A stretch of DNA of 64,000 nucleotides from Clostridia bacterium. Lineage in GTDB: Bacteria > Bacillota > Clostridia > UBA1212. The position numbers and the translations under genes were made by a program. The notes under the pieces were generated by a model, which was given only the letters and a program-made list of their open reading frames with translations, had not been told where the DNA came from and did no database searches. The stretch spans positions 1 through 64,000 of the forward strand of contig JAFTXP010000007.1 of assembly GCA_017461545.1 (NCBI GenBank), written 5' to 3'. Shown here piece by piece: positions 1-64,000 of this stretch; position 1 is the first letter of the stretch, and every line of letters begins with the position of its first letter.

Positions 1-19
1 ATTTTTCCTGTTCATTCAT
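1..19 (-). CDS. Start of a minus-strand gene, possibly an insertion-sequence transposase (partial)
   Basis: Only the first six codons (M N E Q E K) are inside the window. An AAGG ribosome site lies at 31-34, 11 bases before the ATG. The start resembles the N-termini of some clostridial integrase-type transposases, and tandem repeats typical of insertion-sequence ends lie just upstream at 92-138. The identity is an inference from these two weak clues. Confidence 0.3.
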
Positions 20-91
20 AGATAAATTCACCTTTCTGATAATGACCGCCTCCAATAAGGCAGTGTACTAAATATATTCAAAAAGTGAAAC

Positions 92-138
92 GGGACATTT
101 TCACTTTTAAACACTTGGGACATTATCACTTTTAAACA
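92..138. repeat. Two tandem 22-bp repeats, probable insertion-sequence terminus
   Basis: The units at 92-113 and 117-138 differ at one base and begin 25 bp apart. They share the core GGGACATT and CACTTTTAAACA. Repeated short units of this kind at a transposase-proximal end suggest transposase-binding sites, with the element extending left out of the window. No matching right end is visible here. Confidence 0.4.
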
Positions 139-170
139 AGAGAAAATAATACAATTTTTCGTAAAAATTG

Positions 171-199
171 TTTACAAAACAATTTTGTTGTGATATACT
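171..199 (+). promoter_or_regulatory. Sigma-A type promoter for tRNA-Pro
   Basis: TTTACA at 171-176 and TATACT at 194-199 are separated by 17 bases, placing the transcription start near 206, about 35 bases before the tRNA. A short inverted repeat (164-173 with 177-186) overlaps the -35 region. Confidence 0.6.
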
Positions 200-240
200 C
201 CGCTTTGTTGTGATTTCCCAAGCAATACAACAATAAAAAT

Positions 241-315
241 CGGGGTGTAGCTCAGTTTGGCTAGAGTGCTTGCTTGGGGTGCAAGAGGTCGCCTGTTCAA
301 GTCAGGTCACTCCGA
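241..315 (+). tRNA. tRNA-Pro (anticodon GGG)
   Basis: A full cloverleaf can be drawn. The acceptor arm pairs CGGGGTG with CACTCCG, and the D stem pairs GCTC with GAGT. The anticodon stem CTTGC/GCAAG holds the loop TTGGGGT (anticodon GGG), and the T stem pairs GCCTG with CAGGT around TTCAAGT. The C1 start is typical of bacterial tRNA-Pro. The discriminator A is followed by TAA, so CCA is not encoded and must be added by the nucleotidyltransferase. The gene stands alone with its own promoter and terminator and reads CCC/CCU codons. Confidence 0.93.
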
Positions 316-316
316 T

Positions 317-358
317 AAAAATACACCGAAGAGTTTAAAACTCTTCGGTGTATTTTTT
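317..358 (+). terminator. Intrinsic terminator of the tRNA gene
   Basis: A near-perfect inverted repeat (about 320-335 with 338-353) with core ACACCGAAGAGT is followed by a run of seven T, directly after the tRNA. Confidence 0.85.
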
Positions 359-391
359 TATAAATTTTCGTAACCAAATGAGAAGTCGGAG

Positions 392-478
392 TAAAATCCT
401 TTTTAGTGTAGCTAAACCGCACTTCCCGCAACCTAAAGCTACCCCCCGTATAAAAATCCTTTTTAGCGTAGCTAAACC
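392..478. repeat. Imperfect direct repeat, 27-28 bp
   Basis: Copies at 392-418 and 451-478 share the core ATCCTTTTTAG and GTAGCTAAACC. The second copy overlaps the left arm and loop of the long hairpin at 431-507, so this short stretch looks like a small composite intergenic repeat rather than a simple terminator. Confidence 0.6.
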
Positions 479-507
479 AGGATTTTTATACGGGGGTAGC
501 TTTAGGT
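431..507. repeat. Long hairpin (30-bp inverted repeat) at the end of rodA
   Basis: Arms 431-460 and 479-507 are complementary except for one extra C in a C/G run, with an 18-base loop. The right arm includes the rodA stop codon (502-504). It could end transcription of rodA, but it lacks a clean T-run and is much longer than other terminators here. A MITE-like or REP-like mobile hairpin is an alternative. Confidence 0.65.
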
Positions 508-1653
508 ATCAAACAATCCGCTTTCGCGACGCATTGACACGCTCAGCACAAATCCTATCGCAATGTAGTTCGTGAGCATTGCGGAGCCGCCCTGACTGAC
601 AAAAGGAAGCGGCAAACCGGTAATAGGCATTATTCCAATATTCATTCCTATATTTTCAAAAATTGTAAATGTAAACATCGCCAAAATACCCGCAACAATG
701 CATCGGCCGAACATATCGCGTGATTTGGAAGAAATTCTGACCATTCTCAGAAGTATGAAAGCAAAGATACAGATAACCGCAACGGCGCCTATAAATCCCG
801 CCTCTTCGCAAATAACCGTAAAAATCATATCGGTAAGCTTAACAATGATTCGGTTTGAAGTATTCATTTCGCCTTCTCCGACACCCTGGCCGAAAAGACC
901 GCCTGAGCTTATGGCCGACAGAGAACGCCTAAGCTGAAGTGTATAGTCATAATACAATTCATTCTCCGGATCTAAAAATCCCATAAATCGGTAACGCCTT
1001 ACACCGTTTAAATAAAACTTCCATACAAACGGCACGGCGACTAAACCTACTGCAATAATTGACAGGATGTACCTCAGCTTGATTTTTCCGACAAATAGCA
1101 TTGTCAGGAAAATAACTATGTAAACAAGCGCCATTCCCAAATCTTTTTGCAGAAATACAACTCCCAGAGGAACCAAAAATCCGCCCAGTATCATACATCC
1201 GTTTTTAAAATTTAATCCCTCGTTATTTGCCTTTTCTATATAGTATGCCAAAAAAATAATCATGGCGAGCTTCATCAGCTCTGAAGGCTGATACGTGGTA
1301 ATGCCCAAATCAAGCCAGCTTCTGCTGCCTCCCGATTCAGTACCGATTCCGGGTATGAAAACCACAAGCATCAAAAGTAAATTGGCTGCATAAAAAGGCA
1401 TATATATCTTTTTGAAATTTCCGTAATCGAAGAAAGAAATAATCAAAGCCGATACGATACCCAAAGAAAGTCCTACAACCTGAACGGTCATAGCTTTTGC
1501 TCCATGGTCAAGATATTTGTCATATTGAGCACTGTTCAAAAACACAAGTCCGACCGCCGAAATGATAAGCACAGCTATCATAAGAACGTAATCAAAACGT
1601 CTTATGTAATCAAACCTTCTGCTTCTTTCTATTTCAACATGCTCAAATCTCAT
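502..1653 (-). CDS. rodA: Rod-shape/septum peptidoglycan polymerase, RodA/FtsW family
   Basis: This is a SEDS-family integral membrane glycosyltransferase that polymerises lipid II into glycan strands with a partner class B PBP. The 383 residues hold about ten hydrophobic segments. The hallmark C-terminal motif is present as GIMPITGLPLPFVSQGG with SQGG instead of the common SYGG, and a GQGVGEG loop lies in the second half. Length and the GLPLPF form fit RodA better than FtsW/SpoVE, but the paralogues cannot be separated firmly by eye. It is the last gene of a minus-strand run after lgt (23-bp gap), and its stop lies inside a long hairpin. Confidence 0.85.
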   Translation of the reverse strand: MRFEHVEIERSRRFDYIRRFDYVLMIAVLIISAVGLVFLNSAQYDKYLDHGAKAMTVQVVGLSLGIVSALIISFFDYGNFKKIYMPFYAANLLLMLVVFIPGIGTESGGSRSWLDLGITTYQPSELMKLAMIIFLAYYIEKANNEGLNFKNGCMILGGFLVPLGVVFLQKDLGMALVYIVIFLTMLFVGKIKLRYILSIIAVGLVAVPFVWKFYLNGVRRYRFMGFLDPENELYYDYTLQLRRSLSAISSGGLFGQGVGEGEMNTSNRIIVKLTDMIFTVICEEAGFIGAVAVICIFAFILLRMVRISSKSRDMFGRCIVAGILAMFTFTIFENIGMNIGIMPITGLPLPFVSQGGSAMLTNYIAIGFVLSVSMRRESGLFDT

Positions 1654-1676
1654 TTGTAATTATATCCTTTAAAATT

Positions 1677-2738
1677 TTACTCTTCTGCTTTGTCCTTGTC
1701 TGAGGAATCTCCGTTATCCTCCAAGGAATCATTATATGATTCAGAAACTGTACTATCTTCAGTTTCCGAGTCAACATCAACCGAATTTTCATCTTCAATT
1801 ATTTCTTCCGTTCTGACCTTGTCTGCCAAATCGGAAAGCTTTGTACGTGTAGCTTCAGAAGAAACACTCAAAAGAGTATCTCTATGGAACTTCTTTCTGC
1901 AATCAATGAAGAACGGAACACTTATAAACACAAGTAAAACCGACAGAAGCTGAGAAACACGCACACCGCCTATGTAAAGGCTGTCGATTCTGAGCCCTTC
2001 TACAACAGCTCGCTCAAGTCCGTATATAAAGAAATATAATGCCAGAACTTCTCCTTTGCCTTTGCGGAACTTTATAAAGTATATGTACAAAATTATAAAA
2101 CCGATAAAGCACCAAAGTGACTCATACAAAAATGTCGGATGAACAAGAGAGCCGGACGGAGCTTTTAACTCGGAAACGACAAAAGAATCAATTTTATCTC
2201 CCGTCATTCCCCACGGCAGATCGGTAACACGGCCGAAAGCCTCCTGGTTTATAAAATTTCCCCAACGGCCTATCGCCTGTCCCAGGAAGATATGAGGCAT
2301 TGCAAAATCCAACAAATCGAGTATCGAATGTTTTTTTATCTTCGCCATTATTATAATAGCAACTGCCGCGCCGATAAGTCCGCCGTATATGGCGAGTCCG
2401 CCGTTCCATATTTTAATTATATCAATAGGATTGTCCTTGTAACTGTCCCATTCAAATATCACATAATAAAGCCTTGCTCCTACGATTGCGGACGGAATGG
2501 CCGCCAGAAGATAATCGGTCAGATTGTCTCTGGAAAGATTTATACGGTGACAGTTAAGCATACCCAAAATCATGCAAATAATCATGCCGGCACATATTAT
2601 TATACCATACCATGCAATGTTAAAACTTCCTATGCTGACAGAGGTATTTACGTTGTCAAACCGTATGCCGAGCTTCGGAAATTCTATATAATGTTCAGCC
2701 GCAGCCATGACACCGGCCGCCGCACTCAAATTCATCAT
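1677..2738 (-). CDS. lgt: Prolipoprotein diacylglyceryl transferase
   Basis: This membrane enzyme moves diacylglycerol from phosphatidylglycerol to the lipobox cysteine of prolipoproteins, the step before LspA (also in this window). Family signatures are visible: GARLYYVIFEW, GGLAIYGGLIGA, the Lgt signature GRWGNFINQEAFG, and HPTFLYES. At 353 residues it is longer than usual, because about 65 residues of acidic, Ser/Asp/Glu-rich tail follow the last membrane segment. The tail is probably cytoplasmic and disordered, and its role is unknown. Several lipoproteins in the window are likely substrates. Confidence 0.93.
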   Translation of the reverse strand: MMNLSAAAGVMAAAEHYIEFPKLGIRFDNVNTSVSIGSFNIAWYGIIICAGMIICMILGMLNCHRINLSRDNLTDYLLAAIPSAIVGARLYYVIFEWDSYKDNPIDIIKIWNGGLAIYGGLIGAAVAIIIMAKIKKHSILDLLDFAMPHIFLGQAIGRWGNFINQEAFGRVTDLPWGMTGDKIDSFVVSELKAPSGSLVHPTFLYESLWCFIGFIILYIYFIKFRKGKGEVLALYFFIYGLERAVVEGLRIDSLYIGGVRVSQLLSVLLVFISVPFFIDCRKKFHRDTLLSVSSEATRTKLSDLADKVRTEEIIEDENSVDVDSETEDSTVSESYNDSLEDNGDSSDKDKAEE

Positions 2739-2759
2739 AAATTAAAACCCCTTTCTGAT

Positions 2760-4046
2760 TTATAAAGGTTTTACGACTGACATAACAGGCTCTCTCATAT
2801 AAACACGCTCGAGAACCTTTCTTACATCATTTGCGGTTATTTTACCATACACATTGAAATAGTCAAACCCTTGAATCCCCTGTAAATACATTGAAGAAAA
2901 AAGTTTACCTATACTTTCGGGAAAAGCTAACATTCTTATGTCACTGCCGAGAAGCGACCGTTTAACACGGATAAAGTCGTTTTCGTTTATACCGTTTGCA
3001 GAAGTCTCTGAGATGTATTCGTTGACGTATTTCAAAAGCTCTTCCGGATTGTCCGACTCCCCGCCCAAAGAAGCCGCCGCATAATTTCTGTCAAGTTCAA
3101 AATCACTTGAAAAGCTGTAATCTATAAGACCTTTCTCATACATTTTTTCAAAGAAAACCGAGCTCTTGTCAAAAAGCATATTGCATAAAATATTTCCCGC
3201 CAGTCCGTGTATGAGGTATTCGTCACCTATCAAAACAGACGGATCATTTTTATATCCTATAGCGAACATAGATCTGGAAACATCCATCTTTTTCTCCGAT
3301 CTGTAGGCAACAACTGAGTCGGGCTCTCTTTCAAAATATTTTACGGGACATTCTTTTCTTTCGAATCCGTCAAAATGACGGCAAACCTCATCATAAATTT
3401 TCTCAGTTTCCAAGTCACCTACAACAGTCAATACCATATTTGAAGGAATATAAAAGTTATCATAACACAACATCAAATCCTGCGGAGTCGTTTCCGTAAC
3501 ACTCTTGACGGAGCCTGCAATTTCTTTTCTGACCGGATTTTTATGATATAGAAGTTTAAAAAGATTCATGGACGAAACATATTCAGGATTGTCCTCATAC
3601 ATCTTTATCTCACGGCAAATTATTCCCTTTTCTTTTTCAACATTTTCCGGCGTAATATAAGGATGTGTAACAAAATGCATCAGCATATCAAAACATATGT
3701 CAAAATTTTCCGTACAGTTAAAATAATAATATGTCTTGGAAAAACCGGTTGCAGCATTAGTCCTCGCACCGGCAGCATTAAATCTCTCAAGCATATTGCC
3801 GTCAGGCTGTTCAAATAGTTTATGCTCCAAAAAATGAGCAACACCGTCGGGTACAGTCGTAATTTCTGACTGCCCCGGCAAAATAAACTTCGTATTTACA
3901 GCGCCAAAACCTACAGAAATAACTGCAAACTTTTTATAAATGCCTTTTTTAGGAATAATCTGAACTTTCAGACCGGATGAATGTGTGAATTCATACAGTT
4001 TCTCACCGAGTTCGGGCGCTTCGATAAGCGTAATATTACTCTTCAT
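2760..4046 (-). CDS. M16 zinc peptidase, YmfH-type (catalytic partner)
   Basis: This is an insulinase-family (M16) metallopeptidase of about 428 residues. The inverted zinc motif HxxEH is present as HFLEH near residue 75, and a Glu-rich downstream segment supplies the third ligand. In Firmicutes this type pairs with an HxxEH-less partner, and that partner is encoded directly upstream. The start is placed at the second ATG (4046) because the GGAGG ribosome site abuts the first ATG (4052). It overlaps the end of the upstream gene by 11 bases, implying translational coupling. The substrate is unknown; peptide processing or turnover is inferred. Confidence 0.85.
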   Translation of the reverse strand: MKSNITLIEAPELGEKLYEFTHSSGLKVQIIPKKGIYKKFAVISVGFGAVNTKFILPGQSEITTVPDGVAHFLEHKLFEQPDGNMLERFNAAGARTNAATGFSKTYYYFNCTENFDICFDMLMHFVTHPYITPENVEKEKGIICREIKMYEDNPEYVSSMNLFKLLYHKNPVRKEIAGSVKSVTETTPQDLMLCYDNFYIPSNMVLTVVGDLETEKIYDEVCRHFDGFERKECPVKYFEREPDSVVAYRSEKKMDVSRSMFAIGYKNDPSVLIGDEYLIHGLAGNILCNMLFDKSSVFFEKMYEKGLIDYSFSSDFELDRNYAAASLGGESDNPEELLKYVNEYISETSANGINENDFIRVKRSLLGSDIRMLAFPESIGKLFSSMYLQGIQGFDYFNVYGKITANDVRKVLERVYMREPVMSVVKPL

Positions 4047-5361
4047 CGTCATCCTCCTTAGTTCCCTTCATAAAGTAAACAGTATCAAGCTGAATCTTTT
4101 TTGCGACTTCCGGCAACTGTTCTTTTTTTACCTTTTCTATATTCGAAATATATTCATCCAAAGCATAACTTTTGTTAAGAAAACTCTGGTCAAGATAATA
4201 ATCCAGCAGGGAATACTGATCTTCAGCAAGATTTCTGAGATTGTTTATAATATTATTCTTTGCCGCTTCAAATTCCTCGTCTGTTATATTGCCTTTTTTT
4301 ATTTCATCAAGCTGTTCAAGTATGATTGCTCTTGCCGTATCAAATTTATCAGGAGATATTCCGGCTGTCACAAACATTACGCCTTTTACAGCAGAGACTC
4401 TAGAACCGGCATAATAAGCCAAACTGTTTTTCTCCCTGACATTTTTAAACAACTTGGACGATGTGCCGCCTCCGTAAACAGTATTCATCAGTACAAGAGG
4501 AAAAAATCCGTCAGAGTCCTGAGGTGTATTCGTACGGAAACCCATTACAAGCTTTCCGTCGGAAATTTCATATTCTTCTGTCAATGACTTTATCTCTTCC
4601 CGGGAAATATAATGTTTTTCGACATAATCTATATATGCGCCGCCTCGCTCACCGTCACCGAAAACACCTGTTGCGGCAGCTTCCCTGAACATGTCCACAA
4701 GCGCATCGGGACGTTTTTTTCCGCAATAAAATACTCTGCACGGAACTTTTTTCAGGAAATAACTCCTGTAATAATCATACAACTCTTCGGAGCTCAAATT
4801 TTCGCCGTCCTCCGCATATCCGAGCTCGGAAACAGCAAAAGCCTCACCCGCAAACATAACCTCACGGCATCGCCTCATTGCATAATGATGTTTATCATTT
4901 TTTTCGGCATAAATATCGTTATTTAAGTTAGTACATTCCTGTTTGAAATATTTTTCAGAAAAACCGCTGCCCTCCGTTACGGGGTCGGTCAAAACCTTTA
5001 TCAGAAGCTTAAATGCCTCCTTTGCAATATATTCATCATCAAAATTTTCCTCACCGTCAAAAGCTTTTACATACTCATCCTTTAAAAAATCCACCATAAA
5101 AAGCATATGCTGTATTTCGCTTCTTTTACCCACATCGGTCATAAAAGCAGTACCGAAAAGCTCCTGACACTTAACCGTCAACTTTTTTGAAGTCGGATAA
5201 TCACGGCATCCTCGCCACAGAAGCGCAGGTATTACAGCATTTTTGTATGCACGTTTCGCATCAAGTCTGTCACAAAAATTCACAGTGACAGTGTCAGATT
5301 TAAAATTACTGTTTTCTATATAATAAAATTCAATTCCGCAAATTTCGGCAATTTTTTCCAT
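4036..5361 (-). CDS. M16 peptidase-like protein, YmfF-type (no zinc motif)
   Basis: The 441 residues have the overall M16 fold, with conserved middle and C-terminal features such as VYGGGTSSKLFKNVREKNSLAYY, but no HxxEH in the N-terminal domain. It is therefore probably the non-catalytic subunit of a heterodimer with the HxxEH-containing product of the overlapping downstream gene. This mirrors the two-subunit arrangement known for other M16B enzymes. The ribosome site is GGAGA about 11 bases before the ATG. Confidence 0.8.
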   Translation of the reverse strand: MEKIAEICGIEFYYIENSNFKSDTVTVNFCDRLDAKRAYKNAVIPALLWRGCRDYPTSKKLTVKCQELFGTAFMTDVGKRSEIQHMLFMVDFLKDEYVKAFDGEENFDDEYIAKEAFKLLIKVLTDPVTEGSGFSEKYFKQECTNLNNDIYAEKNDKHHYAMRRCREVMFAGEAFAVSELGYAEDGENLSSEELYDYYRSYFLKKVPCRVFYCGKKRPDALVDMFREAAATGVFGDGERGGAYIDYVEKHYISREEIKSLTEEYEISDGKLVMGFRTNTPQDSDGFFPLVLMNTVYGGGTSSKLFKNVREKNSLAYYAGSRVSAVKGVMFVTAGISPDKFDTARAIILEQLDEIKKGNITDEEFEAAKNNIINNLRNLAEDQYSLLDYYLDQSFLNKSYALDEYISNIEKVKKEQLPEVAKKIQLDTVYFMKGTKEDDDEE

Positions 5362-5398
5362 TCGATAATTTTCTCCAAAATAATTTTCAAAAGTGACA

Positions 5399-6385
5399 TT
5401 AAATGTCGTTTTTCTTTACAAGAATTTTTCTTGCATTTTTTATATCACATCTTATCTGATCAATAAGCTCCTCCGCATTCTTGAAGCGGCACTCGCCTCT
5501 TATCATATCGACAAAGAATACTTCAATATTTTTCCCGTATAATTCACAATTATAATCAAAAATGTGAGTTTCGACGGTAATGTCTTTTATTCCGTCAAAA
5601 GTCGGATTATTTCCGATATTTGTTATTCCGTCATACACTTTGCCGTCAATCACCGTTTTTGATGCATATACACCCGAAAGAGGCAAAGCAAAACCCTTTT
5701 GGGGCATTATATTTGCTGTCGGGAAGCCAAGCTCATGACCCACTTTTCTGCCCACGGCAACCTCTCCGGGAATAGAATAATATCTTCCGGTAAATTTTCT
5801 GTACTTTTTCATTCTTCCGTCTCTTATAAAGGATCTGAGAAGCGTACTAGAAATAACATTTTCGTCCTCCATAACAGGTGGGACAACTATTACATCAAAA
5901 CCGAACTTTTTCCCGAACTCTTTAAGCAAAGCCGGTGTGCCGAGACCTTTCCGACCGAACGAATAATTGTGACCCACAACAATCAGTTTCGCATTAAATT
6001 TTTTCACCAGATATTCTTCAATAAATTCTTCTGCGTGAAGATTGGCATATTCTTCGTCAAAAAGCTCAAAATAAGAAACATCAATACCCTTCCGGGCAAA
6101 TATCTCGGACTTCTGCGCGACCGTCATAATAACAGGAGTCTCTCTGTCTTTGAATAAAATTTTATTCGGATGATCCGAAAATGTATATACAACAGACAGG
6201 AGCGACCTTTTTCGGCACTCGTCCGCAAGAGTGTCTATCAGAGATGCATGACCTCTGTGAACGCCGTCAAAGTTTCCCAGACCGATTCCGGTACCGCAGG
6301 ACATATCTGTATCAAAAAATTTTTCACACGGCTCCGCATTTTCCGGGACACCGTATTCAATCTCAAAATCACCGTATATTTTCAT
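5399..6385 (-). CDS. ribF: Bifunctional riboflavin kinase / FAD synthetase
   Basis: RibF converts riboflavin to FMN and then FAD. The N-terminal nucleotidylyltransferase domain shows GNFDGVHRGH near residue 40, with a later VVGHNYSFGRKGLG segment. The C-terminal kinase domain begins near residue 180 with GRKVGHELGFPTANI and NIGNNPTF. The 328 residues are normal for the family. The start is the ATG at 6385, with GGAGATTGATT in front and two bases after the truB stop, so the pair is probably co-translated. No FMN riboswitch is seen upstream, consistent with its place inside an operon. Confidence 0.93.
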   Translation of the reverse strand: MKIYGDFEIEYGVPENAEPCEKFFDTDMSCGTGIGLGNFDGVHRGHASLIDTLADECRKRSLLSVVYTFSDHPNKILFKDRETPVIMTVAQKSEIFARKGIDVSYFELFDEEYANLHAEEFIEEYLVKKFNAKLIVVGHNYSFGRKGLGTPALLKEFGKKFGFDVIVVPPVMEDENVISSTLLRSFIRDGRMKKYRKFTGRYYSIPGEVAVGRKVGHELGFPTANIMPQKGFALPLSGVYASKTVIDGKVYDGITNIGNNPTFDGIKDITVETHIFDYNCELYGKNIEVFFVDMIRGECRFKNAEELIDQIRCDIKNARKILVKKNDI

Positions 6386-6387
6386 AA

Positions 6388-7350
6388 TCAATCTCCGAAA
6401 AATCTAAAAGGTCTGAGCCAAATTTTATCGCCTGCTTTTTCTTTTTGGGCTATCGCAAGCAATTCTCCTTTAAAGTATACGCAGATATCGTCATATCCGC
6501 CGACTGTTCTGACACGCGATACGTCAACCTTAACCTGCTTTCCGTGGATATAGTCCTGTTTTTCTTTTTCCGATATATCCACTGAAGAGTAGTTTTCAAA
6601 AATCGTTTCGACAGGAGCAACAAGTAAGCCGCCGCGTCCCTCTTCAAAGGCTTTTTCAAGTTCTTCCAATGTAACTGAGTTTTCTAACAGAAGTTCTCCG
6701 TAAGATGTTCTGACAAGTTTTGACATAACGGCACCGCAGCCGAGCACACCTCCTATATCGTTGCAGATTGACCTTATATATGTACCCTTTGAACAGTGAA
6801 CATCGATTACAGCCCTTGTGTGACCGTCGCCGTCTTTGAAAAATTCAATCAGATCAAGCTTGTAAACCGTGACAGTTCGGCTCTCGACCTCCACGTCTAT
6901 ACCTTGTCTTGCAAGTTTATAGAGCGGAACGCCGTCTTTCTTTATTGCCGAAAAAGCCGGAGGAATCTGCGTTATTTCTCCTCTGAAACGGTCAAGAACG
7001 CAGAGTATCTGTTCTTTTGTTACAACATCGCCTGCTGAATAATTCTCGGAGATTATCTCACCCCAGATATCCATGGTATTTGACGAAATACCTAAAAGGA
7101 GCTCTGCTCTGTAGGATTTTCCCATACGTAAAAAATAATCGGAGCATTTGGTAGCCTTGCCTATACATACGGGAAGCACTCCCGTAGCCTCCGGGTCGAG
7201 CGTACCTGCATGTCCTGTTTTCTTTACACCGGTAATCCTTCTCACGGCGCTGACGCATTTAAAAGATGTCATTCCGGCAGGTTTGTTTAAATTGACAAAT
7301 CCGCTTATCTCTTTTTCACATTCGCCTTTTGAGGCAATTTCTTTAGCCAT
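6388..7350 (-). CDS. truB: tRNA pseudouridine(55) synthase
   Basis: TruB makes pseudouridine 55 in the T-loop of tRNAs. The TruB catalytic motif GHAGTLDPEATGVLP holds the catalytic Asp near residue 50, and KPAGMTSF lies at the N-terminus. A PUA-like C-terminal portion brings the length to 320 residues. The gene starts on the stop of nrnA (overlap at 7343-7350) and is followed two bases later by ribF, as in the classical infB-rbfA-truB-ribF order. Confidence 0.94.
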   Translation of the reverse strand: MAKEIASKGECEKEISGFVNLNKPAGMTSFKCVSAVRRITGVKKTGHAGTLDPEATGVLPVCIGKATKCSDYFLRMGKSYRAELLLGISSNTMDIWGEIISENYSAGDVVTKEQILCVLDRFRGEITQIPPAFSAIKKDGVPLYKLARQGIDVEVESRTVTVYKLDLIEFFKDGDGHTRAVIDVHCSKGTYIRSICNDIGGVLGCGAVMSKLVRTSYGELLLENSVTLEELEKAFEEGRGGLLVAPVETIFENYSSVDISEKEKQDYIHGKQVKVDVSRVRTVGGYDDICVYFKGELLAIAQKEKAGDKIWLRPFRFFGD

Positions 7351-8410
7351 TAAGCTGTTTCCTCACTTCCGCAAGAAGTTTTTCTTTAAGTACAGGCTCT
7401 TCTCCGGCAAACGAAAGACCTGCTGCACGCACGTGTCCGCCGCCGCCGAAAGCAGACGCAACAGCTGCAACGTTGCATTTATCGCAGGATCTCATACTCG
7501 CCTTTAATGCCGGCAAGGTTTTATCGTCCTCAGCAAGGGCTCCGTGTTTCCCGTCTCTGACGAAAATACTTACCTCTACGTCCTCTATGTCTCTCATAAT
7601 CGAGGAAAGCGCGTTCGTATCTTCAAGAAGTGCTCCGGCATCTTTAAACATTTTGTCAGGAACGTACACGTAAGCAATCCTTCCGTTTTCAAAATATTCG
7701 ATTTTTGAATAAACCGCGGAAAGCAATTTAATCATTCTTTTAGGCTTTACATCGTAAACCTGCCTTGAGATCCATGTGATATCACTGCCTGTCACGGAAA
7801 TGAGCTGTGAAGCAATATAAAACGTGAGGGGTGTCACATTGCTGTAAACAAACCTTCCCGTATCGGTAAGAAGCGCGGTGTAAAGTCTTATTGCAATCTC
7901 ATAATCGATTTCGATACCCATCGCATTAAGCAAAAGCCATACAGCCTCGCCCGTAGCCGCCCAGCCGTCATAAACAAAATTGCTGTCGCCGAAAGCACAT
8001 CCGGGATTTTCCACGTGATGGTCTATTTTTATTTTGTTCGGTGACATTTTATACACGGCATAGCAGTTGTCCATTCTGTCCGGACCTGCACAGTCAATTC
8101 CTATTGCAAGATCACTCGGATTTTCCGTATACAAACTCAGATCATCACTATCTGTTGCGTCCAAAACAATGACGTCGATTCCCCACTGGCTTCCGGGAAC
8201 TAAAAATCCCAAGGCCTCTTCGGGACTGTCACAGAGAAAAACTTTCACAGCCTTATCCTTTTTTCGCAATGCAACAGCAAGTGCAAAAACAGAACCAAGC
8301 GCATCCCCGTCCGCATGGATATGCGGAAACAGAGACACGCTTGAAGCGTTATCGATCTGAGTTATACATTCGTTCCAATATTTAACATCAAATTTATCAA
8401 TCATTTTCAT
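7343..8410 (-). CDS. nrnA: DHH-family nanoRNase / pAp phosphatase
   Basis: This is a DHH/DHHA1 phosphoesterase that degrades very short oligoribonucleotides and dephosphorylates pAp. Metal-binding motifs are HADGDALGS near residue 35, an Asp-containing segment (GIDCAGPDR), DHH with following VENP, and TGRF. The C-terminal DHHA1 domain ends with GGGGHVRAAG. The start is probably ATG 8410 (or 8404), overlapping the end of rbfA; an upstream GTG at 8422 is also in frame. The pAp activity is relevant to sulfur metabolism elsewhere in the window only in a general way. Confidence 0.88.
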   Translation of the reverse strand: MKMIDKFDVKYWNECITQIDNASSVSLFPHIHADGDALGSVFALAVALRKKDKAVKVFLCDSPEEALGFLVPGSQWGIDVIVLDATDSDDLSLYTENPSDLAIGIDCAGPDRMDNCYAVYKMSPNKIKIDHHVENPGCAFGDSNFVYDGWAATGEAVWLLLNAMGIEIDYEIAIRLYTALLTDTGRFVYSNVTPLTFYIASQLISVTGSDITWISRQVYDVKPKRMIKLLSAVYSKIEYFENGRIAYVYVPDKMFKDAGALLEDTNALSSIMRDIEDVEVSIFVRDGKHGALAEDDKTLPALKASMRSCDKCNVAAVASAFGGGGHVRAAGLSFAGEEPVLKEKLLAEVRKQLNG

Positions 8411-8777
8411 TACCCAAAGCACCGTCCGGCTTTTTATCCTCGCTTACTATTTTTGTAATAAGCTCCGACATATAAGCTCCGTGCTCGATAGATTCGTCAA
8501 TAACAAAGTTCAGTTCAGGGATTGCACGGATAATCATTCTACGACCGATTTCGCGGCGAATAAATCCGGCAGAATTTCGAAGAGCCTGTATGGCAGAGGC
8601 CTTTTCAGCCTCTGAGCCATACACACTCACGTAAATTTTAGCAAATTTAAGATCCTTCGCAAGCTTGATATCCAGAACACTTGTCATAACCGGTATTCTC
8701 GGATCTTTGAGTTCTTCGCGAATAATATCACTTATAACACGTTTCATCTCGCCTGCAATTCTCACGGTTCTATCCAT
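8397..8777 (-). CDS. rbfA: 30S ribosome-binding factor A
   Basis: RbfA is a KH-like maturation factor for the 5' end of 16S rRNA in late 30S assembly. The 126 residues show the family's N-terminal segment (RISGEM-like, here [14 protein letters not shown]), DPRIP and the [10 protein letters not shown] strand. It overlaps infB by 8 bases upstream and nrnA downstream, all part of the same operon. Confidence 0.93.
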
Positions 8778-11700
8778 TTTTCTTAATCTCCTCCATCAAG
8801 AAGCATTCAACCATATCGCCTTCTTTGATGTCATCATAACGTTCAAAAGAAAGTCCGCATTCAAAGCCCTGTGCAACTTCTTTGGCGTCGTCTTTAAATC
8901 TCTTAAGAGATGCAAGCTTGCCCTCATAAATGATTATACCGTCACGCACAATTCTTACGCCGCTGTTACGAACAATCTTACCGTTTGTAACATACGCACC
9001 TGCAATAGTACCGACACCTGAAACCTTAAATGTCTTTCTGATTTCGCACATACCCTGAACGACTTCTTTGAACTCGGGTTCAAGCATACCGTTCATAGCA
9101 TCCTGAATGTCGTTTATCGCATCGTAAATGACTCTGTAAAGTCTGACGTCAACACCCTTTGACGCTGCAAGTTCTCCTACGTTACCTACAGGACGAACAT
9201 TAAATCCGATGATAATAGCATTTGATGCTTCTGCAAGCAATACGTCTGATTCTGTAACGCCGCCGGCGCCTCCGTGGATGGTTTTAACACGTACCTCATC
9301 GTTGCTGAGTTTCTCAAGAGACTGTTTTACTGCCTCTACGCTGCCTTTAACATCAGCCTTAACGATAATATTGAGATCTTTGACCTTGCCGTCCTTAATC
9401 TGACTGAAGAGATCCTCCAATGAAACTTTTGAACTGCTTCCGATGGCAGCAGCTCTTTCAGCATTTCTTCTTGTCTCGGCAACTCTCTTTGCTCTCTTTT
9501 CGTCATCATTTACAACATAGAATAACTTACCTGCCTCAGGAACTTCGGGAAGACCCGTAATCTCTACAGGAGTAGACGGACCTGCTTCTTTTATCGCATT
9601 ACCCTTATCATCTGTCATTGTTCTTATATGACCGAATGTAGCTTCCGAAATAACAGCATCTCCCGCACGAATTGTACCGCGCTGTACCAGAAGTGTAGCG
9701 ACAGGACCTCTGTTCTTATCGAGTTTAGCCTCGATAATAGTACCCTTTGCCTGTTTCTTGGGATTAGCCTTAAGTTCGAGAATATCAGCTGAAAGGAGTA
9801 CTGTCTCCAAAAGCATTTCGATATTTTCGCCCTTCTTTGCAGATACGGGAATAAACGGAACATCTCCGCCCCATTCTTCCGGAACGATACCGTGTTCTGC
9901 CATTTCCTGTTTAACACGTTCGGGATTTGCACCTTCTCTGTCTATTTTGTTCACTGCAACAACAATTGATACATTGGCAGCTTTTGCGTGATTTATTGCT
10001 TCTATTGTCTGAGGCATTACACCGTCATCAGCAGCAACAACTATGATAGCTACGTCAGTAACCTGTGCACCGCGCGCACGCATAGCTGTAAATGCTTCAT
10101 GTCCCGGAGTATCAAGGAATGTAATCTTTCTGCCTTTTATACGTACCATATAAGCACCGATGTGCTGCGTGATACCGCCGGCCTCCCCGGCTGTAACACT
10201 GGTAGAACGGATAGCATCGAGAAGAGATGTTTTACCGTGGTCAACGTGACCCATTACAACAACTACAGGAGGTCTTTCCTGCAAATCTTCTTCTTTGTCT
10301 TCCTCTTCGTCGTCATGGAAGAGAATTTCCTCATCGGTAACAATTATCTCAGGCTCTGCGGTAATTCCGAATTCCCCGGCAATGAGCGCCGCCGTATCAT
10401 AATCTATCTCCTGATTAAGAGTTGCCATAACTCCCATAAGCATAAGCTTTTTGATAACTTCTGCAGATGTCTTTTTTATCATCTCAGCAAACTCTTTGAC
10501 GGTCATAACGGGAGGAAGTTTGATGTTGGTAAGAACCGCGATAACTGCAGGCGCACTGCTTGCGTTTCTGCCCTTATCTCTTTTATCTTTCTTACCCTTA
10601 CCCTTTTTGCCGGGAGTGTCTACATCATATGCATCGTCGCCGAAAACATCGCCGCCCATAAATTTCTTGGCTGCTTTGTATTTGTCCTTCTGGGGCTGAT
10701 TGTTTGAAGGTCTCTGAGTAGATGACTCTTTGCGCTCCTTCTTTGCTCTGTCAGCCGTCTTATCGTTGCGTCGGCTCTCCTGATGCTGTGCAACCGACGG
10801 ATCGACTGCGGGAATAGATACGGGACGATTCGGGCGCGAGCCTCTGTCATTAGGACGCTGCTGTCCGTCACGGGACGGGAACTTTCTTTCTCCCTGTCTT
10901 TCACCGTTTCTGTCGCCTCTGTCTTTATTAAAGCCGGGACGCTGATTTCCACTGTCTCTCTGACCTTCGCGGAAATTGCCGCGTTCGCTTGATCTTCTGT
11001 CTCTGTCAAAAGGCTTTTGGGCTGTATCGTTCTTGCGCTCCTTAACATCCGGCTTCGCAGTTCCGCCCACATCGATTTCCACTGTTTCATTAGATGAAAC
11101 GTTTCTTGCGAAAGATGATGTTGTTGTTTTTTCGGGAACAACTTCCTTTTTGTCTTCATCGGATTTTTTCTCGGGCTCTGCGGGGGCAGGCTGAACTTCT
11201 GCAGTTTCAACCTTAGTCTCGTTTACTTTCTCAGAAACAGCAATCTCATCTTCTTTTGCAACCTCTTTTACGGTTTCTTCTGAAGTTTCTTCTGTTTTGG
11301 GAATCGCGCGCTTAACACGTGTTATTTTCGGAGCTTCAGAAGCAGGTGTTTCCTCAGCTTTCGGAGCTGCCGCTCTTCTGACTACCTTCGGTGCCTGGGT
11401 CTGCTCATCTGCCTGAGCACGGTTTACAAAACCGGCTCTCAGACCGGACGAAGCTTCGGCGCTTTTAGACACTTTTGACACGTCAGAAGTGTCGTCTGTT
11501 TCTTCTACTTTAACTCGTCTTCTGACAACCACACCGGATGATTTAGCCGTCTGAGCCTGAGTTTTTGTACTTTTACTTTTTTCTTTTTTGACGGCAGGCT
11601 GTGTCGCAGGAGCCTGTTTACGGCTCATCTCTTTCTCCACAGCTGCAACATCCTCATCAGTCAACAATGATGCAGAACTGACAACTTTTATATTCATTTT

Positions 11701-11781
11701 ACGCAATTTTTCCATAAGTGTCTGCAAGTCACAACCAAGACGTTTTGCGACATCACTTACTCTGTTGCTTTTTTTATCCAA
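8770..11781 (-). CDS. infB: Translation initiation factor IF-2
   Basis: IF-2 is the GTPase that places fMet-tRNA on the 30S subunit and drives subunit joining. The start is assigned to the TTG at 11779-11781 because GGAGG sits 8 bases before it, giving 1003 residues beginning [14 protein letters not shown] after the initiator. Residues to about 400 are low-complexity (Lys/Glu/Arg-rich, then an RGD/NRP-rich stretch), typical of clostridial IF-2. The G domain begins near residue 510 with GHVDHGKT, followed by DTPGHEAF and NKID. Domains II-IV complete the protein. It overlaps the rnpM stop by 8 bases. Confidence 0.96.
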
Positions 11782-12070
11782 TACTGCCACCTCCGTTTTT
11801 TTCAATGTAAGATACAAATTGGTCAGCGAGTTCTGTATATTTAGCCTCGCTCACTTCAGCCTCAAAAATCTTTCCGAGACGTTTGCTCTTACAAACAGCT
11901 TCCATACAACTTGCCGAAGGACATATATATGCGCCCCTTCCGTTAAGTCTTCCGGTCAAATCAAGAGAAATATCACCGTCGGTACTTCTCACAATTCTAA
12001 GAAGTTCTTTTTTAGGCTTAGATGTATGACAGCTTACACACATACGCATAGGAACTTTTTTAGTTTTCAA
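11774..12070 (-). CDS. rnpM: YlxR/RnpM family RNA-binding protein
   Basis: This is a small basic protein (98 residues) of the YlxR family, in which the Bacillus member is reported to bind and modulate RNase P. The signature PMRMCVSC near the N-terminus and [12 protein letters not shown] in the middle are present. The start is taken as the TTG at 12068-12070, with AGGAG 9 bases upstream and 7 bases after the nusA stop. Longer in-frame starts would overlap nusA by about 100 bases without a ribosome site. It sits between nusA and infB, as in most Firmicutes. Confidence 0.88.
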
Positions 12071-12077
12071 ACTAAAA

Positions 12078-13208
12078 TCACTCCTCTTCTCTGCCGAAAA
12101 TAGCGTTTTCAGCATCCTGACGTACTTCTGCATCACTCTTAATGTCAATCCTCCAACCTGTGAGCTTAGCTGCAAGTCTTACGTTCTGACCTTTGTTTCC
12201 GCCGATAGCAAGTGAAAGCTGATCTTCGGGTACAACAACAAGAGCGCTGTGTGCTTCTTCATCAATGTATGTCCGGAGAACCTTTGCCGGGCTAAGGCTG
12301 CTTGAAATAAGTTCTTCGGGATCCTGGCTCCACTTTATAATATCAATTCTTTCGCCGCGAAGTTCATCAACTACGTTCTGTATTCTTGTTCCCTTAGGGC
12401 CGATACAAGCGCCTACAGGTTCTACGTTTTCGTTATTAGAGAACACGGCAATCTTTGAACGAGAGCCGGCTTCCCTTGCAATGCTCTTAATCTCAACAGT
12501 TCCGTTCTGAATTTCGGGAACTTCCATCTCAAGAAGACGTTTTACAAGGTTCGGATGGCTTCTTGAAAGAATTACGCAAGGCTCCTGACTTTTCTTTTTT
12601 CCTTTATCTTTAACTTCTACAACGTACGCTTTAAGTCTGTCGTACACTTTGTAAGATTCACTTTCGACCTGCTCCTTCTGGCGGAGGATACCGTCAATAC
12701 GTCCAAGCTCTATGTGAATAACTTTTTCTTCGCCTTCTCTGCCGTTTTTAATTTCAATTCTCTGAATAGTACCTGTTACGATATCGTCTTTCTTTTCTGA
12801 ATATGTCTCATAAAGCATCGAACGCTCTACGTCTTTCAATTTCTGGAGAATAATCTGTTTTGCTTTCTGAGCCGCAATTCTGCCGAAATTTGAAGGAGTA
12901 ATCTCTTCTTCAGCGATCTCGCCCACTTCGAATGTAGGGTCATAGCTTCTCGCTTTTGCCAAAGAAATCTCGCAGCTCTCATCAGTAACTTCTTCTACAA
13001 CGACTTTCTTAGCAATTACAGATACCCGACCGGTCTCATAGTCAATGCGGACTTCCGTATCAGCCTGCTTACCTGTAGCAACAGTCTCTGCCATAGGTTT
13101 ACAATATGAAGCATTTAACGCTTCTTCGACAGCACTCAAAATAACTTCTTTCTTTATGCCTTTTTCCTTCTCCAACTCAAGAAGAGCTTCAATAAGTTCT
13201 TCGCCCAT
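12078..13208 (-). CDS. nusA: Transcription termination/antitermination factor NusA
   Basis: NusA binds RNA polymerase and nascent RNA and modulates pausing, termination and antitermination. The domain order is an N-terminal polymerase-binding domain, S1 (around residues 130-200), then KH domains with IGPKGTRIQNVV and AIGGNKGQNVRLAA. The 376-residue form begins MGEELIEALLEL, matching the family start. The internal GGAGG at the alternative upstream ATG (13226) is taken as its ribosome site, 11 bases away. Confidence 0.95.
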   Translation of the reverse strand: MGEELIEALLELEKEKGIKKEVILSAVEEALNASYCKPMAETVATGKQADTEVRIDYETGRVSVIAKKVVVEEVTDESCEISLAKARSYDPTFEVGEIAEEEITPSNFGRIAAQKAKQIILQKLKDVERSMLYETYSEKKDDIVTGTIQRIEIKNGREGEEKVIHIELGRIDGILRQKEQVESESYKVYDRLKAYVVEVKDKGKKKSQEPCVILSRSHPNLVKRLLEMEVPEIQNGTVEIKSIAREAGSRSKIAVFSNNENVEPVGACIGPKGTRIQNVVDELRGERIDIIKWSQDPEELISSSLSPAKVLRTYIDEEAHSALVVVPEDQLSLAIGGNKGQNVRLAAKLTGWRIDIKSDAEVRQDAENAIFGREEE

Positions 13209-13261
13209 TTTAGTAAAAACCTCCATTCAAATAACTCACTATAACTAGATACCAATATATT

Positions 13262-13726
13262 TCAGAATCTTACCGCACGCTTTACGCAGGCAGTTTCACT
13301 CTTTGTAAACTCAATAATTCCGCCCTTTTCAGTTTTTATGCGGATTATGTCATTTTCTTTGCCTTCGAGATATCCTTCGAACTTATCACAACCGTCTTTT
13401 TGCGCATACAGTTTAACTTCTACAAGTTCTCCCTGATATCTTTCAAAATCCTTGTCGGTTTTAAGCGGTCTGTCAAGTCCCGGCGATGATACTTCAAAAA
13501 CATATGCGCCTGAAATAGGATCTGCCTCATCGATAACATCCGTCACCGCATCATTTACCGTCTGGCAATCCTCCAGCGACACACCGCCTCTTTTGTCGAT
13601 GTACAGACGAAGATACCAATTTGGACCTTCTTTTACATATTCGGTCTCAATCAGCTCAATGCCTAAGTTTTCAATAATAGGCCTGACCAGATTGTCCACC
13701 GCAGTAACAACTTTTCCTCCTGCCAA
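13262..13726 (-). CDS. rimP: Ribosome maturation factor RimP
   Basis: RimP is needed for 30S assembly. The two-domain protein (154 residues) shows the EYVKEGPNWYLRLYIDK and SPGLDRPL motifs. The start is the TTG at 13724-13726, with AAGGAG 8 bases upstream; a GTG 9 bases earlier abuts the ribosome site and is unlikely. It is the first gene of the operon. A promoter and a leader hairpin lie immediately upstream. Confidence 0.92.
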   Translation of the reverse strand: MAGGKVVTAVDNLVRPIIENLGIELIETEYVKEGPNWYLRLYIDKRGGVSLEDCQTVNDAVTDVIDEADPISGAYVFEVSSPGLDRPLKTDKDFERYQGELVEVKLYAQKDGCDKFEGYLEGKENDIIRIKTEKGGIIEFTKSETACVKRAVRF

Positions 13727-13752
13727 CAAAACCACTCCTTAATAAAAACAAA

Positions 13753-13776
13753 TGAGCGGGACTTGCGACCCACTCA
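13753..13776 (-). promoter_or_regulatory. Hairpin in the rimP operon leader
   Basis: Arms TGAGCGGG (13753-13760) and CCCACTCA (13769-13776) form an 8-bp stem (with one G-T pair) around an 8-base loop in the untranslated leader between the promoter and rimP. There is no T-run, so it is not a simple terminator. Similar hairpins often precede rimP in Firmicutes and may act in autoregulation or RNA stability; that role is inferred. Confidence 0.5.
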
Positions 13777-13807
13777 TAAAACAGGACTACATTAAATTTG
13801 CATAAGT

Positions 13808-13837
13808 ATTTTACAACAAATTGCATATACAAGTCAA
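13808..13837 (-). promoter_or_regulatory. Sigma-A type promoter of the rimP-nusA-infB operon
   Basis: On the minus strand, TTGACT (13837-13832) and TAAAAT (13813-13808) are separated by 18 bases, about 80 bases before the rimP start. Confidence 0.6.
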
Positions 13838-13891
13838 TAGCTGTAAAAGTTTTTTGCAAAATAAAAATTCACTGAATTCACAATAAAAACA

Positions 13892-15337
13892 TCATTTAAT
13901 ATGTCTGATAACATTTGAATTTATATTCTCCATAGCAACAACATTACTCTTGTGCGGCATATCAGGATTAAATATTAAAACCGTAACATCATTTTTATTA
14001 TTTTCCGAAATTTCACACGGAAACGAACAACTTACACTGTCACCGTTAAATACAACATCTCCCGTTCCCGAGCAACATACATATTTCGCAGTGTTCCCGA
14101 CAATTTGTATTTCCTCAGCGGTGTATTTACCGTCAGTGCTTTTCAGGTACCACACACCCTGCTTGCAGTCATTGAATCGAAGCGTATCTATGCCTAAGTT
14201 TTCGAGACCTGCGGAAACACTTTCGGAGACACCTGTATCGCCGTCTGTATTTTTTATTACAACAGCCTCCATATTGTATCTTTCGATTTCAGCGAGTAAA
14301 TCATCGGGAGCAGTGATCATTTTTAAATAATTCTCTCTTATTTGACTTGAAAAAACATCCCAGCTTTCATACGCCGCATCGCCCCTATGATCGGCAATGT
14401 CATATTTACTGTCAATGTATTCGCCCAAATACCGTGATATTTTTCGCGAGCCGTTTGTATTAAGGTGGTCATTATCAGTCCAATAGTCATCGGCAACAAA
14501 CCCGATCTCCTCATCCATCAAATTGAAGTTGATAAAATCCACACCGTACTCTTCGGCAATTTTTGCTACAGAATTGTAATACGGTTGATCATCAACACGT
14601 CTTCCCGTCGGAGTCGCAGTAAGAACAAGCGGTATATCTTTTTCTTTACATAACTCTATTATTTTTATCAAGTAGGATTTTTCTTTTTCGGTAATCTCTC
14701 CCAACTCTGTAATCTCCGAAACATCCACTACGTCAATTTCTCCGGTTCCGTATCTGTACGAAGTACCTTTGTCATTTATGAGACCTTCGGTCCACGGAAA
14801 ATGCGAAAAATCATTTTCAGTAAGGGAACTGTACCGTTGATGATAAAGAGGCGTGCCCAATAAAAGGTCATCCCATCTGTCAAAGTGAGCAGAAACACAA
14901 ATAGCCTCCAGCTTATTCAGCGAGAACTTCATACCCGACACATTCGTTACCTGCCTCGAATAATCCGAGTGTTCCATTCTCAAAGTAGACGCAAATGTAT
15001 CAAGAACCACCACAGACGGAGTCTGCGTTTTCAGCGCTTCTTTCAATGAAAAATAAGAATTCCAAAACGGTTGAACACTGCCCCAAAGGGAATATCCGGA
15101 CATACCGAATTCATCCCAAAGCACTGAAACATCAAAATTCATCCCGTTGCGGCTGCTGCCCAGCAATAATACGTCAATCGTATTTTCCTCCTGAGCATAT
15201 AAATTTTGCATAGTGGTAATTCCGTCTGCTCTTTTCGGAATAAGAACCGTATTCAAATACCACAGACAACCAAATAAAACAGAAATGAATATTGCAAGAC
15301 TTATAAATCTTTTTATATATGTTATACTTTTTTTCAT
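13892..15337 (-). CDS. Membrane-anchored SGNH-hydrolase-like protein, partner of MBOAT acyltransferase
   Basis: The 481-residue protein has one N-terminal membrane segment (about residues 11-31) and an extracytoplasmic SGNH-type domain. The Ser motif is LLLGSSRNG near residue 60, and the Asp/His motif is TDNDHLN near residue 288. A roughly 130-residue C-terminal region shows no recognised motif. It lies 13 bases downstream of an MBOAT gene. In AlgI/AlgJ- or DltB/PatB-like pairs the MBOAT protein exports the acyl group and an SGNH protein transfers it to a surface polymer. The substrate polymer here is unknown. Confidence 0.7.
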   Translation of the reverse strand: MKKSITYIKRFISLAIFISVLFGCLWYLNTVLIPKRADGITTMQNLYAQEENTIDVLLLGSSRNGMNFDVSVLWDEFGMSGYSLWGSVQPFWNSYFSLKEALKTQTPSVVVLDTFASTLRMEHSDYSRQVTNVSGMKFSLNKLEAICVSAHFDRWDDLLLGTPLYHQRYSSLTENDFSHFPWTEGLINDKGTSYRYGTGEIDVVDVSEITELGEITEKEKSYLIKIIELCKEKDIPLVLTATPTGRRVDDQPYYNSVAKIAEEYGVDFINFNLMDEEIGFVADDYWTDNDHLNTNGSRKISRYLGEYIDSKYDIADHRGDAAYESWDVFSSQIRENYLKMITAPDDLLAEIERYNMEAVVIKNTDGDTGVSESVSAGLENLGIDTLRFNDCKQGVWYLKSTDGKYTAEEIQIVGNTAKYVCCSGTGDVVFNGDSVSCSFPCEISENNKNDVTVLIFNPDMPHKSNVVAMENINSNVIRHIK

Positions 15338-15350
15338 ACAGTCTCCTTAA

Positions 15351-16829
15351 TTAAAATCCGGCGTATATGAACGCGCTGTCAGAATACTCCGCACCGTAAA
15401 TACCGAATACGACAATCACAATTATCAATACAAGGCATATCGCATACCTGAACACGGTATTTATTTTAACAAAGTCATCACAAGTTTTTCCGCGTTCACG
15501 GTAAACAGATACAATAACAAGAACCAAAACAGAAATAAACAAGATATTCCATTCAATAGGTTCTATACCTACGTTAAACAACGTTCCGTCAGTTATTGTC
15601 CACGGTTTCCATCCGGTAAACATTCCGGCAATATATTTTATCGCTGTTCCTAATGAGCCCGCCCTGAAAAATACCCATGCAAAAGTCGTCATAACAAAGA
15701 CACAAAGCCTCTGCCACATTCTGTATGCAGTCGTGTTTCTGTCAATTTTAAGTACGCTGCACAGTTTTTGTCGCTTCTTTAATGTAAGACTTCCCGCAAT
15801 CTGATAAATTGCATGAATTGCACCCCATATCACAAAGCTCCATTCAGCACCGTGCCAAAGTCCGCTCACAAGAAAAACAATCAATACGTTTAAATACTTA
15901 CGGAAGTTTCCTTTTCGGTTTCCGCCGAGCGGTATGTACAGATAATCACGGAACCAGCTTGTAAGGGAAATATGCCACCTTCTCCAGAAATCCGCTATAC
16001 TTGTCGCAAGATAAGGCTGTCTGAAATTTTCCCGGATATTGAACCCGAAGAGAGTCGCACAACCCGTTGCCATATAACTGTAACCTGCAAAATCAGCATA
16101 TATCTGAACAGAATATGCAACAGCCGACAGAATCAATACGAGTCCTCTGTACCCGTCGGAATTACCAAATACCTCGTTAGTAAAAAGCGCAATGCGGTCT
16201 GCTATTATAAACTTCATAAATGCGCCCCACAAAAACAGGTACACAGCCTTTTGGAAATTAGTGTATCTGATTTCACGCTTTACTTTAATCTGCGGAAGCA
16301 AAACCGTACTTCTCTGTATAGGACCTGAAATAATGGTCGGAAAAAATGACACAAAAAGAGCAAAATCAATAATGTTTTTTTCAACAACCGTCTTATTCTG
16401 CATTAAATCCAAGATATATGTTGAACTTTGGAAAACAAAGAATGAGAGACCTATCGGCAAAAGAAGCTCCGGAAAATTAATATTTTGCTCAAATTTCCCG
16501 AGTATGCTGTTAATATTATCGCCGATAAAACCTGCATACTTAAATACAAACAACATTCCGAAATTCAGCAGTAGCGATATTATGTGCACGGCTTTTCCCG
16601 CTTTGCGATGATTCTTTGACAATCCTGAGCCAATCATCCCGCCGAAATATGTTATCAGGATGCTAAACAGCAAAAAAGCAACATTGTCAAAGCCATAGCT
16701 CGCATAAAAAGCCAGACTGCCCAACAGAATCAACAAGTTCTGCACTTTCACCCATTTTTGAAAAATACAGTATCCGACAAACAAAGCCGGTAAAAATACC
16801 GCAAGAAATACAAAATCAAGAATCTCCAT
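15351..16829 (-). CDS. MBOAT family O-acyltransferase (AlgI/DltB-like)
   Basis: This multi-pass membrane protein (492 residues) has the MBOAT signature: the invariant His in SGLWHGAEWSFVIWG near residue 325, the preceding RRWHISLTSWFRDYLYIPLGG block and PTIISGPIQR earlier. It probably takes acyl groups from a cytoplasmic donor for transfer to an exported glycan with the SGNH protein encoded downstream. The start is ATG 16829, with AGAGG 5 bases before it. The promoter upstream overlaps a perfect palindrome, suggesting that this two-gene unit is repressible. Confidence 0.87.
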   Translation of the reverse strand: MEILDFVFLAVFLPALFVGYCIFQKWVKVQNLLILLGSLAFYASYGFDNVAFLLFSILITYFGGMIGSGLSKNHRKAGKAVHIISLLLNFGMLFVFKYAGFIGDNINSILGKFEQNINFPELLLPIGLSFFVFQSSTYILDLMQNKTVVEKNIIDFALFVSFFPTIISGPIQRSTVLLPQIKVKREIRYTNFQKAVYLFLWGAFMKFIIADRIALFTNEVFGNSDGYRGLVLILSAVAYSVQIYADFAGYSYMATGCATLFGFNIRENFRQPYLATSIADFWRRWHISLTSWFRDYLYIPLGGNRKGNFRKYLNVLIVFLVSGLWHGAEWSFVIWGAIHAIYQIAGSLTLKKRQKLCSVLKIDRNTTAYRMWQRLCVFVMTTFAWVFFRAGSLGTAIKYIAGMFTGWKPWTITDGTLFNVGIEPIEWNILFISVLVLVIVSVYRERGKTCDDFVKINTVFRYAICLVLIIVIVVFGIYGAEYSDSAFIYAGF

Positions 16830-16918
16830 ATATACCTCTGAAGCGCGCACCCTCCACGGGTGATTGCCGCATTTTTTTGAATACTGCTAATTGTACCATA
16901 ATGCACAGAGTAAAATCC

Positions 16919-16947
16919 ATATTAAATATATGTGGAAATTTCCACAA
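16919..16947 (-). promoter_or_regulatory. Promoter of the MBOAT-SGNH unit
   Basis: On the minus strand, TTGTGG (16947-16942) and TAATAT (16924-16919) are 17 bases apart. The palindrome at 16931-16946 covers the -35 element and most of the spacer, a typical repressor position. Confidence 0.45.
16931..16946. promoter_or_regulatory. Perfect 16-bp palindrome, candidate operator
   Basis: TGTGGAAATTTCCACA is a perfect inverted repeat in the divergent region between the MBOAT gene and parA. It could control either or both genes. It does not match the Bacillus parS consensus, so a partition site is not supported. Confidence 0.55.
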
Positions 16948-17003
16948 TTTTATGTTATTCTTGCAATGTTCAAACACAATATATTGTAAAGGACGGCTGT
17001 CGT

Positions 17004-17798
17004 ATGGCAAAAAAAACAACAGTTATTTGTTTTTCTAACAACAAAGGCGGAAGCGGAAAATCCACCACATGTGCAAACGTAGGATACGCTCTCACATTAC
17101 TTGGTAAGAAAGTGCTCATGATAGACGGAGATATGCAGCTCAATCTTTCTCTTTCCGTATTCTCAGACGAGGAAGTTCTTGAGATGGCAAAGAGTGACAA
17201 AAATCTCTATTATGCTATAAAAAACCAGAAAGACCTGAGTGATTACATAGTAAACACTCCTTATGAGAACCTTGACTTAGTACCGTCATCTACTCTTATG
17301 AGCTCTGTCGAATACGAGCTTTTCACAAAATGGCAGCGCGAATATATACTCAAAAAATGTTTATCCAAGGTAAAAGAGTCAGGTGTATACGATTATATAT
17401 TAATTGACTCACCTCCGACACTCGGCGGCTGGGCACTTAACATATTCTGCGCTTCGGATAAGCTCATAATACCGGTCGAAGCAAGCCCCTGGGGACTGTT
17501 TGGTATACAGAACCTGTTTGAATTCATCGGCGAAGCAAGAGAAATAGCAAGCGACCTTTCCGTAATGGGCATAGTTATCACAAAAGTCAATGAGAGAAAG
17601 AACTACTTTAAACAGACTGTCGAAACTCTCAAAGAACTCGACAGCGTATATCTTTTTGACTCATACGTAAGGATCGATGCAAATATAGAATGGGCACAGG
17701 ACAGCAGCATGCCTGTAATCGCTTACAAGAAAAGCAGCAGAAGCGCCGGCGAATTTATGGCACTCGCAAAAGAATTGGATGAATGTGCATCTAAATAA
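17004..17798 (+). CDS. ParA/Soj family ATPase, solitary
   Basis: This 264-residue deviant-Walker ATPase has KGGSGKST near residue 15 (with the signature Lys), MIDGDMQ, and DSPPTLGGW. The fold is that of ParA/Soj/MinD proteins, which form dimers on DNA or membranes. No parB or parS-like gene lies next to it, and it has no extra N-terminal HTH, so its cargo and partner are unknown. The start is ATG 17004, with AAAGGA upstream; a longer in-frame start at 16932 would lie inside the palindrome and is rejected. A strong terminator follows. Confidence 0.82.
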   Translation: MAKKTTVICFSNNKGGSGKSTTCANVGYALTLLGKKVLMIDGDMQLNLSLSVFSDEEVLEMAKSDKNLYYAIKNQKDLSDYIVNTPYENLDLVPSSTLMSSVEYELFTKWQREYILKKCLSKVKESGVYDYILIDSPPTLGGWALNIFCASDKLIIPVEASPWGLFGIQNLFEFIGEAREIASDLSVMGIVITKVNERKNYFKQTVETLKELDSVYLFDSYVRIDANIEWAQDSSMPVIAYKKSSRSAGEFMALAKELDECASK

Positions 17799-17824
17799 AA
17801 ATATTTTTATTACTATTTATGACA

Positions 17825-17880
17825 AAAACCACAGTGCCTCAAAACTTTTAATATAAGTTTTGAGGCACTGTGGTTTTATT
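17825..17880. terminator. Strong bidirectional terminator between parA and the adhesin gene
   Basis: A perfect stem of about 23 bp (17825-17848 with 17855-17877) has a short AT loop, with a T-run on the plus side and an A-run on the other. It serves parA on the plus strand and probably the convergent adhesin gene. Confidence 0.9.
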
Positions 17881-17915
17881 TTTCTCTTAAAAAGAGATGC
17901 TTTTTTGAATATTAA

Positions 17916-20510
17916 TTAAGCAGCAGTACGTCTCTTCTTCTTGCTGATTACAATAAGTACTACAGCAGCACCGATAAGGATAAGACCTGTAACGGTAAAG
18001 ATTGTTGTACCGATACCACCGGTAGACGGTAATGTGAACTTGTTGATGTTTACAACTTCTACACTGTTTTCGTCAAGGTGGCTTGTTTCGCCTATAGCAA
18101 CGTCAACAGGATCGCGGAGCAAGTTGTATCCGGTAGGTGCAACTGTCTCGATGATCTTGTAGTCGCCGTATGCAAGACCGAAGATGATAGCGTTTCCGTT
18201 TTCATCAGTTGTTACTTCGTAAACCTTCTCACCTGACATATCGGATGTCGCATAGAAGTCTACGTATACATATGATACGCCGCCGATTTCGATCTTTTCG
18301 ATAGACTCGTCAGCAATCTCTGCTTCTGTAGCTGCGCGTACAATCTTAAATGTTGCGTCTGCAAGAACTTCTCCGTCATCGTTGACTTTGCTTATCTGCA
18401 AACCGCCTGTGTGTACTTCAGGTTTATCTTCTTCTTTAACTTCAACACTGAAATCAAATCCGATAGCGTTTTCATAGTTAATTGTTGCGCTGTTGGGGAT
18501 AATAACGCCGAGATCAGCAGTCTCGTTAATCACTGTATCGATGTATACACGAACTTCATAGTTTGCGTAATCATCACCTACAGCAGCTGCGATAGCATCC
18601 ATACCTTTTTCAGTAAGATCTACTGTGATGGTAGTAACTCCGTCAACTGTTGTGACAGTAAGTGTGTAGTCTGTATTTTTCTCAAGTGTAACAGTCTCAG
18701 CATTAGCTGCGTCAGTCAACTGAGCAAGTTTAACTACAACTGAATCTTCTACATATGTCAATCTAGTGTCAAGAGTATCTGTAACTGAGTATTTGAGAGC
18801 ATCAACAATATCATTGGGAATGCTGGTCTGGATAATCCATGTATGCGCATCATTTACATCAAATGTATCGCTCTTATTTGTGATTTCTGTAACGTCTTTG
18901 TCAATTACAGGCTCTTCAAAAGCTGTGTCATTCTTAGGATATACATTTACAGTATAAAGTGTATCTGTATTGTCCTCATTGCTCATCGGAATGCTTACAA
19001 AGAAAGGATCAATCGGAGCAGTAACAGCTGCATTAGGCAACTCGACAATCAGGTAAATGCCGTCTTCTTCGCCGTAGCCGAAGCTATGTGTAGCAAAACC
19101 GTTTTCGTCTGTTGTTATTGTTGCAATCTGATTCGGGATAACTGCATATGTTGCAATCTCTTCTTCCGAAGGAATAGTATTCAGATCAACTGTTCCGTCA
19201 AGATATTCGTCAATTGTGCAAACCTTAAAGATTGCGAACTGAACGTTTGCAAGAGGAGTGTAAGTATCAGCAACTTCCTGCTCAGTACCGTCGCCGGGAT
19301 TCTGGACAGTTGCGGGAGTATATTTCCATATATTAAGAACACGCTCAGGTGCTGTAGTAGCTTCTGCGTGAACAGGCATGCTTGAATTGCTGTAACCGAC
19401 CAATGTCTGTGATGTAGTACGGTCACCCTCAGCGTCGTACAGGAATACATCTTCTGCAGTCTGATAACCGTTGATTTCTACGCGAACATCGCCCTCACCC
19501 GAAACAGCAACAGTATGAGTATCGTCTACATTTTCAGCTGTCAAAGCAAGGCTTACTTTTTCTTCGCCTACAAATACAGTAGCAACAAGCTCATCGTCTG
19601 CACCGACTGTAGCATCAGTTGTGAAGTTTACAGTAGTAACGCCTTCTGCTGTAGTTGCAGAAGTAATATTGATAGTGCTGTCGGAAACAACATTTGCACT
19701 CGCGTCTACAGGATCAAGGCTGCACAGATAATCGAAAACAGCCTTTACATTAGCTTTTGTATTATCACTTGCTGTATCCCAAGGACTTATCGGTTCTTCC
19801 CATACCACCATTGATCTAATAGCTGCTTCATACGCTGTCATATCAGATGTGGCGCCATAGGGATCAGTTGCATTAAATGCATCAGAGTTAGCAATCTGCC
19901 ATATAGCTGCCTGTGTAGCAAGAGCTGCTTCTGAAGCTGTAAGATCTGTAAGAGCAGTATAATTACCTGCACCCTTGTTTGCTTCCAACCATGCATTTAC
20001 AGCACTCTGAAGATCAGCGGCTTCCATAACCGGAACAGCGTTCATTACAACTGCACGTATTCTTCCTGAAGCCACATCATCATAATATGTACTGTCTTCA
20101 AGATTTACGCGGCGGTAATTTGCGCCTGCTTGATCAACCGGAACAGAATTATCAGTACAGTATGCCCAAAGCGAAGCATACGGAGTACCCTCTTCGCCTG
20201 CGGCAGGTCCTGCGGCAACCTTAACGGTATCAACCAAATGGAAGACATTTGTCTCAGACAGTCTCGTTGTCATTGTGCCCGTTGACGGATCCAACAGGTC
20301 ATACTGCATTGCATGGGGCAATGCATATGAAAGTTGTTTTGAGGAGTATTCTTCATAACCCTCTATTGTCTGCGAAAAAGCCAAAGTATACGCATTGGTA
20401 TTGACATACTCGAGCTCTGTTCCGTCAGCAAATGATGTGATGCTGAACATAGACAATACCATAGCGACCGTCAGAATAACTGCGATAACTTTTCTAAATG
20501 TTTTTGTCAT
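17916..20510 (-). CDS. LPxTG-anchored surface adhesin/pilin with thioester-type and isopeptide domains
   Basis: This is an 864-residue cell-wall protein. The signal peptide covers residues 1-29. An N-terminal thioester-like domain is suggested by Cys118 in WAYCTD and Gln200 in ATQAAIWQIA, the usual Cys/Gln pair. Then come a Cna-B/SpaA-like beta-rich domain (about 405-525), an isopeptide-forming fimbrial domain (about 540-700) and a second SpaA-type domain (about 705-815) with TDENGNAIIFGL. It ends with the sortase motif LPSTG at 827, a hydrophobic segment and KKKRR. It probably attaches cells to host or environmental surfaces. Sorting could be by the class B-type sortase at 32.9-34.0 kb or by one outside the window. 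Confidence 0.85.
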   Translation of the reverse strand: MTKTFRKVIAVILTVAMVLSMFSITSFADGTELEYVNTNAYTLAFSQTIEGYEEYSSKQLSYALPHAMQYDLLDPSTGTMTTRLSETNVFHLVDTVKVAAGPAAGEEGTPYASLWAYCTDNSVPVDQAGANYRRVNLEDSTYYDDVASGRIRAVVMNAVPVMEAADLQSAVNAWLEANKGAGNYTALTDLTASEAALATQAAIWQIANSDAFNATDPYGATSDMTAYEAAIRSMVVWEEPISPWDTASDNTKANVKAVFDYLCSLDPVDASANVVSDSTINITSATTAEGVTTVNFTTDATVGADDELVATVFVGEEKVSLALTAENVDDTHTVAVSGEGDVRVEINGYQTAEDVFLYDAEGDRTTSQTLVGYSNSSMPVHAEATTAPERVLNIWKYTPATVQNPGDGTEQEVADTYTPLANVQFAIFKVCTIDEYLDGTVDLNTIPSEEEIATYAVIPNQIATITTDENGFATHSFGYGEEDGIYLIVELPNAAVTAPIDPFFVSIPMSNEDNTDTLYTVNVYPKNDTAFEEPVIDKDVTEITNKSDTFDVNDAHTWIIQTSIPNDIVDALKYSVTDTLDTRLTYVEDSVVVKLAQLTDAANAETVTLEKNTDYTLTVTTVDGVTTITVDLTEKGMDAIAAAVGDDYANYEVRVYIDTVINETADLGVIIPNSATINYENAIGFDFSVEVKEEDKPEVHTGGLQISKVNDDGEVLADATFKIVRAATEAEIADESIEKIEIGGVSYVYVDFYATSDMSGEKVYEVTTDENGNAIIFGLAYGDYKIIETVAPTGYNLLRDPVDVAIGETSHLDENSVEVVNINKFTLPSTGGIGTTIFTVTGLILIGAAVVLIVISKKKRRTAA

Positions 20511-20541
20511 AATTCTTCATTCCTTTCAGAAATTATTTTGT

Positions 20542-20578
20542 ATATTACAGAATATATTTAAAACATATCCTGTAATAT
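20542..20578 (-). promoter_or_regulatory. Inverted repeat upstream of the adhesin gene
   Basis: ATATTACAG (20542-20550) and CTGTAATAT (20570-20578) form a perfect 9-bp inverted repeat with 19 bases between, about 30-70 bases before the start codon. It could be an operator or an mRNA leader hairpin. Confidence 0.35.
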
Positions 20579-20595
20579 ATTATAAACTAAATTAA

Positions 20596-20790
20596 TCAAA
20601 CAGCTTTACGTCGCTTATTGCTTACTACAACAAGAACCAAAGCCGCACCGATAAGACCTGTAACGGTAAAGATTGTTGTACCGATAGCAAAAATGTAGAT
20701 GATAACATTTCCGTTTTCATCTGTTGCTATTTTGTAAACCTTCCCACCTGACATATCGGGTGTCTCATAGAAGTCTACATATATATATTA
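20596..20790 (-). pseudogene. Decayed copy of the adhesin C-terminus
   Basis: The minus strand encodes about 60 residues that match two separate parts of the downstream adhesin: the VDFY..DMSG.KVY..TDENGN segment from its last repeat domain, joined directly to GTTIFTVTGL and the hydrophobic tail ending NKRRKAV. The LPSTG motif and about 65 residues between the two parts are missing. There is no start codon or ribosome site. It looks like the remnant of a tandem paralogue after internal deletion. Confidence 0.75.
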
Positions 20791-20867
20791 TAACACGTCT
20801 GTTGATGAAGTCAGTATACACTACTTCTTTTAAAAAAGCAATAATTTTTTAACAAATTTACATATGT

Positions 20868-20910
20868 AAAAAGCGAACTGTTAAAAATTTATTTTTAGCA
20901 GTTCGCTTTT
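20868..20910 (-). terminator. Terminator of the 20930-22345 gene
   Basis: Arms AAAAAGCGAACTG (20868-20880) and CAGTTCGCTTTT (20899-20910) flank an AT-rich loop just past the stop codon. On the minus strand the stem is followed by T-rich sequence. Confidence 0.75.
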
Positions 20911-20929
20911 GTTAATTGAAATTTTAAAG

Positions 20930-22345
20930 TTACTCAGCGACGGTGTGAAGTTCCCAATCTGTTATGTACCATACACCGTCTTTTTTAACATAGTAGAAGG
21001 TCACATCTGTAGGATAATCCTTCGTCGCATTTGCGTCACCGGCAAAGCCTTTGATCCAGTACACAAAACTTGTTCTGCAGGAAAAAGCATCCTCTGCATA
21101 GAAAGAAATATCTGTAATCTTTTCATCTTCATACCAGAACGAATTGTGATTTGCAAGCACAGACCAAAAACTGTCAAAAGCTTCATACACATCAGATCCG
21201 GGCATAACATACGGCATAATCGTACTCCACCGATCGCCGTCATCTGCAACAAACTCCGCATAATCCTTGGCATATCCCATAAGGCGGTCCTCGGAAAGAC
21301 CGTACTGCTCAAGAAGTTTGTCTTCGTCAGATTCTTGGATCATACAGTTATACACATGGTAATATCCGTTATCATTATCATAATATACCGGTGTCTGAAG
21401 TCCGGCATAGTTCTTCGCTACAACATTTACAGTGTTCTTATCAACACCAGTGACAATATACTTCACCAATTTGACTTCCGCAGACATATATTCCGTTATT
21501 CCGGACAACTCTTCAAAAACTATATCTTTTTCTGAAATGAATCTATCCTGACGGGTAATATCTATACCGTTTATACTGACTGTAAAATTATCCGGAGCAA
21601 GCACATAAACAACATCCTGCATAGTACAAAATGCTTTTAAATCTGAATTATATGATGTGTTTAATATATTGCCTCCGGCATCGGTTACACGTACCTGCGG
21701 TTCGGCAAACAATCCTTCGATGACATATTTTTTATAAGAAACAGCAGAAGATGAAGAAGTGCTGCTGTCGCCGTATAAATTTGCGGAAACATCATATATT
21801 TCCTGAAAATCATTTTCTACTATCCAGTTATCACCGACAGCAACATTGTTTAAATAAAGAATTGCATCGGAAGGGATTATCAAGCTGATTCCGTAATCAC
21901 CTTTTATGAGTGAATAAATATGTTCAAAATCATACAGAGCAAAACCGAATTTACTTGTCTCGTCTTTCAACAAATAAGATACATCTGCTACAGACTCGCC
22001 GTTTGCCTTTATTCGGTATACCGGCCGTGTGTATCTGTCACTTGAAAAACCTTTCTCGCATACAATTTCACTGCCGTTTAATTTTTGGTTCACTATATCA
22101 GTGTACACATCTTTTTCAAAAACGCATGCTGCATTTGTTTCGTCTTCACAAAGCAACCCATAAGAACCTTGTGTAAGAGATTTCGCGTAATTATTTGCAC
22201 TGTCAGACGGGTAACTCTGAGAATTATGATAATCCATCATCAGATTGTATCCCAATAACAGCAGTATTATCATAATTAAAATTATAACACCGAATACTAT
22301 TAAATATGTACGCCAAAACAAAGGAAGTCTTTTTTTTGCCTCCAT
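20930..22345 (-). CDS. Membrane-anchored extracytoplasmic protein of unknown function
   Basis: The 471 residues start with a short basic cytoplasmic end, one membrane helix (about residues 15-38), and then an all-exterior, Tyr/Asp/Ser-rich region. Segments such as IIPSDAILYLNNVAVG and VYVLAPDNFTVSINGID suggest two similar beta domains (about 160-200 and 250-330), and the C-terminal part (about 370-471) resembles NTF2-like folds only loosely. I do not recognise a family. The start is ATG 22345, with AAGGAGAG upstream; it begins 5 bases after the phosphodiester-glycosidase-family gene, so the two surface proteins are co-expressed. Confidence 0.6.
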   Translation of the reverse strand: MEAKKRLPLFWRTYLIVFGVIILIMIILLLLGYNLMMDYHNSQSYPSDSANNYAKSLTQGSYGLLCEDETNAACVFEKDVYTDIVNQKLNGSEIVCEKGFSSDRYTRPVYRIKANGESVADVSYLLKDETSKFGFALYDFEHIYSLIKGDYGISLIIPSDAILYLNNVAVGDNWIVENDFQEIYDVSANLYGDSSTSSSSAVSYKKYVIEGLFAEPQVRVTDAGGNILNTSYNSDLKAFCTMQDVVYVLAPDNFTVSINGIDITRQDRFISEKDIVFEELSGITEYMSAEVKLVKYIVTGVDKNTVNVVAKNYAGLQTPVYYDNDNGYYHVYNCMIQESDEDKLLEQYGLSEDRLMGYAKDYAEFVADDGDRWSTIMPYVMPGSDVYEAFDSFWSVLANHNSFWYEDEKITDISFYAEDAFSCRTSFVYWIKGFAGDANATKDYPTDVTFYYVKKDGVWYITDWELHTVAE

Positions 22346-22350
22346 GATGC

Positions 22351-23682
22351 TCACTCTCCTTCCACACGGCTTACAAGCCAGCTTGTAGCAACATTTCTAG
22401 GATCATACAGCAAATACGGTTCTGTTATTATCTCATTTTCATAAACCATATATGAGGACATTCCTCCGTCAAGATTTGCCGCATTTACCGCTCCGTAGCT
22501 GACCATTATCTCAATAAGATCATCATACGAAGCTCCGAGACTGTTAGACTGACGTCCGTCTACTACCAAAAGAAGAATCGCACCGTCCGCGCGTTGACCG
22601 ATTGCAGACCTGGGATGAAAACCTACATTTGCACCGTCTGACGGAACTACACACGGCTCTCCGTTTTTAACAAGTATCGGTCCCCAGTTTACGGCGTCTC
22701 TTATTCCTTTATCAAGAGCCTCACGTACAGTCATATTGTCAACATGCAATATGCCGTTTTTGTCTAAACCGATAATCTCATATGTAGTATCCATATTACC
22801 GTATTTGAGTTCGCCGTTTGCAATTACTACACCGGACTCATTTCTGCCCATAGGCGTTCCTCCGGTTTTGTTACTTGCCTTATCCTCATAGCCTCCGCCG
22901 TTTATTGCAGCAATCGAATTCGTCATCTCTGCCATATACAACGTAGTGTAACCTACACAATCTTCGCCGTATGCAGCAGCAGTTCCGACAGATATTCGTG
23001 ACGGATCGTTTACAATCATTATTTTTCCTTTATATGTTTTTCCCTTTATCTCGATGATTTCAAGTCCGTTTATATCGAACTGAGTTTCCTCGGATTCTCC
23101 GCCCTCCGCATCAGTTGTATTTCCGCCGATCTGTATTAACGATGTGTCGGTACTGCCTTCGGGAACAATTATCTCATTAGACTGCATTATCGCATTAACC
23201 TCTTCATCCGAGAGAAAAATATGCGCCAGAAAGTCCATTTCACCTGTCTGTATCATATTTGTAACAAACATATCTCTGACAATGTCAGACGGACCTTTGC
23301 ATATAATCGCAATTGCTGTAAGCAAAGTCAAAACAACTATAACCAAAAATGTAACAGTGCAGATTGCAACCCTTCCTATAATTTTTCCGACTGTAAGTTT
23401 CTTAGCATCTGTATTTTTATCATCAACAGTATGTTTTGCATTTTTTCTATTAACCACAGTCTTTGTATGCCTGCCGTCCGTTGTTTTTCGGGAATTCGAA
23501 ACATTTTTTGCTTCTGCTGCCTGTTTTGCGCGTCTTTTTTCAAGAAAGGCCATAATGGCGTCATCGTCGGTTTCTTTGAATTCGTCGGTTTTACCGAGCA
23601 AATCAAACTTCTCAACAGAATCGTCTTCTGCAAAAACATCTATATCTCCGTCAAAATCATCAAAAAGTTTTCTTTTTTCCAT
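22351..23682 (-). CDS. Phosphodiester glycosidase family (NAGPA-like) membrane protein
   Basis: The 443 residues comprise an acidic then basic cytoplasmic region (1 to about 105), one membrane helix (about 107-130) and an exterior NAGPA domain. Conserved pieces are INGGGYEDK, GTPMGRNESG, RSAIGQRADG, LVVDGRQ and ANLDGGMSSYM. The family includes the human mannose-6-phosphate uncovering enzyme, and bacterial members act on cell-wall or exopolysaccharide phosphodiesters; the substrate here is unknown. The start is ATG 23682, one base after the rsmE stop, with GGAGACTGAT in front. The long cytoplasmic tail is unusual for the family. Confidence 0.82.
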   Translation of the reverse strand: MEKRKLFDDFDGDIDVFAEDDSVEKFDLLGKTDEFKETDDDAIMAFLEKRRAKQAAEAKNVSNSRKTTDGRHTKTVVNRKNAKHTVDDKNTDAKKLTVGKIIGRVAICTVTFLVIVVLTLLTAIAIICKGPSDIVRDMFVTNMIQTGEMDFLAHIFLSDEEVNAIMQSNEIIVPEGSTDTSLIQIGGNTTDAEGGESEETQFDINGLEIIEIKGKTYKGKIMIVNDPSRISVGTAAAYGEDCVGYTTLYMAEMTNSIAAINGGGYEDKASNKTGGTPMGRNESGVVIANGELKYGNMDTTYEIIGLDKNGILHVDNMTVREALDKGIRDAVNWGPILVKNGEPCVVPSDGANVGFHPRSAIGQRADGAILLLVVDGRQSNSLGASYDDLIEIMVSYGAVNAANLDGGMSSYMVYENEIITEPYLLYDPRNVATSWLVSRVEGE

Positions 23683-23683
23683 A

Positions 23684-24475
23684 TCAGTCTCCAATTTCGT
23701 AGCGTATCGCCGCAATCGTCGCAATTCCTGCTGTTTCGGTTCTTAAAATTCTCTTTCCTAATGTAACCGGAATAAATCCCTTAGATACGGCGTACTCCGT
23801 TTCTTTTCTTGATATACCTCCCTCAGGACCGATAAATAAATAAATTCTATTTATCTTTCCCCCTACAGCCAAATCACTCTCACGTTCCTTCAGAACAGAT
23901 TTAAGTGTTCTTTCTGTTTCGTTTTCGTACGGCATTATATATAAAGTACCGGCGCTTTCTGAATCAGATGTTATTGTATCAATAACTTCCTTAAAAGCCA
24001 TAGGAACTTCCACCGGAGGTATAATTCCGCGACCGCACTGTTTAGACGCTTCTTCGGATATCCGCTGCCATCTGACCTGTTTTTTGGATGCATCTTTTTC
24101 ACTCGCAAATTTCACTACTGTATGTTCTGTGATAACAGGGATGATTTTGTTAAGACCCAACTCAACATTCTTTTGGATTATAAAATCCATTTTCTCGCCT
24201 TTTGCTATTCCCTGGCAAAGTACAATAACAATGCGCGGCTCGCTGCTGCAGCAAGCCGCACTTTCTATAGAAGTCTCAATATATTCGGCACAGATATGCG
24301 AAATACAGCATACATATTCGTTACCGTGACTGTCACAGGCAATAATTTTATCACCTGTACTCATACGAAGCACGTCTTTTATATGACGCACATCAGTCCC
24401 GGTAATGTATATTCTGTTTGCACATCCGCTCTCATCAAATTTAATATTATCAGATGATATAAAAAAACGTGCCAT
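23684..24475 (-). CDS. rsmE: 16S rRNA m3U1498 methyltransferase
   Basis: RsmE is a SPOUT-class methyltransferase that modifies U1498 of 16S rRNA with S-adenosylmethionine. The 263 residues have an N-terminal PUA-like part and a C-terminal knot with GPEGGISRKE and LGKRILRTETA, the trefoil-knot cofactor site. It is followed with one base between by the NAGPA-like gene, an unusual coupling of rRNA modification with a surface enzyme that is probably just operon packing. Confidence 0.93.
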   Translation of the reverse strand: MARFFISSDNIKFDESGCANRIYITGTDVRHIKDVLRMSTGDKIIACDSHGNEYVCCISHICAEYIETSIESAACCSSEPRIVIVLCQGIAKGEKMDFIIQKNVELGLNKIIPVITEHTVVKFASEKDASKKQVRWQRISEEASKQCGRGIIPPVEVPMAFKEVIDTITSDSESAGTLYIMPYENETERTLKSVLKERESDLAVGGKINRIYLFIGPEGGISRKETEYAVSKGFIPVTLGKRILRTETAGIATIAAIRYEIGD

Positions 24476-24488
24476 TTCTTAACCGGAA

Positions 24489-25070
24489 TTACTTAAACTG
24501 TTTTCTGCAGGCCTGAATTTCGCTCACATACTCCATGAGCGTATGTTCTACATCTCCGAGCATATCGTCAACGTAGCTTCTTGCGCCCATCTTTGCATCA
24601 TAAGCCTGACGCTTTGCGTCATCAACAGTTTCTCTCGCCTGTTCTGTAGCAAGCTGCGTAATCTGATGAGCAGCAACCATCTCTGCACTCTTCTTCTCTG
24701 CGTCTTTAATAATAGCTTCAGCCTCTGCGTCTGCACGATCCAAAATGCTGTTTGCTTTCTCCTGAGCTGCTTTAACCTGTCTGTCCGAATCAAGCTGTGC
24801 GGTTTTTACTATTTCGTCCGCCTCTGCATCTGCATCATCCAAGAGACGCTGTGCATCGTCCTTCGCTTTATTTACAATTGTTTTAGCTTCTGACGTGATA
24901 GAACGGGCTCTCTTTATCTCATCCGGCAGAGCTTCCATAAGGTCATTTATAATTCCAAGAACTTCAGCTTTGTCAATAGAGCATCTGTTACCGATAAGAG
25001 ACTGCTTGGCATCTTTAATAATCTGCTCTAATTCTTCGAGAAGTTCCAAATATTCAACATCGTTTCTCAT
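24489..25070 (-). CDS. Coiled-coil protein, DivIVA/V-ATPase subunit-like
   Basis: The 193 residues are almost entirely helical coiled coil (about 50-175), rich in Ala, Glu, Asp and Lys with heptads such as DDADAEADEIVKTAQ and ILDRADAEAEAIIKDAEKK. No catalytic motif is seen. Similar Clostridia proteins are often labelled ATPase or DivIVA-like because of coiled-coil similarity alone. A scaffold or membrane-curvature role is possible but not shown. It lies between coaD and rsmE. Confidence 0.65.
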   Translation of the reverse strand: MRNDVEYLELLEELEQIIKDAKQSLIGNRCSIDKAEVLGIINDLMEALPDEIKRARSITSEAKTIVNKAKDDAQRLLDDADAEADEIVKTAQLDSDRQVKAAQEKANSILDRADAEAEAIIKDAEKKSAEMVAAHQITQLATEQARETVDDAKRQAYDAKMGARSYVDDMLGDVEHTLMEYVSEIQACRKQFK

Positions 25071-25125
25071 AAAATTTCTTCCTTCCGCTTTTATATTTTA
25101 CTAAACAAAATCTATACAATAAAAG

Positions 25126-25629
25126 TCATTCAGACATTTTATTCTTTACATCATCTATGATAACCTCCGGAACAAGGCCGGAAATATTACCGCCGTTTTT
25201 CGCCACATCCTTTATGATACTCGAACTCAAAAATGAGTTTTTTATGTCCGTCATAAAGAATATCGTGTCAATATCCTCACACATGTGCTTGTTCAGCATA
25301 GCCATCTGAAGCTCGTATTCGTAATCCGACACGGCACGCAGTCCTCTCACGAGCGTAGACGCTCCGCTTTTTTTTACGAAATCCACCAGCAAACCCTCAA
25401 ACATTATAACATCTACATTATGAAGCTCCGGATAAACCGCAAGAGTTTTATTTATAAGCTCCACGCGCTCCTCCATCGAGAAGATGGATTTTTTTGCGCT
25501 GTTGCAAAACACTCCGACTATCAGCTTGTCGAACAGCTTTGAGGCTCGCTTTATAATATCAAGATGTCCGTTTGTAAGAGGGTCAAAACTACCCGGATAG
25601 ACACCGATTCTAACTGTTTTCTCCTCCAC
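25126..25629 (-). CDS. coaD: Phosphopantetheine adenylyltransferase
   Basis: CoaD catalyses the penultimate step of coenzyme A synthesis (4'-phosphopantetheine plus ATP to dephospho-CoA). The 167 residues show GVYPGSFDPLTNGHLDII with the TxGH nucleotidyl-transfer motif, LVRGLRAVSDYEYE and SSSIIKDVAKNGG. The start is GTG 25629, with AAGGAG 9 bases upstream; the ribosome site overlaps the rsmD stop. The rsmD-coaD pair is conserved in Firmicutes. Confidence 0.95.
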   Translation of the reverse strand: MEEKTVRIGVYPGSFDPLTNGHLDIIKRASKLFDKLIVGVFCNSAKKSIFSMEERVELINKTLAVYPELHNVDVIMFEGLLVDFVKKSGASTLVRGLRAVSDYEYELQMAMLNKHMCEDIDTIFFMTDIKNSFLSSSIIKDVAKNGGNISGLVPEVIIDDVKNKMSE

Positions 25630-25635
25630 TCAGAG

Positions 25636-26226
25636 TCACTCCTTGTCCCGGCTTAAGATAAATACCGAAACGGCCACAGTGCCGTATTTTTTGCACTTCA
25701 GCCTTTCGAATCCGCCGTAGCAGTCTTTTATATCATCCTGCACAGAATGTTCCGCAACAACTATACAATCACCGCGGCAACCGTTTTTGTCAGGAATACC
25801 GCAGATACCTGATTTCTGCAACAAACACAGAGTCTCACCTATAAGACCTCTGCCGTAAGGCGGGTCAAGTAAGACAAGGTCAAAATATCTGCCCTCTTTT
25901 CTCATCACGGAAATAAGTTCTGAAAAGTCTTTACTGTAAACATCAACCTTTTTCGAAAATCCCGTGTGCGAAAGATTTTCTTTTATAACAGAGCAACAGG
26001 CTTTGCTTTTGTCATTCATAACAGCGCGGCAGGCACCTCTGCTCAGTGCCTCTATCCCTAAACTTCCGTTTCCGGAAAACAAGTCAAGAACATTTTCGCA
26101 CGGAAACCAGTTATAAATCATGCTGAACATTGCTTCTTTTACTCTGTCAAGAGTAGGTTTTGTACTGTCTGAATCAATAGTTTTAAGTTTCATACCGCCT
26201 GCAATACCGGCTATAACTCTAATCAA
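25636..26226 (-). CDS. rsmD: 16S rRNA m2G966 methyltransferase
   Basis: RsmD is a class I methyltransferase for guanine 966 of 16S rRNA. Motifs visible are RVIAGIAGGMKL at the N-terminus, PTLDRVKEAMFSMI, the SAM-binding VLDLFSGNGSLGIEALSRGA and the catalytic DPPYG. The start is TTG 26226, with AGGAGG 9 bases before it, giving 196 residues. It is directly followed by coaD. Confidence 0.92.
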   Translation of the reverse strand: MIRVIAGIAGGMKLKTIDSDSTKPTLDRVKEAMFSMIYNWFPCENVLDLFSGNGSLGIEALSRGACRAVMNDKSKACCSVIKENLSHTGFSKKVDVYSKDFSELISVMRKEGRYFDLVLLDPPYGRGLIGETLCLLQKSGICGIPDKNGCRGDCIVVAEHSVQDDIKDCYGGFERLKCKKYGTVAVSVFILSRDKE

Positions 26227-26284
26227 ACAAAACTTCCTCCTCAACTGCTATAATACTAACATAACAACTCTTTGTCAATCAAAC

Positions 26285-27220
26285 TTAGATAACACTTTTA
26301 AGTTTTTTCGACAATTTTACGGATTCTTCGCGCGCAGCCTCTGCATAGGTTTCAGCGCTGTATTTGCCTGAATATTCGGTATTTTCGTAAGCGTACATAA
26401 TACGTTTTGAGACACATATCAAAGCACCTTGTCCGTCATCGGCATTAAAATATTCCGAATATCTTTCTGTCATAAAATATTCATCTTCATCAGCATCAAC
26501 CAGAATAATACCCCATGAGTCAATATCTCTGACTTCGTAAGCGTCGCCGGCGGATTTCACCGCAAGTCCTACAATGCTGTAGCCGCTGTCGCCCACATAA
26601 TTTTTTCCGAAAAATCCGCCGTCGGCTATTGCCGATTTATACAGTGGTTCTTCGTCTTCTTTGCAAACAATATTTTCGAAATTATCTTCTTTGTCAGAAT
26701 CCGTTGTTATCGCCGAAATGAAAAGACCTCTTGAATTCTCATCGCAGAATCTTACCATATCCCGCAAACCTTCACAGGACGAATAAGGAGAAACAGTCAG
26801 CGCATCTACGCTGAAAGTGCCTTCTATTACAGCGGAGCCGTCTTCTGACACACCCATATCATTTGCCGCAAGATATGCACGTGCATATGCCATACAGTCC
26901 TCTTTTGTTCCGCCTCTTTTGCCGTCTGCAATGACTATCATGCCCTTTGACTTGGCGTACTTTACGGTTGCATCAAAAGCCACAAAACCGCTGATTCCGT
27001 ATACCTCATAGTCTGCAAGAGGCATCACCACTGCCGGAAGAATGTCGCACACCGCATCTATAAATCCTTTGTTGTACAAATACAAAGCTGCACCCAGGCT
27101 CTTATATCCTTTTTTTATAAATTCCGGAAGTTTTTTTACATCCGGTCTCAAAGTCAGAGCCAAATGACTTTTTTTATCTTCACAATTTTTTATAAGTCTG
27201 TCCGAAAAACGGCCTGTCAT
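26285..27220 (-). CDS. Orotidine 5'-phosphate decarboxylase homologue with altered active site
   Basis: The 311 residues align over most of their length with type 2 (PyrF) OMP decarboxylases: a KPQxAFYE-like segment, the DxKxxD strand, GDSGYSIVG and an ending GALICVSKRIMYAYEN. In true enzymes the catalytic tetrad is Lys-Asp-Lys-Asp. Here the first Lys is Met66 (VVMPLADYE), Asp99 and Lys101 remain, and the last Asp is Gly104 (DGKRGG). The usual LDP near residue 25 reads TLRPD. No other pyrimidine gene is adjacent. It is probably a non-decarboxylating paralogue or a decaying gene; an automatic pyrF label would mislead. Confidence 0.75.
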   Translation of the reverse strand: MTGRFSDRLIKNCEDKKSHLALTLRPDVKKLPEFIKKGYKSLGAALYLYNKGFIDAVCDILPAVVMPLADYEVYGISGFVAFDATVKYAKSKGMIVIADGKRGGTKEDCMAYARAYLAANDMGVSEDGSAVIEGTFSVDALTVSPYSSCEGLRDMVRFCDENSRGLFISAITTDSDKEDNFENIVCKEDEEPLYKSAIADGGFFGKNYVGDSGYSIVGLAVKSAGDAYEVRDIDSWGIILVDADEDEYFMTERYSEYFNADDGQGALICVSKRIMYAYENTEYSGKYSAETYAEAAREESVKLSKKLKSVI

Positions 27221-27255
27221 AAAACCATTACCCCTTTGTATAAAATCTTATAGAA

Positions 27256-28209
27256 TTATTCAGCATCGCTGTTATCATTGAAACAATTTTCGTCTATTGT
27301 TACAGTACCGGTGCAATTAACAGCCTGACCGCCTGCATTTACCGTTGTCATTCCTCCGGAAACTGTTACTGTCTGAAGAGACTGTAATGCATCGTCACCT
27401 GCAGTAATATTTACTGTTCCGCCTTCGATACATAAATAGCCTTTTTCTGTTTCCAGCTCATTCTCAACTTTTATACCGTCATCCTGCGATATAACGGTAA
27501 TATTTCCCGAATTTATCGCAACGCTGTCTTTACCTTTTATAGCGTTATTTACCGCTGTAACATTTATAGTTCCCGAAACGATTTTCAAATCATTTGTTGT
27601 CGCAATACCGTTGTTGTAATTTCCTGTTACATTTAGCGTACCTGTGCCGTTAAATGTAAGATCATCTTTGCTGTACACGCATGAATTATGTTCTGCTGCA
27701 CCTGCTTCATATACATATGTTCTACCGTCACTTAAACTATTAACAGTATCTTTTACAACTGTAACAGAAACCTTATCTGCACCGGTTACATATAGAGCTG
27801 AAGAATCGGAACAAGAAATATTTACGCCGTTTAATACAAGATGAACTTTTTCTGTTTTTTCTACTGTAACGACGATCTGACCGTCACTTAATGTTCCGCT
27901 CAGCACATACGTGCCCTCACGGTTCACGGTAAGAACACTACCCTCAGCAGAAGCGCCTGAACCGGAAATGCTTATTCCTGAATCAGCAAGAGTTATCATG
28001 GTAGCTTTTGAATCCCACATCGCATCAAGATCAAAGTCCGAATACTTGTCAGATGCAGCAGCAACACTTTCTTCTCCGAATGCTCCGCCGCCTATGGAAG
28101 GCTGATCTGTCGATGCATTTTGAGCAATTCCGCCGCACGCCGAAACTGCTGAACATATACAAACAACTGTGAGTATCACCACAGTAATTTTTTCAGAAAA
28201 TTTTTTCAT
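27256..28209 (-). CDS. Carbohydrate-binding beta-helix lipoprotein (Cthe_2159-like)
   Basis: The 317-residue lipoprotein has a signal peptide ending in lipobox SAC with Cys25, an Ala/Ser/Gly-rich linker, then repeated strands of about 20 residues such as NGTGTLNVTGNYNNGI, NAIKGKDSVAINSGN, DDGIKVENELE and GDDALQSLQTVTVSGG. This matches the Cthe_2159-like family, whose founding member binds cellulose and polygalacturonate. It is monocistronic with its own promoter. The next genes upstream on the minus strand include a GH28-like enzyme, which could make pectin-type ligands a shared theme. Confidence 0.78.
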   Translation of the reverse strand: MKKFSEKITVVILTVVCICSAVSACGGIAQNASTDQPSIGGGAFGEESVAAASDKYSDFDLDAMWDSKATMITLADSGISISGSGASAEGSVLTVNREGTYVLSGTLSDGQIVVTVEKTEKVHLVLNGVNISCSDSSALYVTGADKVSVTVVKDTVNSLSDGRTYVYEAGAAEHNSCVYSKDDLTFNGTGTLNVTGNYNNGIATTNDLKIVSGTINVTAVNNAIKGKDSVAINSGNITVISQDDGIKVENELETEKGYLCIEGGTVNITAGDDALQSLQTVTVSGGMTTVNAGGQAVNCTGTVTIDENCFNDNSDAE

Positions 28210-28256
28210 AACAAAATATTCCTCCGATAGTTTTATTTCTTACCGAACGACACTTA

Positions 28257-28285
28257 ATTATATAATAAACAGCCTTAATTGTAAA
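28257..28285 (-). promoter_or_regulatory. Promoter of the beta-helix lipoprotein gene
   Basis: On the minus strand, TTTACA (28285-28280) and a perfect TATAAT (28262-28257) are 17 bases apart, with GGAGG ahead of the start codon. Confidence 0.65.
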
Positions 28286-28336
28286 TTTAGTTTAATGTTT
28301 ATAAATCTTTATATTTCTATGACACAAATATCAAAA

Positions 28337-28363
28337 CCGCTGCCTGATTTATTGCGGCAGCGG
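28337..28363 (-). terminator. Terminator of the dehydrogenase gene
   Basis: CCGCTGCC (28337-28344) pairs with GGCAGCGG (28356-28363), followed on the minus strand by TTTTGAT. Confidence 0.7.
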
Positions 28364-28386
28364 AATCAAATAATTCATTATATAAT

Positions 28387-29346
28387 TTATACTATTCGAT
28401 TTCTGTCATCTCCTGCAAAAAACGCTTCAATGTTTTTTGCGACTTCTGAAAGGCATCTGTTCCGCGCCTCGTATGCGCCCCATGCCATGTGAGGGGTCAG
28501 AAGCACATTAGAGAGGTGCTTTATACGGTTGTAAGGATGGTTTTCAGGAAAAGGCTCCTGCGAGTACACATCACATCCAAAACCGGCAATCCGACCCGAA
28601 ACAACAGCGTTTGTAACAGCCTCTTCATCAACCACCGCACCGCGCGCAGTATTTACAAGCAGAACGCTCTTCTTCATCATAGAAATGCGCTCTTCGTTTA
28701 TAAGATTTCTTGTGCCGTTGTTTAAAGGGGTGTGGAGCGTTATGATATCCGATCTGCGGCAAAGTTCGTCTATGTCAACACATTCGATACCTTCTTCGAA
28801 ATTCCGCTTATTTACGATAACATTACATCCAAAAGCTTCGGCAACTTTCGAAACCTGCTTTCCTATTGTGCCGTATCCCACAATTCCCCATGTCATACCG
28901 CACAGTTCGTGATACACAGGCTCCAGACGGTTCTGCACACCGCTTTCCGTATACTTTCCCGTATTTACATATTCCATATACTCCTTAAGATGCACCGACA
29001 TTGCAAGCACCATTGAAGCCGTAAGCTGTGCCACACTTGACGAAGAATATCCGGCAACATTACATACCGCTATATTATTTTCACGGCAATAATCAATATC
29101 TATGTTGTCAAACCCGGTCGCCGCAACGCAAATCAATTTGAGTTTCTTTGCTGCAGAAAGGTTTGAACCGTTCAGTTTGACCTTATTTAACACTACCGCA
29201 TCGCAATCTTCTATGCGAACGGAAACGACCTCAGACGAGGTCATGTCGTATTTGCATACATCGCCGAGTTTGTACAGCGGCTCCAAATCAATATCCTTGC
29301 CCAAGGTCGCAGAATCTAAAATTGTTATTTTTATTTTATTTTCCAT
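28387..29346 (-). CDS. D-2-hydroxyacid dehydrogenase (glycerate dehydrogenase-like)
   Basis: This is an NAD-dependent D-2-hydroxyacid dehydrogenase of about 319 residues. The cofactor motif GYGTIGKQV is near residue 145. The substrate Arg lies in VNTARGAVVDE, the Glu in SQEPFPENHP, and the catalytic His in LLTPHMAWGA. This pattern resembles glycerate/hydroxypyruvate reductases, but the natural substrate is not proven. The start is ATG 29346, because the GTG 15 bases earlier has no better ribosome site. It follows the GH28-like gene by 11 bases, so the two are probably expressed together. Confidence 0.85.
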   Translation of the reverse strand: MENKIKITILDSATLGKDIDLEPLYKLGDVCKYDMTSSEVVSVRIEDCDAVVLNKVKLNGSNLSAAKKLKLICVAATGFDNIDIDYCRENNIAVCNVAGYSSSSVAQLTASMVLAMSVHLKEYMEYVNTGKYTESGVQNRLEPVYHELCGMTWGIVGYGTIGKQVSKVAEAFGCNVIVNKRNFEEGIECVDIDELCRRSDIITLHTPLNNGTRNLINEERISMMKKSVLLVNTARGAVVDEEAVTNAVVSGRIAGFGCDVYSQEPFPENHPYNRIKHLSNVLLTPHMAWGAYEARNRCLSEVAKNIEAFFAGDDRNRIV

Positions 29347-29357
29347 TATAAATTTTC

Positions 29358-30803
29358 TCACAAAACAAAAATCTGTTTTACATTCGGATCCGGATGATAT
29401 GTCATCTCTTCAAGATTTTCTATCTTCTTTCCGTTAACATAAAGTCCGTCTATTATAAAATCATAATGTATAGCGTCCGCAGACCTCGAACCTATATGTA
29501 TGCGCGGCATCGGAAGGCCCTCATCAAGATATACATTTATGTTTTTGTATATTATTCCGTGCGTAACACCGTAATTATTTTTCTCTTCTTCGGTAGTCTC
29601 AGGCAATATGAATTTGAAATTATCCGAGTAAATCAAGTTAGGCATACCTATTCTGTCACCGGGCTCATATTTCATCTCATCATACTCATGATATATCTCC
29701 GGGAGACAGGTGTTTGAATATTCGACATTAATATTCTCAAATTTTATGTCAGAAATCTCAGCAACACCGCCGTTCTGTATGTCAATACATGCAGCAGAGC
29801 TGTGTATAAGTTCGCAATTCTTAAATAAGATATTCGAAAACTCGGTACAATACGTTTCGATACCTATCTCAATATTTCTGCCCCATCCGCACCACATTAC
29901 GCAGTTTTCAACGGCTATGTGTCCGACGGGCAAATGTTTGTATTCTGGAATACCCTTTATTGTAATAACATCATCAAACGCTCTTATAAATGAATTCCTT
30001 ACAACAACATCGCCGGAGTTACATATATCCACACCGTCGGTATTGTATCTCCACTGACCTATTATTTTTATGTTTTCTATATCTACATTATGGCATCCGA
30101 AAAGGCTTATTACCCATATTGCGGAATTTCGCAAAACAACTCCTTCGATCAGTATATCGTGGCTGTCATAGAATTTAATATTACCTTTTGTACTGGGCAG
30201 ATAGCAATGTTCGATAATACGTTCTTCGTATGTGCCGTCGATTATACCATAACCGAAAATTCTTACATCGTGAACGCTTTCGCCCAAAATCGAACCGTAT
30301 ACAATGGCTTCTTTATCCACATATACGGTATCTCCCGATTTTACTCGTATAAGTCCCGGGAAATGTACGCCCGGTCCAAAATAATATGTGGCATTTTCGC
30401 CGTCAGCATAATCATTCACATTATTTACAAATATATGTAACGCCTCATGGTCGTCGTCGAGTTCGAGGACATACTGACCGTTTTCCGTTATATCAAATGT
30501 AATAATATTTCCTTTTGCAGCTGTTGTAATATTTTTTGAGAACGGCTTGACAAACGCCTTTTTAAAAGCTTTATTACATTCGACTTCCAAAGTAACTTTC
30601 TCATCAGCCTCAAAGCATATAAAACCTGCTATCTCAGTCTGGTCTATTGATCTTTGTTTGCCGGGCCATGTTCTGTTGAAAGGCATAGCAGAAACACGAG
30701 CCTGATGGACATCGCATGTCAAGCCGTTTACCTTTACCTTATATAAATCCGTAGTATCTGACATGCCGTCAGGAGCTAAAGGACTTTTTGCAAAACGTAT
30801 CAT
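29358..30803 (-). CDS. GH28-like parallel beta-helix glycosidase
   Basis: This 481-residue protein has no signal peptide and is therefore cytoplasmic. A right-handed parallel beta-helix carries the GH28-type motif NTDGVDI and, further on, AFDDVITIKG with the Asp pair. The usual GHG is replaced around PVGHIAVENC. GH28 enzymes cleave galacturonan-type or related linkages; cytoplasmic members in gut Clostridia usually work on small oligosaccharides. The N-terminal about 120 residues form a beta-sandwich-like extension. It has its own promoter and is first in a unit with a hydroxyacid dehydrogenase, which suggests sugar-acid breakdown. Confidence 0.75.
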   Translation of the reverse strand: MIRFAKSPLAPDGMSDTTDLYKVKVNGLTCDVHQARVSAMPFNRTWPGKQRSIDQTEIAGFICFEADEKVTLEVECNKAFKKAFVKPFSKNITTAAKGNIITFDITENGQYVLELDDDHEALHIFVNNVNDYADGENATYYFGPGVHFPGLIRVKSGDTVYVDKEAIVYGSILGESVHDVRIFGYGIIDGTYEERIIEHCYLPSTKGNIKFYDSHDILIEGVVLRNSAIWVISLFGCHNVDIENIKIIGQWRYNTDGVDICNSGDVVVRNSFIRAFDDVITIKGIPEYKHLPVGHIAVENCVMWCGWGRNIEIGIETYCTEFSNILFKNCELIHSSAACIDIQNGGVAEISDIKFENINVEYSNTCLPEIYHEYDEMKYEPGDRIGMPNLIYSDNFKFILPETTEEEKNNYGVTHGIIYKNINVYLDEGLPMPRIHIGSRSADAIHYDFIIDGLYVNGKKIENLEEMTYHPDPNVKQIFVL

Positions 30804-30848
30804 TTCAAAATTACCCCCAAAGGTTTTTTAAATTACGCAAACGTGGAT

Positions 30849-30876
30849 ATTATAAAGCTTATAAATAATTTTGCAA
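30849..30876 (-). promoter_or_regulatory. Promoter of the GH28-like/dehydrogenase unit
   Basis: On the minus strand, TTGCAA (30876-30871) and TATAAT (30854-30849) are 16 bases apart, starting just past the stop of the upstream helicase-loader gene. Confidence 0.55.
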
Positions 30877-30878
30877 CA

Positions 30879-31904
30879 TTATTTTTTCTTAAAACGGAGA
30901 TTTTGCCCTATAAATTTTAAACCCGTGAATTCATCATATAATCTTGAAGCAATTCTCTCATCATAATACCTGAACATATTTTTTTGAGAGAGATTTGTTG
31001 ATACTATTGTCCGGAGTCCGCTTCCGTATTTTCTGCTTCGTTCATTCAGAACTTCGAGCAATTCCTGATATTTTGCATCGCTTTGCTTTTCCGTTCCGAG
31101 ATCATCGATTATCAGAACATCAATACTTCGTATAAGATTGCAAAACTCCTGTTTTTCTATCCTCTGCTCGTCGTTTACGGTCACTGAAGTAGCCTTTGCA
31201 AGCATTGAAGGAGCCGATATATACATAACCGGAACACCTTTTTTCACAAGTTCGTATGCAATAGCATTGCACATAAAACTTTTACCAACGCCGGACTTTC
31301 CCCAGAATAACATATTTTTTGCATTTTCTGTTCCGAAATCAGCTACAAATGAACGGCATTTTTTCAGAACAGCCGCCATGTATTCAGAAGGAGAAAGCGG
31401 TGCAATAGCTTTTTGATCTTTCGAATCTTCTTCGTCATTCAAATCAAAAGTATAAATATCTGTTCTGAATGTTTCAAAAGTTCCCCGGTCCGGTGTTATT
31501 GCGAAATTTTCAGCAAGTAAATCAGCCAGCAGTTGTTTGTAACACCGGCATCTTACGGTCTTTCCCGATTCGGTGTAATATCCTTCGTCGGAACATACTC
31601 TGCAAAAGTATACATTATCAAAAAAATCATCTCCGATATTTTCGGTCAGAAGATTTTTCTCTGCAATTAGTTTATCAAGTTCCGACTGAGCCGTTTTATA
31701 TTCGCCGGAAGATTTTCCTTTAAACGCAAGTCTGCCCAATGCCAATCCTTTTCGCCTTATTTTTTCATTTATCTCTGTGTATCCCGGAACATTTTTCTCA
31801 GCATATTTTATACGCTCTTCCCGCAGTCTGAGAGCTGAATTTCTTCTCTCGGATAAAATAGAAGAGATTTGTTCGTGAATACTTTTGACATATTTATCTT
31901 CCAT
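30879..31904 (-). CDS. DnaC/DnaI-like replicative helicase loader
   Basis: This is an AAA+ ATPase (341 residues) expected to load DnaB-type helicase at origins. An N-terminal coiled region precedes a zinc-binding cluster (CRVC about residue 100, then CRC about 115). Walker A is GKSGVGKS near residue 208, Walker B VLIIDDLG, and a sensor region contains IVSTNLS. The start codon overlaps the stop of the DnaD-domain gene by one base (TAATG), the common DnaB/DnaD-DnaI pairing of Firmicutes. Confidence 0.85.
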   Translation of the reverse strand: MEDKYVKSIHEQISSILSERRNSALRLREERIKYAEKNVPGYTEINEKIRRKGLALGRLAFKGKSSGEYKTAQSELDKLIAEKNLLTENIGDDFFDNVYFCRVCSDEGYYTESGKTVRCRCYKQLLADLLAENFAITPDRGTFETFRTDIYTFDLNDEEDSKDQKAIAPLSPSEYMAAVLKKCRSFVADFGTENAKNMLFWGKSGVGKSFMCNAIAYELVKKGVPVMYISAPSMLAKATSVTVNDEQRIEKQEFCNLIRSIDVLIIDDLGTEKQSDAKYQELLEVLNERSRKYGSGLRTIVSTNLSQKNMFRYYDERIASRLYDEFTGLKFIGQNLRFKKK

Positions 31905-32932
31905 TACTTATTCCCGTCCTCTTCTGTTATGTCCAATAAACTCTCTTTTGAAATGCCATCAAAAAAATCATCATTATACTTTCGCTGTTCAAAATTATTT
32001 CTTATAGTATCGGCACTTTTGTACGGTGCACGCGCAGCTTTTTGAGATGCATTCTGCGCACCGTATTGTTTTTTTCTCTCCGCTTCGTACTCTTCTATCT
32101 CCGTAACCGTTTTCAGATTATTCCTGTGCCAGTCCGAAATGATTGCATCAAAAGTTCCCAAAGTAGCGTTTGTCCTGTACACTGATTTCTTTAACGCAAT
32201 CTCTACTATACTCATCGTATATCCGTATGTAAAATACCACTTTTTTATAATGCTCTCTTCGTATTCATTAAAATATCTTCTTATATTAAGTTTTTTTGCA
32301 ATAGCGCTGCGCATCTTGCAATACTCATCATAATCTTCGAGATATTTGCCCAGATCACTTCCGGTTTTTATTCCCTGTCTGTTCCACTCTTCGGCAACTG
32401 CCCTTACGTAAGCTTTGGTCATGCTTCTGTTCATCTCACAGTGCTGGAAAAGCATAAATATAACATCGGAAGAGAATCCGAATTTCTCCTGCCAAAGTTC
32501 TATCTGATTAAACCACGACGGAGGCATATTCCCTCCGAAAAACCTGTCACTTACTGATTTCATCATCTGGACATGTTCTTTTCGCTTTTCGTCGGTAAAA
32601 TCGCTTTGCAAAGGATTTTTGGCAGTTCTCAAAGTGTAACTTTTTTTAAGTTCATTTAAAGCCAAATCATTTATAACAACAACTCCGGACTGAATTTGCA
32701 GTAATTCCGCTGCCTGCAGCAAAACAAGGCAATCTTCAAGTTCGTTCTTTCCCATATGAAGCTCGCCTGCAACTGTCTCTACCGTAAAATCCTTATTTTC
32801 CGAAGAAATATATAAAAGATACATATACACTTTTACAGATTGCGGATTTAATGTCGGTAAATAATCCGTAAAGAAAAGCTTATTAATTTCTATATTTTCA
32901 AACATTTGATTTTTTATTGTTTCAATTTTCAT
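31904..32932 (-). CDS. DnaD-domain replication initiation protein
   Basis: The 342 residues have an N-terminal winged-helix-like part (about 20-100) and a C-terminal DnaD/DnaB2 domain (about 225-290) with the typical YF.YG-type segment (WYFTYGYTMSIVEIALKK). Such proteins bridge DnaA at the origin and the helicase loader encoded next. The tail (about 295-342) is polar and probably disordered. Confidence 0.8.
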   Translation of the reverse strand: MKIETIKNQMFENIEINKLFFTDYLPTLNPQSVKVYMYLLYISSENKDFTVETVAGELHMGKNELEDCLVLLQAAELLQIQSGVVVINDLALNELKKSYTLRTAKNPLQSDFTDEKRKEHVQMMKSVSDRFFGGNMPPSWFNQIELWQEKFGFSSDVIFMLFQHCEMNRSMTKAYVRAVAEEWNRQGIKTGSDLGKYLEDYDEYCKMRSAIAKKLNIRRYFNEYEESIIKKWYFTYGYTMSIVEIALKKSVYRTNATLGTFDAIISDWHRNNLKTVTEIEEYEAERKKQYGAQNASQKAARAPYKSADTIRNNFEQRKYNDDFFDGISKESLLDITEEDGNK

Positions 32933-32944
32933 CAGTATACCTCG

Positions 32945-34018
32945 TTATGAAATAGCGGAAGTAAAAACCTTTGCTGCATGAATTACAAAACGGCCGTTGG
33001 CATAATCATACTTATGGCATGTAGAAAGCGTCAGTATCGGAGTATCTTCGGTAAGTTCCACATCGCTTTGGTGGAGAGAATCCTGCTGAAGTCCTTTTAT
33101 AAACTCAAAATAATTGTCTTTGTTTACAAAACTTGTCTGTATATAGTAATTATCCGTAGTAGTTTCGTATACGGAAAAAATCTTCCAAGCGGTAACTTCT
33201 GTTTCCGTATATGTGTAAATCATCAAATGGCTGTCGAAATAAGACTTATCAGCATACTTTTTCAGCGAGCCGAACATAGTACCGTTTTGCATATTGTGTC
33301 CGTAAACGATATTGTTTCCGTATGACATATCACTTTCATTTCTGTAATCCAGGAATAATGTTCCGGAAAGATTATCTTCACCGTTTATGTTTCTTCTGAG
33401 ATAATAGTCGTTATCCTCAGCCTGTACTACAGAATAACTTATACTTGTATCTTCGACATATATCCAAAATACAAAGTCCTTATATGCGTCCGCGAGTCTT
33501 TTTATACTGTCAATCGACGATACAACAGGATAAGTAAAACGCTGACCCTCTTCTCCGGGAGCCTCTGTCTCTTCGATCGGATATTTCGGAACTTCTCTTG
33601 CCAAAGCCTCGTCGATTTTTTCGTCAGGTGCATAAAAAGAAATTCCGAATTCATCAACAATAGCGTTATTTAATTCGATATCTTCAATATATCCTGAAGC
33701 ATAATTACACAAAACAGCCAAAGAACAAAACATAATTACAAATGCTATAATACGAACAAAAGTATTAAAATCTGCAGTATTTTTTTTCTTTTTGTTATTC
33801 TTCACAGACTTCTTTGATGACACAGTTTTCTTTTTTACAGTTTTAGCCGCAGCGGCCGGAACAACTTTACTATGCTTTTTTGTGCCGGATAAATCCAATG
33901 AAACTTTATGAGCAGGTTTAAAGTCAGACTTAATATACATACCAAAACGGGCCTGAAATTTTTCGGGCACAGGAATTCTTATATTCTGTTTTTCAGACAA
34001 TCGAAAACGCTTCGCCAT
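32945..34018 (-). CDS. Class B-type sortase
   Basis: This membrane transpeptidase (357 residues) cleaves sorting motifs and links surface proteins to the wall or to each other. It has a long basic Lys-rich cytoplasmic N-terminus (about 40-85) and one membrane helix (about 87-106). The catalytic set is His241 (YGHNM), Cys334 (TLSTCHKYD) and Arg343 (GRFVIHA). The spacing and STC form fit class B. The start is ATG 34018, with AGGAGG upstream. No substrate lies beside it; the LPSTG adhesin at 17.9-20.5 kb is the only candidate in the window. Confidence 0.88.
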   Translation of the reverse strand: MAKRFRLSEKQNIRIPVPEKFQARFGMYIKSDFKPAHKVSLDLSGTKKHSKVVPAAAAKTVKKKTVSSKKSVKNNKKKKNTADFNTFVRIIAFVIMFCSLAVLCNYASGYIEDIELNNAIVDEFGISFYAPDEKIDEALAREVPKYPIEETEAPGEEGQRFTYPVVSSIDSIKRLADAYKDFVFWIYVEDTSISYSVVQAEDNDYYLRRNINGEDNLSGTLFLDYRNESDMSYGNNIVYGHNMQNGTMFGSLKKYADKSYFDSHLMIYTYTETEVTAWKIFSVYETTTDNYYIQTSFVNKDNYFEFIKGLQQDSLHQSDVELTEDTPILTLSTCHKYDYANGRFVIHAAKVFTSAIS

Positions 34019-34075
34019 ATTAATCCTCCTGTCATAAGTTAATATACGCCATAATGGAACAACGATATTCACTCT

Positions 34076-34105
34076 ATTTTACAACAGTATTATTACGCGG
34101 GTCAA
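34076..34105 (-). promoter_or_regulatory. Promoter of the sortase gene
   Basis: On the minus strand, TTGACC (34105-34100) and TAAAAT (34081-34076) are 18 bases apart. Confidence 0.55.
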
Positions 34106-34172
34106 ACATAAAAATGTATAATTTATTAAATAATTAATAAAAAAATAGGTGTATTTTTTTACGCCTGAAAAA

Positions 34173-34207
34173 AAGCCACGGTTGCACTAATTATACAACC
34201 GTGGCTT
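34173..34207 (-). terminator. Terminator of the zinc-ribbon protein gene
   Basis: A perfect 12-bp stem AAGCCACGGTTG (34173-34184) with CAACCGTGGCTT (34196-34207) is followed on the minus strand by a T-run. It lies 20 bases after the stop codon. Confidence 0.85.
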
Positions 34208-34226
34208 CAATAAAATTATTTTGAAA

Positions 34227-34646
34227 TTATTCTTCTTCCTCATCGTCACAACCTGCACATCCGCAGCAGTCGCCGTCACATTCGAAGTCAATGCTTACAT
34301 CTTCTCCGCAGTTCGGGCACTTAATTGTGATTTCATCTGAATCATCGAGAATATCTTCGTCAATGGAAAGAATACTTCCGCAATTCGGACATTCCAACTC
34401 ATCACAGCAAAGCTCATCTTCGTCCTCGTAAATATAATCTTCGAGATCACAGAAGTCTTCCTCAAGATCTGCCAATGTCTCCGAAAGGTCGTCTTGCTGT
34501 TCTTCCAAAGATTCTACGGAAGTTGCTATATCATCAATAAGTTCGATAATCTCATCAAGAAGTCTTACTTCATTTGAATCTTTATCAAGTTTCATACCGT
34601 CAGCAAGTCCTCTGAGGTAGCTGACTCTCTCAATCAAATATCCCAT
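34227..34646 (-). CDS. CD1247-type N-terminal domain protein with zinc ribbon
   Basis: The 139 residues have an N-terminal helical segment starting MGYLIERVSYLRGLADGM, typical of the clostridial CD1247 N-terminal domain, then an acidic coiled coil, and then a two-knuckle zinc ribbon (CPNCG about residue 85 and CPNCG about 109). The C-terminus is very acidic with a Cys cluster (CDGDCCGCAGC) that could bind extra metal. The function is unknown. It is probably co-transcribed after efp, with its own strong terminator. Confidence 0.75.
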   Translation of the reverse strand: MGYLIERVSYLRGLADGMKLDKDSNEVRLLDEIIELIDDIATSVESLEEQQDDLSETLADLEEDFCDLEDYIYEDEDELCCDELECPNCGSILSIDEDILDDSDEITIKCPNCGEDVSIDFECDGDCCGCAGCDDEEEE

Positions 34647-34689
34647 GGTAAAATCCCCCTTTATAAGTAATCAATAACCGGTTTTATAA

Positions 34690-35247
34690 TTATGCACGTC
34701 CAAGATATTCGCCTGTACGTGTGTCAATCTTTATACGGTCACCGATATTTATAAACATCTGAACCTTAACGGTAGCACCGGTTTCTACTGTAGCCGGCTT
34801 GAGTGTGTTAGTAGCTGTATCGCCTTTTATACCGGGCTCTGTCTCTGTAACTTCGAGTTCTACAAATGTAGGAGGCTCGATACCGAAAACATTGCCTTTA
34901 AAAGAAAGAATCTTACATACATCATTTTCTTTTACAAACTTAAGTGAATCGCCTACTGTCTCTGCATTTATAGGCATCTGATCGTATGTCTCAACGTCCA
35001 TGAAGTAGTAAAGATCTTCGTCGTTGTAAAGATACTGCATATCTCTTCTCTCTACTCTTGCTTCGGGAAGTCTGTCTGTAGGGTTAAAAGATCTTTCTAC
35101 AGTAGCACCTGTAATAACATTTTTAATCTTTGTTCTTACAAAAGCTGCGCCTTTACCGGGTTTTACATGCTGAAATTCGACAATCTGCCATACGCCGTTG
35201 TCCATTTCAAATGTCATACCATTTCTAAAATCTCCTGCGGATATCAT
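34690..35247 (-). CDS. efp: Elongation factor P
   Basis: EF-P relieves ribosome stalling at polyproline. The 185 residues show the three beta-barrel domains, with [14 protein letters not shown] (the Lys in the tip loop being the usual modification site) and the closing TGEYLGRA. The start is ATG 35247 with GGAGGTATATTT in front; an upstream start at 35271 would lack a ribosome site. A consensus promoter lies at 35300-35328. Confidence 0.96.
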
Positions 35248-35299
35248 AAATATACCTCCAAATATATACAAAATATTAACTAAATAAATAATCCATGAA

Positions 35300-35328
35300 A
35301 TTATACATCATAATAAAAACTTGTACAA
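35300..35328 (-). promoter_or_regulatory. Promoter of efp
   Basis: On the minus strand, TTGTAC (35328-35323) and a perfect TATAAT (35305-35300) are 17 bases apart. Confidence 0.7.
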
Positions 35329-35335
35329 GCAAAAA

Positions 35336-35920
35336 TTACTGCATTATGGCATACTCGTTTTCATCTTTCGAAAATGAACCAGCGTTTGCTTTCCATTCTC
35401 CGTCCTCACTGCTGTATTTTACAGAGTATTCTTCTATCACAATCGCCGCAGTTTCTTCGGCGCCGTCACCGTAAATGTCCTGTATTTTTGATACGTCAAT
35501 ATAAAATCCGTCAAACTCACTTACAACATTTCTCGGGAAAGGAAGGTAATCTGCATATTCATCAGTAAACTCAAAGAAACAACTTGAACTGTCTGCATCT
35601 TCCGAAATACGGTATGTTCCTCTCACTGCAAATGAACCGGTAAATTTTATTTCCACATCCAAAAGTGTTCCGTCTTCATATTTCTTTATATCAGCACTCG
35701 TTACCGTAAATACGGAAATCTTGTCACCCGCTTTTATCGTGTCAATATCAAAGCCGGCAGTTGTTATATCGGTATCGTTTCCGATCTCCGGAGTCGGTGT
35801 CAATGTAGGTGTCACAGCCGCAACAGTTTCAACAGGTTTGTCTTTCTCTACATGGCAGCCGCATATAAAACATGTCGCTGTTATAAACACAATCAACAAC
35901 GCCGTAAATTTTTTACCCAT
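35336..35920 (-). CDS. Lipoprotein of unknown function
   Basis: The 194-residue lipoprotein has a signal peptide, a lipobox ending at Cys22 (ICGC), a short Thr/Pro-rich linker (TPTLTPTP) and a compact beta-rich domain. It is tandem with nothing obvious; the rluD gene is upstream. I do not recognise the family. Lgt and LspA, both encoded here, would process it. Confidence 0.65.
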   Translation of the reverse strand: MGKKFTALLIVFITATCFICGCHVEKDKPVETVAAVTPTLTPTPEIGNDTDITTAGFDIDTIKAGDKISVFTVTSADIKKYEDGTLLDVEIKFTGSFAVRGTYRISEDADSSSCFFEFTDEYADYLPFPRNVVSEFDGFYIDVSKIQDIYGDGAEETAAIVIEEYSVKYSSEDGEWKANAGSFSKDENEYAIMQ

Positions 35921-35998
35921 AATATTTACCTCCGTAATATCATACAGATTTTAGTTCTCCGTCAAGCACTTTTTATATTAACATATTTTTCTCAATTA

Positions 35999-36958
35999 TC
36001 AATGGACATATCCGCCTCTCAGCTTCGAAAGAAGACTTTCAAAATCATCAGGAAGAGGCGCAGAGAATGAAACTTTTTCTTCTGTCGCCGGATGTGAAAA
36101 CTCAATTCTGCCGGCATGGAGCGCCTGACCTGTCATCCCTCTGGGATTTTTAATTCCGTACACCGGATCACCGGTAACAGGATGACCGATATATGACATG
36201 TGGACTCTTATCTGGTGCGTCCTTCCTGTCTCAAGTCTGCACTCAACAAATGTGCACTTTTCAAATCTCTCAAGAACCTTAAAATGTGTAACAGCACTTT
36301 TTCCGTTTTTTATATTTACACACATTTTCTTTCTGTCTGTCGGATGCCTGCCTACGGGAGCATCCACTGTTCCGGTATTTTCTTTTATAACACCTTCTAC
36401 AATCGCATAATATGTTCTTGCAACATCATGAACTTTAAGCTGCTCAGCCAGACTGTGATGCGCCTTATTATTTTTTGCAACAACCAAAAGTCCTGTTGTG
36501 TCTTTATCAATTCTGTGAACTATCCCGGGTCTTTTTACACCGTTTATATCCGAAAGTTCTCCGCAATGGTACATAAGAGCATTTACCAAAGTTCCGCTGT
36601 AATTTCCGGGGGCGGGATGAACAACCATTCCCCGAGGCTTGTTTATCACAACAACATCTTTATCTTCATAAATAATGTCAAGCGGAATATTTTCAGCAAG
36701 AACATCCGGTTCTTTAGGCTCTGTATACACAACAGAAATCAAATCGCCGCATCTGACTTTGTAATTACTTTTAACAGCTTTTCCGTTCAAAGATACTTCG
36801 CCGTTTTCGATGAGTTTCTGTACAGCGCTTCTGCTTAATTCAGGAAAATCCTCTGAATCTTCATCGGTATCGATGTTACCTGGAACGGCCGCTGTTATAT
36901 ATGCATCTATCCTTTTTCCCTCATCATCTTTTTCTACTGTAATCGTTATCTCTTGCAT
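35999..36958 (-). CDS. RluD-type rRNA pseudouridine synthase
   Basis: This RluA/RluD-family enzyme (319 residues) has an N-terminal S4 RNA-binding domain (about 15-90) and the catalytic motif GIVHRIDKDTTGLLV with the catalytic Asp. It probably modifies 23S rRNA helix 69 if it is the RluD member, but the paralogue cannot be fixed by eye. It follows lspA by 3 bases, the conserved lspA-rluD pair of Firmicutes. Confidence 0.88.
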   Translation of the reverse strand: MQEITITVEKDDEGKRIDAYITAAVPGNIDTDEDSEDFPELSRSAVQKLIENGEVSLNGKAVKSNYKVRCGDLISVVYTEPKEPDVLAENIPLDIIYEDKDVVVINKPRGMVVHPAPGNYSGTLVNALMYHCGELSDINGVKRPGIVHRIDKDTTGLLVVAKNNKAHHSLAEQLKVHDVARTYYAIVEGVIKENTGTVDAPVGRHPTDRKKMCVNIKNGKSAVTHFKVLERFEKCTFVECRLETGRTHQIRVHMSYIGHPVTGDPVYGIKNPRGMTGQALHAGRIEFSHPATEEKVSFSAPLPDDFESLLSKLRGGYVH

Positions 36959-36961
36959 ATT

Positions 36962-37525
36962 TTATTTCCTGTCAGAATCTTCTCCGTCTTTTTTGTCACT
37001 TAAAAGTCTTCCGACCAATGTACTTTCTTCAAACATCGGAGTTTTGCAAAAAATCACACATAAAATCAGACCTATACATCCCGAAACCACGCAAATATCA
37101 GCTAAATTAAAAGCAGGAAAGCTGTAGCCGAAAAGGTTATAGAAATTTAAATAGTCGATTACGTATCCAAGCCTTATTCTGTCAATGACATTTCCAACGG
37201 CACCGCTGAGAACCAAAACAAGTGAGATGTTTGAAAGTGTAGCTTTTGAACAGATAATTAAATATACAAAAACAACACACGCTGTAATCGTTAAAGCCGT
37301 CAAAACCCATGTATAATCAGACATAAGTCCCCATGCACCGCCTGTGTTATGCCAATGTACAATACTGAAAAAGTTATCAATCACCGGAATTGATTCGATT
37401 GAATACTCGATGTTTTTATCTACTATAATCTTTATCATCTGATCAAAAAAAATGAGCAATGCCGCCGTCACAGCGTTTATCGCAAGTATTATTTTCTTTC
37501 TCTTATCAAAAAAATTCTTTGCCAT
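36962..37525 (-). CDS. lspA: Lipoprotein signal peptidase
   Basis: This aspartic membrane protease (187 residues, four hydrophobic segments) removes the signal peptide of diacylated prolipoproteins after Lgt. Catalytic Asp residues are in GNVIDR and FNLADI. HNTGGAWG in the first half is the conserved NxGxAW block. The C-terminal tail is charged. Confidence 0.93.
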   Translation of the reverse strand: MAKNFFDKRKKIILAINAVTAALLIFFDQMIKIIVDKNIEYSIESIPVIDNFFSIVHWHNTGGAWGLMSDYTWVLTALTITACVVFVYLIICSKATLSNISLVLVLSGAVGNVIDRIRLGYVIDYLNFYNLFGYSFPAFNLADICVVSGCIGLILCVIFCKTPMFEESTLVGRLLSDKKDGEDSDRK

Positions 37526-37590
37526 ATATATCTTCCCTTGTTTTTCCTCTATATTATGCCGAGATATTTAAAATATCATTTTATCCGAAT

Positions 37591-39189
37591 TTATTCAATG
37601 TACCATTTATCAGCATCTGCAAATATATCCCACGAATACAAACCGTTTTCTGTAACACCGTGTAAATTGCTGCTCATAACTATTGTCTGTCCTTTTATAT
37701 ACAAACCGCATATAGGCAGACTGTCTTTAAGCATATCTGAAATTTTCCCGTAAATCTCAATTATACTCTCATAATCCTCCGCAGTTTTTGCGGAATCTAT
37801 CAAAGCGTCAATTTCTTTATCGGAAAAAGAATTTATATTGAGTTTCGCACCGGTTTTAAATATACTTTCAAAATCTATACGGGAAGATAACGAAATCTGA
37901 GCCATTAAAACAGAATATGTTCCGTTTTTTAAAGCAAGACTGTATTCTTCCGTATCACAGAAATTCAGAGTAACCGATATTCCCGATTTTTCCAAATCTT
38001 TTTCCATTCGCTCAGAAGCTAAAAGAAATTCGGTGTCATCTGCCGGAACGACACATACGATATCTATTACCGCCCCGTTTTTCGCCCAGAATCCCGACTC
38101 GTTTTTGGAATAACCGGCAGCTTTCATAAATTCGTCTCCTGCTGCGCTGTCTGAATTTTCTGACGCTCCGTCACCGTACACCAGAAAATTTCCTTTCGCG
38201 ACAGGCAAAACAGCGGCGCTTGCATTTCCCGAAGCTGCCGCATTTATCAGACCGCCTCTGTCAAGGTAAGAATTAATCGCTTTTCTTACATTTGCATCTT
38301 TTACAGCAGCATAACTACCCTCTCCGCTCAGGTTAAAGTACATCAAAGTAAACAAATCCCCCGCAATATTACTGTTGCAGACAGCTTCCTTAATGTTTTC
38401 AGATTTTATTACACCGTCATATACAACAGAGAAGTCAGACTCAGCTTTATATTTTTCAGTTTCTGTCGCATATGTTGTTATTTCTATCGAATCAATATAC
38501 GGTTTGTCTCCGTAATATCCGTTAAACCTGTCAAGGTATATTTTATTCTGTGAACTTTTAATATAATTAAACGAATACATTCCGCTTCCGACAGGCATCG
38601 AACCGATTGTGTTTATATTCTCCGTCTTTAATACGGGAAATGACATCATAAGAGGAAGCACGGAACACGGCTCATTACATGAGATCAATACCGTCATTGC
38701 ATCTTGCGCCTTAAAAGTTTTTATATACTTTACATTATCGGCATAAATGCCGCCTTTTGTCTTTATATAATTAATTGTAGAAACAACATCTTCCGCATCT
38801 ATCGTTCCGCCGTCATGCCAGCTTATGCCCTGCCTCAGTTTAAAAGTCCATGTCATACAACCGTCACTGCTCTCCCAACTCTCCGCAATCTCAGGTTCCG
38901 GTTTTCCGCTGTGGTCAAGTGCGACAAAACTCGAATAAACAAGTGACATGTATTGTTTAATGTCCTCGCTGTTTGTTGTGAGCGGATTGAGGGAATCATA
39001 CGCCAAAGCTGCAAGTCTCAGAACACCTCCGTAGGAAGGTTCCGAAACAGTTGTATCCTCGGCAACCGGAGTTGCCTCCTGCGGCTCAAAAGTATCGTCA
39101 GCGACAGACTGTTCTCCGCTGCAAGAAGTAAATGAAATTAACATCACTAAAGTTAACATCATCAATAATACTCTGTATGTCTTTTTCAC
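37591..39189 (-). CDS. Family 5 extracellular solute-binding lipoprotein (oligopeptide-type)
   Basis: This is a substrate-binding protein of the peptide/nickel ABC class (SBP_bac_5), 532 residues. The signal peptide ends at the lipobox FTSC with Cys23, then a linker. The conserved region TWTFKLRQGISWHDG begins the ligand fold, and the typical TYATETEKYKA and ATNPLA-like segments follow. No permease or ATPase gene is next to it, so it is either an orphan binding protein or serves a transporter elsewhere. It probably shares a transcript with pgeF upstream. Confidence 0.82.
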   Translation of the reverse strand: MKKTYRVLLMMLTLVMLISFTSCSGEQSVADDTFEPQEATPVAEDTTVSEPSYGGVLRLAALAYDSLNPLTTNSEDIKQYMSLVYSSFVALDHSGKPEPEIAESWESSDGCMTWTFKLRQGISWHDGGTIDAEDVVSTINYIKTKGGIYADNVKYIKTFKAQDAMTVLISCNEPCSVLPLMMSFPVLKTENINTIGSMPVGSGMYSFNYIKSSQNKIYLDRFNGYYGDKPYIDSIEITTYATETEKYKAESDFSVVYDGVIKSENIKEAVCNSNIAGDLFTLMYFNLSGEGSYAAVKDANVRKAINSYLDRGGLINAAASGNASAAVLPVAKGNFLVYGDGASENSDSAAGDEFMKAAGYSKNESGFWAKNGAVIDIVCVVPADDTEFLLASERMEKDLEKSGISVTLNFCDTEEYSLALKNGTYSVLMAQISLSSRIDFESIFKTGAKLNINSFSDKEIDALIDSAKTAEDYESIIEIYGKISDMLKDSLPICGLYIKGQTIVMSSNLHGVTENGLYSWDIFADADKWYIE

Positions 39190-39248
39190 TTCATTTCCTC
39201 CCTTAATTATCCTGAATAATTACGCAGTAAAAAATTACGCTGCTTCTA

Positions 39249-40088
39249 TTATTTTAACATAATAAATCCGGACATTGCTCCGGTTTTTCCGTGTTCTCTC
39301 CTGTGAGAAAAATATTTGTCACGGTTTTCTTCACAACAGGTACAAACTCCGCTTCTGATAATATTGCCGGGTAAGACACCTGCCGCAATCAAAGTTTTAT
39401 AAACGATTCCGGGTAATGATATATACCATTTGCCCTTTCTTGTCAAATCAGGACGGCAAACACTCAAGTCATCAGTAAATTCTTTGCCGAATTCTTCAGC
39501 AAATGCCTCATATACGTCATCGGATGCCTCAAAACAGTTCTGACATATGCCCGGACCTATAACTGCAATAATGTCCTCAGGTTTTGAACCGTAATTTTCA
39601 ACCATAGCAACAACCGCATTCCTCGAAATTCTCGCATGCGTGCTTCTCCATCCCGAATGTATCATACCTATGCAACAAGCTTTTTCGTCGTACAGAAAAA
39701 CGGGAATACAGTCTCCGTGAATTGTAGCAAGCGTCACACCCTTTATATTTGTGACCATGGCATCGTATCCTTCGTCAAAAGACTCACGGCTTACTCCTTT
39801 TCCCCGGTCCTCCTCCGTAACAACCCTGACCTTTCCGCCGTGTACCTGAGGAACCATCGTAACACTGTCAAAATCAACCCCCGCAGCTTCTGCAACTCTT
39901 TTTATATTTTCTGACACGTTTTTGCGGTTTTCCTCCCGCTTAAAACTCATATTAAGCGACTCACATCCGCCGCCCGACACGCCGCCTGCTCTCGTTGTAA
40001 AGCAGTGCACAATATTTTTCTTTTCAGAAAGTGCATCAAACTTCAAGAGCTCAACACCGTTTATACTGTCTTTTTCATAACGGAACAT
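39249..40088 (-). CDS. pgeF: Peptidoglycan editing factor, YfiH/PgeF (multicopper-like fold)
   Basis: This 279-residue laccase-domain protein corrects peptidoglycan precursors (replaces L-Ser at position 1). Metal-binding motifs are visible: HGDCIPVFLYD, GMIHSGWRST and GPGICQNCFE. The start is ATG 40088, with AAGGAG 7 bases before it. Confidence 0.86.
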   Translation of the reverse strand: MFRYEKDSINGVELLKFDALSEKKNIVHCFTTRAGGVSGGGCESLNMSFKREENRKNVSENIKRVAEAAGVDFDSVTMVPQVHGGKVRVVTEEDRGKGVSRESFDEGYDAMVTNIKGVTLATIHGDCIPVFLYDEKACCIGMIHSGWRSTHARISRNAVVAMVENYGSKPEDIIAVIGPGICQNCFEASDDVYEAFAEEFGKEFTDDLSVCRPDLTRKGKWYISLPGIVYKTLIAAGVLPGNIIRSGVCTCCEENRDKYFSHRREHGKTGAMSGFIMLK

Positions 40089-40183
40089 CAGATAACTCCT
40101 TAAACTCACAAAGAATACAATTTTCTCTATAGTATAATATCAAGCGACTCAATTTACAACTTTTTCGCACATTCAAAATATGT

Positions 40184-40230
40184 GCGAAGCCGCCGCCCCA
40201 CAGATACGAAAGGGCGGCGGCTTCGCTTTT
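40184..40230 (-). terminator. Strong terminator after spoVS
   Basis: GC-rich arms GCGAAGCCGCCGCCC (40184-40198) and GGGCGGCGGCTTCGC (40212-40226) form a perfect 15-bp stem, with T-rich sequence on each side, in the minus-strand path about 65 bases after the spoVS stop. Confidence 0.85.
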
Positions 40231-40292
40231 CAAATACTAAAGATTATCCGATGCCGAATGAGCTGCATCAGATTTTTGTTTTTCGCAACCGA

Positions 40293-40577
40293 TTACATAG
40301 CATAGAGTCTTGTCTGTCTCGGCTCAACTACAAGTCGAATAGCCGTGCGTTCCTCACCGTCAATAAAAATGTCGGTAAATGCAGGTATACATACAAGCTC
40401 AATACCTGCGGGAGCAAGAAAGCCCCTTGAAATTGCGACAGCTTTTACAGCCTGATTTAATGCTCCGGCTCCTATAGCCTGAATTTCGGCTCCACCTGAT
40501 TCTCTGACAACGCCCGCAAGCGCGCCTGCAACTGAATTTGGGTTTGATCTTGCTGAAACTTTTAAAACATCCATCAT
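40293..40577 (-). CDS. spoVS: Stage V sporulation protein S
   Basis: This small Alba-like DNA-binding protein (94 residues) acts in spore coat and cortex stages. It is nearly identical to the family pattern: LKVSARSNPNSVAGALAG, QAIGAGALNQAVKA and FTDIFIDGEERTAIRL. The ribosome site GGAGG precedes two ATGs; translation may start one codon later. Confidence 0.95.
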   Translation of the reverse strand: MMDVLKVSARSNPNSVAGALAGVVRESGGAEIQAIGAGALNQAVKAVAISRGFLAPAGIELVCIPAFTDIFIDGEERTAIRLVVEPRQTRLYAM

Positions 40578-40675
40578 TAATTACCTCCAAAGTTTAATTT
40601 CAATGACGAAAGTCTACCACCTGCTGTCCTGATTTTCATTAATTTATGCATTATTTCCCAAACGTCTACATGATA

Positions 40676-40714
40676 AAAAGCGAAAGAAACCCTTTAAATA
40701 AAGCATTTCTTTCG
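40676..40714 (-). terminator. Terminator of ymdB
   Basis: GCGAAAGAAA (40680-40689) pairs with TTTCTTTCGC (40705-40714), followed on the minus strand by TTTTTATC. It sits about 90 bases past the ymdB stop. Confidence 0.8.
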
Positions 40715-40801
40715 CTCAAAAAATTTTCATTTCCGAGTAAAAAACTGAAATTATTTCCCGGATAATCCGATATTTTAGCTGCAAATATATCATGAATAAA
40801 A

Positions 40802-41584
40802 TTATTCGGATATCTGAATTTTTTCTATTGAAACAGCTTTCAGACTGCCTCCTTCGGTCTCAATAACTACACCGCACATTATAGCTTTGCCTTCGGCAGG
40901 TTCAAAACGTTTAGGCATTCCGGTGATAAACTTCTCCAAAACCTGTGCGCGTTTCATTCCTATTACACCTGCTCTTGTACCGGTCATCCCTGCATCCGTT
41001 ATGTAAGCCGTTCCGCCCGGTAAAACAGTATCATCAGCGGTTTGAACGTGTGTATGTGTTCCTATTACAGCAGAAACCCTTCCCTCCAAATAGTACGCCA
41101 TCGCAATTTTCTCAGAGGTAGCTTCTGCGTGAAAATCAACTATGATTGCATCAGCTCCGCCGTATTCTTTTTCTATACTTTCAAGACATTTGTCGGCACA
41201 AATAAAAGGATTATCACAGGGCTCCATCGAAACACGGCCTAAGAGATTTATTATCGCAATTTTTCCGAACAACGTATCTACAACGTCAAAGCCTCTTCCC
41301 GGAAGTCCCTCAGAATAATTTGCAGGTCTTATCACAGGATAATCATCAATAAAATTCAGCAGGTCACCGTTTCCCCAGGTGTGATTACCCATAGTTATGA
41401 AATCAACGCCTGCACCGTACAGTGTGTCAGCAGCCGACATCGACATACCTCTTCCGTGTGACGCATTTTCAGCATTTGCTATACAAAAATCTATTTTATA
41501 TTGTTCTCTTACTTCGTCTAATTTGTTCTCGATAATTCTTCTTCCCGGAACACCGAAAATATCGCCTATAAAAAGTATCCTCAT
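40802..41584 (-). CDS. ymdB: YmdB family cyclic-nucleotide phosphodiesterase
   Basis: This calcineurin-like metallophosphoesterase (260 residues) is of the TIGR00282/YmdB type, reported to hydrolyse 2',3'-cNMP and influence biofilm and sporulation choices in Bacillus. Metal motifs are MRILFIGDIFGVPGR, ENASHGRGM, GNHTWGN and GTHTHVQTADD. The rnY-ymdB pairing of Bacillus is not seen here; instead the CPBP protease gene overlaps it by 4 bases. Confidence 0.92.
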   Translation of the reverse strand: MRILFIGDIFGVPGRRIIENKLDEVREQYKIDFCIANAENASHGRGMSMSAADTLYGAGVDFITMGNHTWGNGDLLNFIDDYPVIRPANYSEGLPGRGFDVVDTLFGKIAIINLLGRVSMEPCDNPFICADKCLESIEKEYGGADAIIVDFHAEATSEKIAMAYYLEGRVSAVIGTHTHVQTADDTVLPGGTAYITDAGMTGTRAGVIGMKRAQVLEKFITGMPKRFEPAEGKAIMCGVVIETEGGSLKAVSIEKIQISE

Positions 41585-42432
41585 TCGTTTGTTTCCTTAT
41601 CTTTTTTTATTTTTTCTGAAAAAACATGCTCTGCTCCGTAAAACACCACAGCAAGTGCCACAGTTCCGACTACAAATTTCATAAATGCCGGAGTGCTGCC
41701 CATCAGCGCAGTCAAAATGTTTGACATATTAAATCCGCAGTGAGCGAGAAAGGCACACCAAAATGATTTTCCTTTCAGTCTGAAATATGAAAATACAAGC
41801 GCAGCGGCAAATGTATACAATCCTTGCAGTATATTACCGTGTATGACTCCGAATATCACGGCAGGGATTATTACCGCAGCTGCGGTATTCCAGTTCTTTT
41901 TGATAAATCCCATCATCCCGCCGCGAAATACAAATTCTTCAAGCAGCGGAGCTGAAATGAATATTGAAATTATTACTAAAAGAGGGTTTCCCGACGTTAC
42001 AGCGCCGACCGCCTCGTCGTTTGCTTCGTTCCACGCCTCCGGAACAGGCAGCATAGTAATCAGGCATGATAATGATACCCCGGTAAATATTCCTCCGAAA
42101 TATGACAGCCAAGCAAAGCCTTTTTGCGGCTTCCTCATACCCAATATATTCTTTGCATCAAGACCTTTGAAAAGGAAAATCAATGCAACGATACCTATGA
42201 CCAAAACGGTTGTTATGATATTCATCAAACCGTTTAAGGAATACAGCTTATTTACGAGCAAGTCATACTGCTCTTCTGTCAAACCGCTTTCGCTTGTTAT
42301 ATATGACGGATAATACCGCAAAATGACTGCCAGCTCCGTTACAAAGCTGACAGCCATACTTACAACATAATATAAAATGAAAAATCCGAATCCCGCAACG
42401 AGACCTCTGATGATCTTTTTTAATTTATTCAT
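41581..42432 (-). CDS. CPBP family intramembrane metalloprotease
   Basis: This multi-pass protein (283 residues) of the CAAX-protease-like/bacteriocin-processing (ABI) family has motif 1 SAPLLEEFVFRGG (EExxxR), motif 2 FGVIHGN and motif 3 FLAHCGFN. These residues bind zinc and act on peptide bonds in or near the membrane. Its substrate is unknown. The start is ATG 42432, although no strong ribosome site is seen and a TTG 12 bases earlier is possible. Confidence 0.83.
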   Translation of the reverse strand: MNKLKKIIRGLVAGFGFFILYYVVSMAVSFVTELAVILRYYPSYITSESGLTEEQYDLLVNKLYSLNGLMNIITTVLVIGIVALIFLFKGLDAKNILGMRKPQKGFAWLSYFGGIFTGVSLSCLITMLPVPEAWNEANDEAVGAVTSGNPLLVIISIFISAPLLEEFVFRGGMMGFIKKNWNTAAAVIIPAVIFGVIHGNILQGLYTFAAALVFSYFRLKGKSFWCAFLAHCGFNMSNILTALMGSTPAFMKFVVGTVALAVVFYGAEHVFSEKIKKDKETNE

Positions 42433-42461
42433 TAAATAATCCAATCCAAACGATTAATTAA

Positions 42462-43157
42462 TTATTCGTGAAACTTACCTACTACTTCGCCCTGCTTTTT
42501 GTAAATACTGTTCGGCTTTACATATCCTCTTACAGAGGACAAAGGATAGATGTTTGTATTTCTTCCTATAATGGTGCCTGGATTTAACACACTGCCGCAG
42601 CCGACTTCTACATTGTCTCCGATCATTGCACCGAATTTTTTAAGTCCTGTCTCAACATATTCTCTCTGACCGTCTTCGTTTTCGTACTTTAGTACAACAA
42701 GTTTTTTGTCAGATTTTACATTGGATGTGATAGATCCGGCACCCATATGCGATTTATATCCGAGAATAGCGTCTCCGACATAATTGTAATGAGGAACCTG
42801 AACATTATCAAAAAGTACAACATTCTTGAGTTCTGTCGAGTTACCTACTACCGAATTTGCTCCGACTATCGCATTACCGCGGATAAATGCACAATGTCTT
42901 ACCTCTGCACCTGCACATATAATGGCAGGACCGTTAATATAAGCAGTCGGATATACTGTAGCCTGTTTTGATACCCAAATGTCCTCTCCGCGTTTTTCAT
43001 ATTCGTCTTCTGGAAGTGTTGCACCGAGTTTCTTTATAAAAGAACCTATTTCAGGAAGAACCTCCCACGGATAAACCTTACCCTCAAAGAGATCTGCCGC
43101 GATAGTTTTAGTTAAATCATAAAGTTCTGAAATTTTTAAATTTGAATAATCACCCAT
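42462..43157 (-). CDS. Left-handed beta-helix acyltransferase-like protein (GlmU C-terminal type)
   Basis: The 231 residues start with a helical segment, then hexapeptide repeats such as VYPTAYINGPAIICAGAEV, FIRGNAIVGANSVVGN and GDNVEVGCGSVLNPGTIIG. The overall layout matches the UDP-GlcNAc pyrophosphorylase-related group, but the nucleotidyltransferase domain is absent. It probably uses an acyl-CoA or a nucleotide sugar; the exact reaction is unknown. Confidence 0.7.
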   Translation of the reverse strand: MGDYSNLKISELYDLTKTIAADLFEGKVYPWEVLPEIGSFIKKLGATLPEDEYEKRGEDIWVSKQATVYPTAYINGPAIICAGAEVRHCAFIRGNAIVGANSVVGNSTELKNVVLFDNVQVPHYNYVGDAILGYKSHMGAGSITSNVKSDKKLVVLKYENEDGQREYVETGLKKFGAMIGDNVEVGCGSVLNPGTIIGRNTNIYPLSSVRGYVKPNSIYKKQGEVVGKFHE

Positions 43158-43231
43158 TTTACAACCTCCGAATTTAATAATTTTTTACAATATATGATAT
43201 TTCGGTATATTTTTATGTTTATCACCGAAAA

Positions 43232-43606
43232 TCATTCCCATTCTTTTCCGTATATTTTATTTGCCTTGCGAATTGCAAGAAAAACTGCAAGAACAAGACT
43301 CAGTATACATGTAATCGGAATGGCCCATTTGAAAAATGCGCTCTCCGATTTATTCTGACCGGCAGCAGCACCGTTATTCTGTTCTGTATCCGCAGAATTC
43401 TCCGTTTGGGCTGTGCTGTCCTGCGAGCCGGTATCCGAAGTAACCACGCTGTTATTATCATCCTCTTCCGCAGCTGAAACGGAAAATGAACTTTCGCATA
43501 AGGTACCGTTATACAAAAAATTGCTTCCCGCAAAAAAGCAAGAACACACAATCAAAAACATGGCAATTACAAAAACAATTCCTGTTTTTTCTATAATTTT
43601 TCTCAA
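43232..43606 (-). CDS. Small secreted single-anchor protein of unknown function
   Basis: The 124 residues have an N-terminal hydrophobic signal, an exterior region rich in Asp, Asn, Ser, Gln and Ala (about 45-90), a second hydrophobic segment (about 93-113) and a short basic end. The layout resembles small membrane-anchored cell-surface peptides; no family is recognised. Confidence 0.5.
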   Translation of the reverse strand: MRKIIEKTGIVFVIAMFLIVCSCFFAGSNFLYNGTLCESSFSVSAAEEDDNNSVVTSDTGSQDSTAQTENSADTEQNNGAAAGQNKSESAFFKWAIPITCILSLVLAVFLAIRKANKIYGKEWE

Positions 43607-43710
43607 ATCCGATACCTCCCTTTAAATCAATTTAAAACAGCTTTTAAATATTTTATCACATCATTTTTATGCGTACAAGAAATTCAACAAATATTTTGTC
43701 AGGCAATTTA

Positions 43711-44286
43711 TTATTTTTTCTTCTTGTTTGCCATGCTCGAAGACCTTTTTTCTGCCGTGAATATATAGTACCCGTCGATTTCGTTTACTTTTACTCCCCC
43801 GAACACTGATGTCAGCTTATTTCTATACCAATCAAGGCGTTTTGTTACCATGTACATACGGCCGCCGACCTTGAGGCGGTTGAAACCTTTTTCTATAAAC
43901 ATTTTAGCGACAGAAAAATCGGTGTGATACGGTGGGTTTGAAAGAATCGCATCGAAACCTGCCCTGTCTAAATTTTCGTAACCGTTGCTCTCAATTATAT
44001 TGATTTCGGGGAAACCGTTTATTGCAGCATTCTGTCTTGCACATTCAAGCGCATCTGCATTTATATCGAGCATATAGATGTTCTCTTCAGCGGTAAAATG
44101 AGCCGCCCATATCCCGACGGTTCCGTATCCGCATCCGAGATCAAGTACGGTCTCATTATCATTTATCCGGCAAACGGAAAGCATTGCAAGCGTGCCGCGA
44201 TCCGCGCTTTTAGGCGAAAAGCACTTATCGCTTGTTATAAACTCACATTCAATGCCGCATATATTTTCTTTAAATCTGTATTCCAT
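43711..44286 (-). CDS. Class I methyltransferase, RsmC-like
   Basis: The 191-residue methyltransferase has the SAM-binding DLGCGYGTVGIWAA and the catalytic-type motif SNPPYH (NPPY), typical of small-subunit rRNA guanine-N2 or related amine methyltransferases. It has only one Rossmann domain, unlike E. coli RsmC with two. Its exact target base is not known. Confidence 0.75.
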   Translation of the reverse strand: MEYRFKENICGIECEFITSDKCFSPKSADRGTLAMLSVCRINDNETVLDLGCGYGTVGIWAAHFTAEENIYMLDINADALECARQNAAINGFPEINIIESNGYENLDRAGFDAILSNPPYHTDFSVAKMFIEKGFNRLKVGGRMYMVTKRLDWYRNKLTSVFGGVKVNEIDGYYIFTAEKRSSSMANKKKK

Positions 44287-44318
44287 AATATTTACCTTTA
44301 CCCGGACTTCTGAATGAT

Positions 44319-45953
44319 TTATCTTATCAAGTGAACTCTTTTGAGCAATTTTGTTATTTTCGGAGATATTTCATCCAGTTCGTCATCTGTGAGTGCCCCC
44401 ATTTTTCTCATCACATAGAAATAAACAGCGACCGCAGCCAGTACCGTAGGAACAAAAGCAATAAGTGTCATAAAATACCCGTCTCCGATAAGACCCAAAA
44501 GGAATCTAAGGAGCAAATATATGGGAAGCGAAACAATAATCATCGCAACAGACGCCGCAACAGGTCTGTATATGATTTTCATGAAAGAAATCTTTATTCT
44601 TTCTTTTTTGGATATTACATAGTGATTTAACAGCACGGGAATCAAATATGAAATATATGTTGCAATTACCGCACCGTATACATTTATACCCGGTATTACA
44701 ACAAGGAAGTAATTTGATACGGCTTTGATTACAACACATAGGCAAAGAAATACCGATGAAGTAAACATTCGGTTTACACCCTGGAGAACCGAACTCTGCA
44801 GATGCATCGTTCCGAGAAGCAATACACTTCCCGCCGCCGCCATGAGAAGCGGATAATTTGTGCTGCCGTATCCGAGCAATTTGTATATAGGCTGTGCAAA
44901 TGCGATCATTGCCGCAATGACCGGTATAGATACCGTATAGCACAGTTTAAAGCCGTATTCCGCACGTTCCGATACTTTTTTTATATTTTTTACCGCATAA
45001 GCTGAAGCGACTGCCGGAAGAACGCTTATGCAAAGCGCCGTTACAAGTGCCACAGGTACATTTATAAGCTGACGCATTGCCATAAATGCTCCGTGCATAC
45101 TTTTTGATTCAAATTCAGCAAACCCAGCGTCCAGAAGTCTGCTTTTTATCATTTTATTATCAATCAAGTCTCCTCCGTACTGTACAGCCGAGCTGAGTGT
45201 TATCGGCAGGCTGTAATAAAAAATTTTCTTTATTATCGAAGATGTTGATACAGGCAGGATGCCCTCTTTTTCTCTCAGATCTCTTTCAGAAATTATTACG
45301 GCATTGACATTCGGTTTGTTCTTTCCGTAAAAATACATCACTATCAGCAATGCTACCAATGCACCTACAGCAGTACCTATTGATGCTCCGGCCACCGCCC
45401 AGATAATGCCTTTTGATTTTAGCAGGACAACGAGAAGAATTGACACTGCCACATGTACAATCTGCTCTATTATCTGCGACGAAGCAGTCGGTATCATGTT
45501 TTTTCTTCCCTGGAAATATCCCCTGTAAGCAGATAAAATTGCACAAATAAGCAAAGTAGGCGCGATACATAAAATACCTGCCCAGCTCTCCTCATTATTC
45601 ATAAAACGTGCAATGGGCTTTGCAAATATTCCCATCAGCGCCATAAAGAAAGCGCCGATTATTATCAGAAAAGTTCTCGCTGTCTTAAAAGCTTTCTCGG
45701 CTTCTTCGGAATGTTTCGTCACTGTAAGCTCTGTAACAAGTTTTGATATTGCAACCGGAAATCCGGCGGTCGTCAACACATAAATGAATGCATAAACGGA
45801 ATACGCAGTGCTGTAAACACTGTATCCCGCATCTCCCCCGAGACAGCTTCTTATCACCGGCACAAATACCAGCGACATAAGTTTTACCGCTATACTGGCT
45901 GCAGAAAGTATCAAAAATCCTGCGCCGACAGATTGTTTTTTACTGTTATCCAT
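44319..45953 (-). CDS. Polysaccharide/lipid II flippase family protein (SpoVB/MurJ-like)
   Basis: This MOP-superfamily transporter (544 residues, about 14 membrane segments) flips lipid-linked sugars across the membrane. The start at ATG 45953, with GGAG upstream, gives MDNSKKQSVGAGFLILSAAS, typical of SpoVB-type members. Clostridia usually encode several; this one may support spore cortex or capsule. Confidence 0.83.
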   Translation of the reverse strand: MDNSKKQSVGAGFLILSAASIAVKLMSLVFVPVIRSCLGGDAGYSVYSTAYSVYAFIYVLTTAGFPVAISKLVTELTVTKHSEEAEKAFKTARTFLIIIGAFFMALMGIFAKPIARFMNNEESWAGILCIAPTLLICAILSAYRGYFQGRKNMIPTASSQIIEQIVHVAVSILLVVLLKSKGIIWAVAGASIGTAVGALVALLIVMYFYGKNKPNVNAVIISERDLREKEGILPVSTSSIIKKIFYYSLPITLSSAVQYGGDLIDNKMIKSRLLDAGFAEFESKSMHGAFMAMRQLINVPVALVTALCISVLPAVASAYAVKNIKKVSERAEYGFKLCYTVSIPVIAAMIAFAQPIYKLLGYGSTNYPLLMAAAGSVLLLGTMHLQSSVLQGVNRMFTSSVFLCLCVVIKAVSNYFLVVIPGINVYGAVIATYISYLIPVLLNHYVISKKERIKISFMKIIYRPVAASVAMIIVSLPIYLLLRFLLGLIGDGYFMTLIAFVPTVLAAVAVYFYVMRKMGALTDDELDEISPKITKLLKRVHLIR

Positions 45954-46008
45954 TCTGATTACACTCCGAAAAATGCCCAACTCATTGAGGACACTTTTTT
46001 TTATAATT

Positions 46009-46590
46009 TTAATACTTCTTCAAACCGCAATAAAATACAGCGATGTGGGATAAACACCTGAATATATGGAATACAAAAGTATTTGCTCCTATTGCATTAT
46101 TTGAAAGCATTATGCAATATATTACAAACAGTCCGACTGTCGCCATCAAGCCTGTTAGCCATGCAACATCTTTTAATTTTTTTGAACCCAAATGGTAAAG
46201 GAAAAACAGAAGATATGATACTAATAACACTATCATCGCAGCAATTTCCCAGAAAGTTGTGTATTTTAAAGATAACGGCCATGAGTAAAACATGTATAGG
46301 CAGTAACACAACAATGTAATCACCGATATTACCGTTGAAAAAATCAGCACACCTCTTTTTATGAGGTTAAGATCCTTTATCACAGTCACAAAGAAAGATA
46401 TTGCAAGCATAAGCAGTGCAAGACAAAACATTTCTGTTCCAAAGAAATATTTAAACAGACTGTTTCCGAACTTGTAACCTAAAATCCAGTTTACAAATTC
46501 CTCCAATCCGTAATAAAAGAGCCAGCCTGCGCCTAAGCAACCGCATATAACAGCAAGTACGCTTCCTGCTTTTTTTGATGCCTTAGCCAT
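46009..46590 (-). CDS. Multi-pass membrane protein of unknown function
   Basis: The 193 residues hold about six hydrophobic segments, with few charged residues and a short basic N-terminus. No motif is recognised. It lies upstream of the flippase gene, with a gap of about 55 bases. Confidence 0.5.
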   Translation of the reverse strand: MAKASKKAGSVLAVICGCLGAGWLFYYGLEEFVNWILGYKFGNSLFKYFFGTEMFCLALLMLAISFFVTVIKDLNLIKRGVLIFSTVISVITLLCYCLYMFYSWPLSLKYTTFWEIAAMIVLLVSYLLFFLYHLGSKKLKDVAWLTGLMATVGLFVIYCIMLSNNAIGANTFVFHIFRCLSHIAVFYCGLKKY

Positions 46591-46662
46591 GTAATTTTCA
46601 CCCTATCTTTCTATAAAGCCGTCGTTTATATGATTTCTTTAAATCTGTTTTTTAATTACTTT

Positions 46663-47166
46663 TTAATTGGTTTCCGATTTTGACAATTTTTTTATAACAG
46701 GAGTTTCGAATATGCGTTTAAATTTCACAAAACCGGGATCCCCGCTTCTGTCAATCGGTGTCACCAAAACCGTATAACAGCCGAAACGGTTGCCTCCCCA
46801 TATATCGGTAAAAAGCTGGTCGCCTATCATAACGACCTCATCGGCTTTCACGCCGAGTCTTTCACTCAGACGGTTAAATCCTTTTCGTCGCGGTTTCAAG
46901 GCCTTTCCTTCAAAATCTAAAGCAAGCGCATCTGCAAACAACTTTGCCCTTCCGCTCTTTGCATTTGACAGAACCGCAACTTTAAAACCTATCTCATGAA
47001 GATTTTTGACAAACTTGTGAAGTTTTTCATCCGGAAGCGGATCATTATAACTTGCCATTGTATTATCAATATCAAAATATATGGCTCTCTTTCCGCTGTC
47101 GTATAACTTTTGGTAGTCGATATGGTGAATCGTTTCCACCCAAACAGAAGGTTTCAAAAAACGCAT
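46663..47166 (-). CDS. YqeG family HAD phosphatase
   Basis: This is a HAD-superfamily IIIA phosphatase of 167 residues, with motif I YFDIDNT, motif II LSNAK and motif III/IV GDQLFTDIWGGN. Family members act on phosphatidylglycerophosphate or similar small phosphates. The start is ATG 47166 with GGGAG in front; longer in-frame starts overlap aroQ. Confidence 0.83.
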   Translation of the reverse strand: MRFLKPSVWVETIHHIDYQKLYDSGKRAIYFDIDNTMASYNDPLPDEKLHKFVKNLHEIGFKVAVLSNAKSGRAKLFADALALDFEGKALKPRRKGFNRLSERLGVKADEVVMIGDQLFTDIWGGNRFGCYTVLVTPIDRSGDPGFVKFKRIFETPVIKKLSKSETN

Positions 47167-47218
47167 AAAATGTTTCTCCCGTAATTTTTTATAAACACAT
47201 TTCACTTTACATAAAATT

Positions 47219-47671
47219 TCAAATTCTGCCGTTTTCGGCAAGATATTTTTTAAGGCGCACCGCAGCCTCTTTGTAACCTTTGATACCCATACCGCAGACA
47301 ACATCCACGCAAGCAGGTCGTATAACCGAATTTTTACGAAACTCGTCGCGCTTGTTAATATCACTTAGATGAACTTCCACGGCCGCAACTTTGCCCGAAA
47401 CAGCCTTAAGAGCATCTAAAATCGCATAACTGTAATGAGTGTAAGCACCGGCATTTATAACGATTCCGTCATACTTTCCGTAAGACTCCTGTATGAAATC
47501 CACAACATTGCCCTCGCTGTTTGACTGCACAACCGTCACGGTGTCACCCATTTCATCAGCCGACTTTTTGATAAAGTCACACAAATCAGCATATGTATCA
47601 CGTCCGTAAATCTCCGGTTCGCGAATGCCTATCATATTTATGTTTGGTCCGTTAATAACGATGTAATTCAC
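47219..47671 (-). CDS. aroQ: Type II 3-dehydroquinate dehydratase
   Basis: AroQ performs step 3 of the shikimate pathway. The 150 residues show NGPNINMIGIREPEIYG with the catalytic Tyr, VQSNSEG, NAGAYTHYSYA and EVHLSDINKRDEFRKNSV. It is followed by the YqeG phosphatase gene and preceded by the HIT gene. Confidence 0.95.
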   Translation of the reverse strand: MNYIVINGPNINMIGIREPEIYGRDTYADLCDFIKKSADEMGDTVTVVQSNSEGNVVDFIQESYGKYDGIVINAGAYTHYSYAILDALKAVSGKVAAVEVHLSDINKRDEFRKNSVIRPACVDVVCGMGIKGYKEAAVRLKKYLAENGRI

Positions 47672-47698
47672 TTTAATGTCCTCCGAATTCCGCCTTTA

Positions 47699-48043
47699 TC
47701 AAACGATTTTCTCGCCCATCATTCCGCCTGCCAGAATGTGGTAGTGAATATGATGTACTGTCTGCATTGCATCTCTTCCGCAGTTATTGATTACACGGAA
47801 ACCGTTCTCCGCAAATCCCTGTTCACGCGCAATTTTTGCTATTGCAAGCTGAATTCTTCCTGCAATCTCTGTATCTTCCTCTGTATACTCTAAAACATTT
47901 GCAAGATGTTTCTTAGGCACAACTATAATGTGTACCGGCATCTGCGGAGCTATGTCCTTAAATGCATAACAATATTCGTCCTCATATACCTTTGTCGAAG
48001 GAATTTCTCCTGCGATTATTTTACAAAAAAGACAATCATTCAT
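47699..48043 (-). CDS. HIT family nucleotide hydrolase
   Basis: The 114-residue histidine triad protein begins CLFCKIIAGEIP, and the catalytic triad is HHIHYHILAGG. Members hydrolyse adenosine phosphoramidates (HinT-like). Confidence 0.9.
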   Translation of the reverse strand: MNDCLFCKIIAGEIPSTKVYEDEYCYAFKDIAPQMPVHIIVVPKKHLANVLEYTEEDTEIAGRIQLAIAKIAREQGFAENGFRVINNCGRDAMQTVHHIHYHILAGGMMGEKIV

Positions 48044-48068
48044 TTTAACTACCTCCTGTTTTTTGGTT

Positions 48069-48105
48069 CGGTGTTATTATTTTTGTAACTGTCTGTAATA
48101 ACACC
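48069..48105. promoter_or_regulatory. Hairpin downstream of alaS
   Basis: CGGTGTTATTA pairs with TAATAACACCG across a loop of about 15 bases, between the alaS terminator and the HIT gene. It could be a second terminator or a leader element of the HIT gene. Confidence 0.4.
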
Positions 48106-48117
48106 GGTTTCAATAAC

Positions 48118-48152
48118 GAAGCGGTTTTAATTCTTCGATTAAAACCGCTTCG
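48118..48152 (-). terminator. Terminator of alaS
   Basis: CGAAGCGGTTTTAA (48118-48131) pairs with TTAAAACCGCTTCG (48139-48152) around a short loop, about 25 bases past the alaS stop. Confidence 0.75.
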
Positions 48153-48174
48153 CACTTTTTATCAAACAATTTTA

Positions 48175-50829
48175 TCAAAGCATTGTGTCAACTTTTGAAA
48201 GCATTTCATCGATAGCTTCGGGGTTCTTTCCGCCTGCCTGTGCCATATCGGGACGTCCGCCGCCGCCACCGCCGCACATCATAGCAGCCTGTTTTATTAC
48301 TTTGCCGCATGATACGCCGCTTTCTACAGCAGCCTTTGTAGCCATTGCCACAAGCTGTACTTTGCCGTTTGCACCCGATGCCACAAGTACAATACCGTTT
48401 TCAAGCTTGTCACGGAGCTTTTCTGCCATATCGCGGAGACCTTCTCCTTCAAGCATATCAAAACGACCTGCCACGACTGTTGTTCCGTTTACAACCTTTG
48501 CGTTTGCTATGAGCGAATCAACGTCGCCCGATGCCATTTCTTTCTTTATATCATCAAGCTCTTTTACCGCTGCCTTGTACTGTGCAGAAAGCGCGGCAGC
48601 CTTGTCTTTAGCATCAGCCGGTGCAGCTTTGAGAGCCGCAGCCGTGTCATTTAACATCTGCTCTTTCTCTGCAAAATACATTCTTGCGACATTGCCCGTC
48701 ACAGCTTCTATTCTTCTGATACCTGCCGCAACAGCGCTTTCGTGAAGAATCTTTACAAGACCTATTGTAGCAGTGCTCTTTACGTGTGTACCGCCGCAGA
48801 ATTCGATGCTGTAACCGCCCATATCGACTACTCGTACAACATTTCCGTACTTTTCTCCGAACAATGCCATAGCACCGAGTTTCTTCGCCTCGTCAATGGG
48901 CATCTCCTGAACATTTACAGCGTAATCTTCGTAAACAGCCTCGTTTACGATAGCCTCAACCTGCTTTATCTCGTCTTCGGTCATAGCCTGCATATGGTTG
49001 AAATCAAAACGAAGTCTTTCGGGATTTACGCTTGAACCTGCCTGATGTACATGGTCGCCCAATACTTTCTGAAGCGCTTTCTGAATAAGGTGTGTCGCAC
49101 TGTGGTTTCTCTCTGTGGCAAGTCTTTCCGCTCTGTCAACCTTCATCACGCATTTGTCACCCTGCTCAACCATACCGCTTTCTACTACGCATATATGTTT
49201 CCACTTTTTGTCTGCAGTCTTTTCTGTGCCGATTACACGGATAACACTGTCTGAGGATGTCTCTATAACACCCGTATCGCCTGCCTGTCCGCCGCTCTCT
49301 GCATAGAAAGGAGTCTTGTCAGTAATAATGATTACCTCTTCGCCGTCATTTGCATTTTCTACCGCAACGACACTAGGCTGTCCCTCTTCCGCATTTTCGT
49401 CTTTTTTGAGTATATAAAGAATTTCCGCGTCGCAAGTAAGTGTTTCGTAGCCTACAAATTCAGTCACAGGACATTCTGCCGGGATTTCAACTTCTTTTCC
49501 GCTCCATGAACCGTTTTTACCCTTTACAGCCTCACGAGCCTTTTCTTTCTGAACTTTCATCGCGCTTCTGAAACCGTCTTCGTCAATGCTGAATCCGTTT
49601 TCTGCGGCAATTTCTTTTGTGAGGTCAAACGGAAATCCGTATGTATCATGAAGTTTAAATGCGGCCTCTCCAGAAACCTCCGTCTTTCCCTCTGCCTTTG
49701 CCTCGTCCATAATCGTTGTGAGAAGCGACATGCCCTGGTCGATAGTAGATGCAAAGCTCTCTTCTTCGATACGGATAACTTTCTTAATATAGTCGGCTTT
49801 CTCTACAAGGTTCGGATATGCTCCGCCGGACTCTTCGATAACAATCTGTGCAAGCTCGCTTAAGAAAGGTTTTTTCATTCCGAGCATTCTGCCGTGTCTG
49901 GATGCGCCTCTCAAAAGTCTTCTCAGAACGTAGCCTCTGCCGCCGTTTGACGGAACAACGCCGTCGCTTACCATCATAACCGTACTTCTGATGTGGTCTG
50001 TGATAACACGGATAGATACATCGTTTTTCCACTCCGCACCGTATTTAACACCTGACCAGTCGCAGACAGTATCAAGAACTCTTCTGACAGTATCAACCTC
50101 GAAAAGGTTGTCCACATTCTGCATTACGCAGGCAAGTCTCTCAAGACCCATACCTGTGTCAATGTTCGGGAATGCAAGTCTTTCGTATGAACCGTCTGCT
50201 TTTCTGTCAAACTGCGTGAACACGAGATTCCAGACTTCCATAAATCTGTCGCAGTCACAACCGACTTTACAATCGGGCTTTCCGCAGCCGTACTTTTCGC
50301 CTCTGTCAAAGTGAATTTCCGAACACGGTCCGCAAGGTCCCGTGCCGTGCTCCCAGAAGTTTTCCTCTTTGCCCATTCTGAAAATGTGGCTGTCCGGAAC
50401 ACCTACGTCTTTTGTCCAGATTTCATAAGCCTCGTCATCGTCAAGATATATAGTCACATAGAGCTTGTCCGCAGGTATCTCCATAACTTCTGTCATGAAT
50501 TCCCATGCCCACGGAATAACTTCTTTCTTAAAATAGTCACCGAACGAGAAGTTTCCGAGCATTTCAAAGAATGTACCGTGACGCGCTGTTTTTCCGACGT
50601 TGTCTATATCGGGAGTACGGATACATTTCTGACAAGTTGTTACACGCTTTCTCGGCGGCTCCTCCGCACCTGTAAAATAAGGCTTAAGAGGTGTCATGCC
50701 TGCATTTATCAAAAGAATACTCGGGTCGTTCTGCGGCACGAGCGAAAAGCTCTGCATACGCAAGTGACCTTTGCTCTCAAAGAAAGAAAGATACTTTTCT
50801 CTTATTTCGTTTAATCCCATGTTGCGCAT
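48175..50829 (-). CDS. alaS: Alanyl-tRNA synthetase
   Basis: AlaRS (884 residues) charges tRNA-Ala. The class II core includes the NDPSILLINAGMTPLKPYF start, RVTTCQKCIRTPDIDNVG and GLERLACV. The editing domain contains HSATHLIQKAL and FCGGTHVKST with its zinc residues. The C-Ala domain ends with GGGGGGRPDMAQAGG. The start is ATG 50829 with AAGGA upstream; a second ATG (MGLNE) is 3 codons later. No T-box leader is seen. Confidence 0.97.
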   Translation of the reverse strand: MRNMGLNEIREKYLSFFESKGHLRMQSFSLVPQNDPSILLINAGMTPLKPYFTGAEEPPRKRVTTCQKCIRTPDIDNVGKTARHGTFFEMLGNFSFGDYFKKEVIPWAWEFMTEVMEIPADKLYVTIYLDDDEAYEIWTKDVGVPDSHIFRMGKEENFWEHGTGPCGPCSEIHFDRGEKYGCGKPDCKVGCDCDRFMEVWNLVFTQFDRKADGSYERLAFPNIDTGMGLERLACVMQNVDNLFEVDTVRRVLDTVCDWSGVKYGAEWKNDVSIRVITDHIRSTVMMVSDGVVPSNGGRGYVLRRLLRGASRHGRMLGMKKPFLSELAQIVIEESGGAYPNLVEKADYIKKVIRIEEESFASTIDQGMSLLTTIMDEAKAEGKTEVSGEAAFKLHDTYGFPFDLTKEIAAENGFSIDEDGFRSAMKVQKEKAREAVKGKNGSWSGKEVEIPAECPVTEFVGYETLTCDAEILYILKKDENAEEGQPSVVAVENANDGEEVIIITDKTPFYAESGGQAGDTGVIETSSDSVIRVIGTEKTADKKWKHICVVESGMVEQGDKCVMKVDRAERLATERNHSATHLIQKALQKVLGDHVHQAGSSVNPERLRFDFNHMQAMTEDEIKQVEAIVNEAVYEDYAVNVQEMPIDEAKKLGAMALFGEKYGNVVRVVDMGGYSIEFCGGTHVKSTATIGLVKILHESAVAAGIRRIEAVTGNVARMYFAEKEQMLNDTAAALKAAPADAKDKAAALSAQYKAAVKELDDIKKEMASGDVDSLIANAKVVNGTTVVAGRFDMLEGEGLRDMAEKLRDKLENGIVLVASGANGKVQLVAMATKAAVESGVSCGKVIKQAAMMCGGGGGGRPDMAQAGGKNPEAIDEMLSKVDTML

Positions 50830-50880
50830 AAATTTATATTCCTTTCGTGTGTGGTTTCACAAACAAATTTTCACCGATAC

Positions 50881-50909
50881 ATTATCTCACCGCAGGGCTT
50901 TTGTGTCAA
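50881..50909 (-). promoter_or_regulatory. Consensus promoter of alaS
   Basis: On the minus strand, perfect TTGACA (50909-50904) and GATAAT (50886-50881) are 17 bases apart. Confidence 0.75.
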
Positions 50910-50964
50910 GAAAAACAGGGGCATAATATAATATTATATAGTTGCTTTTAAGGAATGCCTTTGC

Positions 50965-50993
50965 TTGAAATACAACCTCCGACAGAGTATAAT
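50965..50993 (+). promoter_or_regulatory. Promoter of the MgtC-family gene
   Basis: TTGAAA (50965-50970) and perfect TATAAT (50988-50993) are 17 bases apart, about 55 bases before the gene and divergent from alaS. Confidence 0.7.
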
Positions 50994-51048
50994 CAATAAA
51001 AATAATCTGAAAAGTATATTGCAAATATTTTGAAATTCTTATCATTTA

Positions 51049-51750
51049 TTGAGGGTGATTTTTATAAATACTTTAAATGAAATCGTTTTGTATCTCAGAG
51101 ATCTGAATATCGTTACGGTAACTCTTCGTCTGCTTTTAGCCATTATAATCGGCGGAATCATCGGAAACGAGCGCGGCAGGCACGGAAGCGCGGCAGGTCT
51201 GCGCACACATATTCTTGTCTGTATAGGATCTGCCATGACCTCTGTAACAAGTATGTTCGTGGCTGAAATACTAAGTGTTCAGGGAGATGTGGCACGTATA
51301 CCGGCGCAGGTAATTTCCGGCATCGGTTTCTTGGGCGCAGGCATGATTATTGTGAAAAACAGCAATGTAATCACAGGTCTTACAACCGCAGCAGGCATGT
51401 GGGCAACGGCCGCTATCGGTGTGGCTTTGGGATACGGTTTTTACAGCGGCGCGATAATCGGCATGGTTTGCTGTGTCGGAACTGCTGCATTGCTTACCAG
51501 ACTTGAGCGGAAAAGAAAGATGTCTGTACATATCTATCTTGAGATTTCCGAGTTAAAAAAAGCCGGTGAGATATGCGATAGAATAAAAGAAATTTACGGC
51601 TCTGAAATTCTGCTTGAAACAACCGCTCCCAAAAGCACCATTAAAGGGAATATCGGAGTACGAATTACTGCAAACAGAATTTACGATTATCATTCCATGC
51701 GAGAAAACCTCGAATCCATCGAAGGGATAGAATTTGTTATTCCGGAGTAA
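51049..51750 (+). CDS. MgtC/SapB family membrane protein
   Basis: The 233 residues have four to five hydrophobic segments (about 20-145) with the MgtC signature GGIIGNERGRHGSAAGLRTHILVCIGSAM, and a C-terminal cytoplasmic ACT-like part. Members help growth in low Mg2+ or control F-ATPase in pathogens; the role here is unknown. The start codon is uncertain: TTG 51049 is the longest frame, but no start is ideally spaced from a ribosome site. Confidence 0.82.
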   Translation: MRVIFINTLNEIVLYLRDLNIVTVTLRLLLAIIIGGIIGNERGRHGSAAGLRTHILVCIGSAMTSVTSMFVAEILSVQGDVARIPAQVISGIGFLGAGMIIVKNSNVITGLTTAAGMWATAAIGVALGYGFYSGAIIGMVCCVGTAALLTRLERKRKMSVHIYLEISELKKAGEICDRIKEIYGSEILLETTAPKSTIKGNIGVRITANRIYDYHSMRENLESIEGIEFVIPE

Positions 51751-51790
51751 AAATATAATTCCGTATCAGGAAAAACACGGCAATATTGCA

Positions 51791-51818
51791 TTGACAATCA
51801 TGCATAATCGAATATAAA
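51791..51818 (+). promoter_or_regulatory. Promoter of the DUF1015 gene cluster
   Basis: TTGACA (51791-51796) and TATAAA (51813-51818) are 16 bases apart, ahead of the DUF1015 gene and the linked glycosyltransferase genes. Confidence 0.6.
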
Positions 51819-51867
51819 ATTATCGTGTATTATTATAGTAAAAACGGTACGGAGGTGCTCTTTTATT

Positions 51868-53208
51868 ATGAGCAAAAAAATTTATGAAAATATAGGTCTT
51901 ATGATCCCAGATATACTTCTCCCCAAAAGCGGAACAGACATGACTAAGTGGGCAACCGTCGCATGCGACCAGTACACTTCACAGCCCGACTATTGGAAAG
52001 AAACCGAAGAAAAAACATCAGGCAGTGTTTCCACATACAACCTTATGCTTCCCGAAATTTATCTTAACCGCCCGGATGCAGACGAAAGAATAGCTAATAT
52101 AAATAAAACGATGACATCATATATAAAGGACGGCGTTCTCGAAAAACACGAATCGTCTATGATTCTGCTTGAGAGAACTACCCCTATTTCACCTGTCCGC
52201 ACGGGCATCGTTGTTGCACTCGACCTCGAAAAATACGATTTCAAAAAAGGCTCCGATTCTCTTATCAGAGCAACCGAGGGCACCGTTATCGAAAGAATTC
52301 CCCCGAGAATGAAAATCAGAAAAAATGCAGACATCGAAATGCCTCATATTATGATTCTGATTGATGACCCGGACAAAACTGTAGTTGAACCTATCGCAGA
52401 AAAAGCAAAATCAGGCGCATTTGAGTGCATCTACGATTTTGACATGCTCCAGCAGGGCGGTCATATAAAAGGCTATAAAATTACAGACGAAAAAATCTGC
52501 GATACTATGGCAGATGCTCTCGCAAAACTCGCCTCTAAAGAAGTTTTTGCAAAAAAATATAATCTGACAGATGATATCGCACCTCTGCTCTTTGCGGTAG
52601 GCGACGGAAACCATTCACTCGCTTCGGCAAAGTGCCATTGGGAGGAACTAAAGGCGGCTGGCGCAGATATGGAGCACCCTGCCCGCTTCGCCCTCTGTGA
52701 AATAGTCAACGTCCACGACAGAGGTATTGCATTTGAGCCTATTCACCGTGTTCTCTTCGGAATTGACGCAGAAGATTTTACAGACGGTCTTACAGAATAT
52801 TTCGGAGACAAAGCTACATGTGTCTACGGCGGAGAGGGTAAGTTCGAAGAAGCCTACACAGGTGAGGAATTCGGGAAGTTCCACATCATTCCGTTCTGCT
52901 CACCCAAAGGCAACGGCATTATTTACATCGACAGCTCTGTTCACACTTTAGCGGTCGGCGCTATACAGATGTATATTGACGAGTATATAAAGAAAAACTC
53001 CGGCGTCACAGTAGACTATGTTCACGGCGAGGATGTCACACGCTCTTTGGGAAGCAGCGAAAACAATATGGGTATACTTCTTCCTAAGATGGACAAAAAC
53101 GATTTGTTCTTAACAGTTATCAAAAACGGTTCACTTCCGAGAAAGACGTTCTCAATGGGTGAAGCTTTCGAAAAGCGTTACTACATCGAGTGCAGAGAAA
53201 TCAGATAA
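51868..53208 (+). CDS. DUF1015 family protein
   Basis: This 446-residue protein of the DUF1015 family carries the typical motif GDGNHSLASAK near residue 244, an analogue of the DGHHR motif of ParB/sulfiredoxin-fold enzymes such as serine kinases. An enzymatic, nucleotide-using role is therefore plausible but unproven. The ribosome site GGAGG precedes the ATG. The stop overlaps the start of the first glycosyltransferase gene (TAATG), so the DUF1015 gene and the three glycosyltransferase genes form one operon. Confidence 0.78.
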   Translation: MSKKIYENIGLMIPDILLPKSGTDMTKWATVACDQYTSQPDYWKETEEKTSGSVSTYNLMLPEIYLNRPDADERIANINKTMTSYIKDGVLEKHESSMILLERTTPISPVRTGIVVALDLEKYDFKKGSDSLIRATEGTVIERIPPRMKIRKNADIEMPHIMILIDDPDKTVVEPIAEKAKSGAFECIYDFDMLQQGGHIKGYKITDEKICDTMADALAKLASKEVFAKKYNLTDDIAPLLFAVGDGNHSLASAKCHWEELKAAGADMEHPARFALCEIVNVHDRGIAFEPIHRVLFGIDAEDFTDGLTEYFGDKATCVYGGEGKFEEAYTGEEFGKFHIIPFCSPKGNGIIYIDSSVHTLAVGAIQMYIDEYIKKNSGVTVDYVHGEDVTRSLGSSENNMGILLPKMDKNDLFLTVIKNGSLPRKTFSMGEAFEKRYYIECREIR

Positions 53209-54392
53209 TGAAAGTCATCTACGTATCAAGCCTTTGCAGTAAAAAAACTTATACAAAGCTTTTCGGCGATATGAAACACGCCCCCGGCATGCAGGCACAG
53301 AAGTATAACAGGCTCATGGCTGAGGGACTGGCGAAAAACGAAGGCGTCGAAGTCACCGTAATTTCCTCAGCACCCGTTACAAGAGAAAATTACGGCAGCG
53401 GAAAATTTTCATGCGCCGCCGACAAAGAAAACAACATAGAGTATAATTATGTCTCATTTTCTTTGCTTCCTGTTTTTAAACACATAAGCATCATAAGAAA
53501 CACTTATAAGAAGTGTTTAAAGATGTTCAAAGAAAACAGTAAAATTTCCGGCGAAAAAGCTGCCGTGGTTTGCGATGTTCTCAGCCTGTCAGCTTCATAC
53601 GGAGCACTCAGAGCCGCTAAAAAGTGTAATGCTGAAAGCGTCGGTCTGATAACCGACTTACCTGAGTATTTGGGAATTTCCGAAAATAAGCTTTTTAAGA
53701 AAATTTACGATAAAGTCATTGATATGTGCAAAAGCTTCGTACTTTTGACCGAGCAGATGAACGTCAAAATCAACCCTACCGGAAAACCGTATAGGGTTAT
53801 AGAAGGACAGGCCGATATAAACATGTCGGAAGAGGAAAATACTTTAGACAAAAAATTCAATAAAAAGGTCTGCATTTATGCGGGCGGTATCGAGGTCGAA
53901 TACGGACTCAAGATTCTGGCAGAGGGCTTTGCCGCGGCAAATATCCCGGAAAGTGAACTTTGGATTTACGGAAACGGCTCTTACACAGATGAATTGAAAG
54001 AATTCTGTAAAAAAAATCCGTCGGTTATATATAAAGGCGTTGTTCCTAACGAGGAAGTCGTCGAAGCAGAGCAAAAGGCATCACTCCTCATAAATCCCAG
54101 ACCCTCAAGCGGCGAATTTACAAAATACTCTTTTCCGTCAAAGAATCTTGAATACATGGCGTCCGGAACTCCCGTCCTTACAACAAAGCTCCCCGGTATG
54201 CCGAAAGAATATTACGACCACATCTATATCATAGAAGAAGAAACGGCAGACGGAATTTCAGCATGTCTGAAAGATATATTGTCAAAGGACGGCACAGAAC
54301 TGTTTACAAAAGGTGCTTCGGCAAAAGAATTTGTATTGAAATACAAGAACAACAAAACACAGGCAGGAAAGGTTTTGGAACTTTTATCATGA
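53208..54392 (+). CDS. GT4-like glycosyltransferase (1 of 3)
   Basis: The 394-residue GT-B glycosyltransferase has donor-site motifs VCIYAGGIEVEYGLKIL, WIYGNGSYTDEL and NPRPSSGEFTKYSFPSKNLEYMASG (E-x7-E type). No membrane segment is seen. It starts on the DUF1015 stop (overlap TAATG) and ends overlapping the next gene by ATGA. The sugar and acceptor are unknown; the cluster suggests an exopolysaccharide or teichoic-type side chain. Confidence 0.82.
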   Translation: MKVIYVSSLCSKKTYTKLFGDMKHAPGMQAQKYNRLMAEGLAKNEGVEVTVISSAPVTRENYGSGKFSCAADKENNIEYNYVSFSLLPVFKHISIIRNTYKKCLKMFKENSKISGEKAAVVCDVLSLSASYGALRAAKKCNAESVGLITDLPEYLGISENKLFKKIYDKVIDMCKSFVLLTEQMNVKINPTGKPYRVIEGQADINMSEEENTLDKKFNKKVCIYAGGIEVEYGLKILAEGFAAANIPESELWIYGNGSYTDELKEFCKKNPSVIYKGVVPNEEVVEAEQKASLLINPRPSSGEFTKYSFPSKNLEYMASGTPVLTTKLPGMPKEYYDHIYIIEEETADGISACLKDILSKDGTELFTKGASAKEFVLKYKNNKTQAGKVLELLS

Positions 54393-56623
54393 AGAGAAAC
54401 ATTACGATAATTCATCATTGCGGAAATATCGGCGGCGCAGGCAGAAGCCTTATACAGACCGCAAAGATGCTTGAAAATGAATACAATGTCACTGTGCTCT
54501 GCCCCGAAGGTTCCGATATGCAGAAGCTTCTTATGGATAGCGGAATATCAGCGGTTGCTTACGCGAACAAGTTGGGCGGCATAGAATATTACAGCGGAGG
54601 CCCTGCGGTTTTAAGCAGAACCTACGCCAAACAGGCGTTGAGACGCAATCCCTCATGGAAAGAAGTCAAGCCTCTTATCGCACAGACGAAACCCGATGTT
54701 GTAATGCTTAATTCAATCACTCTCAGCTTCATGATACCTAAAATAAAAAAAGAAACTTCGGCAAAAGCAATTTGCTTTGTGCGTGAAACATTTCCGGAGA
54801 ACGGAAAAAAATCTTTTTTCAAAAAATACTGCGCCCTGCTCAATCAGGCTGACGGTGTGTTCTTTATTTCAGACTATGACAGACTAAAATTCAATCTGAA
54901 TATAAAATATCCGATTACCGTAAAAAACAGCGTTCCCGACAGTTTCTTTGACTCTTATGACAGAAACGAAGCACTGAACGAACTCGGCATTGAACCTTCG
55001 GAAAATGCCTTTTACGTTTTGTACGCCGGAGGAAGCGACAGGCTGAAAGGCATAGATATTCTGGAGAATGCAGTCTCACAGCTTGACGGAAAAGTTCACT
55101 TGCTTATTGCCGGTGATGATAAAGAAAATTTCAGCGTAAGTTTCAAAGCAACTGCAAAAAAATATAACGGCAGAATTCATTTTATAGGCATGGTCCGCGA
55201 TATGAGAAAAGCTTATGCGGCGTGTGACGCACTTGTTTTTCCGTCTGTAAAGCCGCATCAGGCGCGCCCTGCTTTTGAGGCAGGCTGTTTTATGAAGCCT
55301 GTAATTATTTCAGACTTTAAGCAGACAAATGAGTGTGTAAAAGACGGCTGTAACGGTCTTTGTTTTGCGCCGTGCGATTCACTTTCTCTTGCAGAAAAAA
55401 TAAATACACTAGCAAAGGATGAAAAGCTTTGCCGAAAGCTCGGAGAAAATAACCGCGCTGTCAGTGAAAACAACCACAGCATCGACAAGGTTTCCGGGGT
55501 TCTTTCGGATACTGTAGACAAGATTTTAAGTGATACACAGGTAAAATATCTTCACATAATGACCGCCTCCAATTACGGAACGGTTGACGGCTACGTAAAA
55601 CTCGTCAATGAAAACTTTGACAACAAAGATCACCTTTTCATAATCCGTGACACAAAGGACAACCCTCAGCACAGCCTCGAAGGATTTGAAAATATTGTAT
55701 GGCTTCCGGAGGCGGAAAAAGGCGAACTCGGAAGAATGTTTGCATACATCGACTCTGCCGAAAGTGTTTTGTGGCATTCAATGGGCTGGTACTGGACTAC
55801 TCAGCTGAAAATGCTTAAAAAGCCGTCATATATGAAGAAATCCACATGGGTTGAATGGGGCGCAGATCTTTTTAACTGGAAACGAAACGACGGAAATCCG
55901 ATTGTGCGCTACGGTGTTAATACAATACACCGCATGTGGAGAAAGAAAGTTGATTCTGTAGTCGTAATATTCCCCACAGACGAGGACGTTTACAGAAAAG
56001 AATTCAATAAAAATCAGAAAATAATGCTTGCCACATACAGCGTATACAGGCATACACAGATTGACGAGCAAAAACCCGAGGTGTTCCACAATCCGGAGAT
56101 GGTCAACATTCTGGTCGGACACTCCGCAACACCGAACGCTCATCACATCGAAGTGCTGGACAGTCTCGCTAAATTCAGCGATGAGAACATCCACATATAT
56201 ATTCCGCTCTCATACGGCGAGGACGACTACGCACAGCAAGTTATAGATCATGCGACAAAGCTTTTCGGTGACAAGGTCACTTTCCAGATGAAAAACATGC
56301 CGCTTTGGGACTATGTGCATTTCCTGTGGGATATAGATATTGCGATATTTAAAGTTTACAGACAGATTGCTCTCGGAAATATATGCAGACTCCTCTATAT
56401 GACTAAAAAAGTGTATCTCCCTAAAGGCAGCCTTTTGTACAACTATTACGAAGAAAATGACACTGAAATATACGACTGCGATGCAATTTCCGACATGACA
56501 TTTGACGAATTTAAAGCAAAGCCGAAAATGACTGAGCCGTCCGCTTGCATAAAAGAAAGAATGAACCGCGGCGCAGTTATCGAAATGTGGCGCAATGTGT
56601 TTGAAAAAACGGGAGGTAATTGA
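54389..56623 (+). CDS. Fused glycosyltransferase: GT4-like N-terminus and GT56 (WecF)-like C-terminus (2 of 3)
   Basis: The 744 residues hold two domains. Residues 1 to about 375 form a GT4-like GT-B enzyme (HHCGNIGGAGRS, LYAGGSDRLKGIDIL, SVKPHQARPAFEAGCF). Residues about 384-744 resemble GT56 (TDP-Fuc4NAc:lipid II transferase, WecF), with LVGHSATPNAHHIEVLDSL near 574 and IPLSYG following. WecF is known from enterobacterial common antigen, so finding it in a Clostridia-type gene, fused to GT4, is unexpected. The start is ATG 54389; an earlier in-frame start overlaps the previous gene deeply. Confidence 0.72.
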   Translation: MKRNITIIHHCGNIGGAGRSLIQTAKMLENEYNVTVLCPEGSDMQKLLMDSGISAVAYANKLGGIEYYSGGPAVLSRTYAKQALRRNPSWKEVKPLIAQTKPDVVMLNSITLSFMIPKIKKETSAKAICFVRETFPENGKKSFFKKYCALLNQADGVFFISDYDRLKFNLNIKYPITVKNSVPDSFFDSYDRNEALNELGIEPSENAFYVLYAGGSDRLKGIDILENAVSQLDGKVHLLIAGDDKENFSVSFKATAKKYNGRIHFIGMVRDMRKAYAACDALVFPSVKPHQARPAFEAGCFMKPVIISDFKQTNECVKDGCNGLCFAPCDSLSLAEKINTLAKDEKLCRKLGENNRAVSENNHSIDKVSGVLSDTVDKILSDTQVKYLHIMTASNYGTVDGYVKLVNENFDNKDHLFIIRDTKDNPQHSLEGFENIVWLPEAEKGELGRMFAYIDSAESVLWHSMGWYWTTQLKMLKKPSYMKKSTWVEWGADLFNWKRNDGNPIVRYGVNTIHRMWRKKVDSVVVIFPTDEDVYRKEFNKNQKIMLATYSVYRHTQIDEQKPEVFHNPEMVNILVGHSATPNAHHIEVLDSLAKFSDENIHIYIPLSYGEDDYAQQVIDHATKLFGDKVTFQMKNMPLWDYVHFLWDIDIAIFKVYRQIALGNICRLLYMTKKVYLPKGSLLYNYYEENDTEIYDCDAISDMTFDEFKAKPKMTEPSACIKERMNRGAVIEMWRNVFEKTGGN

Positions 56624-56624
56624 C

Positions 56625-57743
56625 TTGAAGAAAGTTTTATTCATTACCAATGTTCCCGTACCGTACAGAGTTGATTTTTTCAATGAATTTTCAAAGTATG
56701 TTGACCTGACGGTTTGCTTTGAGCGTAAAGGTGCAGACGACAGAGAAGAATCCTGGATAAAAACTAAAGGAATGTCTTTTAACGCCGTTTTTCTTAAAGG
56801 CATCAAAGTGTCCTCCGATAAAGCATACTGCCCTTCTATACGCAAAATTATCAAAAACGGAAACTTTGACAATATAATCGTCAGCGGTTATAGCTCCCCC
56901 ACCGCAATGTCTGCGATAAAATTTATGCGCAGAAAGAAAATACCGTACATTTTAAGTTCTGACGGCGGCCTCATAAAGGACAACGGTACAGGCTTTAAAT
57001 ATAAATTCAAAAAGCATTTCATATCCGGCGCCGCCGCTTATCTTTCAACAGGCAGTGAAACCGACAAATACCTAATACATTACGGAGCTGACAAGAGCAA
57101 AATTCATCATTATCCTTTCACATCACTTTACGCAAAGGATATTTTTGATACTCCTGCGACTTCAGAGGAAAAAGAAATTCTCCGCAGAGAGCTCGGTATG
57201 CCTGTTGCAGGCAGAATCGTAATATCTGTAGGCCGTTTCATCGAGAGCAAGGGGTTTGACGTGCTTATAAAGGCATCAAAAAACATTCCCGAAAACACAT
57301 CCTTATATATCGTCGGCGGCGAGCCTACAGACGAATATAAAAGGCTTATCACAGAAAACAATGTGACCTGTGTAAAATTCGAAGGTTTCAAAACATACGC
57401 CGAACTTGTGAAATATTACAGAGCTTCGGATATCTTTGTACTTCCCACCAGGACCGATGTCTGGGGACTTGTTATAAACGAAGCTATGTCATGCGGTCTG
57501 CCGGTCATAACTACTGACAGATGCGTTGCCGGAGTTTCGCTTGTAAATAACGGAGTGAACGGTTTCATCATCCCGATTGACGATGCGGAAGAACTTGCCT
57601 TGAAAATAAAAGACCTGCTCCGAAAATCCGATGAAGAACTTTCAAAAGCAGGGAAAGCGTCCATTGAAACAATAAAAGATTATACTTTTGAGAAGATGGC
57701 TGAAAAGCATATGGAAATGCTAAAAAAATATAATCTATTTTAA
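56625..57743 (+). CDS. GT4-like glycosyltransferase (3 of 3)
   Basis: The 372-residue GT-B enzyme has VPVPYRVDFFNEFSKY at the N-terminus, and donor-site motifs VGRFIESKGFDVLIKA and LPTRTDVWGLVINEAMSCGLPVI. The start is TTG 56625, with GGGAGG 8 bases upstream and one base after the fused-GT stop. It is the last gene of the operon; convergent epsC lies 33 bases beyond. Confidence 0.84.
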   Translation: MKKVLFITNVPVPYRVDFFNEFSKYVDLTVCFERKGADDREESWIKTKGMSFNAVFLKGIKVSSDKAYCPSIRKIIKNGNFDNIIVSGYSSPTAMSAIKFMRRKKIPYILSSDGGLIKDNGTGFKYKFKKHFISGAAAYLSTGSETDKYLIHYGADKSKIHHYPFTSLYAKDIFDTPATSEEKEILRRELGMPVAGRIVISVGRFIESKGFDVLIKASKNIPENTSLYIVGGEPTDEYKRLITENNVTCVKFEGFKTYAELVKYYRASDIFVLPTRTDVWGLVINEAMSCGLPVITTDRCVAGVSLVNNGVNGFIIPIDDAEELALKIKDLLRKSDEELSKAGKASIETIKDYTFEKMAEKHMEMLKKYNLF

Positions 57744-57776
57744 AATTCTGATACGATATGTTTTTTGTATTTTTTC

Positions 57777-58742
57777 TTATATCACATAATACCACTCATC
57801 GCTTTGTACGATTTCTGTGGTACTGCGGTTTCCATTAAGGCCTTGCTTATATTCCAACTCCTGATTCTTTATGCTGACCCTTGTATTACCCGGGATTGAG
57901 GTTGTAATAAAAGCATTACCGCCGATAACCGAATTATGTCCTATCACGGTTTCTCCCCCGAGAATAGATGCTCCGGCATAGATAGTCACATTGTCTTCTA
58001 TGGTTGGGTGCCTTTTTTTACCGTGCAGTTTTTGTCCGCCCCGTGTCGAGAGTGCACCGATAGTTACTCCCTGATAGATTTTCACATAATCACCTATAAT
58101 GGCAGTTTCTCCAATTACAATGCCCGTACCGTGATCTATAAAAAAATATTTTCCGAGTGTAGCTCCCGGATGAATATCAATGCCTGTCTGCGTATGAGCA
58201 TACTCAGTCATAATTCTCGGTATAAGCGGAACACCAAGCAGATAGAGCTCATGCGCAATTCTATTAACCATAATCGCAAACAGTCCGGGGTATGAAAATA
58301 TGATTTCCGGTTTATTGAAAGCTGCAGGATCTCCGTCATATGCCGCCTGCAAATCCGTCTGAATCAATTCCCGTATTACCGTTAATCTGTCCAGAAATCG
58401 AAGCGTTAGCTTTTCTCCTTCGTACAAAAGTTTCTTTTCATCCTTTCCGGAATGCTCCGGAAGATACTTAAGTACAATTGAAATCTGCTTGCTTAGGTTA
58501 TACAGCACATCTTCAAGCTGCATTGACAAGTTATTGCGAACCGTATATATACGGTAGCTTTTATTTTTATAATAACCCGGAAATATAATACTCCGAATCT
58601 GATCTATTATTTTTACAATGTCATCCTTATTGGGCGGCATAAAAGTTTCTACAATATCGATGTCTCGTTTTTGCTCATAGTCTGAGATTATTTTTTCAAC
58701 AAGGCGATTGACATCGTTTTCAAGTCTATGAGGCATTTCCAT
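57777..58742 (-). CDS. epsC: Serine O-acetyltransferase (EpsC/SatA type)
   Basis: This enzyme makes O-acetylserine, the carbon acceptor for cysteine synthesis. A helical N-terminal region is followed by a left-handed beta-helix acetyltransferase domain with HPGATLGKYFFIDHGTGIVIGE, KIYQGVTIGALS and GGNAFITTSIPGN. The 321 residues fit the EpsC/SatA form common in Firmicutes. It is the last gene of the sulfur operon, and AAGGAG precedes the ATG by 5 bases. Its presence points to cysteine rather than homocysteine as the product. Confidence 0.9.
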   Translation of the reverse strand: MEMPHRLENDVNRLVEKIISDYEQKRDIDIVETFMPPNKDDIVKIIDQIRSIIFPGYYKNKSYRIYTVRNNLSMQLEDVLYNLSKQISIVLKYLPEHSGKDEKKLLYEGEKLTLRFLDRLTVIRELIQTDLQAAYDGDPAAFNKPEIIFSYPGLFAIMVNRIAHELYLLGVPLIPRIMTEYAHTQTGIDIHPGATLGKYFFIDHGTGIVIGETAIIGDYVKIYQGVTIGALSTRGGQKLHGKKRHPTIEDNVTIYAGASILGGETVIGHNSVIGGNAFITTSIPGNTRVSIKNQELEYKQGLNGNRSTTEIVQSDEWYYVI

Positions 58743-58752
58743 ATATTCTCCT

Positions 58753-59796
58753 TCAAATAAACAAACTCATATCGGACTGCTCTCCGGAGCCAAGAAAGGT
58801 CGCAACACCGCCGAGCTCAACACCGTCAATCAGTTCTTCTTTTTTTATTCCCATAATTTCCATAGACATTTGGCAAGCCACAAGGCGAACACCGTGTCCG
58901 ATGGCATTTTGAATGAGTTCTTCCAGAGATGACACACCTTTGCTCTTCATAACTGCGCGGATCATTTTTGCACCGGCGCCTCCCATATTCATTCTGGAAA
59001 GTCCGAGTTTCTTTGTTCCTCTAGGCATCATAATACCGAACATTTTCTCTATAAAGCTCTTTTTGATCTTTACCTTTTTAGGTTTTCTTAAAATGTTCAG
59101 TCCCCAAAATGTAAAGAAGATAGTAACCTCTCTGCCCATTGCGGCAGCTCCGTTTGCCATAATAAAGGCTGCAATTGTTTTATCCAAGTCGCCGCTGAAA
59201 ACCACAAAGGTTTTTCCGTCAGGCAATACCGTTACATTTTCAGCTTGCTTTGTCCGCTTTTCTATAGTAGCTTCAATAACATCCGGCTTTACCTCAAGTT
59301 TTTCCAGATTATTACCCGTTCTTTGGCACCACACGGCAATATCAGAGGCAAAAGCATCCTCCGTAGCTTCGACGAACACTTTCTGTCCGTCTGCCAGATT
59401 ACGCACAACATCTGCGACCTTTACAATCGGACCCGGACATTTCAGATTCTTTGCATCAATCAGTATTGGCTCTGCATTTGCAAGGTATTCTTTATATGCT
59501 TTGAAGCCGCCTACAAGGTTATATGCATCATAGCCGCGATCCGCCAGTATCTCAGCAATCTCTTCACTCCAATCGCCGGTTCTGCAAAAAACATATACAG
59601 GAAGATCTTTGGGCACATCATCCAGCCTCTTGCTTACCTGAGAAAATGGGATATTGATGGCACTCTTTATTCCTGAAACCAGCACTTCGTCTTTTTCTCT
59701 TAAATCCAGCAATGTTATCTTCGAAAAATCCAGCTTGGCAAAATCCTCTGCCAAAATATTCTTTACTTCAATTTCTTCAAAAGAGTTGTCTCCCAT
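58753..59796 (-). CDS. Rhodanese-TusA-DsrE fusion, sulfur-relay protein
   Basis: The 347 residues hold three domains. The rhodanese domain (about 10-105) has active-site Cys71 in VFCRTGDWS. The TusA domain (about 110-185) has Cys120 in LKCPGP. The DsrE/DsrE2-like domain (about 187-347) has GDLDKTIAAFIMANGAAAMG and contains Cys residues near 310. All three move persulfide sulfur. It lies 10 bases before epsC and 39 after trxB. In this operon it probably carries persulfide from a donor to the sulfur carrier or TusA protein. The DsrE2 type occurs next to coenzyme A-disulfide reductases in other bacteria. Confidence 0.84.
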   Translation of the reverse strand: MGDNSFEEIEVKNILAEDFAKLDFSKITLLDLREKDEVLVSGIKSAINIPFSQVSKRLDDVPKDLPVYVFCRTGDWSEEIAEILADRGYDAYNLVGGFKAYKEYLANAEPILIDAKNLKCPGPIVKVADVVRNLADGQKVFVEATEDAFASDIAVWCQRTGNNLEKLEVKPDVIEATIEKRTKQAENVTVLPDGKTFVVFSGDLDKTIAAFIMANGAAAMGREVTIFFTFWGLNILRKPKKVKIKKSFIEKMFGIMMPRGTKKLGLSRMNMGGAGAKMIRAVMKSKGVSSLEELIQNAIGHGVRLVACQMSMEIMGIKKEELIDGVELGGVATFLGSGEQSDMSLFI

Positions 59797-59835
59797 ATTG
59801 ATACCTCGCTTATCAGTTTCTATTTGAACATCAGT

Positions 59836-60744
59836 TCAAATGCACTCTGAACTTTTTAAATATTCTATCGCAGATATAGCAGCATTTGCTCCGTCAGAAG
59901 CTGCTGTTATAACTTGACGTAGTTTTTTTGTACGTACATCACCGGCCGCAAACAAACCCGGAGCTTTTGTTATTCCGGTTTCATCTGCTATTACATATCC
60001 GTAATCATCAATTTCAACTATATCTCCAAGCACATCGGTTTGAGGGGCCATTCCTATCGCAATAAATACTCCGTCAACAGTGATTTTATTTCCGTTATCA
60101 AGAGTTATCGCCTCAATACGGCTATCGCCATTGATTCCTGTGACATTTACAGCTAAAACCGTTTCTATGTTCGTCTTTTTCTTTACTTTTAGTATGTTTT
60201 TCTGCGCACCGCGAAACTCAGTTCTTCTATGTATCAAATATACCTTAGCAGCAATATCAGATAGATAAAGTGCATCATCGAGCGCTGTATCACCGCCGCC
60301 GACAACCGCAACCGTTTTATTCTGATACAGTGCTCCGTCACACAAAGCGCAAAAGGACACACCGTTTCCAAGAAATTTGTCTTCGCCCGGGATATGAAGC
60401 CTTTTATGAGAGGCACCGGCGGCATAAATTACTGCTTTTGATTCAACCGATTCGCCGTTATCAAACTCTGTAACCCAAAAGGCATTCTTTTGCGTAATTT
60501 TTAAAGCCTTCCCCTCATAGAATTCGGCACCGAATTTTTCCGCATCCTGCCGGAAAGCCTCTCCAAGCTCATATCCGCTTTTCCCGACAAGTCCGATATA
60601 ATTATCGACCTGCAAGCTCTCGGCAATCTGCCCTGTTCCGAGGAATTCCTTTTCTGCAACTAAAACATCAAGATTGGCCCTTTTCGCATAAATGAAAGCG
60701 GACATACCTGCCGGACCGCTTCCTATTATCAATAAATCTCTCAT
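59836..60744 (-). CDS. trxB: Thioredoxin-disulfide reductase with CALC centre
   Basis: This FAD/NAD(P)H-dependent flavoprotein (302 residues) has GSGPAGMS at the N-terminus, a CALC redox pair at Cys132/Cys135 (E. coli TrxB has CATC), GGGDTALDDA for NAD(P)H, and closing AAGDVR for FAD. It overlaps the JAMM gene by 4 bases and probably reduces the CVPC thioredoxin encoded in the same operon. Confidence 0.88.
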   Translation of the reverse strand: MRDLLIIGSGPAGMSAFIYAKRANLDVLVAEKEFLGTGQIAESLQVDNYIGLVGKSGYELGEAFRQDAEKFGAEFYEGKALKITQKNAFWVTEFDNGESVESKAVIYAAGASHKRLHIPGEDKFLGNGVSFCALCDGALYQNKTVAVVGGGDTALDDALYLSDIAAKVYLIHRRTEFRGAQKNILKVKKKTNIETVLAVNVTGINGDSRIEAITLDNGNKITVDGVFIAIGMAPQTDVLGDIVEIDDYGYVIADETGITKAPGLFAAGDVRTKKLRQVITAASDGANAAISAIEYLKSSECI

Positions 60745-61166
60745 TTTTGATTACCGTCTTCAATTATCAAATCTTCTTTTGTTACATCCGAGCCCTCAAT
60801 GTGAAAAGAATTTAAGACCGGATTATCTTTATCCATTAGAGAAAGGATAAAATAACTTGCATTTTTGTCGTAGGCAAGGCGTTTATCCTCCTCCGACGGT
60901 CTTGACGGTGTTTCGGGATGAGAATGCCAGTTACCGAGAGGAATGTATCCCGAAGCTCTCATATCTTTGATAGCCGCCAGCTGTTCCTTGGGATCCAAAG
61001 AAAAATGTTCATTGGAGTGATCTATATTTGTGAGCAGATACACTTTTTTAATCAGCTTATCCGCTCCGTCCGCTTCGCCTGCAATCAGTCCGCAGGCTTC
61101 GTCGGGAAGCTGTGAAATGGCATGATTAATGATTTTTCGGTAATCATCCCCAGATATTTTTATCAT
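60741..61166 (-). CDS. JAMM/MPN metallopeptidase (M67, Mec/HcyD-like)
   Basis: This 141-residue zinc peptidase has Glu23 in DEACGL, HSHP at residues 81-84 and the final S and D at 91 and 94 (HSHPETPSRPSEED), the full JAMM motif. Prokaryotic relatives cut after a diglycine, either trimming a sulfur-carrier C-terminus (HcyD) or releasing cysteine from a CysO-cysteine adduct (Mec). Both options fit the neighbouring ThiS-like carrier with a C-terminal extension. Confidence 0.86.
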   Translation of the reverse strand: MIKISGDDYRKIINHAISQLPDEACGLIAGEADGADKLIKKVYLLTNIDHSNEHFSLDPKEQLAAIKDMRASGYIPLGNWHSHPETPSRPSEEDKRLAYDKNASYFILSLMDKDNPVLNSFHIEGSDVTKEDLIIEDGNQK

Positions 61167-61181
61167 AGTTACCGTTACTCC

Positions 61182-61988
61182 TTATATTCCTTCACATTCG
61201 GCCTGTTCGTAATCAATAAGCTCTGTAATTGTCGGATCAGTTCCGCATACAGCACACTTGCCGTCCGCTTTCGGAAGTTTTACCTTGTGGAAATTCATTT
61301 TTATTGCATCAAATGTAAGCAAAGAACCGGTAAGCAATTCGCCGACACCTGTAATGTATTTAATAGCTTCCATTGCCTGAAGACTACCGATAACACCACC
61401 CATAGCACCTACTACACCCGCCTGCTTACAGGTGGGAACTGCATCTTTCGGCGGCGGATTTTTAAATACACAGCGATAGCAAGGACCCTCACCCGGCACA
61501 TACGTCATAAGCTGCCCCTTAAAGCGAATAATTCCTGCGTGCGAAAAAGGTTTTTTCGCCATAACACAGGCATCATTGATAAGGAACTTCGCCGGGAAAT
61601 TATCCGTTCCGTCTATAACAAAGTCATAGTCCTTAATAAGTTCAAGAATGTTATCAGCAGATACGAACTCGTGATATGCATTCACCGTAACATCGGGATT
61701 CATTTTGTTCATAGTTTCCTTTGCAGACTGAACCTTCGGCTTTCCCACATCATCTGTGGCGTGAATGATCTGCCTTTGCAGATTGGACAAATCTACCTCG
61801 TCTGCATCTACGATACCGATCGTACCGACACCTGCTGCTGCAAGATACATTGCCGCAGGGGCGCCAAGACCGCCGGCTCCGATAATTAGTACTTTGGCGT
61901 TAAGAAGCTTTTTCTGTCCCTTAACACCGATCTCTTTAAGAATAATATGTCTTGAATAGCGTTCTAACTGTTCATTTGTAAATGCCAT
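61182..61988 (-). CDS. ThiF/MoeB/HesA family sulfur-carrier adenylyltransferase
   Basis: This E1-like enzyme (268 residues) adenylates the C-terminal Gly of a sulfur carrier. It has GAGGLGAPAAMYL, the DADEVDLSNLQRQ segment with catalytic Arg/Gln, zinc ligands Cys170/173 (GPCYRC) and 245/248 (CAVC), and the conserved Cys187 (PTCKQAGV). The start is ATG 61988 with GGGAGG upstream, giving an overlap of 17 bases with the carrier gene. Longer in-frame starts have no ribosome site. Confidence 0.9.
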   Translation of the reverse strand: MAFTNEQLERYSRHIILKEIGVKGQKKLLNAKVLIIGAGGLGAPAAMYLAAAGVGTIGIVDADEVDLSNLQRQIIHATDDVGKPKVQSAKETMNKMNPDVTVNAYHEFVSADNILELIKDYDFVIDGTDNFPAKFLINDACVMAKKPFSHAGIIRFKGQLMTYVPGEGPCYRCVFKNPPPKDAVPTCKQAGVVGAMGGVIGSLQAMEAIKYITGVGELLTGSLLTFDAIKMNFHKVKLPKADGKCAVCGTDPTITELIDYEQAECEGI

Positions 61989-62193
61989 CGCTGCCGCCTC
62001 CCATAAAATAAAGGAATTCCACATTGTCACCTTCCTGCAACTTGTGCGTGGCAAAATCCTCGCTCTTAACAAAATCATCGTTCACCGATACAGAGATATA
62101 CTCCGGTGTCTCGACATTTTCCTGTTTAATAAGCTCTGCTACGGTCAGTTCTGCCTGAACCTCTTTTATCTCACCCGATACTGTGATTTTCAT
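61972..62193 (-). CDS. ThiS/MoaD-like sulfur carrier with C-terminal extension
   Basis: This 73-residue beta-grasp protein has MKITVSGE at the N-terminus, and its core ends EFLYFMGGG. Active carriers end in GG, but here GG at 66-67 is followed by six residues (SDGIYK), so the carboxyl end must be trimmed before adenylation. The JAMM peptidase next door is the expected trimmer, as in the described HcyS/HcyD type of system. It overlaps the ThiF gene, giving coupled synthesis. Confidence 0.83.
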   Translation of the reverse strand: MKITVSGEIKEVQAELTVAELIKQENVETPEYISVSVNDDFVKSEDFATHKLQEGDNVEFLYFMGGGSDGIYK

Positions 62194-62207
62194 ATTTTTT
62201 CATCCTT

Positions 62208-62525
62208 TCATAAATTGGATTCTATTATCTGTTCCAGTTCATCTCTTTTTCTTGCACCGGAAAATCTCTCTACGATCCCACCGTTTCTGAAAAACAGAAA
62301 AGTAGGCGTTGATCCGATATTGTATTCTTCTGCAAGTTCGTTCTCGTATGCGACATTAACTTTTGCCACATAAATATTTTCCTGATAACGATCTTCTAAA
62401 GCCGCCAAAACCGGAGACATTCTTTTACACGGGACACAGCTGTCAGAATAAAACTCAACGACTGCCAGTCCCGGATGACCTATTACCTTTTCACGGAATT
62501 CGCTGTTTGTTACTCTTTCTGCCAT
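62208..62525 (-). CDS. Thioredoxin with CVPC active site
   Basis: The 105-residue thioredoxin fold has active site CVPC at Cys30-Cys33 instead of the usual CGPC, plus cis-Pro in IGSTPTFLFF. It is in one operon with a TrxB carrying CALC, so the pair may be a dedicated redox couple for the persulfide relay. Confidence 0.87.
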   Translation of the reverse strand: MAERVTNSEFREKVIGHPGLAVVEFYSDSCVPCKRMSPVLAALEDRYQENIYVAKVNVAYENELAEEYNIGSTPTFLFFRNGGIVERFSGARKRDELEQIIESNL

Positions 62526-62528
62526 TTG

Positions 62529-62774
62529 CTAATCACCGACCTTCCTGACGATAAGATCAAATGTGCTGTCGTCATTTTGTATTAGGTCAAGTATCTCATG
62601 ACCCTCTTCTTTAAGGCTTCGCGGCACATTTTCGGCAGGCTCTCCCCCGTTCATATGAACTTTCAGGATTTCTCCTTCTTCAAGCTCGTCTAAGGCTACC
62701 TTTGCCTTTACAAATGTTACAGGACAGTTTACATCCGTAATGTCTGCTGTGTCATTGATTATATACTCTGCCAT
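62529..62774 (-). CDS. TusA-family sulfur-carrier protein
   Basis: The 81-residue TusA-like protein has Cys17 in NCPVTFVKAKVAL (CPVT in place of CPxP). TusA receives sulfur from cysteine desulfurases. AAGGAG lies 8 bases before the ATG. It is the first gene after the truncated cargo gene. Confidence 0.85.
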   Translation of the reverse strand: MAEYIINDTADITDVNCPVTFVKAKVALDELEEGEILKVHMNGGEPAENVPRSLKEEGHEILDLIQNDDSTFDLIVRKVGD

Positions 62775-62786
62775 ACTTCTTCTCCT

Positions 62787-62831
62787 TTAGTTTTTGTCTA
62801 AGCTATTGATTGCTCCGGTGAAATCTTCAAT
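62787..62831 (-). pseudogene. Out-of-frame C-terminal remnant of the cysteine desulfurase
   Basis: Beginning right at the cargo stop, the +1 frame reads IEDFTGAINSLDKN and then TAA (62789-62787), directly before the tusA ribosome site. The sequence and place fit the last helix of a SufS-type enzyme. It implies that the region between residue about 291 and this tail was deleted, leaving a frameshift. Confidence 0.5.
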
Positions 62832-63702
62832 GAGCAATTAAGTTGATACCCTCCGTTGTACCTCTTACAAAGACAATATTGTCCTTAGAGGAAGCGCCGA
62901 TAAAATCTGCAACGGTCTGCCTTGCTTTTTCATAAGCATCGGTAGATTTTGCCGCAAGAGTATGTGCACCTCTGTGAACATTTGAATTTTCATGCTCATA
63001 GTAGTAACTAAGTCTGTCTATCACCTGTCGGGGACGCTGCGTTGTCGCGCCATTGTCTAACCAAATCAACGGATTTCCGTTTACCTTTTCCTGTAATATC
63101 GGAAAGTCCTGACGGATTTGCTCCACTGTCTTCGTGCCTACAACGATTTGGCTGTTGCCTTTCTGTCCTCCTACGCTATGAGTATCTATGCCGGAATGAT
63201 CCTTTGCCGGAATAACATTGTGATCATTTGCCGTAGTGCGCACTGATATGTCTGCGCCGGTGTCAGCCTGTTGCTGTGAGATCACCTGAGGAGCATATCC
63301 TGTATACTGATTGCTCCTGCTTGCCGGATCCGCATACTCATATGCAGCAGTATGATCCTCCAACTCGCGAAAAGCTCCGCCTATGTCAGAAAAATCAGGG
63401 TACTCATTTGTAATCCCGGACAACTCATCATAGCTTGCTTCTCGCTTCAAATCATCGATAATACTCTCAAAATCCTGTACTCTGAGCTGCTCACCGAATA
63501 TTTTTTCTGCTTTTGCTGCCGCAGTATCAAATACGCCCGTATCGCCGGCGGTAACAAGCTTTTCAATACCGTCAGCACATACTTCCGGCTGAAAGAGACT
63601 GCCGTCAATATCAGAAAGCATCGCGTTAGCCAGACCCTCTAATTCCACTTCCGAAGGCAGGCCAAAGTCTGCGGCACTTTCTCCAAAATTATTCGTAGTC
63701 AT
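62827..63702 (-). CDS. Family 2A encapsulin cargo: cysteine desulfurase, C-terminally truncated
   Basis: The 291 residues comprise an N-terminal disordered, acidic Gln/Asp/Ser-rich encapsulation region (1 to about 192) and then the first about 99 residues of a SufS-type cysteine desulfurase (DFPILQEKVNGNPLIWLDNGATT, HRGAHTL, RGTTEGINLIAH). The stop TGA at 62829 falls where SufS continues for some 300 further residues, so the PLP Lys and the catalytic Cys are absent. The start overlaps the shell gene stop by 14 bases. As written it cannot be an active desulfurase but could still be packaged. Confidence 0.88.
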   Translation of the reverse strand: MTTNNFGESAADFGLPSEVELEGLANAMLSDIDGSLFQPEVCADGIEKLVTAGDTGVFDTAAAKAEKIFGEQLRVQDFESIIDDLKREASYDELSGITNEYPDFSDIGGAFRELEDHTAAYEYADPASRSNQYTGYAPQVISQQQADTGADISVRTTANDHNVIPAKDHSGIDTHSVGGQKGNSQIVVGTKTVEQIRQDFPILQEKVNGNPLIWLDNGATTQRPRQVIDRLSYYYEHENSNVHRGAHTLAAKSTDAYEKARQTVADFIGASSKDNIVFVRGTTEGINLIAH

Positions 63703-64000
63703 AGTATTCGCCTACCTCGACATCCTCCAATACAGCAATAGCATCATCTGCCAGAATTGCTGCGGAGCAGTACAGGGACAGCAGATAAGATGCAACACCT
63801 TTATCATCAATGCCTCTGAATCTTACAGACAAGCCTCTTGACTGCTCATTTTTCATTCCTGCCTGATAAAGTCCGACAACACCGCGTTTTGCTTCACCCG
63901 TACGGATAAGAAGGATGTTTGTTTTACCGCTCTGACTCTTCGGATTTTTGAGTCCGTCAACTAAAAGCTTATCAGTGGGAATGATCGGGATTCCTCTCCA
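63689..64000 (-). CDS. Family 2A encapsulin shell protein, SrpI-like (C-terminal part)
   Basis: Only the last 103 residues are inside the window, running off its right edge. They read WRGIPIIPTDKLLVDGLKN at the start, followed by SGKTNILLIRTGEAKRGVVGLY, then LSVRFRGIDDKGVASYLLSLYCSAAIL, and close with ALADD-like, VLEDVEVGEYYDYE. This is the highly conserved C-terminal part of family 2A encapsulins, the HK97-fold nanocompartments first studied as SrpI in Synechococcus. Gene order shell-cargo with a 14-base overlap is as known for this family. Confidence 0.9.
   Translation of the reverse strand, partial: WRGIPIIPTDKLLVDGLKNPKSQSGKTNILLIRTGEAKRGVVGLYQAGMKNEQSRGLSVRFRGIDDKGVASYLLSLYCSAAILADDAIAVLEDVEVGEYYDYE

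Follow-up and report, generated by a model that had tools for sequence, protein, structure and literature searches.

A conserved, degenerate homologue of type-2 OMP decarboxylase is a probable pseudoenzyme in an order of Clostridia

OMP decarboxylase (OMPDC) is a standard example of catalytic power and is often used as a genetic marker. Its type-1 (TIGR01740) and type-2 (TIGR02127; structures 3r89 and 3v75) forms are distant families with the same superfamily fold. KGPDC and HPS, other enzymes of the OMPDC suprafamily, have a barrel fold with one conserved Asp after beta-3, and they keep a DxKxxD motif. Pseudoenzymes are known in > 20 enzyme families (PMC10211241). Among decarboxylases, prozyme is a dead AdoMet decarboxylase paralogue that activates its live paralogue by heterodimerising with it (PMC5201418). 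A limited literature search of open-licence papers found no prior description of a conserved pseudo-OMPDC.

The DNA analysed here (the window) is a stretch of 64,000 nucleotides from a Clostridia bacterium. On its minus strand, an open reading frame at 26285–27220 encodes a protein of 311 aa from an ATG start codon, and a Shine–Dalgarno-like AAAGGGG run (27231–27237, minus strand) lies 10 nt before the ATG. The protein matched the type-2 family model TIGR02127 (pyrF_sub2) with an E-value of 9e-32 and 110.2 bits, 0.4 bits below the equivalog cut-off of 110.6; the homologue of a congener, G002, scored 104.7 bits and was also below it. The match to Pfam OMPdecase (15.8 bits) was below the cut-off of 27. 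Like type-2 OMPDC, the window protein is predicted to have the fold over its whole length; it is 26–34% identical to intact Clostridia type-2 enzymes and has in common with those of its own order a KSxGAALFxFNK-like stretch. An AlphaFold model (input A2) had a mean pLDDT of 84.4 and a pTM of 0.86, and its best match among solved structures was the OMP decarboxylase 3r89 (Foldseek E-value 4e-19, TM-score 0.81; VIA Z 33.6 over 284 residues). The predicted structure is thus the TIM barrel of OMPDC, and the only longer stretch with a pLDDT < 50 was the lid region, residues 173–179. The homology to OMP decarboxylase proposed in an earlier sequence-only reading was therefore borne out, and could be narrowed to type 2.

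The active site was examined in two alignments, one of the window protein with 14 intact type-2 enzymes (A2) and a larger one of 55 rows that included 38 intact enzymes. Catalytic positions were assigned from the alignments and from the secondary structure of the AlphaFold model, and the positions of the Lys-Asp-Lys-Asp tetrad follow K42, D70, K72 and D75 of structure 1dv7 (table in PMC5980557). In both alignments, the tetrad of the window protein reads Val65 (27026–27028; this and all other codons are on the minus strand), Asp99 (26924–26926), Lys101 (26918–26920) and Gly104 (26909–26911), so that two of the four catalytic residues are gone. In the model, beta-2 spans residues 63–67, with Val65 inside, and beta-3 spans residues 95–99, ending at Asp99; these are the places where the OMPDC family has its catalytic residues. 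Retention of Asp99 and Lys101 and the presence of Gly104 in the column of the last catalytic Asp had all been read correctly from the sequence. The proposal that Met66 replaces the first catalytic Lys was right about the loss of the Lys, but the residue in its place is Val65, as follows from the ungapped alignment of PAV(K/V); Met66 (27023–27025) aligns one column further on, where most intact enzymes have Pro. Neither the alignments nor the predicted fold show any other residues taking over the catalytic positions.

The sequence-only reading also held that the remaining fold motifs were intact. This was too generous, since many columns that are invariant or nearly so in the 38 intact enzymes have changed as well. 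In the 55-row alignment, Arg25 (27146–27148) occupies the column of the invariant substrate-binding Asp of the GLDP motif, presumably the column of D20 of 1dv7, and Lys272 (26405–26407) occupies that of the invariant phosphate-binding Arg. The PGYGAQG phosphate-binding loop is replaced by DADEDEY (residues 242–248; 26477–26497). Compared with type-2 OMPDC, the window protein lacks the catalytic Lys, the last Asp, the substrate Asp, the lid, the phosphate loop and the Arg. The G002 protein, 80% identical to the window protein, has the same catalytic changes, which places them beyond chance or sequencing error.

These losses extend to the whole GTDB family of the window (f1). K65, K101 and D104 are present in 38/38 intact enzymes, while all nine family members have Val, Ile or Met at position 65 and Gly at position 104. 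Also lost in all nine, relative to the 38 intact enzymes, are D25, Q67, I105 and T108, S173-N174 of the SN/SSG lid, GAT at 222–224, PGYGAQG at 242–248, N269 and R272. N50, K101 and R102 are lost across the family except in the genus of the window: position 101 is Val in genus g2 and Cys in genus g3, and the window motif DGKRGG reads DGVFGG or DGCFGG in relatives. Asp99 is more persistent, being present in eight of the nine (Asn in L076) and in most of the other degenerate copies. Structural columns are retained (G75, G78, I97, G205, G210, Y214, R231 and G265), and new family-specific invariants have appeared (G104, E161, E182, L193, A197, D200, W236, G237 and A243). Pocket positions 65, 67, 101, 102, 105 and 242–248 vary within the family, and in the 55-row alignment the barrel mouth shows no new group of polar residues that are invariant.

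Could the protein still be a working OMP decarboxylase, its missing residues supplied by others? The TIGR02127 score only just under the cut-off and the remaining Asp99 and Lys101 are in keeping with such an enzyme. Against it stand the loss of the catalytic Lys, of the Asp that is contributed to the partner subunit and of the residues that hold substrate and phosphate, the further loss of Lys101 in relatives, and the presence of an intact type-1 pyrF in the genome (see below). Together these make decarboxylation of OMP by the window protein hardly credible.

The source genome assembly comprises 1.37 Mb in 27 contigs and is 69% complete. When it was searched for a second, intact pyrF, as the sequence-only reading had proposed, a type-1 PyrF was found (contig C12, 6345–7007; 215 bits) with the catalytic Lys and the DLKLHD motif, both of which are shared by every type-1 protein found in the order (25). 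The genes pyrD and pyrE flank it, and beyond pyrD there is a pyrK-like open reading frame, which makes this a pyrK-pyrD-pyrF-pyrE cluster. By sequence, this distant type-1 enzyme is the working PyrF of the genome. Synthesis of UMP, and hence uridine, can be explained without the window gene, since the same genome carries an intact pyrF of type 1. The earlier warning against a pyrF label was therefore justified: the catalytic and substrate-binding set has been lost, and an intact pyrF lies elsewhere in the genome. This supports the view that the window protein probably does not serve as the OMP decarboxylase of its genome.

We surveyed 31 genomes of the order; as they are not independent of each other, the counts describe a pattern and are not a test. 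A degenerate copy was present in 9/9 genomes of family f1 and in 19/31 overall (nine of f1, two of f4, one of f6 and seven of genus g11 of family f5). Five genomes (f2, f3 and f5-g9) encode an intact type-2 enzyme and seven have neither type-2 form; no degenerate copy was detectable in genera g8 and g10 of f5. Type-1 PyrF was found in 25/31 genomes and in no case alongside an intact type-2 enzyme (0/31). It accompanied the degenerate copy in 18 of 19 genomes, the exception being G027, a fragmented genome. In f5-g11, all seven genomes keep only the N-terminal half-barrel (≈ 190–214 aa), with a common LKG(I/L)xSG end; the half-barrel entries are L084, L085, L086, L096, L100, L111, L118, L147 and L148. 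One genome contains a second, partial degenerate copy on a separate contig (L013/L151, G007:C220); this genome is 9% contaminated, and the copy may come from a second strain. Degenerate copies were also sought outside the order, in the class and the phylum, with profiles of the degenerate forms. Of the many hits, the higher-scoring ones that were read residue by residue were all intact type-2 enzymes, including 19 from one search.

The degenerate copies are under purifying selection. Between the window gene and its G002 counterpart, dN/dS was 0.066, an approximate value as dS is near saturation (1.83), and it falls within the range of the neighbouring genes (0.03–0.14). For the degenerate copies of g3, dN/dS was 0.11–0.32, compared with 0.05–0.15 for the adjacent mutS2, and the two closest, unsaturated pairs of f5-g11 half-barrels gave 0.19 and 0.23. 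These values bear on whether the gene is a functionless relic that decays slowly and has not yet been deleted. The lost catalytic sites, the lack of a detectable copy in f5-g8 and f5-g10 and the faster evolution of the g3 copies relative to mutS2 would fit decay. However, the frames of the copies are open, a copy is retained in every family member, and dN/dS, far below 1, is similar in the genus of the window to that of housekeeping neighbours. We consider a decaying relic very improbable.

In a maximum-likelihood tree built from 54 proteins, a branch at 100/99 separated the 16 degenerate rows from the rest, and their neighbours were the intact f3 and f5-g9 enzymes. When placed separately, a subset of f1 and the combination of f4 with f5-g11 each attached at the same point of the tree. 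A long-branch artefact was rejected as the source of the degenerate clade on the basis of these separate placements, which are not proof of a single loss. The tree thus favours, but does not prove, one loss event behind the degenerate copies, and the long branches weaken the case for a single origin. The intact type-2 PyrF of f2 (L054/L088, genome G009) grouped with enzymes from outside the order, away from the f3 and f5-g9 enzymes, a placement that points to horizontal transfer of this gene or to a different ancestry.

The genomic setting differs between the intact and degenerate forms. The intact type-2 gene of f3 lies between pyrC and pyrK in a pyrB-pyrC-pyrF-pyrK-pyrD cluster. In contrast to type-2 OMPDC, the window gene lies outside the pyr cluster and coexists with a type-1 PyrF. 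It is followed downstream by genes for an rsmD-type rRNA methyltransferase (PF03602; 25636–26244, minus strand) and, next, a coaD-type nucleotidyltransferase (PF01467 domain match; 25126–25629, minus strand). Directly upstream, a domain match identified a Cthe_2159 carbohydrate-binding domain protein (27256–28209, minus strand); it has a lipoprotein-like N-terminus, is encoded on the same strand as the window gene and is kept in the congener. The other degenerate copies are likewise outside the pyr cluster. Those of the genus of the window and of f6 precede rsmD-coaD, those of g2 and g3 follow mutS2 (radA being the next gene in g3), those of f4 precede recG, and those of f5-g11 have a GH99-like gene beside them. 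In g3 (L075, L077, L079 and L080), the degenerate gene separates mutS2 from radA, and the genes of this same-strand run are ≈ 20–70 bases apart; recG is on other contigs in the genus of the window. A role could not be assigned from these neighbours, as the recurrent ones (mutS2 and radA, recG, rsmD-coaD, GH99-like) differ from genus to genus and indicate no single pathway.

The window protein has two features of a pseudoenzyme, namely homology to an enzyme family combined with loss of conserved catalytic residues, and retention by selection in several species. It probably derives from the type-2 OMP decarboxylase native to the order and would now most likely have a non-catalytic role, as a scaffold or a regulatory binding protein. 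More broadly, we lean towards a lineage-wide pseudoenzyme family that arose from OMP decarboxylase after replacement by a PyrF of a different type, took on a new non-catalytic function and was reduced to a half-barrel in one branch. We infer that the pyr cluster acquired a type-1 PyrF, which then took charge of UMP synthesis. The displaced type-2 protein, its gene now outside the cluster, would then have been freed to lose catalysis, while some property of the barrel, such as a dimer surface or a partner-binding face, may have been maintained by selection.

A different outcome would be a neofunctionalised enzyme, in which the barrel catalyses another reaction, perhaps via Asp99 (and Lys101 in the genus of the window), as in KGPDC and HPS. 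Retention of D99 in nearly all family members and most other degenerate copies, and of D99 with K101 in the genus of the window, leaves room for some residual chemistry, and purifying selection is strong. The OMPDC suprafamily is known to change reactions, according to references listed in PMC5980557. However, the DxKxxD of KGPDC and HPS is broken here, the window family having DxKxxG, DxVxxG or DxCxxG in its place. Moreover, the f5-g11 forms consist of the first half of the barrel only, and the retention of half-barrels in every genome of that genus argues against a barrel active site. We therefore regard a new enzyme as unlikely, and favour non-catalytic scaffolding or binding because the pocket varies freely, no new invariant polar set has arisen and one genus has half-barrels. 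The proposed pseudoenzyme resembles prozyme in that a paralogue without catalysis is retained alongside a live decarboxylase. Unlike in the prozyme system, the live PyrF here is of a distant type, which makes a heterodimer unlikely.

A label of pyrF on the degenerate genes would assign uridine synthesis to the wrong gene. In these bacteria, OMP decarboxylase has a conserved, selected descendant without an active site, and the intact enzyme, the half tetrad, the single remaining residue and the half-barrel make up a graded natural series. This series may be useful for tracing how an enzyme turns into something else once its job has passed to a second gene.
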